From Natrialba sp. SSL1 (GTDB lineage Archaea > Halobacteriota > Halobacteria > Halobacteriales > Natrialbaceae): DNA of 64,000 bases. Location: positions 434,001 through 498,000 of the forward strand of contig NZ_MASN01000035.1 in NCBI RefSeq assembly GCF_001861355.1, written 5' to 3'. Positions 1 to 64,000 of the stretch are shown one piece after another. A model generated the notes under the pieces. The model had not been told where the DNA came from. It saw only the letters and a list, made by a program, of their open reading frames with translations, and made no database searches. The position numbers and the translations under genes are program-made. Position 1 is the stretch's first letter. Each line of letters starts with the position of its first letter.

Positions 1-884
1 CAGAGCGTGAAGATCGCACCGAGGACGACCGCGTGCGTGTACGTCGTCGGATGCTCAACGACGGGGTGGTCCTCGTAGCGCCAGCGAGCGAGGTACTGCA
101 GACCCGCGACCGTCCCGACGAGGACGACGACGTTGATCATCTGCTGTGGATGGACGAGTAAGAGCGCGATCCCCGAGAAGTAGATGAGCAGACTGAACGG
201 CGAGAGGCCGAACGGCAACTGTTCGATCGTCGACCGGCGGTGTAAGTAGGCGACGAACGCGAAGATGACGACCGGCACCAGAAACAGCGCGTTCGAGTTC
301 GTGTGGACGCCCATGTGCGTCGCGATGTTGTTGATCGGCAACACCATCCAGGAGACGACCGCGGCGACACCAACCGCGAGCCCGTTGCCGGTCATATCCC
401 GAACGACGAGCGGGACGAACACCAGGAACGGGATAAACAGGATGACGACGCTGAGCAACAGTGCTCGTTCGATTGGAATGCCTGCGAGGAAGTGGATCAC
501 CGCCGCAATCGAGTGTATCCCCGGATAGAACAGTTCGTGGGGCTGCAAGCCGCCGTCGACGATGTCCCGCGTCCAGCCGAGGTGCGTGAGCGCGTCACCC
601 ATGCCGGAGAACCGGTAGTCGCGGATCAACGGCAGGCTCACGATGGCCGTCACTGTCGTCGCACCGAGCGCGATCGCAACACCCTGCTGGCGGCCACGAC
701 AACCGAGTGCCAACACGACCGCAATCGCGAGCGCAATCGCGAACCCGATCCAGGTTGCAGTTGGCGTTCCCGCAAAGATCGACGGCTCGTACCCTGTCGC
801 CGGGTTCGCGCGTGCGATGACGAGTCCGACGGCGAGAGCGAGGAACCCGCCTGCGAACGTGGTGTTGAGGACCGATCTATTCAT
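1..884 (-). CDS. Multi-pass membrane protein, GT-C glycosyltransferase-like (partial)
   Basis: The gene runs off the left edge, so only the N-terminal 294 residues are present. Translation from the ATG at 884 gives a signal-anchor-like first helix and about seven further hydrophobic segments separated by short loops. The first large loop contains GDALTHLGWTRD followed by HELFYPGIHS, an arrangement of acidic and His residues after TM2-3 that resembles GT-C fold membrane glycosyltransferases (inference; no exact family recognised). No upstream in-frame start exists before a stop. It opens the polysaccharide locus and has an ATAACAAA element about 75 nt upstream. It could equally be a polymerase or flippase-type membrane protein of the same locus. 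Confidence 0.75.
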   Translation of the reverse strand, partial: MNRSVLNTTFAGGFLALAVGLVIARANPATGYEPSIFAGTPTATWIGFAIALAIAVVLALGCRGRQQGVAIALGATTVTAIVSLPLIRDYRFSGMGDALTHLGWTRDIVDGGLQPHELFYPGIHSIAAVIHFLAGIPIERALLLSVVILFIPFLVFVPLVVRDMTGNGLAVGVAAVVSWMVLPINNIATHMGVHTNSNALFLVPVVIFAFVAYLHRRSTIEQLPFGLSPFSLLIYFSGIALLLVHPQQMINVVVLVGTVAGLQYLARWRYEDHPVVEHPTTYTHAVVLGAIFTL

Positions 885-1283
885 CGTATCACACTCACAA
901 TAGGTTGGTGCCGCGTATCGATACGCATCTCTTGGCGTTCCCACACCGAATTGGCGGTTTGTTATACGGAACTTATCAACGACAGTGGGTAAGAGACGAG
1001 CAACTCCACAAATCGAGCAGCTGACCGTGGGGAGAACCCGTGAGCGGACTCAGTTCAGACGCCGGGTACGACGCTCATACAGTCCACTGGACGACTGTGA
1101 CACACAAAACCGAACGGCGAGAGCGCCACCGACCGAACCGGACTGCTGATCGAACTGACACTGTACGACCTCGTTGTCCCAACCCAGAGGGTCGGCTATG
1201 CATCGATTTCACAGTTGGCGACCGATCAACGGTTCTGATGGTTTTTGTAGCCGCTCGTGGTTCGTCGAGGCGATACACACCCC
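885..1283. other. Divergent intergenic region
   Basis: This 399-nt gap separates two divergently read genes. It contains one ATAACAAA element (listed separately) facing the leftward gene. I see no convincing small gene or equivalent element for the rightward gene. Confidence 0.5.
958..965 (-). promoter_or_regulatory. ATAACAAA element upstream of the GT-C-like gene
   Basis: On the minus strand the site reads ATAACAAACCGC, 73 nt before the ATG at 884. It is one of nine such sites in the glycan locus. If it works as a box A element the transcript would have a leader of about 45 nt. Confidence 0.5.
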
Positions 1284-2615
1284 ATGTCATCGATCACCGT
1301 CGACCCCCCAACCGTCTCCGGCTCCACACTCGAGTGCGACGTGCAGCCATCGCCGGATCTGCGCCGTTTCTTCACGGACGAACCGTTCCGCGTGAGCTAC
1401 GACCGGCCGCTCAAGGACGTGCCGGAGGGTATTCTCGTGATCCCCGTCCTCGCACAGGTCTGTCCGGTCGCCTGGGCCAACGGCGCGGACGTCTACGTCG
1501 AGGAAGTGGACGCGGCGTTCGCGCGCGCACTCGTGGACGTACAGGAATCACTGTGTGCGATGCACGACTTTCTCGAGGGCGGCGAGCTGTACGCGAAGCG
1601 AGTAACGGAGCAGGAGCCTTCGGCAGACGAACGCGATGCTGCGGACGCTGACAGCGCCCTCCTCTTTACCGGCGGCGTCGACTCCACCTGTTCGTACGTC
1701 CGCCACCGCGAGGAGACCCCCACCCTCGTCAGCATCCGCGGCTGGACCATCACCATGGATCCCGCTGACGACCAGGACTGGACTCACCTCCGCGACCGCG
1801 TCACCGACTTCGCCGCAGAGCGCGACCTCGACACCGCCTTCATCGAAACCAACGCCCTCTCCGCGCTCGACCACGCCATGCTGCTCGCCCACTACAAGCG
1901 CCACGTCGACGGGGCCTGGTACAGCTCCGTCGGCCACGGGCTGGGCCTCCTCGGCCTCTGTGCCCCCATGGCGTCCGCCCGCGCCATCGACGACCTCTAC
2001 GTCGCCGCCACCCACTGGGATGGCATCGAACTCGAGTGGGGTTCGCGCCCGGACATCGACGACAACGTGCGCTGGACGGGGACCCAGTGTCACCACGACG
2101 CCTACGAACTCACGCGACAGGAGCGCCTCGACTCGATTGCGGAGTACGTCGCAAGCGACGCGCCCGCGTTGGAACTGCAGACGTGCAACACGCGGATGGA
2201 CGGCAACTGCGGGCGCTGCGAGAAGTGTTATCGGACCGCTGTCGGCCTGCGGCTGTCGGGACTCGAGCCGACGGCGCACGGCTACCCGTTCGATGAGTCG
2301 GACTACCACGAGCTACAGACTGCACTCGAGCAGGGACAGTGGGTACTGGGCCAGGACGAGCGGTACATGTGGGAGGACATTCGCGAGCGGGTTCGTGAAA
2401 CCGACTGTGAGCCAGAGTCGGTCGCCGAGCGCGAGTTTTTCGAGTGGCTGGAGACGGCGGATTTGAACGCGCTCGTCTCGGAGTCGGGGCCGCCGCTCTC
2501 CCATCGGGTACTACGCGCGGGCGCGAGGAATGCGCCGACGCCGGTCTACAATGCGGCGTATCCGGCCTGGAAGGCGATGAAGACGGGGTTGCATCGGGTT
2601 CGAATGGGACGGTAG
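1284..2615 (+). CDS. PP-loop ATP pyrophosphatase-type protein of the glycan locus
   Basis: This 443-residue protein carries a P-loop of the ATP pyrophosphatase (N-type) superfamily, LLFTGGVDSTCSY, with TGGVDS at residues 129-134. Near residues 301-315 is a Cys cluster (CNTRMDGNCGRCEKC) that could bind zinc or an iron-sulfur centre. Such enzymes activate a carboxylate or carbonyl by adenylation for amidation, thiolation or amidination. In polysaccharide loci PP-loop proteins such as WbpG install amidino groups on amino sugars, but this protein carries the GuaA/QueC-like SGGVDS form rather than an obvious WbpG signature, so the substrate is unknown. I prefer the ATG at 1284 over the in-frame GTG at 1257 because conservation-like sequence begins after it. 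Confidence 0.75.
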   Translation: MSSITVDPPTVSGSTLECDVQPSPDLRRFFTDEPFRVSYDRPLKDVPEGILVIPVLAQVCPVAWANGADVYVEEVDAAFARALVDVQESLCAMHDFLEGGELYAKRVTEQEPSADERDAADADSALLFTGGVDSTCSYVRHREETPTLVSIRGWTITMDPADDQDWTHLRDRVTDFAAERDLDTAFIETNALSALDHAMLLAHYKRHVDGAWYSSVGHGLGLLGLCAPMASARAIDDLYVAATHWDGIELEWGSRPDIDDNVRWTGTQCHHDAYELTRQERLDSIAEYVASDAPALELQTCNTRMDGNCGRCEKCYRTAVGLRLSGLEPTAHGYPFDESDYHELQTALEQGQWVLGQDERYMWEDIRERVRETDCEPESVAEREFFEWLETADLNALVSESGPPLSHRVLRAGARNAPTPVYNAAYPAWKAMKTGLHRVRMGR

Positions 2616-2670
2616 CAAGGGAGGTGTCGGCGACACGCAGCGTTTTATCCCGGTTGGTCGTAGCACGCCT

Positions 2671-2901
2671 ATGGAGTCCCCGTCCGGGAACTCGACAGGC
2701 TCAACTCGGCATGAGAGGGTGGACCTCGTGTTGGTGGCCATCTTCTGGCTATTCTTCGCGCTGCTCACAGCGACTGTTGTCACCGTCGTCCTCTCAATAG
2801 CCGGCGTGGACGGAGAGGCCTATTTCACGGAAGTATACGTCGGAATGGTACTACTCGGTCTCATCTGGTACGTTCTCGCCGGCAGATCGATCCGCGCCTG
2901 A
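2671..2901 (+). CDS. Small membrane protein, two predicted TM helices
   Basis: This encodes 76 residues. After a hydrophilic Ser/Thr-rich N-terminus of about 19 residues come two hydrophobic segments, roughly residues 20-44 and 54-71, joined by an acidic loop. I do not recognise the family. It lies 55 nt after the PP-loop gene on the same strand and may be co-transcribed with it. Codon use matches its neighbours. Confidence 0.6.
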   Translation: MESPSGNSTGSTRHERVDLVLVAIFWLFFALLTATVVTVVLSIAGVDGEAYFTEVYVGMVLLGLIWYVLAGRSIRA

Positions 2902-2976
2902 GAGCGTTAGCACTACACTGGATTTCCCTCACAAACCGGAGAGGAACAGGTCTCTACCCAGTTCGAAACGGAGTTA

Positions 2977-3426
2977 TTACTCGTCGCGGTCGGCGTCTGT
3001 GCCAGTACCTCTGGCATTGTCATCGGCGACATCGCGCTCGACTTCTCCGGGCGTGATCTCAATCGGATGCACGTCGCCACCCTCACCGGTTCGCCCGCGA
3101 TCGCCGCGGTCACCCTCTTTCTCCCCGCCGACCGGAATCTTCGTCCGGAGCGAGGAGGCGAACGACTGCACCTGATCCGCGACCGTCTGGACCTCCGACT
3201 GGAACTCCTCGACGGAGCGCTCGACGTAGTGAACGCGACGGGACGGAATCCGGCGAACGATGTCGTTCCCTTCGTCGTCCTCGTCCGTCTTGATAATCCA
3301 GTGGTCCTGGAAGTACGCGATGTGCTCGTTCGGGACCGTCTTGTGGATCGCGTCTTCGTCCGGTTCGTCGTAGACGATCGTTGCCTCACCGAGGTCGCGC
3401 TCGAGTTCGAGGTCCTCGTCGACCAT
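2977..3426 (-). CDS. Conserved haloarchaeal acidic hypothetical protein
   Basis: This is a soluble, acidic 149-residue protein. The N-terminal half is a compact-looking region with a HIAYFQDHWI stretch and a basic RRIPSRRVHYVER segment; the C-terminal third is low-complexity Glu/Arg/Gly/Asp-rich and probably disordered. I chose the ATG at 3426 because the upstream extension to 3495 is basic and low-quality. The role is unknown. It is read leftward, downstream of the phosphodiesterase-type gene and about 100 nt away from it. Confidence 0.65.
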   Translation of the reverse strand: MVDEDLELERDLGEATIVYDEPDEDAIHKTVPNEHIAYFQDHWIIKTDEDDEGNDIVRRIPSRRVHYVERSVEEFQSEVQTVADQVQSFASSLRTKIPVGGEKEGDRGDRGRTGEGGDVHPIEITPGEVERDVADDNARGTGTDADRDE

Positions 3427-3530
3427 AGCGGATGAACGAACGCGAGTGGGGTAGCCGCTGTGCTTGCGAGAGTCGGACGGTGGACAAGCACGCAAAAACA
3501 GTCAGATTTCGACGCGCTCCGACGGTGCTG

Positions 3531-5129
3531 TCACTCCATGTATCCAAGCCCCTTGAGCCGGTCCTCGACGTCGGTGAAGTCCTCGTCCACCGAATCGGCT
3601 GTCTGGGGCTGGTCGACCGACGTTCGCTCGACTTTCGTCTTCGACGGCGTCGCCGACGCGTCGAACGCGTCGAACAGCACCCGTCCGTCGACGTTCTGGG
3701 GAACCGGTTCGCCGATTCCATGCAAGAGCGTCGGCGCAACGTCGACCACGCGCGCGCCGCGGAGCGTGGCCCCGGGTTCGATCGACGGCCCGCGACAGAG
3801 AATGATCCCCTCGTTGCGGTGGCTCGCCGCGTAGGTTCCGGTGTCACCGAACGGCTGGTCGGTAATCGCGTTCCGGCAGTCGTAGCCGTCGACGCCGTTG
3901 ACGACGAGATCCGGCGAGTCCGGATCGGTCGGGAACAGTTCGTCGCCGTCGTCGACTCTGAGCACCGGTTCGCCGTCCTCGTCGGTGATCGATTCGAAGA
4001 GGTCCACCAGCTCCGACTTGACCCGCGGCACCTCCGACGGCGAGACGATGCCGTCCGCGAACCGATCGCTATCGTTGATGTAACAGTTGCCCGCTCCGTG
4101 GACGAACGCCGTCGTCTCCTCGTAGTTCACGTCGTAGAGCGCGTGATCGCCCGGAATCTGCTCAGCCACCGAGTCGACCAGCTTCCGCGGCAGCGTCGAG
4201 ACGAGCAACTCCTCGGAGATACCGACCTTTCCGAGCAGATCCGTGATTCGATCCCGAGAAATCCCCAGGCTCGCGAGCGCGCCTCTGGTTCCCTCGTCCT
4301 CACGTCGCACCAGATAGCCCTCTCGCTCCAGAATGTGATTGACGTAGACGAGTTCGTGAATCGGCCCGAAGCCGTGGTCCGAGACGACGTAGAGGTCCGC
4401 CTCGTGTCGGTCAGTGTACTCGAGTACCTCGCCGAGGATCTCGTCGAGTTTCTGGTAGTGGGCGAGAATCCGGTCCATATCCCAGATGAGGTGCTGGAAC
4501 CGGTCAGGGGCGGTGTAGACGAAGAAGAACAGCCGCCAGTCGTCGCCAGCGCGATCCATCTGGAGTTCCATGAGTTCGCGCCGCGTCGCGAGCATGTCGT
4601 CGACGGCGACCTCGAAGTCGTCGAGGCGGTCGGCGTACTCGGGGTAGTCGAGACTGATCTCGTAGTCGGGAATCTGGGATTCGATCTCGGACTGGAGGTC
4701 GGCGGGGGCGGCGAACTGCTGATCGGTCGAGGGCGTCATCATGCCGGTGACCATGCTACTGCCGTCCTGGGGGTCGCGTGCAGGGTAGGTCATCGGCACG
4801 TTGCCGACGTGAGCCGGCGAGAGCAGTTCCCAGAGGGTGGGTTGAGTGATGTCGTGGCTCGTGTACATCTCGTGTGAGTACTCACTCGAGAGGTTCTGGA
4901 AGCCGTAGACGCCGTGCTTGTCCGCCCAGACGCCGGTCGCGATAGAGGGCCAGGCGAGTGGCGTCGTCGGTGGACGAGTGCTCTCGAGTGTACCGCTCGC
5001 GCCTTCCTCGCGCAGTTTGGCGAAGTTGGGCAGTTTGCCCTCGTCGCTCCATTGTTCGATCAGTCGCCACGGGACGCCGTCGAGTCCGAGCACGAATGCT
5101 TGCCCGGAGGGGTGAGTAGATCCGCTCAT
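3531..5129 (-). CDS. Alkaline phosphatase superfamily phosphodiesterase/nucleotide pyrophosphatase
   Basis: The 532-residue protein has the type I phosphodiesterase/nucleotide pyrophosphatase layout. A metal-binding Asp lies in FVLGLDGVPW (D17), the catalytic Thr in PPTTPLAWPS (T55/T56), a second metal site in VVSDHGFGP near the middle, and a C-terminal metal site in GTYAASHRNEGI, followed by the typical VVDVAPTLLHGIGEPVP ending. Relatives hydrolyse phosphate, phosphonate or sulfate diesters, and copies in archaeal glycan loci are thought to act on glycan or lipid-linked intermediates (inference). There is no signal peptide, so it is probably cytoplasmic. It is transcribed divergently from the deacetylase gene, with an ATAACAAA element on each side of the shared intergenic region. 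Confidence 0.85.
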   Translation of the reverse strand: MSGSTHPSGQAFVLGLDGVPWRLIEQWSDEGKLPNFAKLREEGASGTLESTRPPTTPLAWPSIATGVWADKHGVYGFQNLSSEYSHEMYTSHDITQPTLWELLSPAHVGNVPMTYPARDPQDGSSMVTGMMTPSTDQQFAAPADLQSEIESQIPDYEISLDYPEYADRLDDFEVAVDDMLATRRELMELQMDRAGDDWRLFFFVYTAPDRFQHLIWDMDRILAHYQKLDEILGEVLEYTDRHEADLYVVSDHGFGPIHELVYVNHILEREGYLVRREDEGTRGALASLGISRDRITDLLGKVGISEELLVSTLPRKLVDSVAEQIPGDHALYDVNYEETTAFVHGAGNCYINDSDRFADGIVSPSEVPRVKSELVDLFESITDEDGEPVLRVDDGDELFPTDPDSPDLVVNGVDGYDCRNAITDQPFGDTGTYAASHRNEGIILCRGPSIEPGATLRGARVVDVAPTLLHGIGEPVPQNVDGRVLFDAFDASATPSKTKVERTSVDQPQTADSVDEDFTDVEDRLKGLGYME

Positions 5130-5173
5130 GATTGTCGAGAAGCCTGCTATCGTGCAGGTGGCCCGATGAGCGC

Positions 5174-5181
5174 TTTGTTAT
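5174..5181 (-). promoter_or_regulatory. ATAACAAA element upstream of the phosphodiesterase gene
   Basis: The minus strand reads ATAACAAAGCGC, 44 nt before the ATG at 5129. It is one of two copies in the 296-nt divergent region. Confidence 0.55.
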
Positions 5182-5360
5182 AGGGAACGTTCACGGACCG
5201 TTCAGACGAAAATAACGTTGTTCGGTGACGTTACCGCCCTCGGGCGCCACGCATTTAGACCGAGGGCGAGGCTGGAGAGGACTGGCGTGTGAATCAGCGC
5301 GATTCCGTGTTCGGTCTCCATACCGGCCGCAGTCCGCCGACGATACGGCAAAAGCAATCA

Positions 5361-5368
5361 ATAACAAA
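5361..5368 (+). promoter_or_regulatory. ATAACAAA element upstream of the deacetylase gene
   Basis: The plus strand reads ATAACAAAACCGGC, ending 39 nt before the GTG at 5408 and 57 nt before the ATG at 5426. It points rightward, opposite to the copy at 5174-5181. Confidence 0.55.
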
Positions 5369-5425
5369 ACCGGCAGGTCGAATCCGTCCAGCGTATGATA
5401 CGATTGCGTGGTCGTGGTGATACAG

Positions 5426-6376
5426 ATGGGTAGCGTCGTCTGCTCGCTGGATGCGGAACTCGGGTGGGGGTTTCACGATCTCGAGCCGCTCCCCACAGAA
5501 CGCGTCGAGGCCGGACGACGCGGCTGGTCGACGATGCTCGAACTGTGCGAGGAGTTCGATATCCCGGCGACCTGGGCCGTCGTCGGCCACCTTATGCTCG
5601 AGGGCTGTGACGGCGTTCACGACGATCATCCGGCCCCCGAAGGCTGGTTCGAGCGCGAACGAACCGACTGGTGGGACCGCCCCGACCTCCGCTTCGGTCG
5701 CGATCTCGTCGACGACCTCCTTCAGTCCAGTGTCGACCACGAGTTTGCCAGCCACTCTTTCTCGCACGTGCTCTTCGGTGCCCCCTCGACCGACCGCGAG
5801 CTCGCCGTCGCCGAACTCGAGCGCAGTCTCGACCTCGCCAACCAGTGGGGCCAACACGTCGACTCGTTCATCTACCCGCGAAACGACGTCGGTCACCGGG
5901 ACGTGCTCGCCGAGTTCGGCCTCAGCGCCTACCGCGGCAAATCACCGACGTACGACGGCGTCCGCGGCCTGTTCGACTCGGCAGTCCGTGACCAGCCCAT
6001 GCTCGTCGAGCCAACCGTCGACGAGTACGGCCTGGTGAACGTCCCCGCCTCGATGTTCCTCTTCGGCTTCGAAGGCCCCGCACGAACCGTCGCCGAATCC
6101 ATCTGGCAGGATCCGATGGTCCTCCAGGCCAAGCGCGGCATCGACGAGGCCGTCCGAAACGACGGTCTCTTCCACATGTGGCTCCACCCGAATAACCTCA
6201 CCCACCCCCGCGACGACCGGCGAATGCGCGCCATACTCGAGTACCTATCCCAGCGCCGAGCGGAGACGGACCTGACGGTGGAGACGATGGGAGACGTCGC
6301 CCGGCGAGTGCGTGTTCCGCGCGGCGTCGACGGCGGGACGGTCGCGGCAGACGGCGGGACGATGGGCGGCGATTGA
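5426..6376 (+). CDS. Polysaccharide deacetylase (NodB/CE4-like)
   Basis: This 316-residue protein has NodB-homology signatures: a catalytic-site Asp in SLDAELGWG (D9), the metal-binding HSFSH motif at residues 110-114, and an YPRNDVG segment around 150-156 matching the family's third motif. CE4 enzymes remove N- or O-acetyl groups from amino-sugar glycans with a divalent metal. No signal peptide is visible, so it probably acts on a cytoplasmic lipid- or nucleotide-linked glycan precursor. The C-terminus is a Gly/Asp-rich tail. The ATG at 5426 is preferred; an in-frame GTG at 5408 would add six residues. Confidence 0.85.
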   Translation: MGSVVCSLDAELGWGFHDLEPLPTERVEAGRRGWSTMLELCEEFDIPATWAVVGHLMLEGCDGVHDDHPAPEGWFERERTDWWDRPDLRFGRDLVDDLLQSSVDHEFASHSFSHVLFGAPSTDRELAVAELERSLDLANQWGQHVDSFIYPRNDVGHRDVLAEFGLSAYRGKSPTYDGVRGLFDSAVRDQPMLVEPTVDEYGLVNVPASMFLFGFEGPARTVAESIWQDPMVLQAKRGIDEAVRNDGLFHMWLHPNNLTHPRDDRRMRAILEYLSQRRAETDLTVETMGDVARRVRVPRGVDGGTVAADGGTMGGD

Positions 6377-6448
6377 GGCGGCCAGTTCGACGGTGCCTTC
6401 GCGCCTTCGGCTCCGTAGTATCCGGTGCGTGCAGAGAGTACGACGGCG

Positions 6449-6456
6449 ATAACAAA
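6449..6456 (+). promoter_or_regulatory. ATAACAAA element upstream of the oxidoreductase operon
   Basis: ATAACAAAGCCC ends 28 nt before the ATG at 6485. This is where a box A would sit for a leaderless or nearly leaderless transcript. It supports 6485 rather than the in-frame ATG-like start at 6425 as the real start. Confidence 0.6.
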
Positions 6457-6484
6457 GCCCGCATACGGCCGGGTATTGGCTACG

Positions 6485-7588
6485 ATGCTCTCGTCAACGA
6501 TTGGCCGATTAACCGGCTCCGACGACCTCGCGCTCGGGGTACTCGGCGTCGGCAACATCGGCATGGTCCATCTGAAGTCCGCGCGCTCGATGCCCGGCGT
6601 CGAGGTTCGCGCGGTCGCCGACGTCCTCCCCGAGAACCGCGCCCGAGCGGAGCGCGCCGGCGTTCCCCAGACGTACGACGACTATACGACCCTCCTCGAG
6701 CGCGAGAACCTGGACGCCGCCGTGATCGCGCTGCCGCCGTTTCTCCACGCCGATGCGGTCGAGCGAGCCGCCGCGGCGGGTGTCGACGTCTTCGTCGAAA
6801 AGCCCCTCGCGCGCTCGACCGCGGAGGCAGATCGCATGCTCGACACCGCGCGCGAGGCCGGCATCGCCGTCGGCGTCGACCACACGCTTCGCTACCAGCC
6901 CGACATGATCGGCGTCAAGTCCGAGTTCGAGGACGGCACCGTCGGTCACGTCCCGTACGCCTCGATTACCCGGCTCAACGACGGTCCCCTGGGACGCCCG
7001 CCCGTCGAGAACGCACCACCTTCGTGGCCGCTCGACCCCGACGCCGCCGGCGGCGGCTCGCTGCTCGAACTCGGCATTCACTGTTTCGACGTACTCGAGT
7101 GGCTCTTCGGTGAGCTCGAGGTACAGGATGCGTCGACCGATTCGACGCTCGACATTCCGGTCGAGGACGCCGCGACGGTACTCCTGCGAGCCCCCGAGAC
7201 GGAGACGTCGATCACGCTGCACTGTGGCTCCTACCAGTGGGAACAGCTTCCCGAAGTGAACACCAGACTCCGACTCGAGGGGATCACGGGCACGATCAGC
7301 AACCAGGACCACCTCCCGCAGAACTTCTACGCAGGTGCGGCGAAATCAGCGTTGACCAACGTCTTGCGTCGGTTCACGGGCGACGAGCCCGACGTCTTCG
7401 GCCCCACGTTCTATCTGCAGGCCCACTACGAGGCGCTCTCGGCGTTCTGTGAGGCAATTCGAGAGGGAGAACGGCCGCCGATCGACGGCGAGGACGGCCG
7501 ACGCAGCCTCGAACTCGCCGAAACCGCCGCCGAACTGGCCGCGGAGACAAACACCGCAGAACTCGAGCCAGTGGAGGTGACCCGGTAA
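6485..7588 (+). CDS. Gfo/Idh/MocA-family sugar oxidoreductase
   Basis: This 367-residue NAD(P)-dependent oxidoreductase has an N-terminal Rossmann motif (GVLGVGNIGMVHL) and the family EKP motif in VFVEKPLARST, followed by the typical GVDHTLRYQPD segment and a C-terminal mixed alpha/beta domain with GGGSLLELGIHCFDVLEW. It probably oxidises or reduces a ring hydroxyl of a nucleotide sugar (inference from family and locus). It starts a three-gene operon: its TAA overlaps the next ATG by one base (TAATG). It is a different subgroup from the WbpB-like gene at 16668-17690. Confidence 0.85.
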   Translation: MLSSTIGRLTGSDDLALGVLGVGNIGMVHLKSARSMPGVEVRAVADVLPENRARAERAGVPQTYDDYTTLLERENLDAAVIALPPFLHADAVERAAAAGVDVFVEKPLARSTAEADRMLDTAREAGIAVGVDHTLRYQPDMIGVKSEFEDGTVGHVPYASITRLNDGPLGRPPVENAPPSWPLDPDAAGGGSLLELGIHCFDVLEWLFGELEVQDASTDSTLDIPVEDAATVLLRAPETETSITLHCGSYQWEQLPEVNTRLRLEGITGTISNQDHLPQNFYAGAAKSALTNVLRRFTGDEPDVFGPTFYLQAHYEALSAFCEAIREGERPPIDGEDGRRSLELAETAAELAAETNTAELEPVEVTR

Positions 7589-8613
7589 TGGACCAGCCGA
7601 ACATCGTTCGTGGCGCACTCGTCGACACGGACGACCACCGCGGCGGCTGGACACCCACCCTCGACGCACGCCTGTCCGCACTCGAGTCCCCCGTCGGCGA
7701 GGCACTCGGCCCGGTACTCGAGTCCGTCGCGGACGAGCCCGACCGGATCACCATCGTTCCCGACGCACACTACCCGTTCCATCCCTCGACGGGCATGGTG
7801 ACGGATCCCGCCGTAGTCGGCGCGGTGCTCGATCACCTCTCCTGGCGGACCGATGCCGACCTCGCCGTCGCCGGTGTGAGCACAGAGTGCATGCCGTTCG
7901 AGCGAACGGCAGAGTATCTGGGCTATCCGGATCTCTGCGAGCGAACGGGCGCGGACCTCGTCGACCTCGCATCGGACGGCGACGACGGGGACACCACACG
8001 ACAGGTCTTCCCAGTAGACGACCGCTCAGTCGCAGTCTCGGTTCCGGAACGGCTCCGCGAAGATACCGTTCTGGTGCTTCCGTCGCTGCGGCCGACCGAC
8101 GAGGGGGCCGTCGCCGGCGGGATGCGAACGCTCGGCAGGTTCGCAGACGCGGTCGCCGAACCGGCACCGACCGCCGTCGCCGCAACGCGTGCAATCGAAC
8201 CGGCCAGTTGTCTACTGGATGCGACGACAGCCTACGGTGACGAGCCCTACGCGGCCAACGCACTGTTCGCGGGCCCAACACCCGTCGTGGACGCGCTCGG
8301 TGCATCACTGTTCGGCACCGGGTTCGACGACCGGGCGGTTGCACTCGCACCCGACGCGACCGAATCGGTAACCGGTGTGGAGCCCGGCTCAGGCTCGACA
8401 CCCCAGATTCGCGTCGAACCCGTCGGCCGCGCGGCAACCGAATCCACGGACGATTTCGAGGCCCAGCTCGACACGCTCCGAGCGCGCCTTGAGGGCGGGG
8501 CACTGCCCCCGTCGGACGACACGCATCCCGCCGTCTCGATCGCTTACCGGTTGTACGCTGCCGTCGGCGGCGACGCGGTCCCGCCCCAACTCGAGTTGCG
8601 GGGTGGCGGCTAA
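7588..8613 (+). CDS. DUF362-like protein in oxidoreductase operon
   Basis: This encodes 341 residues. The N-terminal part contains ITIVPDAHYPFHPSTGMVTDPAVVGAVLDHL and DLAVAGVSTECMPFERTAEYLGYPDL in sequence, a layout resembling DUF362 proteins (from memory, moderate certainty). I see no ferredoxin-like CxxCxxC cluster, so an iron-sulfur role is not supported. The function is unknown. It is translationally coupled on both sides (TAATG junctions at 7588 and 8613), so it almost certainly works with the Gfo/Idh and SDR enzymes. Confidence 0.7.
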   Translation: MDQPNIVRGALVDTDDHRGGWTPTLDARLSALESPVGEALGPVLESVADEPDRITIVPDAHYPFHPSTGMVTDPAVVGAVLDHLSWRTDADLAVAGVSTECMPFERTAEYLGYPDLCERTGADLVDLASDGDDGDTTRQVFPVDDRSVAVSVPERLREDTVLVLPSLRPTDEGAVAGGMRTLGRFADAVAEPAPTAVAATRAIEPASCLLDATTAYGDEPYAANALFAGPTPVVDALGASLFGTGFDDRAVALAPDATESVTGVEPGSGSTPQIRVEPVGRAATESTDDFEAQLDTLRARLEGGALPPSDDTHPAVSIAYRLYAAVGGDAVPPQLELRGGG

Positions 8614-9692
8614 TGGCGACGGAGCGCCCATCCGAGACGGACAGCGGTCCCGAAACGGGGCGGGCGAGCACGGCGAGTGCGGCGAGCGCCGAGGACAGCG
8701 GGCGCGTCGCAGCCGTCACCGGTGCGACTGGCTTCCTCGGCTCCGCGCTCTGCGAGCGCCTGCTCGCCGAGGGCTGGACCGTTCGCGGTCTCTCCCGCCC
8801 GACATCGGACCGCGGCGACCTCGACAACGTCGAGTGGTACGTCGGCGATCTCTTCGAGCCGGAAACGCTTCGCTCGCTGGTCGACGGAGCCGACGCGGTC
8901 TTCCATCTCGCGGGGATCGGCCTCTGGAGCGCCGACGCCGACACCGTCGAACGAGTCAACCGCGAGGGCACCGGAAACGTGCTCGACGCCTGTCGAGCCG
9001 GTGACGTAGGTCGACTGGTCTTCACCAGTACGGCCGGTACACGGCGGGCTGTCGAGGACGACGAGTTCGCAACTGAGACAGATATCGCCGAACCGATCGG
9101 AGCCTATCAGCGCTCGAAGGCGACCGCCGAGCGCTTTGTCGACCGGTACGCCGACGATACCGGTTGCGGTGGCAGTGACAGTGGCGGTGGCGGCGACGCC
9201 GTAACCGTCCACCCAACTTCGATCTTCGGCCCAGGTGACGCCGATTTCACGGCCCAACTGCTCTCGATGGGCCTCGATCGAACCATGCCAGCGTACCTCC
9301 CCGGCGGACTGAGCATCGTCGGCCTCGAGGACGTAATCGACGGCATCCTCGCCGCCTACGAACACGGCGAGAGCGGCGAGCACTACATCCTCGGCGGCGA
9401 AAACCTCACCTACGACCGCGCGGTCGAGCGCATCGCCACCTTCGCCGGCGGCTCACCCGCCCGCCTGCCCGTTCCGGCGACCGCCATCCACGCCGCGGGT
9501 CCGGTCGCCGAAGTCGTCGGCACTGTGACTGACCGGCAGCTGTTCCCCTTCGACCGCCAGATGGCGAGACTCGCGACCGACCGCATGTTCTACAGTTCCC
9601 GTAAAGCCCACGAGGAACTGGGCTACGAGTACCAGCCGCTGGAAGCGCATCTGCCCGCTGCACTCGAGTGGTACCGAACTGAGTGTCAGTGA
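8613..9692 (+). CDS. Extended SDR, NAD-dependent epimerase/dehydratase or ketoreductase
   Basis: The 359-residue protein shows the extended short-chain dehydrogenase pattern: TGATGFLGSAL for NAD binding, VFHLAGIGLW, a Ser-rich FTSTAGTRR and the YQRSK active-site motif (YxxxK), then HPTSIFGPGD. The C-terminal substrate domain looks like dihydroflavonol/3-oxo-sugar reductase-type SDRs rather than classic GalE. The first 25 residues are low complexity. A Gly/Ser/Asp insertion (GCGGSDSGGGGD) follows the YxxxK helix. It is the last gene of the 6485-9692 operon and probably modifies the same sugar. Confidence 0.8.
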   Translation: MATERPSETDSGPETGRASTASAASAEDSGRVAAVTGATGFLGSALCERLLAEGWTVRGLSRPTSDRGDLDNVEWYVGDLFEPETLRSLVDGADAVFHLAGIGLWSADADTVERVNREGTGNVLDACRAGDVGRLVFTSTAGTRRAVEDDEFATETDIAEPIGAYQRSKATAERFVDRYADDTGCGGSDSGGGGDAVTVHPTSIFGPGDADFTAQLLSMGLDRTMPAYLPGGLSIVGLEDVIDGILAAYEHGESGEHYILGGENLTYDRAVERIATFAGGSPARLPVPATAIHAAGPVAEVVGTVTDRQLFPFDRQMARLATDRMFYSSRKAHEELGYEYQPLEAHLPAALEWYRTECQ

Positions 9693-9790
9693 GGTCTGGC
9701 GGTCAAAACAGTGAGTGCGAGGACTGGACGAGCGAGACGGCGACGGCGGTGCTGGCAGGCTTTTCGTCAGCTCTTTCCCTCCATTTAGCG

Positions 9791-9903
9791 ATAGATATAA
9801 GTTACTACCAGTCAACAATTAGAACGGAAGCCGCACCGGGTACGAAAGTGCCCCGGATGTTGGCGCATCCGAGACGTGGCTTCCAAACGCGCTTCGCTGA
9901 AGC
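9791..9903 (+). ncRNA. Candidate structured small RNA with its own TATA box
   Basis: A TATA-like box (ATATAA at 9795-9800) lies about 27 nt before a strongly structured stretch beginning at 9826. An outer 9-bp stem pairs 9826-9834 with 9876-9884 (one G-U). Inside it are a hairpin closed by a GAAA tetraloop (9838-9843 with 9848-9853) and a second 5-bp hairpin (9855-9859 with 9866-9870), giving a three-way junction. A further perfect hairpin follows (9891-9895 with 9899-9903). No good ORF explains the region. It could instead be a remnant end of an IS200/IS605-type element, whose ends are also hairpins. Confidence 0.4.
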
Positions 9904-10055
9904 CATGATTGCATACATTCTACCGGGATATAAACGTCCCGCACGACAATCGACGTGTCGTACTCGAGTAGCCGCCGGCCCGCGATTCGGGACGGATGCA
10001 AGAGACGAGACTGACGAACCGGACCAGCACAGCGAGACTGGTCGGGCGTGTGAGA

Positions 10056-10322
10056 ATGAGTGACGACGCCGAAGGTGAACGTGGGGATGAGGGTGAAGGT
10101 GAAGGCACATTCGAGGCCGAATCCAACTCGGACGGCAACCACCTGAATCCAGAATCCGAACTCGATCCCGAGGACACACCGCTTCCCAACTGCCCGCGCT
10201 GTACCCGTCCCGTCGCACGGACCACGATGATCGGTCCCACCGATGCGGTCGCCGGCCCTTGCGGCTGTCGGGTCGCACCCGGGTTCAGCAAACGGGGCCA
10301 GTCTGACACCCGCGACGAGTAG
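10056..10322 (+). CDS. Small zinc-finger-like protein
   Basis: The protein has 88 residues. The first half is Asp/Glu/Gly-rich and probably disordered; the second half contains NCPRCTRPVA and, twenty residues on, GPCGCRVAPGF, a CPxC...CxC arrangement suggesting a zinc-binding knuckle. I chose the internal ATG at 10056 because the upstream extension (from 9996) is not protein-like. The function is unknown; similar small zinc proteins are common in halophilic archaea. Confidence 0.7.
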   Translation: MSDDAEGERGDEGEGEGTFEAESNSDGNHLNPESELDPEDTPLPNCPRCTRPVARTTMIGPTDAVAGPCGCRVAPGFSKRGQSDTRDE

Positions 10323-10723
10323 CGTTCCCCACCCCGACTGCAGAGTGAATACGACCGGCTGCAGCTGCTTGCACCGGTCGCAACCGCTCGCAACCGACAG
10401 CATCCGACAGCAACGGACTGGAACTCGGTGGCACTCGAGTATCACCGAGTTGCGATTGAGTCGCCACCGAGTTGCGGTCGAGCATCGTGAGTTCCTCGAG
10501 CCAGACGCCCGGACTCGAGTTGCGGCGGGACGCTGGGGCAGTGCGTGTGGGCTTGGGCGGGTGGAATTGCTACGTGTTGGGTCTATGGTCACCACCACCA
10601 CCACCGCCACGAAACCACCGAAACGCAGACCCAACCCCAGATCAGTGCACTCGTCCGCCCACTACACTGCCCCGGTTCGTCTCCGCAACTCGAGTACTGG
10701 TTTCGTGCAGTACGACACGCCGG
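10323..10723. other. Intergenic region with short direct repeats
   Basis: This 401-nt region has no credible gene. It contains repeated CACCGAGTTGCG (two copies within about 25 nt around 10445-10475), clustered CGCAACCG repeats before it, and a (CAC)n-rich run near 10588. I see no clear function. Confidence 0.4.
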
Positions 10724-10954
10724 TCAGGTCACGAGGGAGTAGCTACAGAAGCCGCCGAGTACTGCGAGCAAGACCGAATCCACGAGAATCAGAACGAGCC
10801 AGTAGAGCGCATTCCCTTCGGCGCCGAGCAACGTGATCGTTGTCCAACTCGCAAGCAGCGGGCTGATCTGGAACAGATTGACCAGCGCGAAGACGAGGAC
10901 TGCCGGTGCGACGAACCACTTTAGCACCGTCACCGTGTCGTCGTGTTCGGTCAT
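10724..10954 (-). CDS. Small membrane protein, two TM helices
   Basis: The protein has 76 residues starting MTEHDDTVTVLKWF. There are two hydrophobic helices (about 14-32 and 50-72) joined by a short loop. The ATG at 10954 is preferred; the longer frame to 11053 adds a Cys-rich stretch that looks non-coding. The family is not recognised. It is probably a monocistronic gene, convergent with nothing close by. Confidence 0.55.
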   Translation of the reverse strand: MTEHDDTVTVLKWFVAPAVLVFALVNLFQISPLLASWTTITLLGAEGNALYWLVLILVDSVLLAVLGGFCSYSLVT

Positions 10955-11169
10955 GTAGACTGAATGAGGTGTGGTGGCGAAAACGCTACTGGTTGTGATT
11001 GGACTGGAGTAGTGACCAACTGGACAGCAACAGATACCCGAAACGACGACCACGATATCTCCCTTTCAGAAAGCCACTGCAGCAAAGTGGCGATCTCAGT
11101 TGCCAAAGCGGCGTTCTACAGGTGTACCAGTACCCTTTTCGTTGGCCTCTCACAAGCGTCTACTATACG

Positions 11170-11388
11170 ATGGTCGTGCGCGAGTATTTCGAATCCGACA
11201 TTCGGTTCTACTACGCCGTGGGGGCCTTCATCATCGTCGTCTACTGTCTCGCAATCGCCGGCGCGGCGCTGTTAGACCTCGCGATCGTCGACCGGCGACT
11301 GCTGCCGCTCACCGTCGGCTTCTTCATGTTCATGTTCGTCTACTTCATCTCGATCAGCATCCAGTTGCTCGAGCCAGATAATTCGTAG
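11170..11388 (+). CDS. Small membrane protein, two TM helices
   Basis: The protein has 72 residues with a short acidic/aromatic N-terminus (MVVREYFESDIRFYY) and two hydrophobic helices around residues 15-37 and 46-66. The family is a haloarchaeal small membrane protein I cannot name. Its stop lies about 40 nt from the convergent end of the GT4 gene. Longer upstream starts (10999, 11100) look non-coding. Confidence 0.6.
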   Translation: MVVREYFESDIRFYYAVGAFIIVVYCLAIAGAALLDLAIVDRRLLPLTVGFFMFMFVYFISISIQLLEPDNS

Positions 11389-11426
11389 TCGAGAACAGTC
11401 GGTTCACCCAGTATTCCTCACCCAAC

Positions 11427-12344
11427 TCACGCAACCCGTTCGTACACCTCGAGCAGTCGGTCTGCCGTCTGCTCCACGCTAATCTCTCGCGCCGCCTCTC
11501 GGCCATCCGAGCGCTCGCCGGACTCGAGTACCCCCCGAAGCCCGTCGATCAGCGCTTCGTCGCTATCCGCGACGAGCGAGTTCGAGACGCCGTCGAGGCG
11601 CTCGCGAACGTCGCCTACGTCGACCGAAACAACGGGGAGGTTACACGCGAGGGCTTCCTTCACCGAGTTCGGCGAGCCCTCGCTGTGAGAGGTCAACAGC
11701 AGGGCGTCGGCGGCGTTCATGTAATCCGGCACCGTCTCGTGGGGCACGTCGTAGACTGTGTGCAGGTGTACCGGCTCCTCGAGCAAGCCGTTGACTGCGT
11801 TGACGACCCGCCGCGCACGCGGATAGTTCTTCACCTCGCGCTCGGGCGTGTAAGGAAAGAGCACGTGGTGAGCGTCGGTGTCCCAGCCAACCGCCTCCTG
11901 GGCCTCCGCCTGCGGTGCGGGCTGGAACTTCTCGAGGTCGATGCCGTCCGGAATAACGGCACAGTCTCGCCCGAGATACGTTCGCATCTCTTCGGACATG
12001 ACGACCAGTTCGTCACAGAGCGGCGCACAGGCGCGACTCACGGGTTCAACTGGTCCATACACGTCAGACCCCCAGAGTGAGAGAACAACGGGTGTGCGCC
12101 GCTGTGCGACCGCCATCGGCCCCGTCAGTCCGTAGTGGGCGTGAATCAGATCGTAGCCGTTGCCCGACTCCTTCAGTACCGAGGGGAAGAATTTGAGGTA
12201 CTCGAGTGGGCTCCGTGACGTCCCGCCGTCGACCTCGCCGGCGACCGAGAGCGTCGAGAAGGTGACGCCACGACGTTCAAGCGCGCGCATCTGCTCGGTC
12301 ATGAACGGCGCGTCGGCGTTCGTCGTCAGCGTGAGGACGTGCAT
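11427..12344 (-). CDS. GT4-family glycosyltransferase
   Basis: This 305-residue GT-B fold enzyme has an N-terminal domain starting MHVLTLTTNADAPF and containing DLIHAHYGLTGPMA, and a C-terminal donor-binding domain with the E-x7-E motif in SEGSPNSVKEALACNLPVVSVDVG. It is expected to transfer a sugar from a nucleotide donor to a lipid-linked or growing glycan at the inner membrane face. I chose the ATG at 12344 because the longer frame to 12476 overlaps the promoter and because an ATAACAAA element ends 30 nt upstream of 12344. Confidence 0.85.
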   Translation of the reverse strand: MHVLTLTTNADAPFMTEQMRALERRGVTFSTLSVAGEVDGGTSRSPLEYLKFFPSVLKESGNGYDLIHAHYGLTGPMAVAQRRTPVVLSLWGSDVYGPVEPVSRACAPLCDELVVMSEEMRTYLGRDCAVIPDGIDLEKFQPAPQAEAQEAVGWDTDAHHVLFPYTPEREVKNYPRARRVVNAVNGLLEEPVHLHTVYDVPHETVPDYMNAADALLLTSHSEGSPNSVKEALACNLPVVSVDVGDVRERLDGVSNSLVADSDEALIDGLRGVLESGERSDGREAAREISVEQTADRLLEVYERVA

Positions 12345-12374
12345 CTCGGGACTACACCTAGCCGCCGTCGGCGT

Positions 12375-12382
12375 TTTGTTAT
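12375..12382 (-). promoter_or_regulatory. ATAACAAA element upstream of the GT4 gene
   Basis: The minus strand reads GGATAACAAAACGCC with 30 nt to the ATG at 12344, the spacing expected for a box A of a short-leader transcript. Confidence 0.6.
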
Positions 12383-12461
12383 CCGCAACTTTTTCTGAAC
12401 GGTCGCTCTGAGTGGAATGTGCAAATATCGGCAACGACAGACGTCCTACTGTACTTGTACG

Positions 12462-12469
12462 ATTACAAA
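12462..12469 (+). promoter_or_regulatory. ATTACAAA variant element upstream of the DUF354 gene
   Basis: ATTACAAAGCAG differs from the locus consensus at one base. It ends 26 nt before the ATG at 12496. With the copy at 12375 it forms a divergent pair. Confidence 0.5.
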
Positions 12470-12495
12470 GCAGCACAAGCGTCTACCTCTGTGCG

Positions 12496-13599
12496 ATGCG
12501 AATTCTCGTCTTTGCGAACACCCCTGCGCACGTGCACCTGTACCGTCACGCCGTCGATCGGCTCGAGGCGGCCGGCCACGACGTGCTCGTGTTGACCCGG
12601 GAGTACGCCTGTACGACCGACCTACTCGAGTTCTTCGGGCTTCCCTATCGTCGCTACGGTACCCACGAGACACGCGCACCGTCGAAGCCGAAACTGGCCC
12701 GCGAACTGGCTGAGCAGTTCGGTCGGATCGTCTGGGAGTCGCGGCGGTTCGACCCCGACGTGGTCTTCGGGCGCGGTCCCTACGCCGCGCTGGCTGGGAC
12801 GGTCACCCGTTCACCGACAGTTCTCATACTAGACGACGAACCGGGCGATTTCAACCACACCGTCTCGCAGCCGTTCGCCGACTGCATCATCTCGCCGGAT
12901 GTCACGCGCCGCGATCTCGGCGACGACCACTACACCTTCGAGGGGTTCAAGGAGTGTGCCTATCTCCACCCCGACGTTTTCGAGGCGGATCGGGCGATTC
13001 ACGAGTACCTCGCGATCGACCCCGACGAGCCGTACGTGCTGGTCCGGTTCAACGCGATGGATGCGCTCCACGACGCCGGACTCGAAGGGTTCTCGCGGGC
13101 TCAGCGGCGGGACCTGCTCGAGCACCTGAGCGAGCACGCGACCGTCTTCGTCTCCGACGAGAGCGGGATGATGGACTTCAGCGACTTACCCGCACGGAAG
13201 TACGACCTCCATCCGGCGCTGATCCACGACGCCATGGCGGGTGCGGACCTGCTCGTCGCCGACACGGGGACGATGGTCAACGAAGCTGGGCTACTCGGAA
13301 CGCCCGCACTGCGCTTCCAGGGCACCGACGACCACGAGTACGGCGAGTTCGCTGAACTCGAGCGTGCGGGTCTCGCAGAGCAGTTCGACGACTACGCGGC
13401 TGTCCGCGACCGGGCTGTCGAACTAGTGACGACGGACGCAGCCGCCGGCGAGCGCTGGCAGCAACGGCGAGCGGAGTACGTCGGCGACCTCGTCAACCTG
13501 ACTGATCTCATCGTCGCCGTCGCAGAAGCTCGTGGTGAGGTTGAGGTACTCGAGTCCGACGTGCGCGAAGTGTTGCAGGCGCGGGCACCGGTGCAGTAG
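12496..13599 (+). CDS. DUF354-family GT-B-like protein
   Basis: The 367-residue protein starts MRILVFANTPAHVHLYRH and contains FGRGPYAALAG, ILDDEPGDFNHTVSQPFADCIISPD and, in the C-terminal half, VADTGTMVNEAGLLGTPALRF. These match the DUF354 family, a GT-B-like group related to UDP-GlcNAc 2-epimerases and found in archaeal glycan loci. In this locus it could act as a nucleotide-sugar epimerase or glycosyltransferase, for example the 2-epimerase step that converts a diacetamido-glucuronate to the manno form (inference, weak). The element at 12462 supports the ATG at 12496. Confidence 0.75.
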   Translation: MRILVFANTPAHVHLYRHAVDRLEAAGHDVLVLTREYACTTDLLEFFGLPYRRYGTHETRAPSKPKLARELAEQFGRIVWESRRFDPDVVFGRGPYAALAGTVTRSPTVLILDDEPGDFNHTVSQPFADCIISPDVTRRDLGDDHYTFEGFKECAYLHPDVFEADRAIHEYLAIDPDEPYVLVRFNAMDALHDAGLEGFSRAQRRDLLEHLSEHATVFVSDESGMMDFSDLPARKYDLHPALIHDAMAGADLLVADTGTMVNEAGLLGTPALRFQGTDDHEYGEFAELERAGLAEQFDDYAAVRDRAVELVTTDAAAGERWQQRRAEYVGDLVNLTDLIVAVAEARGEVEVLESDVREVLQARAPVQ

Positions 13600-13682
13600 C
13601 ACGGTGTAGAGAAGTTGTTGAACGGTGGCTATCGGTTGGTGGAGAGCGAATCTAGGAATCCAACGACCGGGAAGAAAACGCG

Positions 13683-15011
13683 TTACTCGAACGAACGTGC
13701 CGGACTCGGTTCGGCAGGCTGTTCGAGGTTGGAATCGGGTTCGGTTTCAGTGTCGGAGTCTGCGTTGCTGTCGCTGCCGCGTTCGGTGGTATCGGCAGTG
13801 CCAGCGTCTGCATCTGTATCTGTATCTGTGCCTGTACCCGCTGCAACACCGTCGACACCAGCCGCAGCCACCGACTCGGACTCAGAGTCGGACCCGGACC
13901 CAGTCGTCTCCGCCTGCACCGACTGTGCGGCCGCCTCCGTACGAGCCTGCTCCCGACCCGCGCTGTCCTCGTACCAGGTACACTGCAGGTCTTCATTCTC
14001 CTCGGCGTCCATCGCAATCGCGACGCCGAGCGAGACGAGTCCCACGAGGACCGTCAAGATCGACGCGAGTGCACCGGTAAAGCCACCGCGACCGCGGGCG
14101 GCCTGCGCGATCGAGCCCGCGAGACCGCTGCTTCCGACGGCGAGCCCGGCGGTTCCGGTGCTATAGAACAGCGCCGCCGGGTGGAACCGTTCGATCACGT
14201 ACTGGCGCTTGAGCCGCCAGTAGAAGCTCCCCAGCAGGAGCAACGAGACGTACCGGATGAACGGCACGTACCGGATGCTGCTCTCCTCGTCGCCGTATAT
14301 TGCGGACATCGAGACGTCTGCAACCCGGCAGTCGTTGACGTTGAGGTGCGTGAGGATGTGGTTGAGGAAGCCGTACTCGTCGGTAATCTCGTCCAGGTCG
14401 AGTTCTTCGATCGTCTCTCTGGAAATCGCGGTGTAGCCGTTCTGCGGGTCGCTGATCGTCCAGTAGCCGGAGGCGAACTTCGAGAGCCCCGAGAGGATCG
14501 CGTTGCCGACGAAGCGGAACGTGGACATCCCCTCGCGGTCGTCGCGATAGAGCAGTCGATTCCCCTTCGCGTAGTCCGCCTCACCCGCGACGACGGGGTC
14601 GATGATCCGGTCGAGAATCGTGGGGTCCATCTGGCCGTCGCCGTTCATCACGGCGACCACGTCGATTCCGTCGGCCGCAGCGCGCTCGTAGCCGGTCTTG
14701 ACCGCGCCACCGTAGCCGCGGTTCTCCTCGTGACGGATCGGGACGACGCGGCGGTTGTCGCCGCCGTCGGCGACCGCGTGGGTTGGCTCCGATTCCGATT
14801 CTGACTCCACCTCGGCAGTATCATCACGCTCGCCGTCGGCGTTCAGGCGCTCTGCGACCCGCTGAATTTCTTCCCAGCTGCCGTCCGGCGAGGCGTCGTC
14901 GACCGCGTAGATCCGATCCACGTACGACGGCACCGTCTCGATGACCTCGCCGACGAACGGCTCCTCGTTGTAGGACGTGACGACGACGCCGATCGAGTTC
15001 CCGTTATACAT
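13683..15011 (-). CDS. GT2-family glycosyltransferase with C-terminal membrane segments
   Basis: This 442-residue protein has a GT-A domain (VVTSYNEEPFVGEVIETVP, VDDASPDGS, MNGDGQMDPT as the DxD-like region, DPQNGYTAISRETIEEL) similar to dolichol-phosphate sugar transferases and polyprenyl-phosphate transferases. Two hydrophobic segments follow (roughly 300-320 and 330-350). An acidic insertion (VESESESEPTHA) interrupts the catalytic domain after its second beta strand, and the last 90 residues are Ser/Asp/Thr/Glu repeats. The ATG at 15011 overlaps the upstream stop by eight bases, so it is the last gene of the aminouronate operon. Confidence 0.85.
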   Translation of the reverse strand: MYNGNSIGVVVTSYNEEPFVGEVIETVPSYVDRIYAVDDASPDGSWEEIQRVAERLNADGERDDTAEVESESESEPTHAVADGGDNRRVVPIRHEENRGYGGAVKTGYERAAADGIDVVAVMNGDGQMDPTILDRIIDPVVAGEADYAKGNRLLYRDDREGMSTFRFVGNAILSGLSKFASGYWTISDPQNGYTAISRETIEELDLDEITDEYGFLNHILTHLNVNDCRVADVSMSAIYGDEESSIRYVPFIRYVSLLLLGSFYWRLKRQYVIERFHPAALFYSTGTAGLAVGSSGLAGSIAQAARGRGGFTGALASILTVLVGLVSLGVAIAMDAEENEDLQCTWYEDSAGREQARTEAAAQSVQAETTGSGSDSESESVAAAGVDGVAAGTGTDTDTDADAGTADTTERGSDSNADSDTETEPDSNLEQPAEPSPARSFE

Positions 15012-16668
15012 CGGTCCCACCGTCGGTTCGATTCACCGCAGCGTCGGTCGCCCGTTCGCTCGTTCCAGCACGGCCACCATCGGCATCGCCACCGCCATCG
15101 CCATCATCGTCACCGTCACCGCCACCATGACCGCCATCCCCGGTCGCCTCGATAACGGCCTCCGTAGGGCCGTCGTCCTCCTCACTGCTCGCATTGCGTC
15201 TGCCGGCATCATCCGTCGTGAACGCGTCGGTGCCTGCTGCCGGAGGCTGACCAGCCGTCGACCCCGCGAGCGTGTAGACTCGGTGGCCGGCCGACTCGAG
15301 TACACCCTGATCCAGCGCGTCCCGGCCGTCGATCACGACCGTTGGATCTAGCGCGCTCCAGTCGATGTCGTCGAACTCCTCGTGAGGCGTGACGACGACC
15401 GCGGCGTCGACCGACGAGGATTCGAACGCGTCGATCGAGCACGGTTGTGCGCCGTAGTCGGCCGGGTCGACGAGTGGATCAACGCCTAAAACGTCTGCAC
15501 CGCGGTCGCGTAGCTGCTCGATAACGCCGATCGCGGGCGACGCGCGCGTCTCCTCGACGCCAGGGCGGTAGGTGATCCCGAGGACTGCGACCGACACGTC
15601 TGCCAGGTTGGTACCGGTCTCTGTCTCGGTGCCAATCCCGGACCCGACCGCAACCAGTTCGGACTCGAGTCGGTCGACGACGACAGAGGGCATGTCCTGG
15701 TTGACCCGTCGGGCGGTTCGCGTGAGATCCATCGGCTCGTCCATCCGCGAGAGCAAGAAGTGCGGATAGTAGGGGATGCAGTGTCCGCCGACGCCGGGAC
15801 CGGGGTCGTGGAGCTGGCACATCGGCAGGTCGTTCGCGGTCTCGATGGCTTCGCGGACCGAGATGTCGAGTTCGTCCGCCAGGCGGCCGAGTTCGTTCGC
15901 CAGCCCGATGTTGACGTCGCGGTAGATTCCCTCGAAGACCTTGACGGCCTCCGCGGTCGTCGCGTCGGCAACCGGATGAACCTCATTGTCCGAGAGTTCG
16001 TCGTAGAGTACCGTCGCGGCGCGGGTGCTCTCGTCGTCGACGCCGCCGACGACCTTGGGATACGCGCCGCGGATATCCTGCAGCGCGCGTCCGCTCGAGG
16101 TCCGCTCCGGACAGAAGGCGAGACCGAACTGGTCGGTGTCGAGGCCGCTTTCGGCGGCCAGGAACGGCTGGAGCACGTCACGACAGGTACCTGGCGGCAG
16201 GGTCGACTCGGCGATCACCAGATCGCCGGGTGAGAGACCGGCCGCGATATCTGCGGCGACGGACTCGACGGTCGTCAGGTCCGGCTCATTGTCCTCATCG
16301 AGCAGCGTCGGGACGATGATGACGTGAATCCGTGCCTGCGCAGCGGCAGCGCTGCCGTCGGTGGTCGCCTCGAGACAACCCTGTTCGACCTGCTCGGCGA
16401 CGACATCTCCGAGCCCCGGTTCACCGACGACGTGGCTCTCGCCGGCGTTGATCGTTTCGACGACATCCGGGTCGACGTCGACGCCGGTCACGTTCCCGGT
16501 CGTCTCGGCGTAGACGGCCGCGAGCGGCAGCCCCATCTTGCCGAGACCGTAGACGGCGACTGGGACATCGCCGCCGGTGAGCGCCGCTCGTTGGTCCGTT
16601 TCGGCGATAGTCGCGCCGTAGAGTGGGGTAGTGTGGCTCTCCGCCGTCGACGGATCGTCCGCACGCAT
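15004..16668 (-). CDS. Nucleotide-sugar 6-dehydrogenase (UDP-GlcNAc/ManNAc type, WbpA/WbpO-like)
   Basis: The 554-residue protein is a UDP-sugar dehydrogenase. It has the Rossmann motif VYGLGKMGLPLA near 40-50, AFCPERTSSGRAL, a catalytic Lys in AVKVFEGIYRD (K243) and the catalytic Cys in GVGGHCIPYYPHF (C297). The enzyme oxidises C6 of a UDP-N-acetylhexosamine to the carboxylate with two NAD. The C-terminal domain ends near residue 455; the last ~90 residues are a Gly/Asp/Glu low-complexity tail not found in bacterial homologues. TGATG coupling joins it to the upstream oxidoreductase gene. Confidence 0.85.
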   Translation of the reverse strand: MRADDPSTAESHTTPLYGATIAETDQRAALTGGDVPVAVYGLGKMGLPLAAVYAETTGNVTGVDVDPDVVETINAGESHVVGEPGLGDVVAEQVEQGCLEATTDGSAAAAQARIHVIIVPTLLDEDNEPDLTTVESVAADIAAGLSPGDLVIAESTLPPGTCRDVLQPFLAAESGLDTDQFGLAFCPERTSSGRALQDIRGAYPKVVGGVDDESTRAATVLYDELSDNEVHPVADATTAEAVKVFEGIYRDVNIGLANELGRLADELDISVREAIETANDLPMCQLHDPGPGVGGHCIPYYPHFLLSRMDEPMDLTRTARRVNQDMPSVVVDRLESELVAVGSGIGTETETGTNLADVSVAVLGITYRPGVEETRASPAIGVIEQLRDRGADVLGVDPLVDPADYGAQPCSIDAFESSSVDAAVVVTPHEEFDDIDWSALDPTVVIDGRDALDQGVLESAGHRVYTLAGSTAGQPPAAGTDAFTTDDAGRRNASSEEDDGPTEAVIEATGDGGHGGGDGDDDGDGGGDADGGRAGTSERATDAAVNRTDGGTDV

Positions 16669-17690
16669 CAGGCTTCCACCTCCCGTTCGCGCTCCCGGTG
16701 CGGCGTCTCGTCGGCCGCGAGCGCAGCGATATCCTGCACCGTCTGGAGCGCCATGACGCCGTCTTCTGCCGTGACAGCCGGTTCGACACCGGTCTGGACC
16801 GTCTTGACGAACGACTCGAGTTCGTGGCGCAGCGGTTCGCCGTTGTCGACGCGCGCGTTCTCGACGACGCTCTCGTGACGATACCGGTTCGGGCCGTCGT
16901 CCGTGAGATACTCGGGGTAGGAGTCGCGGTAGATCAGCACCGACTGTTCGAGGTAGTCGACCTCGACGAGACACTCTCGCGCCGTGACGGTGAGTTTGCG
17001 CACCTTCTTCTGGGTGACGCGACTCGCCGTCAGCGAGGCGACCACGTCGTCGTACTGCATCGTCGCGGTCGCGTACTGGCCGTCGTCGGTACCGATCGCG
17101 TTGATCGTCGACGGCGGCCCGTCGAGAATCGAGCCGACGATGTCGACATCGTGGACCATCAGATCGAAGATGACGTCGTCACGCGCGGTCCGGTCGACCG
17201 GCGGCCCGAGGCGCTCGGCCTCGAGGCTGATCACATCCAGGTCGTCGATCAGCTCCATCACCGTCTGTACCGCCGGATTGAACCGCTCGATGTGGCCAAC
17301 CTGCAGAACGAGGCCGGCCTCTCGAGCCTGTTCAGCTAGCGCACGGCCCTCCTCGACGGTCTGGGCGATCGGTTTCTCGACTAGCACGTGGACCCCGGCA
17401 TCGAGACAGGTCGAGACCGTCTCGTAATGGGCGTGCGTCGGCACGGCGACCGTGACGACATCACACTCACTGAGCAGCGCGTCGAACTCGAGTGCGGCTG
17501 TGCCGTACTCGGTGGCCACCTGCTGGGCGACGCTCGCGTCGTGGTCGGTGACGCCGACGAGGTCGACGCCGGGGAGTTCGTTGTAGACGCGTGCGTGATT
17601 CTGTCCCATGGAGCCGACGCCGATGACGCCGGCCCGGACGGGTGGCGGTGTTGTGGCTGTCGTCGTGTGTCGCGTTCGTTCCGTACTCAT
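16668..17690 (-). CDS. Gfo/Idh-family nucleotide-sugar 3-dehydrogenase (WbpB-like)
   Basis: This 340-residue protein has a Rossmann motif GVIGVGSMGQNHARVY, the EKP motif in HVLVEKPIAQT (E105-P107) and the GHIERFNPAV segment typical of WbpB/WlbA-type dehydrogenases. These oxidise the C3 hydroxyl of UDP-N-acetylglucuronic acid. The following aminotransferase partner lies immediately upstream (ATGA overlap) and the 6-dehydrogenase immediately downstream (TGATG), which strongly supports this assignment over a generic inositol dehydrogenase. Confidence 0.85.
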   Translation of the reverse strand: MSTERTRHTTTATTPPPVRAGVIGVGSMGQNHARVYNELPGVDLVGVTDHDASVAQQVATEYGTAALEFDALLSECDVVTVAVPTHAHYETVSTCLDAGVHVLVEKPIAQTVEEGRALAEQAREAGLVLQVGHIERFNPAVQTVMELIDDLDVISLEAERLGPPVDRTARDDVIFDLMVHDVDIVGSILDGPPSTINAIGTDDGQYATATMQYDDVVASLTASRVTQKKVRKLTVTARECLVEVDYLEQSVLIYRDSYPEYLTDDGPNRYRHESVVENARVDNGEPLRHELESFVKTVQTGVEPAVTAEDGVMALQTVQDIAALAADETPHREREREVEA

Positions 17691-19081
17691 AGATTGTAGT
17701 GATCGTGGACGGCTTCGACGACGGTCCGGCGCTCCTGTTCTGAGAGGGAGGGATGCACGGGCAGCGAGAGCACCGTCTCCGCGGCGTGCTCGGCGTCGGG
17801 GAACGAGGCAGCCGCGGTGCTCACCGACTCGTAGGCCGGCTGGCGATGGATCGGCGGATCGTAGTAGACGGCAGAGTCCACGTTCCGCGCCGCAAGTGTC
17901 TCCGCAAGCGCGTCACGCTCGTCTGGACCCTCGGTCCGAACCGTGTACTGGTGGTAGACGTGACCGTATCCGTCCGGGACGGTCGGCGTCTCGAGTGGCA
18001 CCGCCTCCAGGTGCTCGTCGTAGTAGGCCGCGTTCGCCTGGCGCGCGTCGTTGAACTCGAGAAGGCGCTGGAGTTGGACGCGGCCGATGGCGGCGGCGAG
18101 GCTGGTCAGCCGGTAGTTGTGCCCGAGGTCGACGTGGTCGTAGCCGCCCTCGCCGGGGTCGCGTCCGTGGTTGACGTAGCGCCTGACGCCGTCGGCGATG
18201 TCGTCGCGGTCGGTCGTGACGATGCCGCCCTCTCCGGTCGTCATGTTCTTCGTCGGGTAGAACGAGAAGCAGGCGGCGTCCCCGAGACCGCCGACGCGTT
18301 TGCCGTCGACGGTCGCACCGTGGGCCTGACAGGCGTCCTCGAGCACGAACAGGTCGTGCTCGTCGGCGATGGCACAGAGTTCAGGCATGCGCGCCGGCAG
18401 GCCGTAGAGGTGAACCGGCAGCAGGCCGACGATGTCGTCGCGCTCGTCGAGGACGCGCTCCACGTCGGCTGGGTCGAGCGTATACGTTTCAGGGTCGATA
18501 TCCGCGAAGACGGGCGTCGCACCCGCGAGGCGGATCGCGTTCGCGCTCGCGACGAACGAGAACGGCGAGGTGATGACGGCATCGCCCTCCTCGACGCCGA
18601 AGGACTCGAGTGCGGCGTGGAGCGCAGTCGTTCCGTTGGAGGTTGCGACCGCGTGCTGAGTGCGGCAGAAGCCGGCGAACTCGCCTTCGAAGGCGCGGAC
18701 TTCCGGCCCGTCGGCGAGCATGCCGTCCTCGAGGACAGCCTCCACGCGCTCGAGTACTGTGTCGCTCAGGGACGGGTGGGCGATGGAGACCTGCTCGACC
18801 GGCTCGGTGGTCTGCTGGCTGTCGCTCGTTTCGGTTCCGGCGGGAGCACTGGCGTTGGCTTCGGTGTCGACACTGGTGCCAGTCTCGGGGCCGGTTCCGG
18901 TTCCGGCTCCGGTTCCGCCGTCGGTTGCCCGTTCCGTCGGCGGCGTCCGGTCGCGATCCCGCCCGCGGTCGTCGTTCACCGCACGATTCGATTTGCGAGC
19001 CGGCTCGCGGTTGCTGTCGTGATCCGTGTGATCCGTGTGATCCGTCGAGTCCGTGGAATTCGGGGGTGTTCGGTCTGTCAT
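17687..19081 (-). CDS. DegT/DnrJ/EryC1/StrS aminotransferase (WbpE-like)
   Basis: The 464-residue protein is a PLP-dependent sugar aminotransferase. ATSNGTTALHAAL binds the cofactor phosphate, VLEDACQAHGA contains the pyridine-nitrogen Asp (D249), and FYPTKNMTTGEGG holds the PLP Lys (K278). It would aminate the 3-keto group of the UDP-3-keto-GlcNAc uronate made by the adjacent oxidoreductase. The catalytic domain starts only at about residue 95; before it is a His/Asp/Thr/Gly/Ser-rich tail with a TDHTDHTDH repeat, absent from bacterial homologues. The start overlaps the upstream stop (ATGA). Confidence 0.88.
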   Translation of the reverse strand: MTDRTPPNSTDSTDHTDHTDHDSNREPARKSNRAVNDDRGRDRDRTPPTERATDGGTGAGTGTGPETGTSVDTEANASAPAGTETSDSQQTTEPVEQVSIAHPSLSDTVLERVEAVLEDGMLADGPEVRAFEGEFAGFCRTQHAVATSNGTTALHAALESFGVEEGDAVITSPFSFVASANAIRLAGATPVFADIDPETYTLDPADVERVLDERDDIVGLLPVHLYGLPARMPELCAIADEHDLFVLEDACQAHGATVDGKRVGGLGDAACFSFYPTKNMTTGEGGIVTTDRDDIADGVRRYVNHGRDPGEGGYDHVDLGHNYRLTSLAAAIGRVQLQRLLEFNDARQANAAYYDEHLEAVPLETPTVPDGYGHVYHQYTVRTEGPDERDALAETLAARNVDSAVYYDPPIHRQPAYESVSTAAASFPDAEHAAETVLSLPVHPSLSEQERRTVVEAVHDHYNL

Positions 19082-19656
19082 TCGAGCTGATTCGGTCCCT
19101 CGAGTGGGGCAGGAAGCGGTCTGATCGTCGCCGGTGCGCCGAGTGCGAGACTGTTCGCCGGCACGTCGTCCGTGACGACCGCACCGGCCGCGACGAAGGC
19201 GTTCTCACCGATCGTGACGCCGGGCAACAGCGTCGCGTTCGCGCCGACCGAGGCACCGTCTTCGATCGTCGGGCCCTCGAGTCCGGCGTCGGTACGGACT
19301 GGATACTCGTCGTTGGTCATCACCGCGGCCGGGCCGACGAACACGTTCGAGCCGATCTGCGTGTCGGTCGGCACGTAGACGTTCGTCTGGAGGCTGACGT
19401 TGGAGCCGATGGTCGTCCGGCCGTCGATGACGGTCTTCGTGCCGACGAGTACGTCGTCGCCGATGTCGGTCGACTCGCGGATCAGAATATCGTGGCCCGT
19501 CGTGAAGCCGTCGCCGACGGTCACGTCGCCGTAGACGATCGAACCGGCCCTGATCGTCGCGTCGTCGCCGAGCAGCGTCGGCTCGTCGAAGTCGCCGTAG
19601 CCGACCGTCGCCTCGGGGTCGATAGTACAATTTTCGCCGCACTCGTAGGCCGTCAT
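19078..19656 (-). CDS. Left-handed beta-helix (hexapeptide) acetyltransferase (WbpD-like)
   Basis: This 192-residue protein is built almost wholly of hexapeptide repeats ([LIV]GxxxxI steps such as VTVGDG, DIGDDVLVG, TIGSNVSLQ, IGSNVFVG, VGANATLLPG, IGENAFVAAG). It ends in VVTDDVPANSLALGAPA, typical of WbpD/WlbB N-acetyltransferases that acetylate the C3 amine of UDP-GlcNAc3N uronate with acetyl-CoA. It probably forms trimers. The ATG at 19656 is preferred because the beta helix begins a few residues later; upstream sequence is basic and low complexity. First gene of the operon. Confidence 0.87.
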   Translation of the reverse strand: MTAYECGENCTIDPEATVGYGDFDEPTLLGDDATIRAGSIVYGDVTVGDGFTTGHDILIRESTDIGDDVLVGTKTVIDGRTTIGSNVSLQTNVYVPTDTQIGSNVFVGPAAVMTNDEYPVRTDAGLEGPTIEDGASVGANATLLPGVTIGENAFVAAGAVVTDDVPANSLALGAPATIRPLPAPLEGPNQLE

Positions 19657-20197
19657 CGGTGGGATCCCTCGGCTGATCGCGGCTGTGGTTGCGGTTGCGA
19701 TTGCGGTGGCGGCTGCAGCCGCTGGCGAGAACGATCGTCGTACTGCTGTCGTTCGGTCCGGGGCTGGTGGGGCCGTGACGCGGCGGGATCGGCGCGCTCG
19801 CAGCCGAGAAGTCCCGTCGTACACGGCCACACCCCGGACCGTCGTCGGTTCTGTCGTGTCATTGGTTACTCGATACCCGCGTGGGAATCGTCCAGATACA
19901 GCCGGTAACGAGGTTTTGTTATCCCCGTCTTGACGGGTCCGTAGCCACGAACTACAGCAACGAGAACCGATCAGTCTCCCCGTACGGGGGAGGGAGTTCG
20001 CCCCAGGGCGGGTACGCGCCCGCCCGTTCGAGAACGTCATAATCGTTGGATTTGCCGTCTTTCACGAGTGCTAACGGGTACAATCGGCTTTCGACAGGGT
20101 AGCCGTGCGATAGTAAAGGGTGAGACCGTGGCAGTTCATCCTGTGAGGTATTCGAACACCCCCGATCGCCAGCCGATTCGGGAACGTGAGGGCACCC
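19657..20197. other. Long leader/divergent region upstream of the aminouronate operon
   Basis: No confident gene occupies this 541 nt. On the minus strand a 69-codon frame (19653-19862) ends with its TGA overlapping the acetyltransferase ATG; it is Arg/Gln/Pro-rich and unlike other proteins here, so I treat it as probable leader sequence, though a translated leader peptide cannot be excluded. The stretch around 19685-19725 is a GGTTGC-type short repeat. Confidence 0.4.
19915..19922 (-). promoter_or_regulatory. ATAACAAA element upstream of the aminouronate operon
   Basis: The minus strand reads GGGATAACAAAACCTC. It is 258 nt before the acetyltransferase ATG at 19656 and 52 nt before the start of the 69-codon leader frame, so a long leader is implied if it is the promoter. 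Confidence 0.5.
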
Positions 20198-20740
20198 ATG
20201 TCCATGTCTGAGGACGAGTTCACCCAGGCCGAGCTGTTCGACGTGTTCAGCAACGCCAGACGACGACGTACAGTGCAGTTTCTCAAACGACAGGGGAGTT
20301 CCTGCGACCTCGCTCCACTCGTCGAACAGGTCGCCGCCTGGGAGAACGACACCGATCCCGACGACGTCACGCGCACCCAGCGCCGGCGCGTCTACATCTC
20401 GCTGTACCAGACGCACCTGCCGATGCTCGAAGACCACGGCATCGTCGACTGGGATCCGGACAGCCACACCATCACGCTGCTGCCGAACGACGACCTATTC
20501 GAACCGTACCTCGACCGCCAACTCGGCACACAGCGGCCGTGGCACCGGTTCTACGCCGCCGTCGCCACCGTCGGCCTCGTCGCGTTTGCACTCGCGGCAC
20601 TCGCCGTCGGCCCGGTGACGACCGCCGCAGCCCCCATCGTCGCACTCGCCGTCTGTGCCGCCATCCTCGCGATTTCGATCGTCCAGCACGTTTCGCGCCG
20701 ACCGGAACTCGAGTTCCCGTTCGGACTCGCGAGCGTGTAG
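20198..20740 (+). CDS. Membrane-anchored winged-helix protein (DUF7344-like), paralogue 1
   Basis: This 180-residue protein has an N-terminal winged-helix domain (ELFDVFSNARRRRTVQFLKR, then a YISLYQTHLPMLEDHGIVDWD wing, residues about 10-95) and two C-terminal hydrophobic helices (about 113-135 and 137-156). Soluble DNA-binding plus membrane domain suggests a membrane-associated regulator. A second copy of the same architecture is at 25343-25846. DUF number is from memory. Start: ATG at 20198 or 20204; the GTG at 20186 is also in frame. Confidence 0.75.
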   Translation: MSMSEDEFTQAELFDVFSNARRRRTVQFLKRQGSSCDLAPLVEQVAAWENDTDPDDVTRTQRRRVYISLYQTHLPMLEDHGIVDWDPDSHTITLLPNDDLFEPYLDRQLGTQRPWHRFYAAVATVGLVAFALAALAVGPVTTAAAPIVALAVCAAILAISIVQHVSRRPELEFPFGLASV

Positions 20741-21045
20741 GGTGGGATGGCGGTGGTCGCGGTTGCGGCTGCGGTTGCGGTTGCGGTCGCGGCCGCGGTC
20801 ACCGGTCACGGCCACGGAGACGCCGATAAGGACGAGGGCTCGCGTCTGAACGCGCGTGTTCGCGGGCTGGCGACCAGACGACCCCCGCGGAGCAAGCACC
20901 GTCACACAAACGACCATCGGGAGGACCGAGACAGGACAGCCGATCCCGAAGCGCCCTCGACGCCGTTCGACGGTCGACGGCCGGCGTTCGACAGTCGAAC
21001 ACCGGTTTTTGAGTCGCAATCACAGGACGTGAGTCGAGTGACATC
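20741..21045. other. Intergenic region with GCGGTT-type repeat
   Basis: A 305-nt gap between two convergent genes. Positions about 20748-20800 are a degenerate GCGGTT/GCGGTC tandem repeat. Around 20960-21005 there are several overlapping short TTCGAC/GTCGAC palindromes. No gene is supported. Confidence 0.4.
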
Positions 21046-21441
21046 TCAAGAATCCGGTTCAGTCTCCCTCAGTTGCTCCCGACTCGAGTCGGCCGGCGCA
21101 GAATCAGTCGCTGTCGGTGGCGCTGACTCCGTCTCGTGAGTATCGTCACTGCCAGTCGAGCCATCGACACTCGACGTGTCCTCACCGACAGTCGTGTCAG
21201 TCGCCACATCGGTGCCCAGAGTGCCGTTGGTGTCCGAAGCGCCGTTGGTGCTCGATAGCGATCGCCGCTTCGAGATGTAGGCGGGGACGACGAGAATCCC
21301 ACCCATCGGAACGAGGATTCCGAGTTCGTACATCTCGGGGTTGTCGAACCCCTGGCGGCGAGCGTCGAACCGGACGAGCAAGGCGATTGGGACCTGGATG
21401 AGCAGGGCGGCCATCAGGAGGACGATGACGAGCGAGTCCAT
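21046..21441 (-). CDS. Small membrane protein with acidic tail
   Basis: The 131-residue protein begins with a hydrophobic helix (about 3-24), a short basic segment with RFDARRQGFDNPEMYELG, a second hydrophobic helix (about 40-55) and then KRR followed by a 70-residue Ser/Thr/Asp/Glu tail, presumably cytoplasmic. Family not recognised, though the loop-helix core looks conserved among haloarchaeal membrane proteins. Monocistronic as far as visible. Confidence 0.6.
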   Translation of the reverse strand: MDSLVIVLLMAALLIQVPIALLVRFDARRQGFDNPEMYELGILVPMGGILVVPAYISKRRSLSSTNGASDTNGTLGTDVATDTTVGEDTSSVDGSTGSDDTHETESAPPTATDSAPADSSREQLRETEPDS

Positions 21442-21704
21442 TTGGTGTCGTGTTCGTGGCGCTTACAGAAGAACATTCATTGCACGTCGGGCAGGTTTTG
21501 ACCGGGAATCGTGTCTCTGCGGTGGTACTCCCTACTGCGACGCTACCTGCGGTGGCGCTACTTACGGAGATGCTGCCTGTGATGGCGCTGCAGACGATTA
21601 ATACGGTTCTGACGCTGATACCGACGCTGACGCTACCACCGAACCGACACCGACTCCCCACCCACCAGTTAACGAGTGCAGCGATAGCGTTCTATCCGCC
21701 GAAA

Positions 21705-22715
21705 TCAGTCATCTTCTTCCGCAGCCGGCTCAGTCACCGTCACCCAGAAGTTCGTATCCGCAATCGCATCCTCGGCCGTCGGTTCGCCCGCCGGCTCCTC
21801 GTCGTACAACAACACCGCAATTCGGACCGTCTCATCCGGCTCCGCGGCCGGCACCACGTCGAATTCCTCGAGTGCCTGCTCGCCATCCGCCACCGACACC
21901 GTCCGCGTCTCGAGTGCTGCCCGCTCCGTGACGACACCGTTCTCGAGTACCTGCTGCTGAACGACGACGGTGTAGGTCACGTCCTCACCCTCCTGATTCT
22001 CGATCTCGATCGTGGCCGGAACGGGTTCGCCAGGATCGACCTCGTCCTCGAGTTCGCCGGCGACGAGCTCGCCACCGCCGTCGTCGGAGTAAAGAGCGAG
22101 CTGCGTGAAGCCGCCGGCCGAGAGCGGAGCGATGAGTCCGATGAGTAACGCTCCGACGGCGGCGACGATAGCCACGGCCAGGATGGCCGAGGTTACCGTT
22201 CCGGCGGTGTTGTCCCTGCGAAAGCGTGACAGCGCTGCGAGGGGTGTGACGGAGAACCGTTTGGCTTTGGGGACTCGAAGTCGACGGACTGCACCGAACT
22301 GTGCGAATCCAACGGTGAGCACCGCGAGCGTGGCTGCGATCGGGTCGGTCGCCAGCCCCCAGTCGGTAACCGCCAACACGAGCGCAACGACCGGGGCGAT
22401 ACCGATCGACAGCGCAAACGCCAGTCCGAGGCGTTCTGTGAGGTCGATTCCGCGGGGGTAGGTCTCGACGTCGAGTGCCGTTGCCGTCGTCTCCTGTGCA
22501 GTGCGTTCGCGCGCCGGAAACAGCGTGGCAACGAGTGCGTATCCCGGGAGGAACAGGACGAGTGGAAGCGTCGCGAGCAATCGGAGTGCGCTCCCCTCGG
22601 CAACTCCCGTCACGACGAGGTACGCAACAACGGCCAGTACCGAAACCGTCGCGAGATCGCTGGGATACTGCCGGACAGTTCCCAACCGCGTCTGCGTGTC
22701 AGTTCGTAAACTCAT
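21705..22715 (-). CDS. DUF1616-family membrane protein
   Basis: The 336-residue protein has four to five hydrophobic helices in the first 190 residues (LATVSVLAVVAYLVV, LRLLATLPLVLFLPGYALVA, LGLAFALSIGIAPVVALVLAV and others). The motif PLVLFLPGYALVATLFP and the following LTERLGLAFALSIGIAP are the DUF1616 hallmark. A C-terminal extracytoplasmic beta-rich domain follows (about 205-330). DUF1616 genes are frequent in archaeal polysaccharide and surface-protein loci; the role is unknown. An ATAACAAA element lies 86 nt upstream. Confidence 0.8.
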   Translation of the reverse strand: MSLRTDTQTRLGTVRQYPSDLATVSVLAVVAYLVVTGVAEGSALRLLATLPLVLFLPGYALVATLFPARERTAQETTATALDVETYPRGIDLTERLGLAFALSIGIAPVVALVLAVTDWGLATDPIAATLAVLTVGFAQFGAVRRLRVPKAKRFSVTPLAALSRFRRDNTAGTVTSAILAVAIVAAVGALLIGLIAPLSAGGFTQLALYSDDGGGELVAGELEDEVDPGEPVPATIEIENQEGEDVTYTVVVQQQVLENGVVTERAALETRTVSVADGEQALEEFDVVPAAEPDETVRIAVLLYDEEPAGEPTAEDAIADTNFWVTVTEPAAEEDD

Positions 22716-23139
22716 CGCAACGACACCACCGGTTGGCTGCCGAAGCCGTCGGTTGTCGGCGTTCTCAGAACCATTTGGACAGAAACACCGGGTGTGACCG
22801 CTTTGTTATGTCCGATATATTCTCCCAGGATGACCTGCTGGGACCGAGTATGGGCACCTAACGGCCCAACGTAGTGAGAATCGGGAAGAACGATGGGTAT
22901 AGGAGACTGTATGCATCGATGAACGGTGACCGACACCTGTCACGGCAGAGAGCCGTGAACGCCGCGTGAAGAAACTCGAGACGGGAAGACGAGGAAGACG
23001 AACACTGCCGTCCGTGATCACATACGTGGGTGTCGGTAGCCATGGCTGTCAGCAGACGGTCACAGTCACCAGACTCACAACAGATCACGTTCGACAGGTC
23101 ACGGATACCCTTACGAACGCCCGTCGCTGACGGTCCCAC
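22716..23139. other. Intergenic region
   Basis: A 424-nt region with one ATAACAAA element at 22802-22809. A Cys/Ser-rich frame (22858-23139, minus) fills part of it but lacks any protein-like pattern. Base composition is less GC-rich than the coding neighbours. Confidence 0.4.
22802..22809 (-). promoter_or_regulatory. ATAACAAA element upstream of the DUF1616 gene
   Basis: The minus strand reads ATAACAAAGCGG, 86 nt before the ATG at 22715, giving a leader of about 60 nt if it acts as box A. Confidence 0.5.
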
Positions 23140-23415
23140 TCAGAAATTCACGTACTGGCCTTCCCACTCTCGACGGTCGTCGATCTGTTGCCGCCCGTCG
23201 TCCGTGATCGCATAATAGTTCGTTCGCCTGTCGAGTTGTCCCTTCTCGACGAGCTCTTTGTTGACGAGCGTATCCAGATTCGGATACAATCGACCGTGAT
23301 TTATTTCCGAACTATAGTACTTTTCCACCTCGTCCTTGACTGTTTGTCCAGATGGCTGGTCAGCCCCTGCGATTACGTACAACAAATCTCGCTGGAAGCC
23401 GGTCAGATCGTGCAT
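23140..23415 (-). CDS. PadR-family transcriptional regulator, paralogue 1
   Basis: This 91-residue winged-helix protein starts MHDLTGFQRDLLYVIAG and carries the PadR core INHGRLYPNLDTLV followed by the wing RRTNYYAITDDGR. PadR proteins are dimeric repressors that usually respond to small ligands. It lacks the long C-terminal dimerisation helix of bacterial PadR-s1 and is closest to the short PadR-s2 type. The second PadR at 58252-58527 matches it at about 60 of 91 residues. Its promoter region carries an ATAACAAA element, making it a possible regulator, or target, of the glycan locus. Confidence 0.85.
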   Translation of the reverse strand: MHDLTGFQRDLLYVIAGADQPSGQTVKDEVEKYYSSEINHGRLYPNLDTLVNKELVEKGQLDRRTNYYAITDDGRQQIDDRREWEGQYVNF

Positions 23416-23450
23416 TGCTCAATCACAGTGACCGTACCATTGAGTAGATA

Positions 23451-23458
23451 TTTGTTAT
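23451..23458 (-). promoter_or_regulatory. ATAACAAA element upstream of the PadR gene
   Basis: The minus strand reads GGATAACAAATATC, 35 nt before the ATG at 23415. This is the last copy seen going rightward; AT-rich bases follow it, so it overlaps a conventional-looking box A. Confidence 0.5.
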
Positions 23459-23636
23459 CCGTATCATACAGGGCTGTTAGTACTTCTTTCAGTATGTTTC
23501 AAACTGTCTAAACCGATTGTTCTCGTGACAACGGTTTCGTCGTGACTGTTCACTCCCCCGTACAGTCACTCGTAGCGGTCGACGGCGGTAAACGCGTGTG
23601 TGTTTCTATCACGAGCCCGCCAGGAACGCCAACCCC

Positions 23637-23969
23637 TCACTCGTCCATCGCCGACAGTGCCACGTCGATGCCGTCGGCGTCGATCTGTACCTCGACGTGT
23701 TCGACGGTCGCCTCGTAGGCGGTCGTATGCGAACCGTCACTCTCGAATCGAACACACTCTGCGAGCAGGTTGCTCTCGAGTAGGTTGTTGATTCGGCGGT
23801 AGACGGTTGCCGAGGAGCTGTCGGTTCGGTCGGTTAGTTCCTTGGCTGTTTTCGGTCCTGCACTCGTCGCGACGAGGATCGTTCGCGCACACTCGTCGCC
23901 GAGGACGTCGAGCTGAATTGTTGGGTCGGTCGTCGGGGTCGTCTGAGAGTTGGTCGCTTTCGTGGACAT
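23637..23969 (-). CDS. ArsR-like winged-helix regulator
   Basis: The protein has 110 residues. After a Thr/Ser-rich N-terminus it reads LDVLGDECARTILVAT, GPKTAKELTDRTDSSSATVYRRINNLLESNLL and a C-terminal wing, the helix-turn-helix pattern of ArsR/DUF7342-type haloarchaeal regulators. No metal-binding Cys pair is visible. The ATG at 23969 is preferred over 24005, whose extension is Arg-rich. Targets unknown; the GAAAT palindromes at 24160-24346 lie upstream of it. Confidence 0.75.
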   Translation of the reverse strand: MSTKATNSQTTPTTDPTIQLDVLGDECARTILVATSAGPKTAKELTDRTDSSSATVYRRINNLLESNLLAECVRFESDGSHTTAYEATVEHVEVQIDADGIDVALSAMDE

Positions 23970-24159
23970 CGGTCTCACCTGTCTGCGGCGGTTACGCTGC
24001 TTCACTCTCGGTGTCGAGAGGTGGCAGTCGGGAACGATCGGATCGGTGGTGCCGCGCCGTCGCGGCGACCGGGAGTACGTTCCAACAATACAACCGGTAA
24101 GCGAGAGTGGTATTTTATAACGATGTGCCTTCTCGCTGGAAAGTCACGCATTCCGTTGC

Positions 24160-24174
24160 GAAATATCTTATTTC
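24160..24174. promoter_or_regulatory. Palindrome GAAAT-N5-ATTTC, site 1
   Basis: GAAATATCTTATTTC is a perfect inverted repeat of GAAAT. Its centre is 21 bp, two helical turns, from site 2, as expected for cooperative binding of dimers. Confidence 0.4.
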
Positions 24175-24180
24175 GAGCGG

Positions 24181-24195
24181 GAAATATCGTGTTTC
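24181..24195. promoter_or_regulatory. Palindrome GAAAT-N5-GTTTC, site 2
   Basis: GAAATATCGTGTTTC has one mismatch to the perfect palindrome and shares GAAATATC with site 1. Confidence 0.35.
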
Positions 24196-24331
24196 GGACG
24201 CTCGAACGGAGCGCTGCGGTCGGGACCGTGTGGCGAACGAGGAGCAATCGAACCAAATCCAGCTTGATGATTTGTGAGCGCATCTCCAGTTATTCCCCCT
24301 GATATGGCTTCTGAGTCGGGTATAACCGGTG

Positions 24332-24346
24332 GAAATTCGGTATTTC
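24332..24346. promoter_or_regulatory. Palindrome GAAAT-N5-ATTTC, site 3
   Basis: GAAATTCGGTATTTC is a perfect inverted repeat, extended by one G/C pair on each side (GGAAAT...ATTTCC). It lies about 10 nt after a TATAAC sequence. Confidence 0.35.
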
Positions 24347-24786
24347 CGGTACTGTCTGGTGGCCAGCACAGTGAACGGACGCCGTCCTTTATTCGGATCT
24401 ATCCCCCTCGGTCGTAGTGATGCCGAGTCACACGCTGTCGCTGCCGCGAGTCGGCTCCAGCCGGGACGGATCGAGCGGTCGGTTCGGTGGTCGAGTGAAC
24501 CGCCACGGTGTCGCCGACTGCAGCGACTGGAGCCCTCGCTGGCAGGCGAATTGCGGTGTGTGCTCGGATACACTGACATCCACCCCTGGTTGGCTGGCGT
24601 ACTGTGCGCGACAGCGACAGCGGCAGTTGCAGTGTCTCCCTACTCCCACGTCACGACACTGCAGTCACCCGATGACGACGACCGTCACCAGACACGAGCA
24701 TCGACTGACGACTACACTCGAGACACCAGCCGTCCGCATCGGTATTCACAACTGACGACACCCACCCCTACACCAGTACGTTCACC

Positions 24787-24987
24787 ATGAAATCATCCCA
24801 ACAGAACTGGCGCCCGATGGAATCGTCGACAGCAGGCGCTCGCTGTCGAAACTGTGACACCCACGTTACCCAGCAGTTTGCCCGCGTCTTCGGTGACAAC
24901 GGCGATATCGTTCACGGCTGTCCGGCCTGTACGACGTATCGTGAGATGCAATCCGGTGGCCATCTGCCGGGCGACGAACGCGAGTGA
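24787..24987 (+). CDS. Small zinc-ribbon protein (DUF7563-like)
   Basis: This 66-residue protein contains RCRNCDTHV and, 23 residues later, HGCPACTTYREM: two CxxC knuckles forming a zinc ribbon. The order CRNC - VTQQFARVFGDN - CPAC matches a haloarchaeal zinc-ribbon family I associate with DUF7563 (from memory). The function is unknown. It is probably a stand-alone gene with a promoter in the preceding AT-richer sequence. Confidence 0.75.
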   Translation: MKSSQQNWRPMESSTAGARCRNCDTHVTQQFARVFGDNGDIVHGCPACTTYREMQSGGHLPGDERE

Positions 24988-25342
24988 GTACCGCGCTTCA
25001 TCGCCCGGCGACACTCCTTCGTTCGCGACACCTACTCGAGACGCTTCCACAGTCGAGACGGACGACACAGGAGACAGTATCGGTCGGTTCTAACCGATTA
25101 CTGGATCGTGTCTCTCGTCAGCGGACACGTCTCCCGTCTATGACCTCAACCATCATCAGCGAGCCCACACTCTCATCGTAACGAACCAGTCGTCAACCGT
25201 CCCGTAGCCAGCTAGTTTCTACACCGTTATGCAGGGACAAAATACCGCAGGTTAAAGTCAGTGGTTCGCAAAATAGATGACGTGTATGAGGGCCGACGAC
25301 GAACTGCTCGCCGAGATGAGACCACTGATGTCACGCTAAGCA
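24988..25342. other. Intergenic region
   Basis: A 355-nt gap before the second DUF7344-like gene. I see no gene, clear repeat or structured element in it. Confidence 0.4.
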
Positions 25343-25846
25343 ATGTCTGTGCAGAGGACCAGATCTGAAGCGCTCGCGGAAAGTGAGGTGTTTCACATCC
25401 TCGGGAACGACAGACGGCGTGCCATCGTCCAGTTGCTCGCACGCCAGTCCGGACACGTCGACGTCTCTGACGTCGCAACGGAGATTGCCGCAACCGAATC
25501 CGATACGACGCCCGTTCCGAACAATCTCTACAAGAGCGTCTACGTCTCCCTCCAGCAGACACATCTTCCCCAGCTCGAGGAGGATGCCGTCATCGAGTAC
25601 GACTCCGACGCGAAAACCATCCAACCCGGCCCGAACTTCGAAACCGTCGTCGGCTACATCGACGGCCACGACGGCGACCGCTCGACCGTCCTGCAGTTCC
25701 ACCTCGCCGCCTGTTTTCTCGGCCTCGGACTGATCGCGCTGGCCGGCCTCGATCTGCCGGTGTTCTCGAGTGTCGATCCGGTGCTCTGGAGTGTGCTCAT
25801 TTTGCTCGCGGTTGCGGTGAGCAGTCTGTACCGGCTGTTTTACTGA
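25343..25846 (+). CDS. Membrane-anchored winged-helix protein (DUF7344-like), paralogue 2
   Basis: The 167-residue protein shares its plan with the 20198-20740 product: EVFHILGNDRRRAIVQLLAR, YVSLQQTHLPQLEEDAVIEYD and two C-terminal hydrophobic helices (about 118-136 and 143-163). The central QTHLP(M/Q)LE motif is common to both. It presumably binds DNA while tethered to the membrane. Monocistronic. Confidence 0.78.
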   Translation: MSVQRTRSEALAESEVFHILGNDRRRAIVQLLARQSGHVDVSDVATEIAATESDTTPVPNNLYKSVYVSLQQTHLPQLEEDAVIEYDSDAKTIQPGPNFETVVGYIDGHDGDRSTVLQFHLAACFLGLGLIALAGLDLPVFSSVDPVLWSVLILLAVAVSSLYRLFY

Positions 25847-26173
25847 GTCGGACCCAGATCTGTCCTACTGTCCCTACTGTCCTGCTGTGCCGCTGTCCCT
25901 GGCTCGCGTTCCGGTACTGTGTCTGTCACCACTGCCCACCCCAACCCAGTAGCGCCCACTATCGCGGGTCCCCGGTGAGACAAAACAGCCGACGGGCCGA
26001 CCTCGAGCGGGAGGGCGCCGATCGATGCGGGTTGTACTCAAAAGAACAGTTGTCTGTGTTGCAACGGCAGTTGCCCGCATTGCAATAGAGCCAGTGGGAC
26101 AGCGCTAAGACAAGTGTATCAGAGCCAGTCCACAGACCGCGAAAAATGTGTATCGAAGCGACGCCTGATGTGT
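25847..26173. other. Intergenic region between convergent genes with paired 18-bp repeat
   Basis: No gene. A CTGTCC(CT)-type short repeat occupies about 25860-25905. Two direct copies of CAGTTG-N6-TTGCAA occur at 26047-26064 and 26068-26085, exactly 21 bp apart. Confidence 0.4.
26047..26085. repeat. Paired direct repeat CAGTTG-N6-TTGCAA
   Basis: Copies at 26047-26064 and 26068-26085 keep both half-sites while the six central bases differ. The 21-bp period matches two turns of DNA. Its position between convergent gene ends makes an operator role uncertain. Confidence 0.35.
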
Positions 26174-28318
26174 TCAGGCGAGGACGGCAGTTACGTCGTC
26201 ATCTGTCTCGGTCCCGTTCGATGGCGGACAGTCGCCGTTGGTGTCAGTCTCGTCTTCGCCGTCACCGTTGACGTACTCGTCTTCGTCACCGTTCACGTCA
26301 ACACCGTTCTCCGGTTCGTCGGTCACGTCATCGATCGCGTCGTAGTCCACGAGAATGACCATGATCGTCGCCTGTTCGATGGTCACGTCGAACGTGCCGG
26401 TCGCTGACTCTTCGTCAGTATCGGCAGACTCGTTGGTATCTGCCTCGTCAGGGCCAGGGCAGTCCGTTTCGGTTTCGGTGTCCGTGTCAGTCTCGTCGTC
26501 AGCGCCCGTCTCGGTCTCCGTCTCCGCTGTCTCGTCCATCACACCGTGGTCGTCAAGCACGACGAAGACGGTCGCCTGTTCGATCGTCACCTCGAGTGCG
26601 TCGTGTTCGTCGGTATCCGTGTCATCCATCTCGTCGTCGGCGTCACCGTCGTCGTACTCTTCAGTATCGTCGTATTCGTCAGCATCGTCTGCGCGGTCGT
26701 CAGCGTCGTCGTAGTCGTCGGTTTCGTCATCGCCGTCGTACTCCTCGTCAGTGTCTGCTGGCTCATCGTGGTCGTCAGCCGAGCCACAGCACGCATCCAC
26801 GTCAGTCTCAGCCGTTTCTTCGTCGTCGGTCACGTCGTCGGTTTCTGTCTCAGTCTCGGTTTCGGGCTCCGTTTCCGTTTCAGTCTCGGTTTCCGTCTCC
26901 TCATCGTGCTCGACAGCATCAGTGTCCTCACCGTCGTCGTCGACGCCATGAGCAACCACGATGATCGTCGCGGACTCGAGTGTCAGTTCATCGTGCTCGT
27001 CGGTCATCGGTGCCTCATCTGGGAGGTCGTCGTCCTCGACGACGACGAGGATCGATGCGCTGTGGATGTCGTGGGCGTCGGTGGGTTCGTCACCGGCTTC
27101 GTCGAGACCGGTGATCGTTGGTTCTTCGATGGTGACCTCGAGCTGGTGGTCACTCATTGCCCCGTTGTGGTCCTCGTGGTCGGATTCTTGGGATTCTTGG
27201 TCGTGTTCGTACTCCTGATCGTGCTCTTGATCGTGTTCGTGCTCCTGGTCGTTGTCGTACCCGTCCTCGTGGTCCTCGTAGCCCTCGTGCAGATCGTGCA
27301 CGACGAGGAGGGCGCTGTCGATCGTGACGGTTAGTTCGCCGTCGTGTGGTGTTTCGGCTGGTTCCTCATCGTCGACAGGGGGTTTCGGGTCGTCAACGGG
27401 TTCGTCGTCGATTTCGTCGGTTTCGTCGGTTTCGTCGGGTTTGTCGTGGTCGTCAGGTTTCTCGTCTTTCTCGTCCTTCTCCTCCTTGTCATCCTTGTCG
27501 TCTACCGCGTCCTCATCCTCTTTCTCATCGTCCGTCTTCTCATCCGGCTTTTCGTCCTTCTCATCCGGCTTTTCCTCGTCCGGCTCGTCAACCGGTTTCT
27601 CATCATCGACCGGATCCTCCTCGTCGACTGGCGGCTCATCGTCAACCGGATCCTCCTCGTCGACTGGCGGTTCCTCATCGACCGGTTCGTCCTCCTCAGG
27701 AACCTCATCCTCGATCGTCACAACCGCCTCGTCGGTCACCGGCTCATCATCCGCCGTCAAGTACGGGCCATCTTCTGCACCCTCTGTCTCGACGAAATCG
27801 TACTCCTGATTATCGTTCGTATCCAGGTGCGGCATCGCGATCAGCGTCTCGTCCTCCTCGAGTGGCTCCTCGAATTCGATCTCGATCTGCTCGTGGGTGC
27901 CCGCCTCGAGGTAGTCGGAGGTGCCGATCACGCTGTCGAACGTTTCGCCGACGAGAAGGCTGCTATCGTGGATCGTGACGAAGCCGCCCTCAGGGAGTGT
28001 CGCCTCGTCGACGACGACGGAGTCACCGGCGGTCGACTGATCTTCGAACGTGACCGTCGCGGTTTCGGCTTCGTCGTCAGGGTCTGGTTCGAGCCCCTGA
28101 TCGTCAGCGTCGGCGTCGGCATCCGCTCCGTCACCGCTGTCAGTCTCGTCGGTAGCTGTACCGTCCGATTCTGTCTCTGGTTCGGCGTCTGTTCCAGTCT
28201 CACCCTCGTCCTGGCCGCTGACACTCGCGCTTGGTGTCGCCCCAGCGACCATCGCTGCGCCCGATGTCACGAGCAATGCCGTGACGAGGAGTACAAGTAG
28301 CTGATTGCGTGCGATCAT
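26174..28318 (-). CDS. Extremely acidic secreted protein with DUF7282-like domain and spaced beta repeats
   Basis: The protein has 714 residues. It begins with a Sec-type signal peptide (hydrophobic 6-27, AxA-like ending near 26). Residues about 87-205 form a domain with TLPEGGFVTIHDSSLLVGE, IGTSDYLEAGTHE and TLIAMPHLDTNDNQEYDF, the DUF7282 pattern seen in haloarchaeal surface proteins (from memory). A Pro/Asp/Glu/Lys linker with PVDEEDPVDDE repeats follows (205-325). Then five short hydrophobic strands of the type EVTIEQATIFVVL stand at about 328-343, 392-405, 444-458, 575-589 and 643-657, separated by Asp/Glu/Thr/His tracts. No anchor is seen at the C-terminus. The start at 28318 fits the signal peptide. 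Confidence 0.75.
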   Translation of the reverse strand: MIARNQLLVLLVTALLVTSGAAMVAGATPSASVSGQDEGETGTDAEPETESDGTATDETDSGDGADADADADDQGLEPDPDDEAETATVTFEDQSTAGDSVVVDEATLPEGGFVTIHDSSLLVGETFDSVIGTSDYLEAGTHEQIEIEFEEPLEEDETLIAMPHLDTNDNQEYDFVETEGAEDGPYLTADDEPVTDEAVVTIEDEVPEEDEPVDEEPPVDEEDPVDDEPPVDEEDPVDDEKPVDEPDEEKPDEKDEKPDEKTDDEKEDEDAVDDKDDKEEKDEKDEKPDDHDKPDETDETDEIDDEPVDDPKPPVDDEEPAETPHDGELTVTIDSALLVVHDLHEGYEDHEDGYDNDQEHEHDQEHDQEYEHDQESQESDHEDHNGAMSDHQLEVTIEEPTITGLDEAGDEPTDAHDIHSASILVVVEDDDLPDEAPMTDEHDELTLESATIIVVAHGVDDDGEDTDAVEHDEETETETETETEPETETETETDDVTDDEETAETDVDACCGSADDHDEPADTDEEYDGDDETDDYDDADDRADDADEYDDTEEYDDGDADDEMDDTDTDEHDALEVTIEQATVFVVLDDHGVMDETAETETETGADDETDTDTETETDCPGPDEADTNESADTDEESATGTFDVTIEQATIMVILVDYDAIDDVTDEPENGVDVNGDEDEYVNGDGEDETDTNGDCPPSNGTETDDDVTAVLA

Positions 28319-28536
28319 AATCTGCCGTGAAGGCAGTGACCCATCGCCAGTTCCGTGCTTAAACCGGCACAACCATTTCGAGAGAAACTGCTCACTTCGA
28401 ACGCAGGGTATGCGTGGATGCCAGCGCTATTCATCGAAAGCGGTCATTGGTACCGTGGGTGGCCGCGAGATGGTTCTCGAAAGCCTCCGCACGGAAAGAC
28501 CACACGCGAGCCTACGCTGCTGACTCCGGTTGCGCT

Positions 28537-29277
28537 CTATTCGCTCGACTGTTCGGGCGATTTCGACGCCGTCGGCTCGTGACCAGGCAAACAGACGAGA
28601 TTCTCCCGCCCCAATCGAAGCTTCGTGACCTGGCCGTCCTCCTCAAGCTCGGCCAGCAGTCGGCTGACCTTGGCTTTCGACCAGTCGACCGAGTCGACGA
28701 TTCGTGACTGTTTCATTCGCCCGCCGTTTTCGCTGATGAGTTGATGGACCTTCTCCTGGTCCGTCATGAACTCCTCGTGTTGGGTGTCGTAGTCGTTCCC
28801 GAGCGAGTTGCGTTCGGCGAGTCGGTCACGGAGTGCGAGCACCGACCCGAGAACGGCGAGCACGATCATCCCGAGCAAGGCAGCGATGTGTGCGAGACCG
28901 CTCGCCTGGAGCGGTGTGGGGTCGATAAATTGCGGGCCGTTCGAAATGGACGCCAGGGAGAACTCGAGTGCGAGTGCTGGCACAGCGAGTAGTGTTGAGA
29001 GGAGAGCCAGTAGTCCGAGTCCGACCCCGAACCCAGCTCCGAGTCCAAGCAACGAAATCGTCGCAATCTCGGCCTCACCCGACCCACAGGTACTGCAGAC
29101 CCGGCAGAGAACACTTCCACAGGGAACGGCGGTGGTTGCGAACTCCGTAGCCGGCGCTCCGACCCCAGACCGAATAGCCGGACTGAATTGTGCGAGCACC
29201 GACCCGCTGTCGGGAGTCGTGACCGACGGAGGTACTGGCAAAGATGCGTGCATGCTCGTGCGCAAGGTCGGAATCAT
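28537..29277 (-). CDS. Membrane protein with C-terminal winged-helix domain
   Basis: This 246-residue protein has an extracytoplasmic-looking N-terminus with a CRVCSTCGSG cluster, two TM helices (about 73-100 and 122-145) and a C-terminal winged helix: TDQEKVHQLISENGGRMKQSRIVDSVDWSKAKVSRLL, then the wing. The layout (membrane plus MarR-like HTH) matches DUF7343-type haloarchaeal regulators (from memory). It lies upstream of the acidic secreted protein on the same strand, 218 nt away. The start at 29277 fits an AT-rich box at 29334-29343; 29253 and 29331 are alternatives. Confidence 0.7.
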   Translation of the reverse strand: MIPTLRTSMHASLPVPPSVTTPDSGSVLAQFSPAIRSGVGAPATEFATTAVPCGSVLCRVCSTCGSGEAEIATISLLGLGAGFGVGLGLLALLSTLLAVPALALEFSLASISNGPQFIDPTPLQASGLAHIAALLGMIVLAVLGSVLALRDRLAERNSLGNDYDTQHEEFMTDQEKVHQLISENGGRMKQSRIVDSVDWSKAKVSRLLAELEEDGQVTKLRLGRENLVCLPGHEPTASKSPEQSSE

Positions 29278-29723
29278 GGTGTCGACAAACGGCAGTTCAC
29301 TCGTTTCTGTACCGTCGTGACCGCCCCTCAAAGTATTTTTTATGGGTCATGTATTGTTATTGGATTATCTGTATGTCTCGCGTGAGTGTCTCTCTGAGAC
29401 GCCGACGTGACGACGATAGCCACTGTCCGTAGCTCTGCGGGTCTCGGAGACAGTGCCTGGCGAGCCCCCTGCGAGACCGATCGGTGGGGACTCGAGTCGG
29501 TGACCAGTGCCCGGCAGACGGGCGGATCGTCGGTGTCTCACGCCGTGGCTGATACTGTGGTCGCTCGACACCGCGGCGAATAAACGCGTACGGACGTTCG
29601 ACGTGCCTAGCCCGAATTTGGATCGGGTTTCTGCGATAATCGTCAGTTACGCCGAACTGACGACGCCCGGCTGAACGGCCCGGACTCGCTGTCCAACCGT
29701 CGCTGTCCCGCTCCCGTCGGCGG
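29278..29723. other. Intergenic region
   Basis: A 446-nt gap between two leftward genes. It holds the promoter of the membrane HTH gene and otherwise no supported feature. ATTGTTAT at about 29352-29359 resembles the glycan-locus element but differs from it. Confidence 0.4.
29334..29343 (-). promoter_or_regulatory. AT-rich box A for the membrane HTH gene
   Basis: The minus strand reads ATAAAAAATA. Transcription would begin near 29307, leaving a leader of about 30 nt before the ATG at 29277. Confidence 0.4.
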
Positions 29724-30077
29724 TTACGTTCCCGGGACACCGGCAGCCTCGAATCCAGTAACGCCCAGGAACGCGAGGACGTACAACACGACCAGGACCG
29801 AGATCCACGCGACGATCGTGATCGCGACTGCGTCCACCCAGCCACCGGGGTAGCGGGCGTTGATCACACCAAGATAGGCGACGAAGACCAGCAGCGGGCC
29901 GAGCAGCGGGATCCATCCGAGGAAGAACCCCACGAGCGCCCAGACGACCGCGCCGATCAGTGCTGTGACGAACGCGTACGTGTAGTCCTCTGTATCGACG
30001 ATAATCCTGGCACCAAGGAAGATGCCAAGGGCGCCGATGAGCAGGCTAACCGCGAACACAATGAGGCTCTCGATCAT
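29724..30077 (-). CDS. Membrane protein, four TM helices
   Basis: The 117-residue protein starts MIESLIVFAVSLLIGALGIFLGARIIVD and contains four hydrophobic helices (about 1-25, 34-56, 60-78, 84-108) with very short loops. It resembles small integral membrane proteins of haloarchaea with no known role. Monocistronic. Confidence 0.65.
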   Translation of the reverse strand: MIESLIVFAVSLLIGALGIFLGARIIVDTEDYTYAFVTALIGAVVWALVGFFLGWIPLLGPLLVFVAYLGVINARYPGGWVDAVAITIVAWISVLVVLYVLAFLGVTGFEAAGVPGT

Positions 30078-30321
30078 ACCTATCGGTGAGGCCGTGCATA
30101 CCGATAGTTATCTCTCACCTACACAAACCAGAGCCCACAGTTAATCCGCCATCTGTTGTGGACACAGTCGAACGTTTTCACCCGTCTGTGTAGGAAATTA
30201 CGACGTACCTCCGTAACGAAGGCCGATCGTTATCGGTGAGAATTGGTCGATTTCCAACCGAACCAAAACAGGTCATCGCGGTCGAAAGATGGCGTTCGCT
30301 GCCGCAACTGAGAGACTGTAT

Positions 30322-31536
30322 CTAGTCCTGTGACTGTCGGTCAGGTCTGGCGGCCAGCGGCTGTTGCTGTTGCTGTTCCTGCTCCTGTTGCTGGTGTTGC
30401 CGTCGCTCCCGCTCCTGGCTCTCCCGCTGTTGCGGCGACGAACTCGAGTACCCCTGCTCACTACCAGCCGCAGTCACAAGTGAACGAATCCCGGATTCGA
30501 GCCCGACGCGGGTCTCGAAGTCGAGGTCACGACTCGCTTTCGACACGTCTGCGCGACTGTGTCGAATATCCCCCGATCGGGGTTCGCGGTGGACGATCGG
30601 TGAGGACGAGCCAACGGCGTCACGGATCAGTTCGGCGAGGTCCCGGATCGAAGTTCGTTCCCCGGTGCCGACGTTGTAGGCCTCGCCGACGGCGTCAGTC
30701 GTCGCCGCGTGGAGGTTTGCGCGGACGACATCCGAAACGTGGACGAAGTCCCGCGTCTGCTCGCCGTCACCCTCGATCGTGATCGGCTCGTCGGCGCGAG
30801 CCTGCTCGAGAAACGTCGAAATGACGCCGCTGTAGGGGCCCTGTTGGCGCGGGCCGTAGGCGTTGAAGTAGCGCAGCGCGACGGTGGGCAGGTCGTACAG
30901 CTCGTGATAGCGTCGGGCGTACTGGTCGAGTGCGAGTTTCTGGATGCCGTAGGGAGAGGTCGGCTCCGTCGTCGCCGTTTCGGAGACGGGCAGTTCGTCG
31001 GGGTGGCCGTAGACGGCCGCACTCGAGGCGAGGACGACGCGGGCGTCCTCCTGGCGGGCCTGCTCGAGGACGAGCAGGCTGGCGTCGAGATTGGTCTCGT
31101 TGCTCCGGCGCGGCGCGTCGACGCTCTCGGTGACGCTGACGAGGGCGGCCTGGTGGAAGATGAGGTCGACGCCCCGGGCGGCGCGCTGGAGCGCCATCGG
31201 GTCGGAAATGTCGCCGTCGACGATGGTGAGGGAGCCGTCGTGGCCGGTGTCGGGGTCGGGGTCGGCGTTAGCGTCCTCGCCCGTGCCCTCAGCACTTCCA
31301 TCATCGGTCTCGGTGTCGTCGGTCCCACCGTCCGTGCTCGCTGGTGTATCGCCGGTCCACTGCGAGCCGGTCGCCGACGGGGACGCGAACGAGAGGTTGT
31401 CCCGCGAACCGGTCGAGAAGTTATCCAGCACCCGAACGTCGTTGTACGGTGCCAGCGCCTCGACGAGGTGGCTCCCGATGAAGCCGCCACCGCCGGTGAC
31501 GAGTACTGTCCTGTCGCGAATCGCCGGCGAGGTCAT
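30322..31536 (-). CDS. UDP-sugar epimerase (GalE/WbpP-like extended SDR) with acidic insertion
   Basis: This 404-residue protein has VTGGGGFIGSHL for NAD binding, the SAAVYG and YGIQKLA (YxxxK) active-site motifs, LRYFNAYGPRQ and the C-terminal RDFVHVSDVVRA. It fits UDP-glucose/UDP-GlcNAc 4-epimerases. An acidic Ser/Thr/Asp/Gly insertion of about 50 residues sits after NFSTGSRDNL, a surface loop in homologues, and the C-terminus ends in a Gln/Glu/Arg tract of about 40 residues. It probably supplies UDP-galactose-type sugars to the glycan locus. A box-A-like ATACTAAA lies 25 nt before the ATG. Confidence 0.85.
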   Translation of the reverse strand: MTSPAIRDRTVLVTGGGGFIGSHLVEALAPYNDVRVLDNFSTGSRDNLSFASPSATGSQWTGDTPASTDGGTDDTETDDGSAEGTGEDANADPDPDTGHDGSLTIVDGDISDPMALQRAARGVDLIFHQAALVSVTESVDAPRRSNETNLDASLLVLEQARQEDARVVLASSAAVYGHPDELPVSETATTEPTSPYGIQKLALDQYARRYHELYDLPTVALRYFNAYGPRQQGPYSGVISTFLEQARADEPITIEGDGEQTRDFVHVSDVVRANLHAATTDAVGEAYNVGTGERTSIRDLAELIRDAVGSSSPIVHREPRSGDIRHSRADVSKASRDLDFETRVGLESGIRSLVTAAGSEQGYSSSSPQQRESQERERRQHQQQEQEQQQQQPLAARPDRQSQD

Positions 31537-31767
31537 GGCTCACTCGAGCATCCCGCATCGGTTTAGTATAGCACGCGTACCTGAACTGTACACCGAACCT
31601 ACCGGTCAGCCAGCGGACTGGCGTGATTCCATTGTGCACAACACTACCAGCGCCACCAGCACCAGTAGCTCCAGTACCAGTATCAGCACTAGCCCAGTGG
31701 CCAATGTGGTCCTGCCAACCCAACAGAAGCTATATGCGCCCACCTCGGCAACGCTACGCCAACGCCA

Positions 31768-33198
31768 ATGAGTGCCAGCGAGAGCGAGAGTGAGACTGAG
31801 AGCGCGAGCAAGAGTGACACCGCCACCGTCGACCTCGTCGTGCGAAACTGCACCGTCGTCACCCCCGCCGGCCGCACCCCCAACGCCGGCGTCGCCGTCG
31901 AGGACGGAACCATCGTCGCCGTCGGCCGCAGCGACCGCCTCCCCGACGCCAACCGCATCGTCGACGCCGACGGACAGGTCCTCGTCCCTGGTATCGTCGA
32001 CGGCCACATCCACAATCGCGAGCCCGGACTCGAGTACAAGGAAGACTGGGAGTCCGCAACTCGCGCGGCCGCGGCGGGTGGCGTCACGACCGTGGTCGGG
32101 ATGCCGAACACGGATCCGGTGATCGACCGGCCCGAGCATCTCGAACTGAAGTTCGAGCGCGGCGAGGCGTCGGCCCACGTCGACTTCCAGAGCTACGTGG
32201 TCGTTACGAGCGAGAATCTCGATGAGATTCCGGCGCTCGACGAAGCCGGCGCGCTGGGGTACAAGATTTTCCTCGGGTCGACAGTCGGCGACGTGCCGCC
32301 GCCGAACGACGGCGAGATTCTCGAGGCCATGGAAACAATCCGAGAGACGGGCAAACGCCTCGGCTTCCACGAGGAGAACGGCGAGATCATCGACCACTAC
32401 ACCCAGAAGTTCAAAGAAGCGGGCAAGAACGAACCGATCGACCACTCTCACTCTCGGCCGGTTATCGCCGAGCAAGAAGCCGTCGAACGAATGATCACGT
32501 TCGCCGAGGAGACCGGCACGAAGATCCACATGTTCCACGTCTCCTCGGGGTCGGCCGCCGAGGCCGTCGCTCGCGGGAAAGAGCGCGGCGTCGACGTCAC
32601 GGCCGAGACGACGCCCCACTACCTCTGGTTTACCGAGGAGGTCATGCGCGAGGTCGGCAACCCGGCACGCATTCAGCCGCCGATCCGCGACGCCGACGAG
32701 CGCGACCTGCTCTGGGAGGTCGGCATCGACGACGGCGCGATCGACTGTATCGCGACGGACCACGCGCCCCACACCCCTGAGGAGAAGAAGGTCGACGACC
32801 CGTTCGGCAACACCTGGGACGCCATCTCGGGCTTCGTCGGCCTCGAAACCGAAGTCCCGGCGATGCTCACGTTCGTCGACCAGGGACGCCTCACACTCGA
32901 GGAGTGGGTCCGTCGCCACTCGACCCGGCCGGCGCAGGTCTGGGGGATGTATCCCCAGAAGGGCTCGCTCCAGGTCGGAACGGACGCGGACTTCACGATC
33001 GTCGACCCCGAGCGCGAGTGGACACTCGAGAGCCGCGACGAACTGCATTCGAAGAACTGCGTCACGCCGTTCGTGGGCGAGACGTTCACCGGGAAAGCCA
33101 CCACGACGGTCGTCCGCGGCGAAGTCGTCTACGAGGACGGGTCGGTCGTCGGCGAGTCGGGGTACGGCACGCGGGTTGACGTCGACGCGGACGACTAA
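31768..33198 (+). CDS. Dihydroorotase-like cyclic amidohydrolase
   Basis: The 476-residue protein has the amidohydrolase metal ligands GIVDGHIHNREPG, the carboxylated Lys in GYKIFLGST, HEENG, the MFHVSSGSAAEAV His and the catalytic Asp in IATDHAPHT. This places it with dihydroorotase/allantoinase (PyrC/AllB). A pyrimidine role is most likely since no purine-catabolic genes are nearby, but allantoinase cannot be excluded. The first 20 residues are a Ser/Glu tail. The gene stands alone. Confidence 0.82.
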   Translation: MSASESESETESASKSDTATVDLVVRNCTVVTPAGRTPNAGVAVEDGTIVAVGRSDRLPDANRIVDADGQVLVPGIVDGHIHNREPGLEYKEDWESATRAAAAGGVTTVVGMPNTDPVIDRPEHLELKFERGEASAHVDFQSYVVVTSENLDEIPALDEAGALGYKIFLGSTVGDVPPPNDGEILEAMETIRETGKRLGFHEENGEIIDHYTQKFKEAGKNEPIDHSHSRPVIAEQEAVERMITFAEETGTKIHMFHVSSGSAAEAVARGKERGVDVTAETTPHYLWFTEEVMREVGNPARIQPPIRDADERDLLWEVGIDDGAIDCIATDHAPHTPEEKKVDDPFGNTWDAISGFVGLETEVPAMLTFVDQGRLTLEEWVRRHSTRPAQVWGMYPQKGSLQVGTDADFTIVDPEREWTLESRDELHSKNCVTPFVGETFTGKATTTVVRGEVVYEDGSVVGESGYGTRVDVDADD

Positions 33199-33355
33199 CT
33201 GGCAGTTTCACTCGCTTCTCTCGCTGCGTATGTTCCAGTACTCGAGTGGCAAGAGCAGCGTTTTCGAAAGTGATCGCAACTGCCCAACAGATCCCATCTG
33301 CCGGGAGAAACACAAACGTATTTCACTGTCTGACCATTCAGTCAGGATGCGATCC

Positions 33356-33694
33356 ATGACCAAGACACAGACAGAACTAACGGACGAAACGGACGCAACA
33401 GACACTGAGACTGAACAACACGCCGAAACGAACGGTTCCGCGAGCGACACCGGGGATGCAGCCGCAGTTCCAGACGCAACTGCGGCTGAGGACGACGAGA
33501 CTACCGCAACCGACCGCCTCACCGAAGTCTACCTCTCGATCACCGACGGCGAAGCCGAATCCGTCGTCGAAACCCAGCGCTCCGATCCAGCCGACCGGGA
33601 ACTCGAGTTCGATCGTGCCGAGGAAGCGCTCGGTCCGGCAGCGCTGCACGGGTTAGACGATGCGATTGGGGACCCAGACAGCTCGATTTCGTAG
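33356..33694 (+). CDS. Conserved haloarchaeal hypothetical protein
   Basis: The protein has 112 residues. The first 55 are Thr/Asp/Glu/Ala-rich; the remainder (TDRLTEVYLSITDGEAESVVETQRSD...LEFDRAEEALGPAALHGLDDAI) looks like a small conserved domain. Family unknown. I chose ATG 33356; ATG 33347 is also in frame, and the longer frame from 33176 overlaps the amidohydrolase end and looks non-coding. Confidence 0.6.
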   Translation: MTKTQTELTDETDATDTETEQHAETNGSASDTGDAAAVPDATAAEDDETTATDRLTEVYLSITDGEAESVVETQRSDPADRELEFDRAEEALGPAALHGLDDAIGDPDSSIS

Positions 33695-33828
33695 GTCGGT
33701 TGTCGGTGTAGTCAGTCGGTGTTTGTCAGCACTCGTCGGCATTCGGCAGCATTCGGCAGCACCGTCGGTACGAAATTCTGAACCGAAACCCGAAACCGAC
33801 ATTACCGAACCGACCACATCACTCGACA

Positions 33829-34482
33829 GTGACCCGCGTTTGTCTCATCGGGGCCGACGACTCCACCCTCCAGTACGAGCTACTCTCGCGCGAGACGGCT
33901 CGCGAGGCACTCTCGACGTACGACCTGCACCGACCGTTCGAAAACACGATCGCTTTGCGAACCGTCAGCGTCGGCGCGGCCATCTCGCTGTTGAACGATC
34001 TCGACTGGTATCTCACTCGTTTCGTCGACGAGGCGCTCGTCCAGGAGCCAAGCGTGAGCGACGAAGAGTGGCTTTCGCGCGAGTTGGCGACGCAGCTTCG
34101 AAACAGCACAGTCGAACCCGACGAGACGGACGAATTTTGCAAGATTTACGGCGTTGAACGTGTCGATCCCGAATCAGATCCCGACACCCCTGCCACACCA
34201 GCCGCCGGAGTGGACACCGAAGACGAAACCGGACACGATTTCGAGGGAACGGAAAGCGGCGAGAGCGACGAGAAACAGGGCGGTGGAGCACAATCAGCGG
34301 GAGGGCAGGCACGGACCGAGACACAACAGACTGAAACTGAACCGACGACAGCGACTGCACGCCGTCGACTCGTCGAACCGCTGTACGTCCGTCGGACAGA
34401 CGGCGACCTCCCCGAGTACGACCTCAGAGATGTCGACTCGACGCTCGTCGTTCGAATAACTGAAGCAGAACATTCGCCCTAA
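33829..34482 (+). CDS. Conserved haloarchaeal protein (DUF5804-like)
   Basis: This 217-residue protein starts at a GTG (TRVCLIGADDSTLQYELLSRETAREAL). Residues 1-110 look like a compact domain, with ALRTVSVGAAISLLNDLDWYL in the middle and EFCKIYGVE at its end. A low-complexity acidic/Gln segment (about 112-175) precedes a C-terminal EPLYVRRTDGDLPEYDL piece that resumes the folded part. The N-terminal part resembles DUF5804 (from memory). The inserted linker is another case of acidic low-complexity sequence splitting a domain. Confidence 0.6.
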   Translation: MTRVCLIGADDSTLQYELLSRETAREALSTYDLHRPFENTIALRTVSVGAAISLLNDLDWYLTRFVDEALVQEPSVSDEEWLSRELATQLRNSTVEPDETDEFCKIYGVERVDPESDPDTPATPAAGVDTEDETGHDFEGTESGESDEKQGGGAQSAGGQARTETQQTETEPTTATARRRLVEPLYVRRTDGDLPEYDLRDVDSTLVVRITEAEHSP

Positions 34483-34517
34483 GAAGCGTCAGGGGGACCA
34501 GCCCGTCGATACTGTTT

Positions 34518-35249
34518 TTAGGCGTCCGCCTCAGCCGAATCGGACGCAGAATCGCTCGCACTGTCGCTCGCCGTAGCCATTCCGTGTTCTTTCCCGTCGC
34601 GGTCGGTGAGCGACACCGACACGTCAGTCACCGGATCGTCATCGAACGTGGCTCGAACCACTGCACCGACGGTCACCTCCTGCTCACCGCAGGCGGTCTC
34701 CGGTGTTGACTCGTCTACAGCCGCAGCCTCGACGACGACCGTGTCGTCCTCGAGTTCGGCGCGCTCGACGGCCAGTTCGTAACACAGATTCGGGCCGCCG
34801 GCCTCGAGTGCGACGAGCACCGACTCGCCGAAGTCGGTTTCGTCCAGGAACTCGGTGAGATCGTCGTCGACATCGCGCTCGGCGAGCCAGTCGTCGGCGT
34901 CGTCGGCCGATCGCAGGTGTTCCATGGACGGCTCGTCACTAATTTCGGAGCGCTGGTACTGGTGGTCGTCGATGGAAACGCCGTCGGTTCCAGTTCCGTC
35001 GTCACCGTCGTCGTCATCGTCATCTCCGTCTCCGTTTTCGCCTTCCTCCTCGCCGTTCTCTGTGCCGTTTTCGTCTCCATTTTCGGCGCCGTTTCCATTG
35101 CCGTCGCCGCCGTTCTCCGACTCATCATCGTCACCGGACCCTGAGCCCGGATCCGGGCCGTCATCGTCTTCGTCAGCAATACAACCTGCCGTCAGTGCGA
35201 GCAGTCCCGCCGTACTTCCGAGGAGTGTGCGTCTGGAGGGGTGTGTCAT
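34518..35249 (-). CDS. Tat-exported lipoprotein with acidic linker
   Basis: The 243-residue protein begins with a twin-arginine signal (PSRRTLLGSTAG), a hydrophobic core and a lipobox LTAGC. Twin-arginine export plus a lipid-anchored Cys is usual for haloarchaeal lipoproteins. The mature protein has an extreme Asp/Glu/Gly/Asn linker of about 70 residues and then a small domain (HQYQRSEIS...YELAVERAELEDDTVVVEAAAVD) containing a Cys pair (NLCYEL, ETACGEQ). Function unknown. A T-run at 34512-34517 lies just after its stop. Confidence 0.72.
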   Translation of the reverse strand: MTHPSRRTLLGSTAGLLALTAGCIADEDDDGPDPGSGSGDDDESENGGDGNGNGAENGDENGTENGEEEGENGDGDDDDDDGDDGTGTDGVSIDDHQYQRSEISDEPSMEHLRSADDADDWLAERDVDDDLTEFLDETDFGESVLVALEAGGPNLCYELAVERAELEDDTVVVEAAAVDESTPETACGEQEVTVGAVVRATFDDDPVTDVSVSLTDRDGKEHGMATASDSASDSASDSAEADA

Positions 35250-35337
35250 CGTACCCGGACATACACGGGGACGAATAAAGACGGTTGCTCTAGGTGAAAG
35301 AGGCCTTTTGGCTATCTTAGTTGTCGAACCGCCCAGC

Positions 35338-36321
<984 letters not shown>

Positions 36322-36432
36322 TGACCCAGGCTATGGAGTCGAGACGTAAACCCGTGCTGGACACAGGCAGGACGTGCCGGTGGTGATGACAGCGGTGAGA
36401 AAGAAACCTGAGATCAAAACAGCCAGAACAGG

Positions 36433-37491
36433 CTAGTTCGACGGTAGCGCCGGCGTCACCGTCTCGGACTCGTCGATTCGCTCCTGTGCGTAGGCCTCCG
36501 CTGCGTCGAGAACCGTTGTTCCCTCAGCCTCGGCGCGTTCAATCATCTCCGTCAGTCGGTCGCCGATCTTCTCGGACTCTTCGTAGGCCTCCTCGTACGT
36601 TCCGCCGAGGTACTCCTTGCCGACGGTGACGAGGCCGCCCGCGTTGATCACGTAGTCCGGCGCGTAGAGGATGTCGCGCTCGGCGAGCGCGTCCGCGTGT
36701 CGTCGCTCCTTGAGGACGTTGTTCGCCGACCCGGCAACGATATCACACTGCAGCTGATCGATCGTCTCGTCGTTGACGACGCCACCGATCGCACACGGCG
36801 CGAAGACGTCACACGGTTCCTCGTAGACTGCATCCGGCGCGACGATGTCGACGTCGTGAGCCGCGCTGAACTCGTCGACCGCCTCCTGGTTCACGTCCGA
36901 AATCGTCACGGACGCGCCGTGCTCGAGTAGCTCCTCGGCGAGCAGTCGGCCGACCTTTCCGAGCCCCTGGACGACGACATTGAGGTCGCTGACGGTGCTG
37001 GTGCCGTAGGTGTGTTCCGCACAGGCGCGAATACCCGAAAAGACGCCGTGTGCCGTGACTTCAGACGGGTTCCCCAGCCCGTCCGTTCCGCCGACGACGT
37101 GGTCCGTCTCGCGCGCGACGATGTCCATCTCCTCAGCGCCGGAGTTGATATCGACCGAGGTAATGTACCGGCCCGCGAGGCAGTCGACCGCGCGGCCGTA
37201 GGCCTCGAGTGCCTCTTCGGTTTTGACCTCCTCGGGATCGCCGATGATGACCGCTTTCCCGCCACCAAGCGGGAGGTCGGTTGCGGCCGCCTTGTAGGTC
37301 ATCGCCTCCGAGAGACGAAGGACGTCCGTCAGCGCGGCCTCTTCGGACTCGTAGTCGCGGATGCGTGTCCCGCCGAGGCTCGGCCCGAGGCTCGTGTCGT
37401 GAATCGCGACGATAGCCGTCAGTCCCGTCTCCGGGTCGGAGAAGTACGAGATCTGTTCGTGCCCTGGCTCGGCGATCGAGTCAAATACCAT
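36433..37491 (-). CDS. Leucine/valine-type amino-acid dehydrogenase (ELFV family)
   Basis: The 352-residue protein matches leucine dehydrogenase: substrate Lys in MTYKAAA (K67), catalytic Lys in LPLGGGKAVI (K79) and a Rossmann motif VVVQGLGKVGRLLAEEL. Residue numbering of the two Lys is close to that in Bacillus leucine dehydrogenase. It deaminates branched-chain amino acids with NAD; phenylalanine or glutamate as substrate is less likely from length. The ATG at 37491 is preferred; the longer frame to 37557 has no signal of coding. Confidence 0.83.
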   Translation of the reverse strand: MVFDSIAEPGHEQISYFSDPETGLTAIVAIHDTSLGPSLGGTRIRDYESEEAALTDVLRLSEAMTYKAAATDLPLGGGKAVIIGDPEEVKTEEALEAYGRAVDCLAGRYITSVDINSGAEEMDIVARETDHVVGGTDGLGNPSEVTAHGVFSGIRACAEHTYGTSTVSDLNVVVQGLGKVGRLLAEELLEHGASVTISDVNQEAVDEFSAAHDVDIVAPDAVYEEPCDVFAPCAIGGVVNDETIDQLQCDIVAGSANNVLKERRHADALAERDILYAPDYVINAGGLVTVGKEYLGGTYEEAYEESEKIGDRLTEMIERAEAEGTTVLDAAEAYAQERIDESETVTPALPSN

Positions 37492-37629
37492 GCTGATAAC
37501 TCTTGGGTTTGGTGTAAAAATGCTACCGACTCGCGGCCAGTAGCACTCGAAAGACAATCCAAATGAGCGACACCTGCAACGACTGTCAAGAACACGCCGG
37601 TTAAGCCCCTCGACTCACAATGGCCGCGT

Positions 37630-38001
37630 ATGAGTCTCGAAACCATGCAGCCGAATCCCACGTGGGACGCCGCCTCCTACGAGGACGCCGTCGACACGCT
37701 CGAAGCACACGCAGACGAGGTCGTCTACAAGGTCTGGGGCGGCGACTGGTGCAAGGACTGCCGAAAGCTTCTCCCCGACTTCGGCGCTGCACTCGACGCT
37801 GCGGGCGTCCCCGACGACCGCATCGAGGAGATAGCTGTCGACCAGGACAAACAAGGCTCTGGGGTCGACGAGTACGGTATCGAGTACATTCCGACGATTG
37901 TGGTCGAGACGGATGACGGCGAGGAAGTCACCCGCTTCGTCGAAGACGAGAACGTCCCGCCAGCTATCTGGCTCGCCGACCAACTCGAGCGCGAGTTGTA
38001 A
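37630..38001 (+). CDS. Thioredoxin-fold protein
   Basis: The 123-residue protein contains a WCKDC motif (C41 and C44) in VYKVWGGDWCKDCRKLLPDF and a cis-Pro region YIPTIVV, as in thioredoxins. It is cytoplasmic and likely reduces disulfides. It sits 52 nt upstream of the SHOCT-domain gene on the same strand. Confidence 0.82.
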   Translation: MSLETMQPNPTWDAASYEDAVDTLEAHADEVVYKVWGGDWCKDCRKLLPDFGAALDAAGVPDDRIEEIAVDQDKQGSGVDEYGIEYIPTIVVETDDGEEVTRFVEDENVPPAIWLADQLEREL

Positions 38002-38052
38002 CGTGTAACTGCACCGAACGATTCTTTATCTCGAGGTGCCAAGACGGTTAGT

Positions 38053-38529
38053 ATGGAGAGCCGTCTCGAACGGTTCGTCGCGGAGGACCTCTGGCTCCTG
38101 ATCGCGATCGTAACCTTCGGCATCATCAGCATCCTGAGTCTCCTCGGACTCGAGTTCGTCGTCGCCGTACTCGCGGTGATCGGCTGGTTCGTCCTGACGC
38201 CGGTCTTTCTGTTCTGGGGCGAGGATATCGCGGCGCTCATGGCTGAGCGAAAGCAGTCGACGGGGTCGACGTGGCCTGGAACGTCCGCAGCCGACACTGG
38301 CAACGACAGCGACAGCGACACCGACGCCGACGCGTTCGCACAACTCAAACACCGGTACGCAAGCGGTGAACTGAGCGAAGACGAGTTCGAACACCGACTC
38401 GACCGCCTGCTGGAGGCCGACGAGGCGTTCGATCGCAAGGCTGCAACCCGGTCGCGGGCAGCGCGCGGTGGGCGAACACAGTCACCGAACGGGCAGCAGG
38501 ATCCCGAACGCGAGCACGAACTCGAGTGA
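38053..38529 (+). CDS. Membrane protein with SHOCT domain
   Basis: The 158-residue protein has two TM helices (about 13-32 and 35-57) and, after an acidic linker, the SHOCT signature FAQLKHRYASGELSEDEFEHRLDRLL, a short oligomerisation helix pair. Similar two-TM plus SHOCT proteins are widespread in haloarchaea. A TTTATC box lies about 25 nt upstream of the ATG. Confidence 0.78.
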   Translation: MESRLERFVAEDLWLLIAIVTFGIISILSLLGLEFVVAVLAVIGWFVLTPVFLFWGEDIAALMAERKQSTGSTWPGTSAADTGNDSDSDTDADAFAQLKHRYASGELSEDEFEHRLDRLLEADEAFDRKAATRSRAARGGRTQSPNGQQDPEREHELE

Positions 38530-38561
38530 CGCGGGCAGCGAGCCGAGCACCACCCCCCTGC

Positions 38562-40742
38562 CTAGAACGGACTCTCAGTCTGCTCTTCTCCTGCGAGCCA
38601 CTCGAGTGCATCCTCAACATCGTGAGTCGGCGGCGAGCACGTTCGGTCACGACAGACGTACAGCGTCGGCTCGCCGTCTCTGGCTTCGCGGCCGGCCCAG
38701 ATCGGCGGTGCATCTGCGAGGTCGAGTGCAGTGAGCCAGTCCGCGAGTTCGTCGTCCGTCGCTGGCCGACGAGCGAACAGCCGATCCGGCAGGTACCGCG
38801 AGGCGAACGCCTCGCGCCACTCGTCGGGCAGGTCGTCCGCCGCGACCGTGATCTCGAGTGCACCGGACCCGAGTCGGTCCGCGGCGAGACAGAGCGTCGC
38901 GTGCTCGAGCGAGTTCGTCTCGATCCGGTTGGCGTGGGTTTCGAGCACCGTTGTGGCGATTTCCTCGAACTCGTCGCCTCGATCCGCGAACCCGTCGAGC
39001 GCGAGCAGCGTCTCGACCGCGACGCCCGCCGCCGAGGGCGTCGACTGGTCGCCGAGTTCCTGCGGGCGCGTGACGAGCGATTCCCCACTCTCGGGCGTGA
39101 AGTAGAGCGTTCCCCGGTCTGCGTCCCAGAACTCGTCTTCGATGACGCGCGCGAGATCGAGCGCGAACACGAGCTGGTCGACCTCGCCGGTAGCCTCGTA
39201 ACAGCCCAGTGCGGCGCGCGCGAGGAACGCATAATCTTCGAGATAGCCGTCGATGGCCACATCCCCGTCTTTGTACCGTCGGGAGAGTCGCTGCTCGTCT
39301 TCGTCCCAGAGCCGATCGCGAACGAACTCGAGTGCGTCGACGGCCATGGTGGCGTACTCGTCCCTTTCCTCATCCCCATCTTCGCCCCCGCCGAGGACCA
39401 GAGCGGCCTCGGCGCAGGTCGCGATCATCAGGCCGTTCCAGCCGGCGAGCACCTTTTCGTCGCGGTTGGGTCGGGGGCGTTGCTCGCGGGCTGCAAACAG
39501 TTTTTCCCGGGCGGACTCGAGTCGCTCCCGAACATCGGTCGCGTCGAGATCGTACTCGGCTGCGAGATCCGACACCGAGGCGACGCGATTCGGCTGGTTC
39601 GAGCCCTCGAAGTTTCCCGACTCCGTGATGTCGTACCGGTCACAGAACAGGTCGGCGTCGGTCTCGTTCTCGAGAACGTCGTGAATCTCGTCGGGCGTCC
39701 AGACGTAGAACGCACCTTCCTCACGCTCGCCGGTGTCGGGGTCCTCGCTCTGGGCATCGAGTGTGCTGAAGAAACCGCCCTCCTCGTGGGTCAGTTCGCG
39801 CTCGACGAACTCGAGTGTCTCGGCGACGACCTCGGCGTAGCGCTCATCGCCGGTCTGCTGGTAGCCGACGAGGAATGCGCGCGGAATCGCGGCGTTGTCG
39901 TACAGCATCTTCTCGAAGTGAGGAACCGTCCAGTCGCGGTCGACGCAGTAGCGGTGGAAGCCGCCGCCGACGTGGTCGTAGAGGCCGCCAGCAGCCATTG
40001 CGTCGAGCGTTTCGACGAGCACGTCCTGAAAGTCGTCGCGTCCGGTTCGGTCTGCGGCGCGAGCGAGCACCCGGAGCCGCGAGGGCTGTGGGAATTTCGG
40101 CCCATCGGAACCGAAGCCGCCGAACTGTCGGTCAGCACTCCGGAGGGAGGCGTTCGCAGCCGCCTCGAGTACGTCGCTCGACGGCGGCTGTGAGGCGCTG
40201 ACGGCATCCGGGGTCTCCTCGAGTCGGTCCTTTGCCGCGTCGGTCCACTGCTCGGCGCGGTTCTCGACCTCGTCGCGGTCTCCCTCCCACGAGTTCGTCA
40301 CGTTCTCGAGGATATCGAGGAAACCGGGCTGGCCGCGTTTTGCCTTTTTGGGGAAGTACGTCCCAACGTAGAACGGCTTCCCCTCGGGGGTGAGCCACGC
40401 CGAGAGAGGCCAGCCGCCGCGGCCGGTGACGAGCTGGCAGACGGTCATGTAGATGCTGTCGACGTCCGGGCGCTCCTCGCGGTCGACCTTGATCGGGACG
40501 AAGTTCTCGTTCAGGACCTCGGCGACCTGTTCGTCCGCGAAGCTCTCGTCTTCCATAACGTGACACCAGTGACACGCCGAGTAGCCGATCGAGAGGAAGA
40601 TCGGTACGTCGTGCTCGCGGGCCGTTTCGAGGGCCTGCTCGTCCCAGGGCTGCCAGTTGACGGGGTTGTCCGCGTGCTGGCGCAGGTAGGGACTTTCCTC
40701 CTCGTCGAGCCGATTTCGATCGGTCGGCGTGGATGTAGTCAT
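38562..40742 (-). CDS. DUF255 thioredoxin-domain / YyaL-type protein
   Basis: This 726-residue protein starts TTSTPTDRNRLDEEESPYLRQHADNPVNW and has a CHWC active-site motif (C57 and C60) in a thioredoxin-like domain, followed by a (alpha/alpha) barrel resembling N-acylglucosamine 2-epimerase-type folds. This is the YyaL/spermatogenesis-associated protein 20 family, widespread and of uncertain function. Length is normal for the family. The ATG at 40742 is chosen because the family's conserved N-terminus begins there. Confidence 0.83.
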   Translation of the reverse strand: MTTSTPTDRNRLDEEESPYLRQHADNPVNWQPWDEQALETAREHDVPIFLSIGYSACHWCHVMEDESFADEQVAEVLNENFVPIKVDREERPDVDSIYMTVCQLVTGRGGWPLSAWLTPEGKPFYVGTYFPKKAKRGQPGFLDILENVTNSWEGDRDEVENRAEQWTDAAKDRLEETPDAVSASQPPSSDVLEAAANASLRSADRQFGGFGSDGPKFPQPSRLRVLARAADRTGRDDFQDVLVETLDAMAAGGLYDHVGGGFHRYCVDRDWTVPHFEKMLYDNAAIPRAFLVGYQQTGDERYAEVVAETLEFVERELTHEEGGFFSTLDAQSEDPDTGEREEGAFYVWTPDEIHDVLENETDADLFCDRYDITESGNFEGSNQPNRVASVSDLAAEYDLDATDVRERLESAREKLFAAREQRPRPNRDEKVLAGWNGLMIATCAEAALVLGGGEDGDEERDEYATMAVDALEFVRDRLWDEDEQRLSRRYKDGDVAIDGYLEDYAFLARAALGCYEATGEVDQLVFALDLARVIEDEFWDADRGTLYFTPESGESLVTRPQELGDQSTPSAAGVAVETLLALDGFADRGDEFEEIATTVLETHANRIETNSLEHATLCLAADRLGSGALEITVAADDLPDEWREAFASRYLPDRLFARRPATDDELADWLTALDLADAPPIWAGREARDGEPTLYVCRDRTCSPPTHDVEDALEWLAGEEQTESPF

Positions 40743-40827
40743 ACCCACGCCTACGGCTGGCGGTTGTAAAAGACCGACGTACGTGCGCTGGCATCGCAGT
40801 ACGCACACTCGGGGACACGCCGTCGCG

Positions 40828-41337
40828 CTACGCGATGCCGAGCAGTGAAACCCCGAACGCGGACGCACCAGTCAGAATCACCGTCCAGATGGCGATACCG
40901 ACGGTCATCCACCCCGCGACGAGTCGCTCCCGGCTCCCCGCGAGCAGCGCGACGATCGCGGCGATGTGAACCCCGGTAAGGACCGGCCCACCAAAGGAGA
41001 TGCCGGGCAGACCGTACCTGTCCCAGAGAGTTCGTGCTCGCGCGTAGCGATCGCTCGGCTCCGGTTCGGCGTCATCGTCGGTCCCGCGCCAGTTCGCCCA
41101 CCAGGCCGAGAGCCGCCCGTGAAACAGGATCAGAGCGTACACGGAGAGAACGTTTCCCGCGAAGGCGATGATCCCCGTCAGAATTGGATCGAGCCCGAGT
41201 CCGATCGCGATCGGGATCACGACGAGGATCTCGAACACCGGGATCGCAGCGAAGAGGAACACCAGTAGGTACTGGACGAATCCGGTGGCGTCCTCGAGTA
41301 TCGTTCCGACGTCAACGAGTAGCGGCGTGAGTGACAT
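40828..41337 (-). CDS. Small multidrug export protein family (COG2426-like)
   Basis: The 169-residue membrane protein has four to five hydrophobic segments and the conserved FAAIPVFEILVVIPIAIGLGLDP near the N-terminus, with GPVLTGVHIAAIVALLAG later, matching COG2426. Transport has been suggested for the family but not shown. An acidic insertion (TDDDAEPEPSDR) sits in the central loop. A 17-bp tandem repeat lies 42 nt upstream of the start. Confidence 0.75.
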   Translation of the reverse strand: MSLTPLLVDVGTILEDATGFVQYLLVFLFAAIPVFEILVVIPIAIGLGLDPILTGIIAFAGNVLSVYALILFHGRLSAWWANWRGTDDDAEPEPSDRYARARTLWDRYGLPGISFGGPVLTGVHIAAIVALLAGSRERLVAGWMTVGIAIWTVILTGASAFGVSLLGIA

Positions 41338-41378
41338 GCGATTGTGTGGAGTGGCGGACTGTGGTTGTGCGGGTGTGA

Positions 41379-41446
41379 GCGACAGCAGGTGTGGGGTGAC
41401 AGCAGATTCGGAGTGACAGCAGGCGGAGAGTGACAGCAGATGTGAA
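41379..41446. repeat. Four tandem 17-bp repeats (GYGACAGCAG...)
   Basis: Units begin at 41379, 41396, 41413 and 41430; each starts GTGACAGCAG (first GCGACAGCAG) followed by seven variable bases. The array lies between the aconitase stop and the small-export-protein start. Confidence 0.7.
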
Positions 41447-41515
41447 AGTCGATAGATCAGCGCGAGCAGAGCGGTGCCGACCGCCGCGTGAGGGGCGTGT
41501 ACAGAGCGCGCTCGA

Positions 41516-44278
41516 TCAGTTCAGTTCCTCGGTGAGCAGCCGGCGCAGCACGAGGTGGAGCACGCCGCCGTTCTCGACGTACTCGACGGCCATCGGGGTG
41601 TCGACCTGTGCGGTCACCGAGAACTCGACGGTCTCGCCGTCGTCAGTCTCGGCAGTGACGTCCAGTTCGGCGTTCGGTTCGAGGCCGTTCTCGAGACCGG
41701 AAATCTCGAAGTACTCGTCGCCCTCGAGACCGAGTTCTTCCCAACCCTCGCCCTCGGCGAACTGCAGCGGCAGAACGCCCATGCCGATGAGATTGTCGCG
41801 GTAGATGCGCTCGTAGCTCTTGCCGATGGTCGCGCGGATGCCGAGCAGGTCGGTACCCTTCGCAGCCCAGTCACGGCTCGAGCCGGTGCCGAGTTCGTCA
41901 CCAGCCATGACGATGAGCGGGGTGTCTTCCTCGCGGTAGCGCTCGGAGGCTTCGAAGACGGTGGTCTCCTCGCCGGTCGGGTGGTGGACGGTGTAGCCGC
42001 CTTCCTTCCCGTCGAGCAGCTCGTTCTCGATGCGGACGTTCGCGAAGGTGCCACGCATCATGACCTCGTGGTTCCCGCGGCGAGAGCCGTAGGTGTTGAA
42101 CTCGTGAACCGGCACGTCACGTTCGGTGAGCCACTGGCCGGCCGGCAGGTCCTCGCCGAACAGGCCGGCGGGGCTGATGTGGTCGGTCGTGACCGTGTCA
42201 CCGAGCGTGAGCAGCGCGCGGGCGTCTTCGACGTTGTCCACGCCGGGCTTTTCGAGCGGGAAGTCTTGGAAGAACGGTGGCTCGCGGATGTAGGTGGACT
42301 CCGAATCCCAGTCGTAAACGTCGCCGGTCGGTGCGTCGAGCGCTTCCCAGCGGTCGTCGCCCTCGTAGACGCTTGCGTACTTCTCTTCGAACATCTCGGG
42401 GGAGATGCTGTCGTGGATCGTCTGGCGGATCTCCTCGGTGTCCGGCCAGATGTCCTCGAGGTAGACCTCTTCGCCGTCGTCGTTCGTGCCGATCGGCTCG
42501 GTTTCGAGGTCGATATCCATCCGCCCAGCGAGACCGTAGGCGACGACCAGCGGCGGGCTGGCGAGGTAGTTAGCCTGGATCTTCGGGTGGATGCGGGCCT
42601 CGAAGTTGCGGTTGCCAGAGAGGACACTCGTCGTCCAGAGATCGTGCTCGTCGATCGCGTTCTCGATCGGCTCTGGGAGCGGTCCGGAGTTGCCGATACA
42701 GGTCGTACAGCCGTAGCCGACGACGTGGTAGCCCAGTTCCTCGAGATCATCGAGCAGCTCCGCGCGTTCGAGGTACTCGGTGACGACACGGCTGCCGGGT
42801 GCGAGACTCGTCTTGACGTAGTCGGGAATTTCGAGGCCCTGCTCGGCGGCGTTACGGGCCAACAGTCCGGCACCGACCATCACGGACGGGTTCGAGGTGT
42901 TCGTACAGGACGTGATCGCGCTGACGAGGACGTCGCCGTGACCGATCTCGACCTCGGTCCCGTCCTCGAGTTCGACGGGAACTTTCTCGTCGAGCGGGAG
43001 ACCCGGACCGGCGTCGGTCGCGTCGGCTGCAGCTGCACCGCTGCCGTCGCCGATTGCGGGCTCGCCACCCGCACCGATGACGCCCTGCTCCTCGAGGAGG
43101 GCCGGGAAGTGGTCGTCGAGATCGCCCATCGGGATGCGCTGGTGGGGCTTCTTGTGACCGGCGAGGCTCGGTTCGACCTCGTCGAGGTCGAATTCGACGG
43201 TTTCCGTGTACTCGGGCTCCTGCTCGCCGAAGAGGCCCTGAGCCTCGAGGTACTCGCGGACGAGTTCGATGTGCTCCTCGTCGCGACCCGTGAGTTCGAG
43301 GTACTCGAGTGTCTTCTCGTCGACGGGGAACATGCTGATCGTCGAGCCCTGTTCGGGGGCCATGTTCGAGATGGTCGCACGGTCCGCGACCGAAAGCTGG
43401 GAGACGCCGGGGCCGTAGAACTCGACGAACTTGTCGACGACGCCGACCTGACGGAGCTTTTCGGTGATGTGGAGCACCAGGTCCGTTGCCGTGGCCCCCT
43501 CGGGGAGCTCGCCCGACAGGCGAACGCCGACGACGTCCGGCAATGACATGTTGATCGGCTGACCGAGCAGCGCCGCCTCGGCCTCGATACCGCCGACACC
43601 CCAGCCGACGACACCGATGCCGCCGATCATCGGGGTGTGGCTGTCGGTGCCGACGAGCGTGTCGGGAACGAGCCACTGTTCGCCATCCACTTCGCGCTCG
43701 TGGACGACCCGACCGAGGTGCTCTAAGTTGACCTGGTGGACGATCCCCGTCCCCGGCGGCACGACGTTGAACTCGTCGAAGGCCTGCTGGGCCCACTTGA
43801 TCGCACGATATCGCTCCTCGTTGCGCTCGTACTCGATTTCGACGTTCTTCTCGTAGGCGTCGTCGGTGCCGAAGTGGTCGACCTGCACGCTGTGGTCGAT
43901 CACGAGGTCACAGGGGACTTCGGGCTCGACGACCGTCGGGTCGACGCCCTTGCGGTCCGCCGCCGAGCGCAGCGCCGCGAGGTCCACCACTGCGGGAACG
44001 CCGGTCAGGTCCTGCAGAACGACCCGCGACACCGTAAAGGGGACCTCGGCGTCCGGCACGTCGGGCTCCCAGGAGGCCGCGGCGCGAACCGAGTCCGCGT
44101 CGATCTGGTCGCCGTCAGCGTTTCGGAGGACGGACTCGAGTAGAATGCGAATGCTCACCGGCAGTTTATCGAGGTCGCAAAGACCCTGTTCCTCGAGAAC
44201 GGTGAGGTCGGCCATCTTGTACGTCTCGCCGTCATGTTCGAATTCCCGGATCGCGTCCGAGAACGTATCGGTTGCCAT
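41516..44278 (-). CDS. acnA: Aconitate hydratase
   Basis: The 920-residue enzyme converts citrate to isocitrate in the TCA cycle. The [4Fe-4S] ligands lie in [13 protein letters not shown] and [11 protein letters not shown], and the swivel domain ends [10 protein letters not shown]. It resembles the long AcnA/IRP1 type. A Gly/Ala/Asp-rich insertion occurs before [10 protein letters not shown]. The ATG at 44278 fits the family start; the frame to 44500 is non-coding. Confidence 0.93.
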
Positions 44279-44399
44279 AGCTAGACTTCGGACCGGAGTG
44301 TTTTGAATCTCTCGAGAATCGTCCGGAGAGTGAGTCTCCGCCTGCGTTCGGCTGCCGTATAAACCCAACTGAATCTCAGTCGTTCCGCATCTCGATCGC

Positions 44400-44951
44400 T
44401 TACGGCGTTCTGACGTACTCGACGAACGCGAAGCCGTCGCGCTCGTCGCGCTCGAGTTCGTCGAAGTCCGCTCGATTCCAGTCGGGGAAGCGCGTGTCAC
44501 CGTCTGGCTCCTCGTGGACTTCGGTCACGATCAGCCGGTCGAGCGCGGGCAGGTACTGCTCGTAGACGGTCGCGCCGCCGGCGACGAACACCCGGTCAGT
44601 GCCCTCGTGGCGCTCGTCGGCCGCAGTTTCTGCCTGCTCGACGGCCGACTGCAGGTCGTGGGCGACGACTGCGTTCTCGGGCGTCTCGAGGTCCCGGCTC
44701 GTCAGCACGACCGTGGTTCGCCCGGGGAGCGGTTCGCCGAGCGCGTCGACGATGTTCTCGTAGGTGACCCGGCCCATGATGACCGGATGGTCCATCGTGG
44801 TCTCCTTGAAGTGTTGCAGATCCGCAAGGATGTGCCAGGGCATGTCGCCGTCCTTGCCGATGACACCGTTGTCGGCGACCGCGACGATACCGACGAGTTC
44901 GCGGTCGGGTTCGACGACCGGGTCGGTGTCAGCGTCGGTGCCGTTGGTCAT
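44400..44951 (-). CDS. folA: Dihydrofolate reductase
   Basis: The 183-residue enzyme has the DHFR N-terminus LVGIVAVADNGVIGKDGDMPW, VIMGRVTYE and VFVAGGATVYEQYL, and reduces dihydrofolate with NADPH. Its ATG overlaps the thymidylate synthase stop (ATGA), so the two are translated from one message, the enzyme that regenerates folate beside the one that consumes it. The first 18 residues are an acidic tail typical of halophiles. Confidence 0.92.
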   Translation of the reverse strand: MTNGTDADTDPVVEPDRELVGIVAVADNGVIGKDGDMPWHILADLQHFKETTMDHPVIMGRVTYENIVDALGEPLPGRTTVVLTSRDLETPENAVVAHDLQSAVEQAETAADERHEGTDRVFVAGGATVYEQYLPALDRLIVTEVHEEPDGDTRFPDWNRADFDELERDERDGFAFVEYVRTP

Positions 44952-45976
44952 TCAGCGACTCCGAACGTGAGCCCGTCGTGTGACTCGTAGTCGTGTAGCG
45001 TGACGTCCTCGTAGGACAGGTCATCGATTGTGGCCGCGTCGACCTCGAGTGTCGGCCGATCGAGCGGCTCGCGTGAGAGCTGTTCGAGCAGCCCCGGCAC
45101 GTGGTCGAGGCGCTCGTCACCCTCGGCCTCGGCGGGCGCTTCGGACTCAAGCCATTCGCGAATCTCGCGGTACTCATCGCGTGCCTCGACATCGGCGAGC
45201 CGAGTCTGCAGTGCGTCGAGGTTGTCCGCGTACCACTCCCCGCGGGCACCGCGGCCGCAGTAGACGTGTGCGTCGACGACAGTGTGGGCGAACGTGCCGG
45301 GTTCGAAGCCGGTCTGCTGGGCGACGATTTTTGTCAGGAGCGCGTAGGCCGCGATGTTGAACGGAATCCCGAGCGCGATGTCGCCCGAGCGCTGCGTGAG
45401 GTGGCAGTTCAGCCGGTCGCCCTGGACGTTGAAGACGAACGAGTAGTGACACGGCGGCAGGGTCGAGACGGCCGCGTTCGCGGGATGCCAGGCGTTGACG
45501 ACGAGTCGGCGCGAGTTCGGCGAGTCCGAGAGTGTATCGATTACGTACTGCAGTTGGTCGAACGTCCGTCGCGTCTCGCCGTCGGCGGTCTCCTCTGCGG
45601 TGACCCACCGGTGGCTCTCGTCTGGCCAGGACTCGCCCGGCAGCTGTGCGGGCTCCTCGGGAACCGGGAAGCGTCGCCAGAAGCGGCCGTAGGCGGTGTC
45701 GAGGTGGCCCTCCTCGTCGGCCCAGGCGTCCCAGATTTTGGTCTCCTCGCGGAGGTCGCGGATGTGCTCTTCACCCGATAGATACCAGCAGACCTCGTGG
45801 AGCATTGAACTCCAGCGATAGCCGTCCATTTGCTTGGTCGTCAGCAGGGGGTAGCCCTCCTGCAGGTCGACCTCGTAGTGCTCGCTGAACGAGGAAATCG
45901 TGTCGACGCCGGTGCGGTTGGGCTTGTACGCCCCCTCGCTGAGTGCCGCGTCGACGAGGTCCAGGTACTGTTGCAT
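44948..45976 (-). CDS. thyA: Thymidylate synthase (ThyA type)
   Basis: The 342-residue enzyme contains the catalytic Cys in LPPCHYSF (C176), QRSGDIALGIPFNIAAYALL and VVDAHVYCG, the classic ThyA signatures. It makes dTMP from dUMP with methylene-tetrahydrofolate. A longer than usual segment around residues 100-135 is a haloarchaeal feature. It is the first gene of the thyA-folA operon. Confidence 0.93.
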   Translation of the reverse strand: MQQYLDLVDAALSEGAYKPNRTGVDTISSFSEHYEVDLQEGYPLLTTKQMDGYRWSSMLHEVCWYLSGEEHIRDLREETKIWDAWADEEGHLDTAYGRFWRRFPVPEEPAQLPGESWPDESHRWVTAEETADGETRRTFDQLQYVIDTLSDSPNSRRLVVNAWHPANAAVSTLPPCHYSFVFNVQGDRLNCHLTQRSGDIALGIPFNIAAYALLTKIVAQQTGFEPGTFAHTVVDAHVYCGRGARGEWYADNLDALQTRLADVEARDEYREIREWLESEAPAEAEGDERLDHVPGLLEQLSREPLDRPTLEVDAATIDDLSYEDVTLHDYESHDGLTFGVAE

Positions 45977-46068
45977 TGTCGCCCCGTTCTGTGTGCGTCG
46001 CCTTTAGCGTTGAGTTTCGAGGGAGTCACAGAACGGTTCGCATACGCCGCTGACTATTCATACATTGA

Positions 46069-46527
46069 TCATGTTTGTGTATCAGCGGTTCGCTCCTGTA
46101 TTGCCTGTCGAACGGCGAGACCCATGAGATAGGCCATTCCGCCAAAGAGTACGGCACCAGCTATCCCTGCCAGTGGTCCATTAGTCAGTCCTTCGATGAG
46201 TTCTCCACGAGGGTCGAGTTTGTACCCGAGTGCTCTCGGAGGAGTATACCGAGTGTCCATCGAGCCACGCAGATACCCAACGGCCGGCGGAAACACGAAC
46301 AGCCAGAGGATGCTACTGAAAACGACACTGAGTCCCGAGAGCACACCCGCTCGTGACCAGCCGGCACAAAATGCAATCCCCACTGAGAGGAACACCAGTA
46401 GAACGCCGAGCCCGCTGTCGAAGCCGAGTAGAAAGAGGACTGACGCGAAGAGCGGCAGGAGGAGTGTCGCGATCAGAACGAGAATTCGGGGGCGTTTCTC
46501 TCCAAGAATCGCGTCCCGGAAATCCAT
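46069..46527 (-). CDS. Membrane protein, about four TM helices
   Basis: The 152-residue protein starts MDFRDAILGEKRPRILVLIA. Hydrophobic helices lie near 14-33, 37-56, 60-82 and 113-140. No family recognised. Codon choice is less biased to C/G-ending codons than in the neighbours, as if recently acquired or lowly expressed. Confidence 0.6.
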   Translation of the reverse strand: MDFRDAILGEKRPRILVLIATLLLPLFASVLFLLGFDSGLGVLLVFLSVGIAFCAGWSRAGVLSGLSVVFSSILWLFVFPPAVGYLRGSMDTRYTPPRALGYKLDPRGELIEGLTNGPLAGIAGAVLFGGMAYLMGLAVRQAIQERTADTQT

Positions 46528-46599
46528 GCTTGCAGTTGTGAGTACAACAACAAAAAGACCATTGCCGATCAGCTGATCAGCTGCTTGTGAGTAATTGAT

Positions 46600-46791
46600 T
46601 TACTCGCGAATCGCATCGCGCATCGTCTCGGCCTCCGCGTCGGTGAGCACTCCCGCGAGATCGAGCAACGACCGCTCGCTTGCGATCCGGTCGATCGTGT
46701 CCGAGACAGATTCTCCCTCTCGCTTCCGCGCGTTGAGCCGCTAATACACGTCCTCGGTAAGGCGGACGTTCCGGTACTCGGTGTCGCTCAT
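46600..46791 (-). pseudogene. VapB-like antitoxin gene with premature amber codon, no toxin partner
   Basis: Read from the ATG at 46791 the frame gives SDTEYRNVRLTEDVY, then TAG at 46741-46743, then RLNARKREGESVSDTIDRI and on to TAA at 46600, 64 codons in all. Both halves match the short antitoxins of VapBC modules in haloarchaea (ribbon-helix-helix type N-terminus, DTIDRIASE pattern), where the stop position is normally Glu; one G-to-T change explains it. No PIN-domain toxin gene follows. I infer an inactivated orphan antitoxin. Confidence 0.7.
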
Positions 46792-46909
46792 GTAGGCATG
46801 GATGTGGAGAATCGGCGTAACTGTTGTGCCGGTCTCCAAACGAACACTTCCACTCCGTTCCCCAAACCGTCTTTAGCCCCGCGTCCCTGCCACCGACTAC
46901 GACGACACT

Positions 46910-48655
46910 ATGGCAGGTCCCACCGGCACTCGAGTACTCGCCCTCCCGCCGACCGCGGTACTCGAGCGATCGGTTGCAACCCTCGAAGACATCGCGGTGA
47001 CGGTCGGGCCGGATGCGGTCTGGCTGTTCGGATACGCGCGTGAGCCGACGGCGGCGGCCCGCGCGCGCCACGTCATGGACGTGCCGGTGATTCACCCGCC
47101 GCTCGAGACGGCCGACAGTGGGGCGCTCCCTCGACACAGGATTAGTGACGAACTCGAGTTCGCCGTGGCGCAGCATCCGCGGGCGCTCGGTGCGGTTGCT
47201 GGTGCTGGTGCTGATGTTAGTACTGATTCTGGTTCTGATGTTGGGGCTGATTCTGGTGCTGATAGTGCTGCTGATGGTGGTAACAGTGCTGCTGATGGAG
47301 ACAGCAACAGTGACGGTAACGGGAATGATGACGGGAGCAAAACTGGACCCCTGAGTCACGACGCCCTCATGAGTCACGACGCCCTCATCTGCGACCACAT
47401 CACGACCACGACGCGGCCCACCGCACTCGAGACGACCCTCGATCACGCGGACGAACTCGCGGCGGCGCTCCCGGCCGGCCAGGAGACGACCGTCCTGACC
47501 GGCGGGCTGCCCGCCGGCTACGACGAACGGTGGCACCTCGACGCCGGGACGGGAGCCGTCCGAACCGTCGAGCACGATCCGCTGCGTTCCGCCGAGCCAG
47601 TCGCCGACGACGCCGTTGCGGTCCGCGTCCGGGGAGCCGGTCCCGTCGACGGCTACGGCGGCGCGAAATCCGTGGTGGCACTCGAGTACAGTCCTGACGG
47701 AACACTCTCGAGTACAGCCTACGCACCTGGTGATTTCGGACTCGAATCGGTTACCGGAGTCGGCCAGAAGACAGCGAACCGCCTCGAATCGCAGGGAGTG
47801 ACGACTCGGTCGGAGCTACTCGAGTTGTCCGTCGCTGCGCTCGCCGATATCGATGGAATCGGGGCAAAGAGCGCGCGTCGAATGCACGAGCACGCGCGGG
47901 TACTCGAGTCGGGCGAGCCGCGGCGGCTCACAGACGAGCCACTCCCCGGCGAAGCGTGGGGACGACCACCGCTCTGTCTCGACATCGAAACCGACGGGCT
48001 CTCGCCCACGATCATCTGGCAGATTGGGGTTTACGATCCCGAATCGGACACCCATCGGGCGTTCGTCGAGCGCGACGACCCCACCGACCGGGAATCGGTC
48101 GTTCGGGAGTTCTGCGACTGGTTGCTCGGCGTTCACCCAAATCGGGCGCTGCTCACCTGGAACGGCCGGGGATTCGACTACCGACATCTGGATGCGTTCG
48201 TCGCCCGCCACTGCCCCGAGTACGTCGACGACTGGGAGTCAGTTCCGAAGTTCGACCTCTACCGCTGGGCGACCGACCGTGAGGACACCGGCAACGCGCT
48301 CCTCCCCGGCCGGACGAACGAACTCGACGTCGTCGCGACCGAACTCGGCTACGAAGGCCTGGGAACCGGACTCAACGGCGCGCGAACCGCGGCGGCGTAC
48401 CAACGGTTTATGCGGACGGAGGAGCCGGGTATACTCGAGTGGGACCGCCACGAGGCCTACTGTGAGGACGACTGTCGGGCGCTGTGGCACGTGTACGAGC
48501 GGCTTCGAGATGCACCGCGAGCGTCGGGTGTGGTGGGGTCGGCTGGATCGGCGAGAGCAACGGGATCGACGGAGTCGTCTCCAGACGAAGGCAGCTCACA
48601 CGCCGACAGCACTGGCGGTTCGACCAGCGAGCAGACCGGACTTGGTGATTTCTGA
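46910..48655 (+). CDS. HhH - DEDD exonuclease protein, MrfB-like
   Basis: The 581-residue protein contains a helix-hairpin-helix pair (about 275-330, VTGVGQKTANRLES and IDGIGAKSARRM) and a C-terminal DnaQ/RNase H-fold exonuclease with LCLDIETDGLSP (358-361), TWNGRGFDYRHL and YCEDDCRAL, the acidic residues of YprB-type nucleases. Its TGA overlaps the next ATG, coupling it to the DUF1998 helicase, the same gene pair as Bacillus mrfB-mrfA (mitomycin repair). A linker (about 95-150) of Ser/Asp/Gly/Ala uses T-ending codons unlike the rest, and contains an exact 18-bp tandem duplication at 47353-47388. Confidence 0.78.
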   Translation: MAGPTGTRVLALPPTAVLERSVATLEDIAVTVGPDAVWLFGYAREPTAAARARHVMDVPVIHPPLETADSGALPRHRISDELEFAVAQHPRALGAVAGAGADVSTDSGSDVGADSGADSAADGGNSAADGDSNSDGNGNDDGSKTGPLSHDALMSHDALICDHITTTTRPTALETTLDHADELAAALPAGQETTVLTGGLPAGYDERWHLDAGTGAVRTVEHDPLRSAEPVADDAVAVRVRGAGPVDGYGGAKSVVALEYSPDGTLSSTAYAPGDFGLESVTGVGQKTANRLESQGVTTRSELLELSVAALADIDGIGAKSARRMHEHARVLESGEPRRLTDEPLPGEAWGRPPLCLDIETDGLSPTIIWQIGVYDPESDTHRAFVERDDPTDRESVVREFCDWLLGVHPNRALLTWNGRGFDYRHLDAFVARHCPEYVDDWESVPKFDLYRWATDREDTGNALLPGRTNELDVVATELGYEGLGTGLNGARTAAAYQRFMRTEEPGILEWDRHEAYCEDDCRALWHVYERLRDAPRASGVVGSAGSARATGSTESSPDEGSSHADSTGGSTSEQTGLGDF

Positions 48656-51532
48656 ATGGCAACGAACGAGGACGGAGATGGGGGAGATGAGGGAGAACAG
48701 GGCGATCAGGATGACCAGGGCGACCAGCAAGCGATCCCGATCACCGGCGAGGAATTACGAGAGACGTTCCCGCGCGCAGGCGCTCGCGAGTCTGGTGACA
48801 TCTCCGTCCTCGAACTCCCCGGCCGGGACGCAGCGACCGTCTCGAACGCGGACGTACTCCGCCCGGAACTCGCCGAGCAGTTGGAGCACGACCTCTACGC
48901 CCATCAGGCTGAAGCGCTCGAGGCACTCGAGTGTGGGAAGAACGTCTGTGTCGCGACGAGCACCGCCTCGGGGAAGACGCGAATCTATGCGCTCCAGATT
49001 GCGAGACACTATCTGGACGCGCGTGATCGGACCGCAGGGGACGGCGGCAAAAAGGGGAAGGGGAGACAGAACGGAGGCGAGAAAACGGGTGCACGTGCAG
49101 CGGCGACTCCCACACCGACCGCCTACATCTGCTACCCCACGAAAGCCCTCTCGCGCGACCAGGAGCGCGAACTGAACGACCTCTACGACGACCTCGGCCT
49201 CGACATCACCGTCCGCGTCTACGACGGCGACACCGAACGCGGAGAGACGCGCCGCCAGATCCGCGAGGAGGCGGACGTCATCATCACCAACTTCGCCGGC
49301 GTGAACACCTACCTGCACGACCACGACCGCTGGGCACGCTTCTTCTCCGCCTGCGACCTCGTGGTGATCGACGAGTCCCACACCTACACCGGCGTCCACG
49401 GCATGCACGTCGCCTGGATTATCCGCCGACTGAAGCGCGTGCTCGCCTACTACGACGCCGATCCGCAGTTCGTCCTCACCAGCGCAACGATCGGAAACCC
49501 GGGCGCGCACTCGAGTACCCTGATCGACGACCCGGTAACGGTGGTCGACCAGGATGGCTCGCCGACGGGACCGCGGGAGCTGGTGCTGTGGAATCCGCCG
49601 CCGCAATCGGGCGAGGAAGACGGGGACAGGGCCGGTGCCGAAAACCCCGTCACCGACCGCGTCCCTGCCACCGTCGAAGCGCCGCGACTCCTCTCGCATC
49701 TGACCTACCACGACGCCCAGACGCTGCTGTTTACGCCCTCCCGGAAGCTCGCCGAACTCTCAGTCAAGCGCGCGGCGAAACACCGCCGCGACCGGTCGCG
49801 ATACTACACGAACCCGGACCGGGGCAGCGCCATCGAACCCTACCACGCGGGCCACTCAAGACGAAATCGCCACGGCACGGAACATCAGCTCAAGACCGGC
49901 GTGCTCGACGGCGTCGCCTCGACGAACGCACTCGAGTTGGGGATCAACGTCGGCGAGATGGACGCCACCGTCCAGTTGGGCTACCCCGGCCAGCGCCAGT
50001 CGTTCTGGCAGCAGATCGGCCGCGCGGGACGCGGGGCCAAACGCGCGCTCTCGGTGCTCGTCGCCGGTCACCGCACACTGGACCAGTACGTCGTGAACAA
50101 CTCGGAGTACCTCCTCGAGAACGACGTCGAGGACGCCGTCGTCGACACCGAGAACGACGCGGTCTTCGCACAGCACCTGCTCTGTGCGGCGGCCGAACTC
50201 GCGCTCGACGAGCGCGACGCCGGGGAGGACGGACTCGACGAGCGCGACGCCGGGGAGGACGGACTCGCCGACCGCGAGCGACTCGAGCAGGCGGTCGAGA
50301 TGTGGCGACGCGCAGGGAAGCTCACGGGCCACCTCGAAACGGGCGTCTCCTACACCGGCCCACCCAGACCGCAGCGGTCGATTTCGCTGTACGCCACGAC
50401 CGGCGAGGAGTACACGGTCGAACTCGCCGACGGCGTCGACGAGCGCCACGATCCGGAGATGGAACCGCTCGCCGAGGAGCGCGTCCTGCGGGACTTCCAC
50501 GAGGGCGCAGTCAGGCTTCACGAGGGCCAGCAGTACGAGGTCTGCGCGGTCGATCACACGACGCCGCGGCCGTCGGTGACGCTGCGGCCGACGGACGTGG
50601 AGTACTACACGCGGACGCGCACGGACGTGACCGTCCTCGACGCCGTCTCGGAGGAGTCGCGCGAGATTGGGTCCTTTACGCTCCACTTCGGCCGCGGGCG
50701 AGTGCTCGTCTATCACGACGCCTACGACGAGGTCGCGATCCACGGCGGCAAGAAAAAAGCGCAGCAGCTCCCCACCGGAAACCCACCGCTCTCGATGGAG
50801 ACGCAACTGTGCTGGCTCGAGGTCCCAGAGCGCGTCGAGTCCACACTGGTCGAGCGGTACCGCGACTTTTCCGTGCCGGAACTGGACAGCGACCTCGCAG
50901 ATACCGCCCACCTCGGCTACGCGGGCGGCCTCCACGCCGCCGAGCACGCGACGATTGGCGTCGCCCCACTCGAGTTGATGGTCGACAAGCGCGACCTCGG
51001 CGGACTGGCGACGCTGTCGATCGACTCGCATCTGGCCAGCGCCGCATCGGACGGAAGCGGTGACGACGAGACGGGCGTTGGCGAAGATCCCGCCCCGCAG
51101 AACATCGCCGCTGCTGAGGCGACCGTCAGAGAACTCGCGATGGGGCTCGAGCGCAAACCCGCGAGCGGCTGGTTCATCTACGACGGGATCGACGGCGGCC
51201 TCGGTTTCTCGCGAGCGATCTACGAGAACTTCGAGGCTGTCGCCCGACGGGCGCGCGACCTGATCGAAAACTGTGACTGCGGCCGCATCGACGGCTGTCC
51301 CGCCTGCGTGATGGACGACCAGTGCGGGAACGATAACCAGCCGCTACACCGCGGCGCTGCTGTCGACGTGCTGGATCACCTCCTGGCGAGTGCGAGTGAG
51401 GATGGTATAAAGAGTGTACTCGAGTCCGATCTGCTGGTAGACGACGGTGAGAGCGGAGATGGAGATAGAGATGGCGACAAGCATGACACTCGTGAGAGCG
51501 ATGACAGACGGCCGCCGCTATTCTACGCCTGA
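48656..51532 (+). CDS. DEAD/DEAH helicase with DUF1998 domain, MrfA-like
   Basis: The 958-residue protein has a Q-motif-like region, Walker A as TSTASGKT (about 101-108), a DESH box in VVIDESHTYTG, the SAT motif (LTSATIGNPG) and QQIGRAGRGAK (motif VI). The C-terminal DUF1998 region carries a Cys cluster, NCDCGRIDGCPACVMDDQC. This is the YprA/MrfA helicase type, a 3'-5' helicase of DNA repair. It is coupled to the nuclease upstream. An exact 30-bp tandem duplication at 50204-50263 repeats DERDAGEDGL. The gene ends 4 nt from the convergent prolyl oligopeptidase stop. Confidence 0.85.
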   Translation: MATNEDGDGGDEGEQGDQDDQGDQQAIPITGEELRETFPRAGARESGDISVLELPGRDAATVSNADVLRPELAEQLEHDLYAHQAEALEALECGKNVCVATSTASGKTRIYALQIARHYLDARDRTAGDGGKKGKGRQNGGEKTGARAAATPTPTAYICYPTKALSRDQERELNDLYDDLGLDITVRVYDGDTERGETRRQIREEADVIITNFAGVNTYLHDHDRWARFFSACDLVVIDESHTYTGVHGMHVAWIIRRLKRVLAYYDADPQFVLTSATIGNPGAHSSTLIDDPVTVVDQDGSPTGPRELVLWNPPPQSGEEDGDRAGAENPVTDRVPATVEAPRLLSHLTYHDAQTLLFTPSRKLAELSVKRAAKHRRDRSRYYTNPDRGSAIEPYHAGHSRRNRHGTEHQLKTGVLDGVASTNALELGINVGEMDATVQLGYPGQRQSFWQQIGRAGRGAKRALSVLVAGHRTLDQYVVNNSEYLLENDVEDAVVDTENDAVFAQHLLCAAAELALDERDAGEDGLDERDAGEDGLADRERLEQAVEMWRRAGKLTGHLETGVSYTGPPRPQRSISLYATTGEEYTVELADGVDERHDPEMEPLAEERVLRDFHEGAVRLHEGQQYEVCAVDHTTPRPSVTLRPTDVEYYTRTRTDVTVLDAVSEESREIGSFTLHFGRGRVLVYHDAYDEVAIHGGKKKAQQLPTGNPPLSMETQLCWLEVPERVESTLVERYRDFSVPELDSDLADTAHLGYAGGLHAAEHATIGVAPLELMVDKRDLGGLATLSIDSHLASAASDGSGDDETGVGEDPAPQNIAAAEATVRELAMGLERKPASGWFIYDGIDGGLGFSRAIYENFEAVARRARDLIENCDCGRIDGCPACVMDDQCGNDNQPLHRGAAVDVLDHLLASASEDGIKSVLESDLLVDDGESGDGDRDGDKHDTRESDDRRPPLFYA

Positions 51533-51536
51533 TGGT

Positions 51537-53633
51537 CTACGCCTGAGGGTGAGACGACGCAGCAGCAACTGAGACACCAAGCTGATCGAAGACGAACGAC
51601 CAGACGTCGAGTTGCTCTTCGACGACCATCCAGGTCGGCTTGCCAGTTCCGTGGCCGGTATCCCGGTAGGTCTTACAGAAGAACGGACCACCCGCGGCGA
51701 CCGACTGCATGCGTGCGGCCATCTTCCAGGCGTGCACCGGATGCACGCGCGTGTCGTCCTCGGCGGTCTTGAAGAGGACAGCCGGATACTCGGGGCCGGA
51801 GCCGTCCGTCACGTCGACGACGTTGTGGTACGGTGAGTATTCCTTGATCCACTCGTAGGCCTCCGGGTCGTCCGGTGACCCGTACTCGCTCGTCCAAGAC
51901 GCACCGAGCAGGAAGGTGTGGAATCGGAGCATGTCGAGCAGCGGGACGTGACAGCAGACCGCTGCGAACAGGTCAGGCCGCTGTGTTAGTGCGGCACCGA
52001 CGGTCAGCCCACCGTTCGAGACGCCCGAAATCGCCAGGCGATCGCTCGACGTGTACTTCTCGTCGATCAAGTACTCCGCGGCCGCGATCATGTCGTCGAA
52101 CGTGCGCTGTTTGTTCTCGTGACGGGCCGCCTCGTGCCACTCCTTGCCGAACTCGCCGCCACCGCGGAGGTTTGCGTGTGCGTACACGCCACCCGCGCGA
52201 AGGAATTCGAGCCTGTACTTCCGGAAACTCGGCGTCAGGCTGTTTTCGAACCCGCCGTAGCCGTACAGCAGCGTCGGGTTGTCGCCGTCGTGCTCGAGGT
52301 CGGCACGGTGGACGACGAACATCGGAACCTCGGTCCCGTCGGCGGACTCGTATCGGACCTGTTCGACGGTCAGGTCGAACTCGAGTGCAACGTCAGGCTG
52401 GTCGAGTTCCGTGACGGTGTCTGCCTCGAGGTCGTAGCGACAGACGGCTGGTGGGTGGTCGAACGACTGGTAGCTGAAGAACGCCTCGGACGCGTCAGGA
52501 GTACCGTCGAGGCCGGCTACCGTTCCCGTTCCCGTCCCCGTCCCCGTCTCGGCTCCGGGGAGATCGATCGACCGCACGTGCTCGCCCGAAAGGTCGAACA
52601 ACTCGAGTTCGGAGACGGCTGCACGCTCGTACTGTACCAGCAGGTGGTCGTCGACGACAGCCGCGTCTTTGACGATGCCGTCGCGTTCGGGGATCAGTTC
52701 CGGGAGTTCGCTGGGATCGACTGCGTCGACGGACCCGGAGAGGTCGAGTTCGAGAAATCGGTAGTACGGTGCGTCGAGGTCCGTCTGCAGGTACGCACCG
52801 TCCTCGTGGAGCAGTGGCAAGTAGACGTGGTCGGCGTCAGTGATGACCGGTGTCAGGTCGGTGTCGCCAACCGCGGCGTACAGCAGGTCGCTGCGGTCCC
52901 AGTCGGCGACCAGCGCGACGAGCAAATGAGCACCAGCGCGATCCGTCGTGAGCAGCGGCCACGTCGACGCCTCGTCGATCTCGTATACGAGGTCGTCCTC
53001 GTCGCCATCGGGGTCGGCACCGTGTTCGTGGTAGTGGATAGCCTTCTCGAGTTGGGCCTCGCCAGCCAGCCCGGTTCTGCTGTAGTAGAACCCGTCGGGT
53101 GTCCACGCAAGTGACTGGGGAGTGGCACGGCCAACGTCCGACAGTTCCTCGATCACGGTTCCCGAGGGCACCTCGATGATGACGATGTCGTACAGTTCGT
53201 TGCCACCCTCGTCGACACCGTACGCGAGGCGCTCGCCGTCCGGCGAGACGGTCCACCACCCCATCGCCTTCGTTCCGTCCTCGCTGAACTCGTTCGGATC
53301 GACGAGCACCTCGCGCTCGGACTCGAGTGACTCCCGAACGTACAGCACTGCCTGGTCGTCCTCGTCCGTCTCGACTTCCTGAAAATACCCCGTCGGCGCT
53401 GTCGTCACTGTCCCGTAGTCGGTCGTCCGGGCCAGCGACTCGAACTGCGGACGCAGTTGGTCGCGAGCCGCCAGGGACTCGAGATAGTCGTCGGCGTACT
53501 CGTTCTGGCGGTCGACCCAGTCGTCGACGGCCTCGTCGTCCGATTCGAGCCAGCGGAACGGGTCGTCGACCATGTCGCCGTGGCGTTCGTAGCTCGTGTT
53601 CTCGCGCTTCGAGTGTGGGGGACCAGCAACCAT
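51537..53633 (-). CDS. Prolyl oligopeptidase (S9A family)
   Basis: The 698-residue serine peptidase has an N-terminal beta-propeller and a C-terminal alpha/beta hydrolase with the nucleophile in AISGVSNGGLTVG, the Asp in AEDDTRVHP and the His in YRDTGHGTGKP. It cleaves after proline in short peptides in the cytoplasm. The ATG at 53633 is preferred; the frame from 53648 adds MYPIS. The segment TGTGTGTGTVAG in the propeller is low complexity. Confidence 0.88.
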   Translation of the reverse strand: MVAGPPHSKRENTSYERHGDMVDDPFRWLESDDEAVDDWVDRQNEYADDYLESLAARDQLRPQFESLARTTDYGTVTTAPTGYFQEVETDEDDQAVLYVRESLESEREVLVDPNEFSEDGTKAMGWWTVSPDGERLAYGVDEGGNELYDIVIIEVPSGTVIEELSDVGRATPQSLAWTPDGFYYSRTGLAGEAQLEKAIHYHEHGADPDGDEDDLVYEIDEASTWPLLTTDRAGAHLLVALVADWDRSDLLYAAVGDTDLTPVITDADHVYLPLLHEDGAYLQTDLDAPYYRFLELDLSGSVDAVDPSELPELIPERDGIVKDAAVVDDHLLVQYERAAVSELELFDLSGEHVRSIDLPGAETGTGTGTGTVAGLDGTPDASEAFFSYQSFDHPPAVCRYDLEADTVTELDQPDVALEFDLTVEQVRYESADGTEVPMFVVHRADLEHDGDNPTLLYGYGGFENSLTPSFRKYRLEFLRAGGVYAHANLRGGGEFGKEWHEAARHENKQRTFDDMIAAAEYLIDEKYTSSDRLAISGVSNGGLTVGAALTQRPDLFAAVCCHVPLLDMLRFHTFLLGASWTSEYGSPDDPEAYEWIKEYSPYHNVVDVTDGSGPEYPAVLFKTAEDDTRVHPVHAWKMAARMQSVAAGGPFFCKTYRDTGHGTGKPTWMVVEEQLDVWSFVFDQLGVSVAAASSHPQA

Positions 53634-53767
53634 GCTGATGGGGTACAAACGCTAGATACTTGAATACGTAGTTTTAGCTACAGTTTGTCCGGAACAGGGG
53701 CTGTCGTTGTGCAGTTCCACACGTTTGGATCCAAAAGAGTCAATGAGTCTACCTGTGACGGAAGCGT

Positions 53768-54442
53768 ATGACCGATTCGACGGATGCAGAACTGTTCGGT
53801 GCCATCGCCGATCGGATGGCCAGTGAACTGGCGCTCGACGCCAGCGGGCACGACATTCACCACGCCTGGCGCGTATTCTCGCTCGGACGACGACTCGCCG
53901 ACAAAGAGGGAGCCGACGGCCTCGTCGTCGGAGCGGCGGCGCTCACTCACGATCTCCACCGCGTCGTCGGTGGCGACGAGTTCGTCCATCCGCGAGACAC
54001 GCTGCCGACGGTCCGCGACATTCTCGAGAGTGTCGACTTCCCGACCGAGCGAATTGAGGCCGTCTGCCACTGCGTCGCCGTTCACGAAGAGTACGATTTT
54101 GACTACGGCCACGGCGACGAACGAGGTGCCGACACCATCGAGGCCGCCGTCGTTCAAGACGCGGACAACCTCGACGCGATCGGTGCCGTTGGAATCGCCC
54201 GTGCGTTCGCTTACGGTGGTGCACACGACAACCCGATGTGGACCGCCGATCCATCGCCCGACTGGGTCGCGTGGTCGGCGGACGAAACTGACGGCTCGAC
54301 ACTCGAGCACCTCGAGGAGAAACTTGTCCACCTTCACGAGAACATGAACACCGACACCGGCCGCCGACTGGCAGCCGAGCGCCACGCGTTCCTCCTCGAA
54401 TTTCGCGAGCGATTCGAACGCGAGTGGGTCGGTGAGGCGTAG
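53768..54442 (+). CDS. HD-domain phosphohydrolase
   Basis: The 224-residue protein shows the HD superfamily metal residues: SGHDIHHAWRV (first His), LTHDLHRVV (the His-Asp pair at about 61-62) and VVQDADNLDAIGAVG (final Asp). The layout matches YedJ/RelA-like small HD hydrolases; the substrate is unknown. It starts 135 nt from the divergent peptidase gene. Confidence 0.8.
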   Translation: MTDSTDAELFGAIADRMASELALDASGHDIHHAWRVFSLGRRLADKEGADGLVVGAAALTHDLHRVVGGDEFVHPRDTLPTVRDILESVDFPTERIEAVCHCVAVHEEYDFDYGHGDERGADTIEAAVVQDADNLDAIGAVGIARAFAYGGAHDNPMWTADPSPDWVAWSADETDGSTLEHLEEKLVHLHENMNTDTGRRLAAERHAFLLEFRERFEREWVGEA

Positions 54443-54506
54443 TGCTCCGAAACGACAGCCCTGCACGAAAAGGTGAAAACCCACTGCGAAGCTCACGTGG
54501 CGGTAA

Positions 54507-54592
54507 AGATAGGAGCAACTGCAACTATTCACACACTAATTGCCGGGAAATCTGGCGATTATGTGTGCAGTGACTTGCAGTGGCTACTATAG
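54507..54592 (+). repeat. 86-bp palindromic MITE-like element, copy A
   Basis: Imperfect terminal inverted repeats of about 35 bp surround a short centre. The right end (TGTGCAGTGACTTGCAGTGG, then CTACTATAG) is nearly identical to copy C at 59589-59674. The element ends at the base before the ATG at 54593. It has no coding capacity. Confidence 0.75.
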
Positions 54593-54799
54593 ATGTCCGC
54601 CCTCCGAACCGCGCTTCTCGAGTGGGACGCGGATCGCATCGTCACTGTCGTCACGGCTGGGGTGGCAGTATACAGCTCGACGCAGCTGACGGACGGCTTG
54701 GTCACCGGGCTCGCACTGGCAATCTGTCTCGCGGCTGTACTCGGCGGTTCGTGGTGGGGTGTGACGCGACTCGTCGAACACGTCTGGCGTCAGCAATAG
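54593..54799 (+). CDS. Small membrane protein
   Basis: The 68-residue protein (SALRTALLEWDADRIVTVV...) has two hydrophobic stretches, about 18-30 and 37-58. Its ATG follows the 86-bp element directly, so the element must supply or displace its promoter. No family recognised, and it may not be a strongly conserved gene. Confidence 0.55.
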   Translation: MSALRTALLEWDADRIVTVVTAGVAVYSSTQLTDGLVTGLALAICLAAVLGGSWWGVTRLVEHVWRQQ

Positions 54800-54914
54800 C
54801 CCTGCATTCAGTGCCGGTACACTGGCTGGAGTCGCGGCCAATACACACGAATGTGTGTACTTCTTGCTCGTAGAAAGAGCAACACTTACAGGTTCGTGCG
54901 TTTCGGTATCGACC

Positions 54915-56207
54915 ATGTCAGAGACCGTGCTCCTGATCGGCGGCGGCGGTCGCGAACACGCCATCGCCCGCGCGCTCGAAGCTAGTGAGGTCGACCTCTA
55001 CGCCTGCGCCGGCAACCGAAACCCCGGCATCGCCCGCATCGCAGACGGCTTCGAGACACTCGAGACGACCAACCCCAAGGCCGTCCTCGAATTCGCCGAG
55101 GAAGTCGACGCGACGATCGCCGTCGTCGGCCCCGAAGCGCCCCTCCAGGCCGGCGTCGCGGACGAACTCGAGTCCGCCGGCATCTACGCCTTCGGCCCGA
55201 AGGAGGCTGAAGCTCGCATCGAGACGGACAAAGCCTTCCAGCGCCGGTTCATGGCCGAACACGACATTCCGGGCTGCCCGGACTTCGAGACGTTCGACGA
55301 CATGGACGCCGCATGTGACTTTGTCGACGAGTATGACGGCGACCTGGCGATCAAGCCCGCGGGACTCACCGGCGGCAAGGGCGTCAAGGTCATCGGCGAC
55401 CAGGTCACCGCCGAGGAGGGCAAAGAGTACATCCGTGACTCCGACTACGACCGGATCGTCCTCGAAGAACGCCTCATCGGCGAGGAGTTCACGGTGCAGG
55501 CGTTCGTCGCCAACGGCGACGTGCGAACGGCACCCGCCGTGCAGGACCACAAACGCGCCTACGAGGGCGACGAGGGGCCAAATACGGGCGGCATGGGGAG
55601 CTACTCCGACGCGACCACCGCGCTCCCGTTCATGACCGACGCGGACTACGACGACGCCGTCTCGATCATCGAGGCGACCGTCGACGCACTCGAAGACTAC
55701 CGCGGAATCCTGTACGGCCAGTTTATGCTCACCAGCGAGGGGCCGAAAGTCATCGAGTTCAACGCCCGCTTTGGCGACCCCGAAGCGATGAACACGCTCC
55801 CAGTCCTCGAGACGGACTTCCTCGACATTCTGACGGCTGCACGGGACGGCGACTCGCTCCCGGCACTCGAGTTCGCGCCGCAGGCGACGGTCTGTAAGTA
55901 CGCGGTTCCGGAGGGGTACCCGACGGACCCTGAGGCGGGTGCGAAAGTGCAGGTGGACGAGGAGAGTGCCGGCGATGCACTCCTCTACTACGCGAGCGTG
56001 GACGAGCGCGACGACGGGATCTACACCACGACCTCGCGCTCGTTCGCCGTGGTTGGTCGTGCAGATTCGATTACTGAAGCCGAACAGATTGCCGAGGCCG
56101 CACTCGAAGTCGCCGGCGAAGAAGGACTGCACATGCGCCACGACATCGGGAAGCCGGAACTGGTACAGCAGCGAATCGATCACGTCGAAGAGCTGCGCGG
56201 CGAGTAG
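54915..56207 (+). CDS. purD: Phosphoribosylamine-glycine ligase
   Basis: The 430-residue enzyme joins phosphoribosylamine and glycine using ATP, the second step of purine synthesis. Signatures: VLLIGGGGREHAIA at the N-terminus, AVVGPEAPL, IKPAGLTGGKGVKV (ATP-grasp loop), GPNTGGMGSYS and FNARFGDPEAM. The length is normal. The ATG at 54915 fits the GGGGREHA position; the GTG/ATG upstream frame is non-coding. Monocistronic here. Confidence 0.93.
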   Translation: MSETVLLIGGGGREHAIARALEASEVDLYACAGNRNPGIARIADGFETLETTNPKAVLEFAEEVDATIAVVGPEAPLQAGVADELESAGIYAFGPKEAEARIETDKAFQRRFMAEHDIPGCPDFETFDDMDAACDFVDEYDGDLAIKPAGLTGGKGVKVIGDQVTAEEGKEYIRDSDYDRIVLEERLIGEEFTVQAFVANGDVRTAPAVQDHKRAYEGDEGPNTGGMGSYSDATTALPFMTDADYDDAVSIIEATVDALEDYRGILYGQFMLTSEGPKVIEFNARFGDPEAMNTLPVLETDFLDILTAARDGDSLPALEFAPQATVCKYAVPEGYPTDPEAGAKVQVDEESAGDALLYYASVDERDDGIYTTTSRSFAVVGRADSITEAEQIAEAALEVAGEEGLHMRHDIGKPELVQQRIDHVEELRGE

Positions 56208-56274
56208 TTACGGTCGCGACTGCTGCTGTGGCGGTAGCGGCGTTTTTCAGTGTTGTATCGCGATGACAACGACG

Positions 56275-56619
56275 TTACTGACTCGAGTCCGACTCGTCAT
56301 CGTCGAACTCGATCGACTGTGCGTTGCCGCCTCGGATCGCGTCGCCCACACTCCCGGGGTTGACCGCCTCGCCGAGCGTGCCAGGGTCGGCGACCGCGCC
56401 GACGCCCTGGTCGTCGACGGCCGACTGGATTGTCTCGACATCGACCGCGGTGGCGACGCGCTCTGAGTCTGCGGCCCTGTCGAGTGCCCGACGCAGGAGA
56501 ACGTAGCCACCGACTGTGAGGACGCCCATCGCCACTGCGCCCCGTACGCCGTAACGCCGGTAGCCGACAGTCATCGCCTTCTTCCCGACGGTAAGTAAGC
56601 CGATCATAGTGCCCATCAT
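56275..56619 (-). CDS. Small membrane protein
   Basis: The 114-residue protein has a hydrophobic segment near residues 25-42 (GAVAMGVLTVGGYVLLRRA) after a basic N-terminus (GKKAMTVGYRRYGVRG) and an acidic C-terminal half with AVDDQGVGAVADPGTLGEAVNPGSVGD repeats. Start among three close ATGs (56619, 56616, 56607) is uncertain. Family not recognised. Confidence 0.55.
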   Translation of the reverse strand: MMGTMIGLLTVGKKAMTVGYRRYGVRGAVAMGVLTVGGYVLLRRALDRAADSERVATAVDVETIQSAVDDQGVGAVADPGTLGEAVNPGSVGDAIRGGNAQSIEFDDDESDSSQ

Positions 56620-56690
56620 AGGGCAAGTACGGGCAAGAGCCTGCGCCCTTCGTGTGGAGGCTGCCAACGACGCCCTGCGTTGTAGCCCGT

Positions 56691-58019
56691 TTACACGACC
56701 ACGAGAAGCACCGCCGCCGCGCCACCCAACAAGAGAAGGACGCTGTACACGGCAACCTGATTCCGGAAACGCTTGTTCGTCGACGTCGCCGCCAGCATCG
56801 CCTTCACGACGATACTCGAGACGGTCGCGAGCAAGATCGCGATCGTCGCCTCCGGCGCGCTAAGCTGGCCGCCCCGATACAGTACCACGGCGGACGTGGT
56901 CGCACCCGCACTCGAGACGAAGCCGCTCGCGATGGCGGTCGCGTAGAAGCCGAGGGTGCCGAACCAGGTTTCGGCGAGCGATCCGAAGACGAGGACGACG
57001 AGGAAGACGGCGCCGAACGCGAGTGCGTTCTTCATCGAGAAGGGGCTCTCGAGTTCCATCGAGCCGGACTCGCGCCAGTCGGCGGTGAGGCCGGCGATTG
57101 CGAACGCGATCACGATGACGGCGCCGAGGGGGAGGATTGCCTCGACGAGGATACCGGTGTTTGCGCCTGCATCGGCGTCGGTGCCGGTACCAGTGCCGGC
57201 ACCCATCGTGAACCCGACTGCAATCGCTAGATTGCGGGTGGCCATGGCGGCGTTCGCCAGGAGGATAGCCGCGACGGCGTACGAGGCTGCTTCGGGTCGC
57301 TGGCGGACGTGGTCGAGCATCGTCCCGACGACGGCCGTCGAGGACGCGAGGCCGCCGAAAAAGCCCGTGACGGCGATACCGCGTCCGCCGTAGGTGGAGA
57401 CGATGGCGTAGTTGACGATGCCGATACCGGCGACGGCGACAACCATGAGCCAGATTATCTGTGGCTCGAGCGGGATCGTCACTGCACCGAGATCGAGTGC
57501 GGCTTCAGCCGGCAAGAGGGGGTAGATGACGAACGCGAGGATGGCGAACTCGGTCGTCGAGCGCATCTCCTCTCGGGTGAGTCCCCACGCGAACTCGTGG
57601 AGTTCGCGTTTGAGGACGAGCAAGAGCGACGAGAGGACGGCGACGGTAACACCCTCGATAATGAAGCCGGCCGCGACGAGCGAGCCGACGCCGTAGGCGA
57701 CGAGCATCGACACCGATGTCGTCAGCGAGAGGCCGGCGTCTTCGTCACCGAGCAGCCCCTGCACCGCGAGCAAGACGCCCTGGACGATGACGAGCAACCC
57801 GCCGAGAATGAGCAGGCTCTCTCCGATATCAGTCTGGAGGACGAGAATCGTAAACACCGCAGCGAGCAGGCTAATCAGCGAGAACGTCCGAATGCCCGCG
57901 GACTTCTGTGACCACTCGCGCTCGAGTCCGAGGAACATGCCGAGCGCGCCGGCGAGTGCGATCCGGACGACCGTCTCGTCGAGTGGCGCATCACCGATCT
58001 GCAACACGGCCTCGTTCAC
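56691..58019 (-). CDS. MgtC/SapB family membrane protein with DUF4010 domain
   Basis: The 442-residue protein has about ten TM helices. The N-terminal part (VRIALAGALGMFLGLEREWSQKSAGIRTFSLISL) is the MgtC/SapB motif; the C-terminal part matches DUF4010. A short Thr/Gly/Asp linker interrupts it after residue 260. I chose the GTG at 58019 because a TATA-like box lies 22-29 nt upstream and the MgtC motif begins right after; no ATG fits better. Role unproven. Confidence 0.78.
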   Translation of the reverse strand: MNEAVLQIGDAPLDETVVRIALAGALGMFLGLEREWSQKSAGIRTFSLISLLAAVFTILVLQTDIGESLLILGGLLVIVQGVLLAVQGLLGDEDAGLSLTTSVSMLVAYGVGSLVAAGFIIEGVTVAVLSSLLLVLKRELHEFAWGLTREEMRSTTEFAILAFVIYPLLPAEAALDLGAVTIPLEPQIIWLMVVAVAGIGIVNYAIVSTYGGRGIAVTGFFGGLASSTAVVGTMLDHVRQRPEAASYAVAAILLANAAMATRNLAIAVGFTMGAGTGTGTDADAGANTGILVEAILPLGAVIVIAFAIAGLTADWRESGSMELESPFSMKNALAFGAVFLVVLVFGSLAETWFGTLGFYATAIASGFVSSAGATTSAVVLYRGGQLSAPEATIAILLATVSSIVVKAMLAATSTNKRFRNQVAVYSVLLLLGGAAAVLLVVV

Positions 58020-58041
58020 TGCTGGCTGTTCTTCACGACCG

Positions 58042-58049
58042 CATATAAG
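58042..58049 (-). promoter_or_regulatory. TATA-like box for a leaderless GTG start
   Basis: CTTATATG on the minus strand, 22-29 nt before the GTG at 58019. It decides the start of the MgtC-family gene. Confidence 0.55.
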
Positions 58050-58251
58050 CGCCGTGGCGACTGTAGCGAGCGGAGATCCGTGACGGGCGTGGTCGACCTG
58101 GAGTAGACGAACGCACAAGACAGAAAAAACAGCGGAGCAGTGGTGTGAGGAGGAATAGTCGAATGGCAGTAACAATCCGGTGTTTGAACCAGTCCGGCAA
58201 TCCGATCGATCACAGCCAGTGCGAGACAGTACAGACGGTGGGCAGCGAACG

Positions 58252-58527
58252 TTATAGTTCGACGTACTGTCCTTCCCAGTCCCGGCGCGCCTCGAGTTCC
58301 CGCCGGCCTCGACGGGTGAGCGTGTAGAAGTTCGTCCGCCGGTCGCGGTGTCCCTTCTCGACGAGGCCCTTGTCCACGAGCGTGTCCAGATTCGGATAGA
58401 GACGGCCGTGGTGAATCTCTTTCTCGTAGTACTGCTCGAGCTCCTCCTTGATTGCCAGTCCGTGGGGTTCCTCCTCACCAGCGATGACGTACAGCAAATC
58501 CCGCTGGAATCCTGTCAAGTCGTACAT
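58252..58527 (-). CDS. PadR-family transcriptional regulator, paralogue 2
   Basis: The 91-residue protein starts MYDLTGFQRDLLYVIAGEEEPHG and contains HHGRLYPNLDTLVDKGLVEKG and RRTNFYTLTRRGRRELEAR. About 60 of 91 residues match the PadR at 23140-23415, with differences concentrated in the loop after IAG and in the wing. It differs in the upstream element: a conventional box (TATTAAAA) instead of the glycan-locus motif. Confidence 0.87.
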   Translation of the reverse strand: MYDLTGFQRDLLYVIAGEEEPHGLAIKEELEQYYEKEIHHGRLYPNLDTLVDKGLVEKGHRDRRTNFYTLTRRGRRELEARRDWEGQYVEL

Positions 58528-58558
58528 TGGGAAAGTACCACCTGCACTTACTGTCGAA

Positions 58559-58566
58559 TTTTAATA
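58559..58566 (-). promoter_or_regulatory. Box A of the second PadR gene
   Basis: The minus strand reads TATTAAAA, 31 nt upstream of the ATG at 58527, a standard short-leader position. Confidence 0.5.
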
Positions 58567-58834
58567 AGGGTGTCGGGTTGTTTCGAACGAAACTGGGGTA
58601 TTACCACCGAATATAGTCGTTTCATTGAGTTTCGAATGATAACACCCATGACTGATTCGGTGTGGCAACACACATAATGAGCCGTTCATGTTTACGGTTC
58701 GTCGTTTCCAGAAGCGAATATTTGCTTGTGTTTCGACACTGTCCAGTGGTGGATACAGGTCGGCCTCAAGATGATCGGTGATTCGCGCGCGACAACCGAC
58801 GCAATCGCTCAGAAATGTAGTAAACAGGAAAGCA

Positions 58835-58865
58835 GATCGCGTGACGGGAAAAACGTCACGCGATC
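58835..58865. repeat. Perfect 12-bp inverted repeat, 7-nt loop
   Basis: GATCGCGTGACG at 58835-58846 pairs with 58854-58865; the loop is GGAAAAA. The stem is fully GC-biased and would be very stable as RNA or cruciform. Confidence 0.7.
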
Positions 58866-58891
58866 GCTTGCCGCCCTGAATTGGTCCCCGC

Positions 58892-58921
58892 TGACGCTTC
58901 GGCCCTCCAAGCGAAGCGTCA
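58892..58921. repeat. Perfect 10-bp inverted repeat, 10-nt loop
   Basis: TGACGCTTCG at 58892-58901 pairs with 58912-58921. It shares GTGACG/TGACG with the first hairpin and lies 26 nt from it. Confidence 0.7.
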
Positions 58922-59010
58922 CCAGAAAGATTCTGCTGGGACCACTTAAATGTGACGACACACTCCCGATTTGTGATGTGTTCGTCTCGGCGCTGGCGGG
59001 CCGCGAGGAC

Positions 59011-59157
59011 TCACATATGCTCTTCCTCGAGTACCCAACCGAGGGCACGCTTATAATAGGTGAACATCTGTTCGACGCCGTCGTGGTTCATCTCGTCGCT
59101 CTCGAGGTGCTCCGTCAGGAACTCGTACTGCTCTCGAATCTCGTCTTCATCACGCAT
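59011..59157 (-). CDS. Very small conserved haloarchaeal protein, 48 residues
   Basis: Read from the ATG at 59157 (RDEDEIREQYEFLTEHLESD...QMFTYYKRALGWVLEEE), the protein is helical and charged and looks like a genuine small conserved gene; the longer frame up to 59376 adds sequence with no protein character. I recall close relatives in haloarchaea, unnamed. No operon partner. Confidence 0.65.
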   Translation of the reverse strand: MRDEDEIREQYEFLTEHLESDEMNHDGVEQMFTYYKRALGWVLEEEHM

Positions 59158-59508
59158 ACGAAGGAGTACCACCGACAGACAAAAAAGGTCGCCGGGATGG
59201 CAACTGGATAGGAAGTACATGAGTAACTGGGTGGTGAGCACGTGAGTAGCCGGCTGATGAGCACGTGCGCAGTTTGTCTGTGATTCGATCGGATACAGTG
59301 GTTGAGAGGCGTGATTGCCGTCAGTCACGCTCCCGTCGTCCACAGCGCCTACCCGGTAACGAGTTGTTGGTATCACTGCGAGATGTCGCTCTCGGTCGGC
59401 GCTGTCGTTTCACGCAGTAGTCATCCGTTTGTTCCCACAACAGTCACGAGCACCGACAGCTACCTCGACAGGAGTGGGCACAGAACGACCGTTCGCTGAT
59501 CGGTGTGT

Positions 59509-59594
59509 CTATCGTACCAACTGCACCAGCTACACACTGTTCGTCCAACTGTCGACGGTGAGATGTGCACTAACTTGCAGTGACTCTTCTATAG
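59509..59594 (+). repeat. 86-bp palindromic MITE-like element, copy B
   Basis: Starts CTATCGTACCAACTGCACC and ends ACTTGCAGTGACTCTTCTATAG. It is more diverged than the other copies. Its last six bases (CTATAG, 59589-59594) are the first six of copy C. Confidence 0.7.
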
Positions 59595-59674
59595 TAACAA
59601 CTGCAACTATTCACACACTGATCGCACGACTGCTGTGGGATCAGGTGTGCAGTGACTTGCAGTGGCTATGATAG
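59589..59674 (+). repeat. 86-bp palindromic MITE-like element, copy C
   Basis: Starts CTATAGTAACAACTGCAAC and ends TTGCAGTGGCTATGATAG. Terminal inverted repeats of about 35 bp surround a short centre. It overlaps copy B by 6 bp. Confidence 0.75.
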
Positions 59675-59717
59675 CTATCGTTTCGGTGAGACTATTCGCA
59701 ACTTAATTGTAGTTTCA

Positions 59718-60767
59718 ATGCAATGTTCGTCTGTGAACCGCCGGATCGCCCTTGGTTTCGTCCTCGCCCTCCTCCTCCTGGCCGTCCTGATCCGCATCGT
59801 CGGCGGCCAGGCCGTCGCCGGAGAGTTCTCGAGTGCCGACTATCGGTTTCTTGGACTCGCCGTCGGATCGGGACTCCTCGCACTGACCTTTCGAGCACTC
59901 GTCTGGGAGCAGTTCCTCTCGCTCGTCGACGACACATTGCCTCGCATACGGATCGTCGCGCTCTTCCTGAGTGCGATGTTCCTCAAATACATCACCCCCT
60001 ACGGCCAACTCGCAACCGAGCCGTTCGTGGCCTATCTGGTCTCGCAGCACGGCGAGATGGCCTTCGAAGACGGGCTCGCTGGCGTGCTCGCTGCGGATCT
60101 GCTGAACTACGTGCCCTACTACACCTACGGCTTCGTCGCGCTCGGCGTGATCGTCGTTACCGGCGCGCTCGGAACGGACCTCTCCCTGCAGTTACTCGCA
60201 TTTACCGGCCTGTTCTCCGTCGTCGTCGGCGTCGTCTTCGTCACGATTCGGCGTCCATCCGTCGTCTACGGGCTGGTTCTATGGGTAACCGCAGGACTCC
60301 AGCGCATCCTCCGTCGGTTCTCGACTCGATTTGAAGACCGATTTGCGAAACAGACCGTTCGCTCGCGACTCGACGGCTTCTACGGAACGATCGACACAAT
60401 ATCGGCAGACCGGATGGCGCTCGTCGCCGCCATCGTCTTCGCCCACCTCGGTATGCTCTTTCTCATGCTGCCGGTCTATCTCGGCGCACTCGCACTCGGC
60501 TACCGGCTCGCACTCCCCGTCGTCGCACTCGCCGTCGCGTTCGGAAAGCTCGGCGCGGTCGTCCCCGCTCCCGGCGGCACCGGCGGCGTCGAAACGATGG
60601 TAACCGGCGTTCTCGCGACGCTCGGCGGCCTCGAACTCGCCACCGCGCTTACGGTCGCGCTTATCTACCGCCTCAGCACCTACTGGCTCACCGTCAGCGT
60701 CGGCGGCCTCTCCGCTGCCGCAGTGTTCCTTCGCGGCCCACGACCCGAAGCGAATCCCGATCCGTAA
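59718..60767 (+). CDS. Flippase-like / lysylphosphatidylglycerol synthase TM-region protein (UPF0104)
   Basis: The 349-residue protein has about eight TM helices with the motif LSAMFLKYITPYGQLATEPFVAYLV and the C-terminal GKLGAVVPAPGGTGGVETM, the UPF0104 pattern (putative flippase-like TM domain). It may help glycolipid or lipid transfer in archaea, but the role is unproven. The ATG at 59718 is given; a GTG at 59733 has TTAATTGTA 22 to 30 nt upstream and could be the leaderless start. Confidence 0.82.
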   Translation: MQCSSVNRRIALGFVLALLLLAVLIRIVGGQAVAGEFSSADYRFLGLAVGSGLLALTFRALVWEQFLSLVDDTLPRIRIVALFLSAMFLKYITPYGQLATEPFVAYLVSQHGEMAFEDGLAGVLAADLLNYVPYYTYGFVALGVIVVTGALGTDLSLQLLAFTGLFSVVVGVVFVTIRRPSVVYGLVLWVTAGLQRILRRFSTRFEDRFAKQTVRSRLDGFYGTIDTISADRMALVAAIVFAHLGMLFLMLPVYLGALALGYRLALPVVALAVAFGKLGAVVPAPGGTGGVETMVTGVLATLGGLELATALTVALIYRLSTYWLTVSVGGLSAAAVFLRGPRPEANPDP

Positions 60768-60863
60768 GCCGTCCCACGATCAGTACGGACAGCGGCGCTC
60801 CGCGACTCCGATTCTGACCCCGACTCCGTGAGGACTTTTTGTACCCCCATCGTAGACGCCTGT

Positions 60864-61616
60864 ATGAAGATTCGGGGCGAGCGCGAGTGTACGGAGTGTG
60901 GCACCCGGTGGTCGTACTACGAAACCGGCAGCATCGACTGTCCCGGCTGTGGCAGCCTCCGCAGCGTCGGCACCGACGATCGAACCGAACACACCGACCT
61001 GCAGGTCCCGTTCGACCTCACACCCATCCGCTCCGAGATCGACGACACGTCGACCGGCGAGCTCGCCGACCGCGCCCGCGACCGCTGTCGCGAGTACGTC
61101 CGCCAGCGCGGGTTCATCAACGCCGGCGACCTTCGCGACCTCGACGACACCTACCTCGCCGCCATCGAACTCAGACACGTCGCCGACATCGTCGCTCGGG
61201 AACTCGAGTACGACGCCTCGCTCGACGACCGCGATGAACTGTACTTCCTCTCCTTGCTCCGCGACGCCGACAGCGGCGAGCGCCCGCCGGCCGACGAGGT
61301 GCCACTCGGCCTCCACGCCGCACGCGGGCTCGCTGTCGCAAATGCCATTCGAGAGTATCGCCGCGACGTTCGCACCTGGCTCGAGGAGAGCAACAACGGA
61401 CGAAGACAGGATAAACTGACGACATCGGAACGGCAGGTACTCGAGTCCCTCGGCGAGCACGTCAAGCGAATTCGACTGTTAGACGGTGACATCGAGCCGG
61501 CAGCCGCGGATCGGCTGGTCGAAGCGACCCACGACCTGACAGACGGACTTCGCGGTGACGAGGTGGCGCTTGGGCGAGCGCAGGATCGGTTGGAGCGACT
61601 CGAGACAGAGATCTGA
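60864..61616 (+). CDS. Conserved haloarchaeal zinc-finger protein (DUF7117-like)
   Basis: The 250-residue protein starts MKIRGERECTECGTRWSYYETGSIDCPGCGSL with two CxxC knuckles (C9/C12 and C26/C29), a TFIIB-like zinc ribbon. The remainder is helical and charged (RDRCREYVRQRGFINAGDLRDLDD, LARHVADIVARELEYD). I recall the family as DUF7117 (uncertain). No operon partner: the following folD gene is convergent. Confidence 0.72.
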   Translation: MKIRGERECTECGTRWSYYETGSIDCPGCGSLRSVGTDDRTEHTDLQVPFDLTPIRSEIDDTSTGELADRARDRCREYVRQRGFINAGDLRDLDDTYLAAIELRHVADIVARELEYDASLDDRDELYFLSLLRDADSGERPPADEVPLGLHAARGLAVANAIREYRRDVRTWLEESNNGRRQDKLTTSERQVLESLGEHVKRIRLLDGDIEPAAADRLVEATHDLTDGLRGDEVALGRAQDRLERLETEI

Positions 61617-61633
61617 AGCTGACTTCGTCCGGT

Positions 61634-62527
61634 TCAGGGCAGCGAAACGTCGATATCTTCCTGCAGACTCGCAGCCGTGACCGTGTTGTACAGCAACATC
61701 GCGCGCGTCATCGGACCGACGCCGCCCGGCACCGGCGTGATCGCACTCGCCTGTTCCTTCGCGGTCTCGAACTCGACGTCGCCGACGAGTTCGTACCCCT
61801 TCTCGGTATCTGCGTCCACGCGATTGACGCCGACGTCGATGACGACCGCGTCGTCGCCGATCATCGACCCGTCGATCAGTTCCGGTACGCCGACCGCTGC
61901 GACGACGATATCCGCGCTGCGGGTCTTTTCGGCCAGGTCGTCCGTTCGGGAGTGACAGACCGTCACCGTCGCGTTGCCGTCGTCGGCCTTCTGGATCAAC
62001 AGATTCGCGAGCGGCTTGCCCACGATATCCGAGCGGCCAACGATCGTCACGTCCTTGCCCTTGATCTCGACGCCGGCGGACTCGAGTAGCTTCTGGACGC
62101 CGTGGGGGGTGCAGGGACGGAACCGGGCGTCGCCGGCGACGAGGCGGCCGACGTTCTCGGGGTGGAAGCCGTCGACGTCCTTGGCGGGGTCGACCCGGCG
62201 GATGACCTCGCGGTAGTCGACGTGGTCCGGGACGGGAGCCTGAACGATGTAGCCGTGCACGTCGTCGTTCGCATTGAGCGCGGCGATCTCATCGTACAGC
62301 GTCTCGGGGTCGGCGTCGCCGGCGACGTCGACGTGGTAGCTCTCGATGCCGACCTCCTCGCAGTCGCGCTGTTTCATGTTCACGTAGGTTTCGCTGGCGG
62401 GGTCGTCTCCCATCAGTACCGTCGCCAGCCCGGGACGCGCGCCCGCGTCGGCGAGCGTCTCGATGGCGTCGGTCAGGTCCGCGCGAATCTCGCTCGCGAC
62501 GGCGTTGCCGTCGATGATCTCGGTCAT
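61634..62527 (-). CDS. folD: Bifunctional methylene-tetrahydrofolate dehydrogenase/cyclohydrolase
   Basis: The 297-residue enzyme interconverts methylene-, methenyl- and formyl-tetrahydrofolate. Signatures: SETYVNMKQRDCEEVGI (active Lys region), VQAPVPDH, DVDGFHPENVGRL, IVGRSDIVGKPLA and PVPGGVGPMTRAML. It complements the thyA-folA pair in folate metabolism. Length is typical. Confidence 0.93.
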   Translation of the reverse strand: MTEIIDGNAVASEIRADLTDAIETLADAGARPGLATVLMGDDPASETYVNMKQRDCEEVGIESYHVDVAGDADPETLYDEIAALNANDDVHGYIVQAPVPDHVDYREVIRRVDPAKDVDGFHPENVGRLVAGDARFRPCTPHGVQKLLESAGVEIKGKDVTIVGRSDIVGKPLANLLIQKADDGNATVTVCHSRTDDLAEKTRSADIVVAAVGVPELIDGSMIGDDAVVIDVGVNRVDADTEKGYELVGDVEFETAKEQASAITPVPGGVGPMTRAMLLYNTVTAASLQEDIDVSLP

Positions 62528-62724
62528 TACTCGAGTTGCCGGCGGGGACGCTCATTAATGCTCGGGTTTGTGCCCAATATGGCACCAATTCTGATCCAAT
62601 ATATGCAAGTTTGTGGGTTTCGACTGCGTCGGGAGCCCCGATACAGACACAAGTACGCGGAGCCGGCAACCGGCTCACGACGCCCCATCTGTTTTGGCAC
62701 CCGGGAAAATACGTGCAGACGAAC

Positions 62725-63723
62725 ATGGAGTACACGACACTCGGCAACACCGGCACGACCGTCTCGAAGCTCTGTTATGGCACCTGGCGCTTCGGCAAGA
62801 AGCACGGCGACACCGTCGAAACCGACCGCGAGGAGGCCCACGAACTGCTCGATGCAGCCTGGGAGAACGGCATCAACTTCATCGACACGGCGAACGTCTA
62901 CGGCGACCCCGACGGCACCAGCGAGGAGTGGATCGGCGAGTGGCTCACAGACCACGACCGCGAGGACTTCGTCATCGCCTCGAAGGTCTACTTCTCGTTC
63001 GACGGCTGGGGTGAGCCCGGCCCGAACGATTCCGGACTCGGACGCAAGCACATCCGCGCCCAGATCGAGGGCACCTTAGAGCGCCTCGGCACCGACTATC
63101 TCGACCTCTACTACATCCACCGCTGGGACGAGAACACCCCGATTCGAGAGACGATGTCCGTCCTCACCGAACTCGTCCGCGAGGGGAAAGTCCACTATCT
63201 CGGAGCCTCGACGATGGCCGCCTGGCAACTCACCAAGGCGCTCTGGACCAGCGACGTGGAGGGCCTCGAGCGCTTCGACGTCACCCAGCCGATGGTCAAC
63301 GCGGCCCACTACGACGCCGTCGGCGACTACCTCGACGTCTGTGCCGACCAGGATCTCGCCGTCTGTCCGTACTCGCCGCTCGCTGGCGGCTTCCTCACCG
63401 GCAAGTACGAGCGCACCGAGGACGGCGGCGTCGAGGCTCCCGATGGCTCGCGGGGCTCACTCGACGACGTGTTCGAGGATCGCTACGCGACCGACCGCGC
63501 GTGGGACGTTCTCGAGGCCGTCGAATCCGTCGCGAGCGAGGTCAAGGCCACGCCGGCGCAGGTCTCGCTGCGCTGGCTGATGGAGCAGGATCGATTCACG
63601 TGCGTGCCTATCGTCGGCGCGCGCTCGCCGGACCAACTCGAGGAGAACGCCGGCGCGGTCGAGATAGATCTCACGGACGAGCAGTTCGAGCGGATCGACG
63701 AGGCTCGTGGTGGGGTACAGTAG
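62725..63723 (+). CDS. Aldo/keto reductase
   Basis: The 332-residue protein has the AKR pattern: NFIDTANVYGDPDG with the catalytic Asp and Tyr, FVIASKVYF with the catalytic Lys, DYLDLYYIHRWD with the His, and CVPIVGARSPDQLEEN at the cofactor end. It resembles the AKR11-like bacterial/archaeal oxidoreductases, NADPH-dependent; substrate unknown. The ATG at 62725 fits the family start. Confidence 0.85.
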   Translation: MEYTTLGNTGTTVSKLCYGTWRFGKKHGDTVETDREEAHELLDAAWENGINFIDTANVYGDPDGTSEEWIGEWLTDHDREDFVIASKVYFSFDGWGEPGPNDSGLGRKHIRAQIEGTLERLGTDYLDLYYIHRWDENTPIRETMSVLTELVREGKVHYLGASTMAAWQLTKALWTSDVEGLERFDVTQPMVNAAHYDAVGDYLDVCADQDLAVCPYSPLAGGFLTGKYERTEDGGVEAPDGSRGSLDDVFEDRYATDRAWDVLEAVESVASEVKATPAQVSLRWLMEQDRFTCVPIVGARSPDQLEENAGAVEIDLTDEQFERIDEARGGVQ

Positions 63724-63748
63724 CCGGCTCAAGGGCTGAAACGGAAAC

Positions 63749-64000
63749 CTAGAACAGCGGCGTCGTCACCACGAGCGCGTCGACGAGAATCGCGACGAGC
63801 ACAGCGCCGAGGAAGGCGTTCGAGGCGTGGAACGCGCGAAACGCCGCGTCCTCGGTCTGCTCGAAGTGGAGGACGATAGAGGCCCAGAGGAAGACACCAC
63901 CGAAGAGGACGACCGTCCCGGCGTAGAGCGCGCCGAGGTCGGTGATCCAGGCGAGTGCGACCGTGCTCACGAGCGTCGCGGCGAGGTAGTAGATGATGTG
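63749..64000 (-). CDS. ctaB: Heme O synthase / UbiA-family prenyltransferase, C-terminal fragment
   Basis: The gene runs off the right edge; 83 C-terminal residues are visible with three hydrophobic helices. The segment FLWASIVLHFEQTEDAAFRAFHASNAFLGAVL matches the C-terminus of protoheme IX farnesyltransferase (CtaB) from haloarchaea. The enzyme adds a farnesyl group to heme for the terminal oxidase. Only the end is seen, so another UbiA relative is possible. Confidence 0.7.
   Translation of the reverse strand, partial: HIIYYLAATLVSTVALAWITDLGALYAGTVVLFGGVFLWASIVLHFEQTEDAAFRAFHASNAFLGAVLVAILVDALVVTTPLF

Follow-up and report, generated by a model that had tools for sequence, protein, structure and literature searches.

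A haloarchaeal nuclease-helicase gene pair resembling Bacillus MrfAB, with a PIP-like C-terminus and a phosphoesterase-like N-terminal domain

Helicases of the YprA type serve both DNA repair, as in MrfAB, and defence, and the route by which such helicases reach their DNA targets is the question raised by a locus of Natrialba sp. SSL1 (source genome of 4.58 Mb in 61 contigs). The window, i.e., the whole stretch of DNA that was analysed, spans 64,000 nucleotides and contains two adjoining genes, encoding a nuclease (gene B) and a helicase (gene A). A first-pass annotation had read 46910-51532 as an operon of a YprB-type exonuclease and a DUF1998 helicase that repeats the Bacillus mrfAB pair, with a helix-hairpin-helix (HhH) pair as an archaeal addition to the nuclease. 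The operon was recovered with exact open reading frames and clear matches to both families, and the HhH pair does lie ahead of the exonuclease domain (E values below); the kinship with mrfAB and the archaeal origin of the HhH pair are taken up in the third section. Two further features of gene B described below, its N-terminal domain and its PIP-like C-terminus, are absent from that annotation.

The locus, its linkage and its distribution

The features of the locus, together with the standalone YprB of the same genome, are as follows.

46910-48655 (+): gene B, open reading frame from ATG, 581 aa; nuclease
46910-47740 (+): N-terminal domain of gene B, residues 1-277; predicted calcineurin-type metallophosphoesterase fold without metal ligands
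47197-47298: tandem repeats in gene B, 12/24 bp, in-frame
47207-47368 (+): low-complexity acidic/Ser-Gly insert of gene B, about residues 100-153 (alignment; pLDDT <50)
47741-47899 (+): (HhH)2 of gene B, residues 278-330 (Pfam HHH_5, E 5.6e-12)
47972-48505 (+): DEDD exonuclease domain of gene B, residues 355-532 (Pfam RNase_H_2, PF13482, E 1.6e-30)
48632-48652 (+): PIP-like box QTGLGDF of gene B, residues 575-581, at the extreme C-terminus (motif match)
48656-51532 (+): gene A, open reading frame from ATG, 958 aa; YprA/MrfA-family SF2 helicase
50204-50277: tandem repeats in gene A, 30 bp, in-frame
50939-51325 (+): MZB domain of gene A with the cysteine cluster C873, C875, C881, C884, and C890 (Pfam; conservation)
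G000:C35:95369-95818 (-): match of the standalone YprB (L001; PF13482)

The ATG of gene A directly abuts the stop codon of gene B, with 0 bases between them in the open reading frame list of the window. Gene A carries the Pfam families DEAD, Helicase_C, and MZB (the renamed DUF1998; residues 762-885, E 4.1e-16), and its best solved relative is B. subtilis YprA/MrfA (6znp, E 1.2e-87), followed by Lhr-type helicases at about 1e-13. Each of the five cluster cysteines is kept in 99% of 79 paired helicases. A genome search identified gene A as the single MZB helicase of the source genome, and the one other PF13482 protein is the standalone YprB of 250 aa, located on the same contig 386 kb off. Gene B is 88% identical to its N. 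chahannaoensis ortholog. Neighbouring genes in the window are thyA, DHFR, aconitase, an S9 peptidase, and purD (aconitase, DHFR, and purD named by eye), and no partner genes of DISARM, Druantia, Dpd, or ARMADA were found at the window locus. As separate observations, the tandem repeats correspond to length-variable inserts, one in each gene, and a 732-aa open reading frame elsewhere in the window (26174-28372, minus strand) has a signal-like start, very long Glu/Asp/Thr-rich repeats, and an AT skew of -0.36, and is probably a surface protein.

The first search for related loci returned 31 loci, with the helicase next on the same strand in 31/31. Among the 87 distinct gene-B loci in the whole set of fetched loci (gene B >250 bits), the helicase lies downstream on the same strand without exception; its open frame overlaps gene B or starts within 100 nt in 80 of them and is 118-1348 nt off in the other 7, one of which owes this distance to a frameshift of gene B (L018). 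The linkage and PIP counts refer to 87 distinct members with the window entered once, and the 87 residue-conservation rows represent 86 distinct sequences with the window entered twice (as W and L002). The pair adjoins thyA and DHFR in 23/23 Natrialbaceae loci (L004-L025, L029), as in the window, and no such neighbours were seen in the remaining 8 of the 31 loci, which include a contig of only 4.6 kb (L028). The thyA neighbourhood across Natrialbaceae argues for a resident, inherited function.

Relatives of gene B above 280 bits occur in 55/145 genomes of the order Halobacteriales and are patchy outside Natrialbaceae, where many copies are plasmid-borne. In a sample of the phylum, 28/295 genomes match gene B at E <= 1e-14, every one in the same order, and two of these (G048, G071) match only through a metallophosphoesterase-HhH-exonuclease class described below. 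Relatives were also found in 36 plasmid records, of which 34 are labelled "ribonuclease H-like domain-containing protein" and 2 carry no annotation; Halobacterium salinarum R1 has a plasmid-borne copy of the pair (OE_RS12870/OE_RS12865). In that strain, the pair on PHS3 is followed by a third co-directed gene for a small PF13482 exonuclease of 214 aa without a PIP box (L157, 9432-10076). On a Halorussus salilacus plasmid (L159, 2165-10722), a ThiF/Prok-JAB gene, a second YprA-type helicase, and the pair are all co-directed in this order, a cassette that looks like a defence-type one; a second YprA-type helicase ahead of the pair is also present in L065. Furthermore, a PF13482 match is found in 145/145 genomes of the order and is nearly always a short standalone YprB, i.e., an orphan core nuclease of haloarchaea, and a YprA of ~780 aa is common there. 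Elsewhere in the phylum, many archaea have YprB adjoining its helicase. Searches of the open-access literature showed no account of the haloarchaeal nuclease or of its PIP box.

Domain structure of gene B

Gene B is predicted to consist of a pseudo-metallophosphoesterase domain, (HhH)2, a DEDD-type exonuclease domain, a disordered linker, and a PIP-like box, and the AlphaFold model of the whole protein has a mean pLDDT of 78. In the exonuclease domain, D358 and E360 are present in 87/87 rows and D423, Y517, and D521 in 86/87, and H514 is present in just 62/87. The Y517-x3-D521 spacing suggests a DEDDy-like enzyme. The nearest structures to this domain by VIA are the proofreading domains of family B polymerases (5mdn PolB, Z 15.9, 171 aligned, 3.3 Å), and the matches of a fold search with the whole protein were filled by exonuclease domains. 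A PDB profile search with gene B gave HhH proteins and one weak PolC exonuclease among the matches listed, and the nearest solved HhH pairs are those of L32e, RadA, and NusA. No TPR family was matched in gene B by Pfam at E <= 1.

Residues 1-277 matched no Pfam family. A phosphoesterase was suspected here because a plasmid class of proteins (L094-L097) has Metallophos, HHH_5, and RNase_H_2 in the same order. The fold was examined on a predicted model of the isolated segment of one ortholog (L009; 260 aa, pLDDT 89), for which the top 13 Foldseek matches are all phosphoesterases (E 1.8e-4 to 4.8e-2) at low TM values of 0.27-0.42, the best VIA match is Rv0805 (Z 11.0, 178 aligned, 3.7 Å), and all 50 VIA rows are phosphoesterases as judged by their titles. 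Mre11/SbcD is among the matches (Z 8-8.8) and is not the best, and kinship with Mre11 is thus not claimed. Calcineurin-like metallophosphoesterases bind their metals through the motifs DxH, GD, GNH[DE], and GHxH. Among the gene-B rows, GHxH occurs in 0/87, strings of the DxH and GN[HD] type are few and all located away from the motif places, and a loose GD string is seen in 22/87. An hhalign comparison of the N-domain alignment with the intact phosphoesterase class gave a probability of 18, aligned just the last strands and the HhH region, and yielded no domain-level match. Since sequence profiles show no link and the Foldseek TM values are low, the fold call rests on the predicted structure; on that basis, the N-terminal ~270 aa appear to be a decayed phosphoesterase, with a phosphoesterase-like fold kept and the metal ligands lost. 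The acidic/Ser-Gly insert of this domain is present in the window and L004 and missing in the other 23 aligned orthologs, in an alignment of 24 of the 31 loci from which near-copies (L005, L007, L011, L016, L017) and broken genes (L018, L025) were left out.

Gene B ends in EQTGLGDF. In its loose form, the PIP motif was defined as Q, any two residues, L/I/V/M, any two residues, and F/Y/W, with <=3 more residues at the C-terminus. A C-terminal match is present in 83/87 distinct gene-B members, 3 have the near-variant QGTLGDxY, and 1 is frameshifted (L018). The ~30 residues ahead of the box are hypervariable (columns mostly gapped or 20-45% identical), and residues 541-581 have a pLDDT under 50. 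Among unrelated open reading frames of the fetched loci, the loose form occurs in 9/2138 and the strict form in 2/2138; 3 of the 9 loose matches belong to a single SRAP protein family, which may itself bind PCNA. Gene B is the sole match among the 183 window open reading frames of at least 150 aa. The box was absent from 8/8 standalone YprBs, and from the C-terminus in 35/35 YprBs of other archaea of the phylum (28 paired, 7 standalone).

The expected PCNA clients of the source genome, used as positive controls, have a C-terminal PIP box as gene B does and are otherwise unrelated enzymes: RNase HII (EQTGLGQF, nearly identical to the end of gene B), Fen1 (TQTGLDRWT), NreA (LQTNLNAFSQ), and PolD2 (KQSGIEDFM). 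In the available text of a review of H. volcanii, the box is given as QxxLxxFx and its carriers as RNase H2, Fen1, PolD, and the Nre proteins, and NreA with its C-terminal PIP is stated to be required against mitomycin C in that organism (PMC7776575). The motif, its conservation, and the PCNA clients of the same genome together suggest that the tail of gene B probably docks on PCNA, with the caution that a PIP box is a motif of seven residues.

Relationship to MrfAB and to other HhH-exonucleases

The pair is the same as MrfA/MrfB in that a YprA-family helicase with MZB lies beside a PF13482 DEDD exonuclease. The available text of PMC11194089 gives the MrfB residues as D107, E109, D172, H258, and D262, with a wedge L113 at D+6; L364 of gene B matches this wedge, and the distance of 65 from D358 to D423 equals that from D107 to D172. 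By contrast, MrfB has a His at the general-base position (H258, four before D262, in the same text of PMC11194089), where gene B has a Tyr in 86/87 rows, the remaining row being frameshifted; this comparison rests on published residue numbers because the PDB profile searches yielded no direct sequence alignment. The profile search with the standalone YprB gave weak DnaQ-fold matches only. MrfB also has a C-terminal TPR, which gene B lacks, and gene B has a phosphoesterase-like domain, an (HhH)2 of Pfam strength, and a PIP box in addition. The order of the haloarchaeal pair is nuclease-helicase, unlike the Bacillus order yprA-yprB.

Gene A and gene B both fall outside the MrfA/YprB side of their trees. 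In a helicase tree of 38 hand-picked rows (15 paired, 7 of 15 solo, and 14 of 28 other pairs), unrooted and with the partial sequence of MrfA as its one bacterial row, a 100/100 branch sets the 16 haloarchaeal partners apart from the rest, MrfA groups with the 14 helicases of other archaeal YprB-YprA pairs (96/91), and the unlinked haloarchaeal YprAs of ~780 aa constitute a third group. In an earlier, likewise hand-picked tree that included four large defence-type helicases (31 of 77 paired, all 15 solo, and 4 of 5 "large"), 32/32 partners form one clade (100/99). L025, in which gene B is broken, was kept out of both trees. The single clade of partner helicases in each tree (32/32 and 16/16 rows) indicates that the two genes have remained linked. 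The exonuclease tree unites gene B with the metallophosphoesterase class (100/98) against paired and standalone YprBs; this tree is unrooted, long branches meet in it according to a program warning, and one row starting in the HhH region (L024_B) was kept.

Other archaeal YprB-YprA pairs have the nuclease first with overlapping frames in 28 loci (L165-L184, L192-L194, L196-L200), and their YprBs share with gene B a GIG-type HhH motif ahead of the exonuclease. They differ in that the C-terminal PIP is absent and the helicases belong to another clade, with MrfA. Pfam support for HhH in these YprBs is weak (HHH_5 at E 2e-4 and 0.019 in 2/9), no phosphoesterase family was found in the 9 scanned, and no HhH was detected by Pfam in the standalone haloarchaeal YprB L001. 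The TM0106 family (COG2251, TIGR03491) is not known to have a helicase partner. The HhH-exonuclease half of this family matches residues 278-530 of gene B at 42 bits, below the curated cut-off of 97 bits and over model positions 214-460 only; the model matches the metallophosphoesterase-HhH-exonuclease class at 56 bits and does not match the one paired YprB tried (L168). The N-terminal nuclease of TM0106 is of the PD-(D/E)xK (RecB) type, not a phosphoesterase, in the available text of PMC3985635. The HhH pair is hence not an addition peculiar to this operon, contrary to the first-pass annotation: TM0106 combines HhH with the same exonuclease fold, and ordinary archaeal YprBs have the GIG-type motif, although with weak HMM support.

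The proteins nearest to gene B in the exonuclease tree are the plasmid class introduced above, which has the same domain order.

L094 4326-5765 (-); L096 5573-7018; L095; L097: two-nuclease proteins related to gene B, near Cdc6-type genes on small contigs

In a profile comparison of gene B with this class, the aligned part begins in the final strands of the phosphoesterase and runs through the whole exonuclease, with a probability of 99. The class differs in having intact phosphoesterase motifs (Metallophos, E 3.3e-9) beside a weak HHH_5 and RNase_H_2, in lacking a PIP box and a helicase neighbour, and in adjoining an SRAP gene. That gene (HMCES/YedK-type; L094, 5919-6635, plus strand) is divergent from the two-nuclease gene and ends in EQSGLGEFSS, likely a PIP box judging from the motif, with similar tails in L095 and L097; the two genes are possibly an abasic-site repair module tied to PCNA.

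The pair is not assigned to the MrfAB lineage, since its exonuclease module most resembles that of a TM0106-like protein of the phosphoesterase-HhH-exonuclease type. The trees and the TM0106 matches are most simply explained if gene B is a TM0106-like HhH-exonuclease, formerly fronted by a phosphoesterase, that was coupled separately to a YprA helicase. As the trees are unrooted and contain one partial bacterial sequence, independent assembly is a strong lead, short of proof. The earlier statement that the locus repeats the Bacillus pair therefore stands for the coupling of the same two activities (YprA-family helicase and DnaQ-fold exonuclease) and falls for descent, since both trees place the pair elsewhere and the catalytic His and TPR of MrfB were not found.

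Proposed mechanism and its alternatives

The pair is probably a PCNA-tethered helicase-exonuclease that processes lesions or stalled ends and was assembled independently of MrfAB, and a role in DNA repair is its most natural reading. HhH pairs grip the DNA backbone, and in eukaryotic replicative polymerases the inactivated phosphoesterase domains of the B-subunits have a structural or docking role. In the mechanism that we infer, covering PCNA binding, exonuclease activity, direction, and substrate, the PIP box of gene B would dock on the sliding clamp PCNA, the HhH pair would hold the DNA backbone, and the former phosphoesterase domain may, by analogy, serve as a structural or docking domain. 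Gene A, judging from its homology to MrfA, would unwind in the 3'-5' direction from a nick or ssDNA gap. The exposed strand would then be removed 3'-5' by the DEDD domain, and the gap refilled by a polymerase that shares the PCNA ring. Candidate lesions are adducts of the mitomycin type, for which MrfAB and NreA, itself a PIP carrier, offer analogies, as well as 3' ends blocked at forks, and others. The patchy spread (55/145 genomes) would be unusual for core repair and counts against this reading, as does the defence-like setting of some plasmid copies, which have a ThiF/JAB gene and another YprA-type helicase as neighbours.

MrfAB orthology as first stated was rejected on the Tyr in place of His and on the positions in the helicase and exonuclease trees. 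A true ortholog, repairing mitomycin adducts as in Bacillus with only the accessory domains diverged, is accordingly improbable: the two families lie side by side, the wedge Leu and the D-D spacing equal those of MrfB (PMC11194089, available text), and YprB-associated YprA helicases are filed as a repair branch in the available text of Bell et al. (PMC12458937), but MrfA clusters with the other archaeal pairs, the exonuclease groups elsewhere, the catalytic His is replaced in 86/87 rows, there is no TPR, and separate standalone YprBs are general across the order (a PF13482 match in 145/145 genomes), where a ~780-aa YprA is also common. Somewhat less improbable, at perhaps one chance in a few, is a replisome-associated 3'-end processor, i.e., an enzyme that, bound to PCNA, edits 3' ends that are blocked or mispaired or trims Okazaki or RNA ends, rather than excising adducts. 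The resemblance of the exonuclease to polymerase proofreading domains, and of the PIP box to the one in the replication-linked RNase HII, would suit such a role; its patchy occurrence is ill-suited to a core replication step, however, and editing needs no helicase partner. The helicases of DISARM, Druantia, and ARMADA also belong to the YprA family and suggest an anti-virus or anti-plasmid module, to which the patchiness, the 36 plasmid records, and the ThiF/Prok-JAB and second-helicase genes ahead of the pair on some plasmids would correspond. PADLOC gave no match for gene B, however, gene A scores <=117 bits against defence helicase models, the level of a generally related helicase, and the window locus sits between housekeeping genes without defence partners, so that a defence role there is the least likely of these readings and quite doubtful.

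Relative to MrfAB, the new elements are the probable PCNA tag and the apparently decayed phosphoesterase domain, in a pair that is MrfAB-like on paper and departs from it in the markers tested (His, TPR, and tree place). It is conceivable, though we hold this wider account only tentatively, that haloarchaea assembled a second machine of the MrfAB kind out of different components: a phosphoesterase-HhH-exonuclease whose phosphoesterase activity was lost would have acquired a PCNA box and been permanently coupled to its own YprA lineage, with the dead phosphoesterase as a scaffold. The case draws a line between working like MrfAB and being MrfAB, and gene B would be an exonuclease protein whose second enzyme domain has decayed with its predicted fold kept. 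If true, this would be a clamp-guided helicase-exonuclease with a dead phosphoesterase scaffold, a parallel to the B-subunits of eukaryotic polymerases. For YprA-type helicases and their route to DNA, the putative clamp-binding tag on the nuclease partner suggests an answer: the haloarchaeal helicase may be delivered by PCNA.
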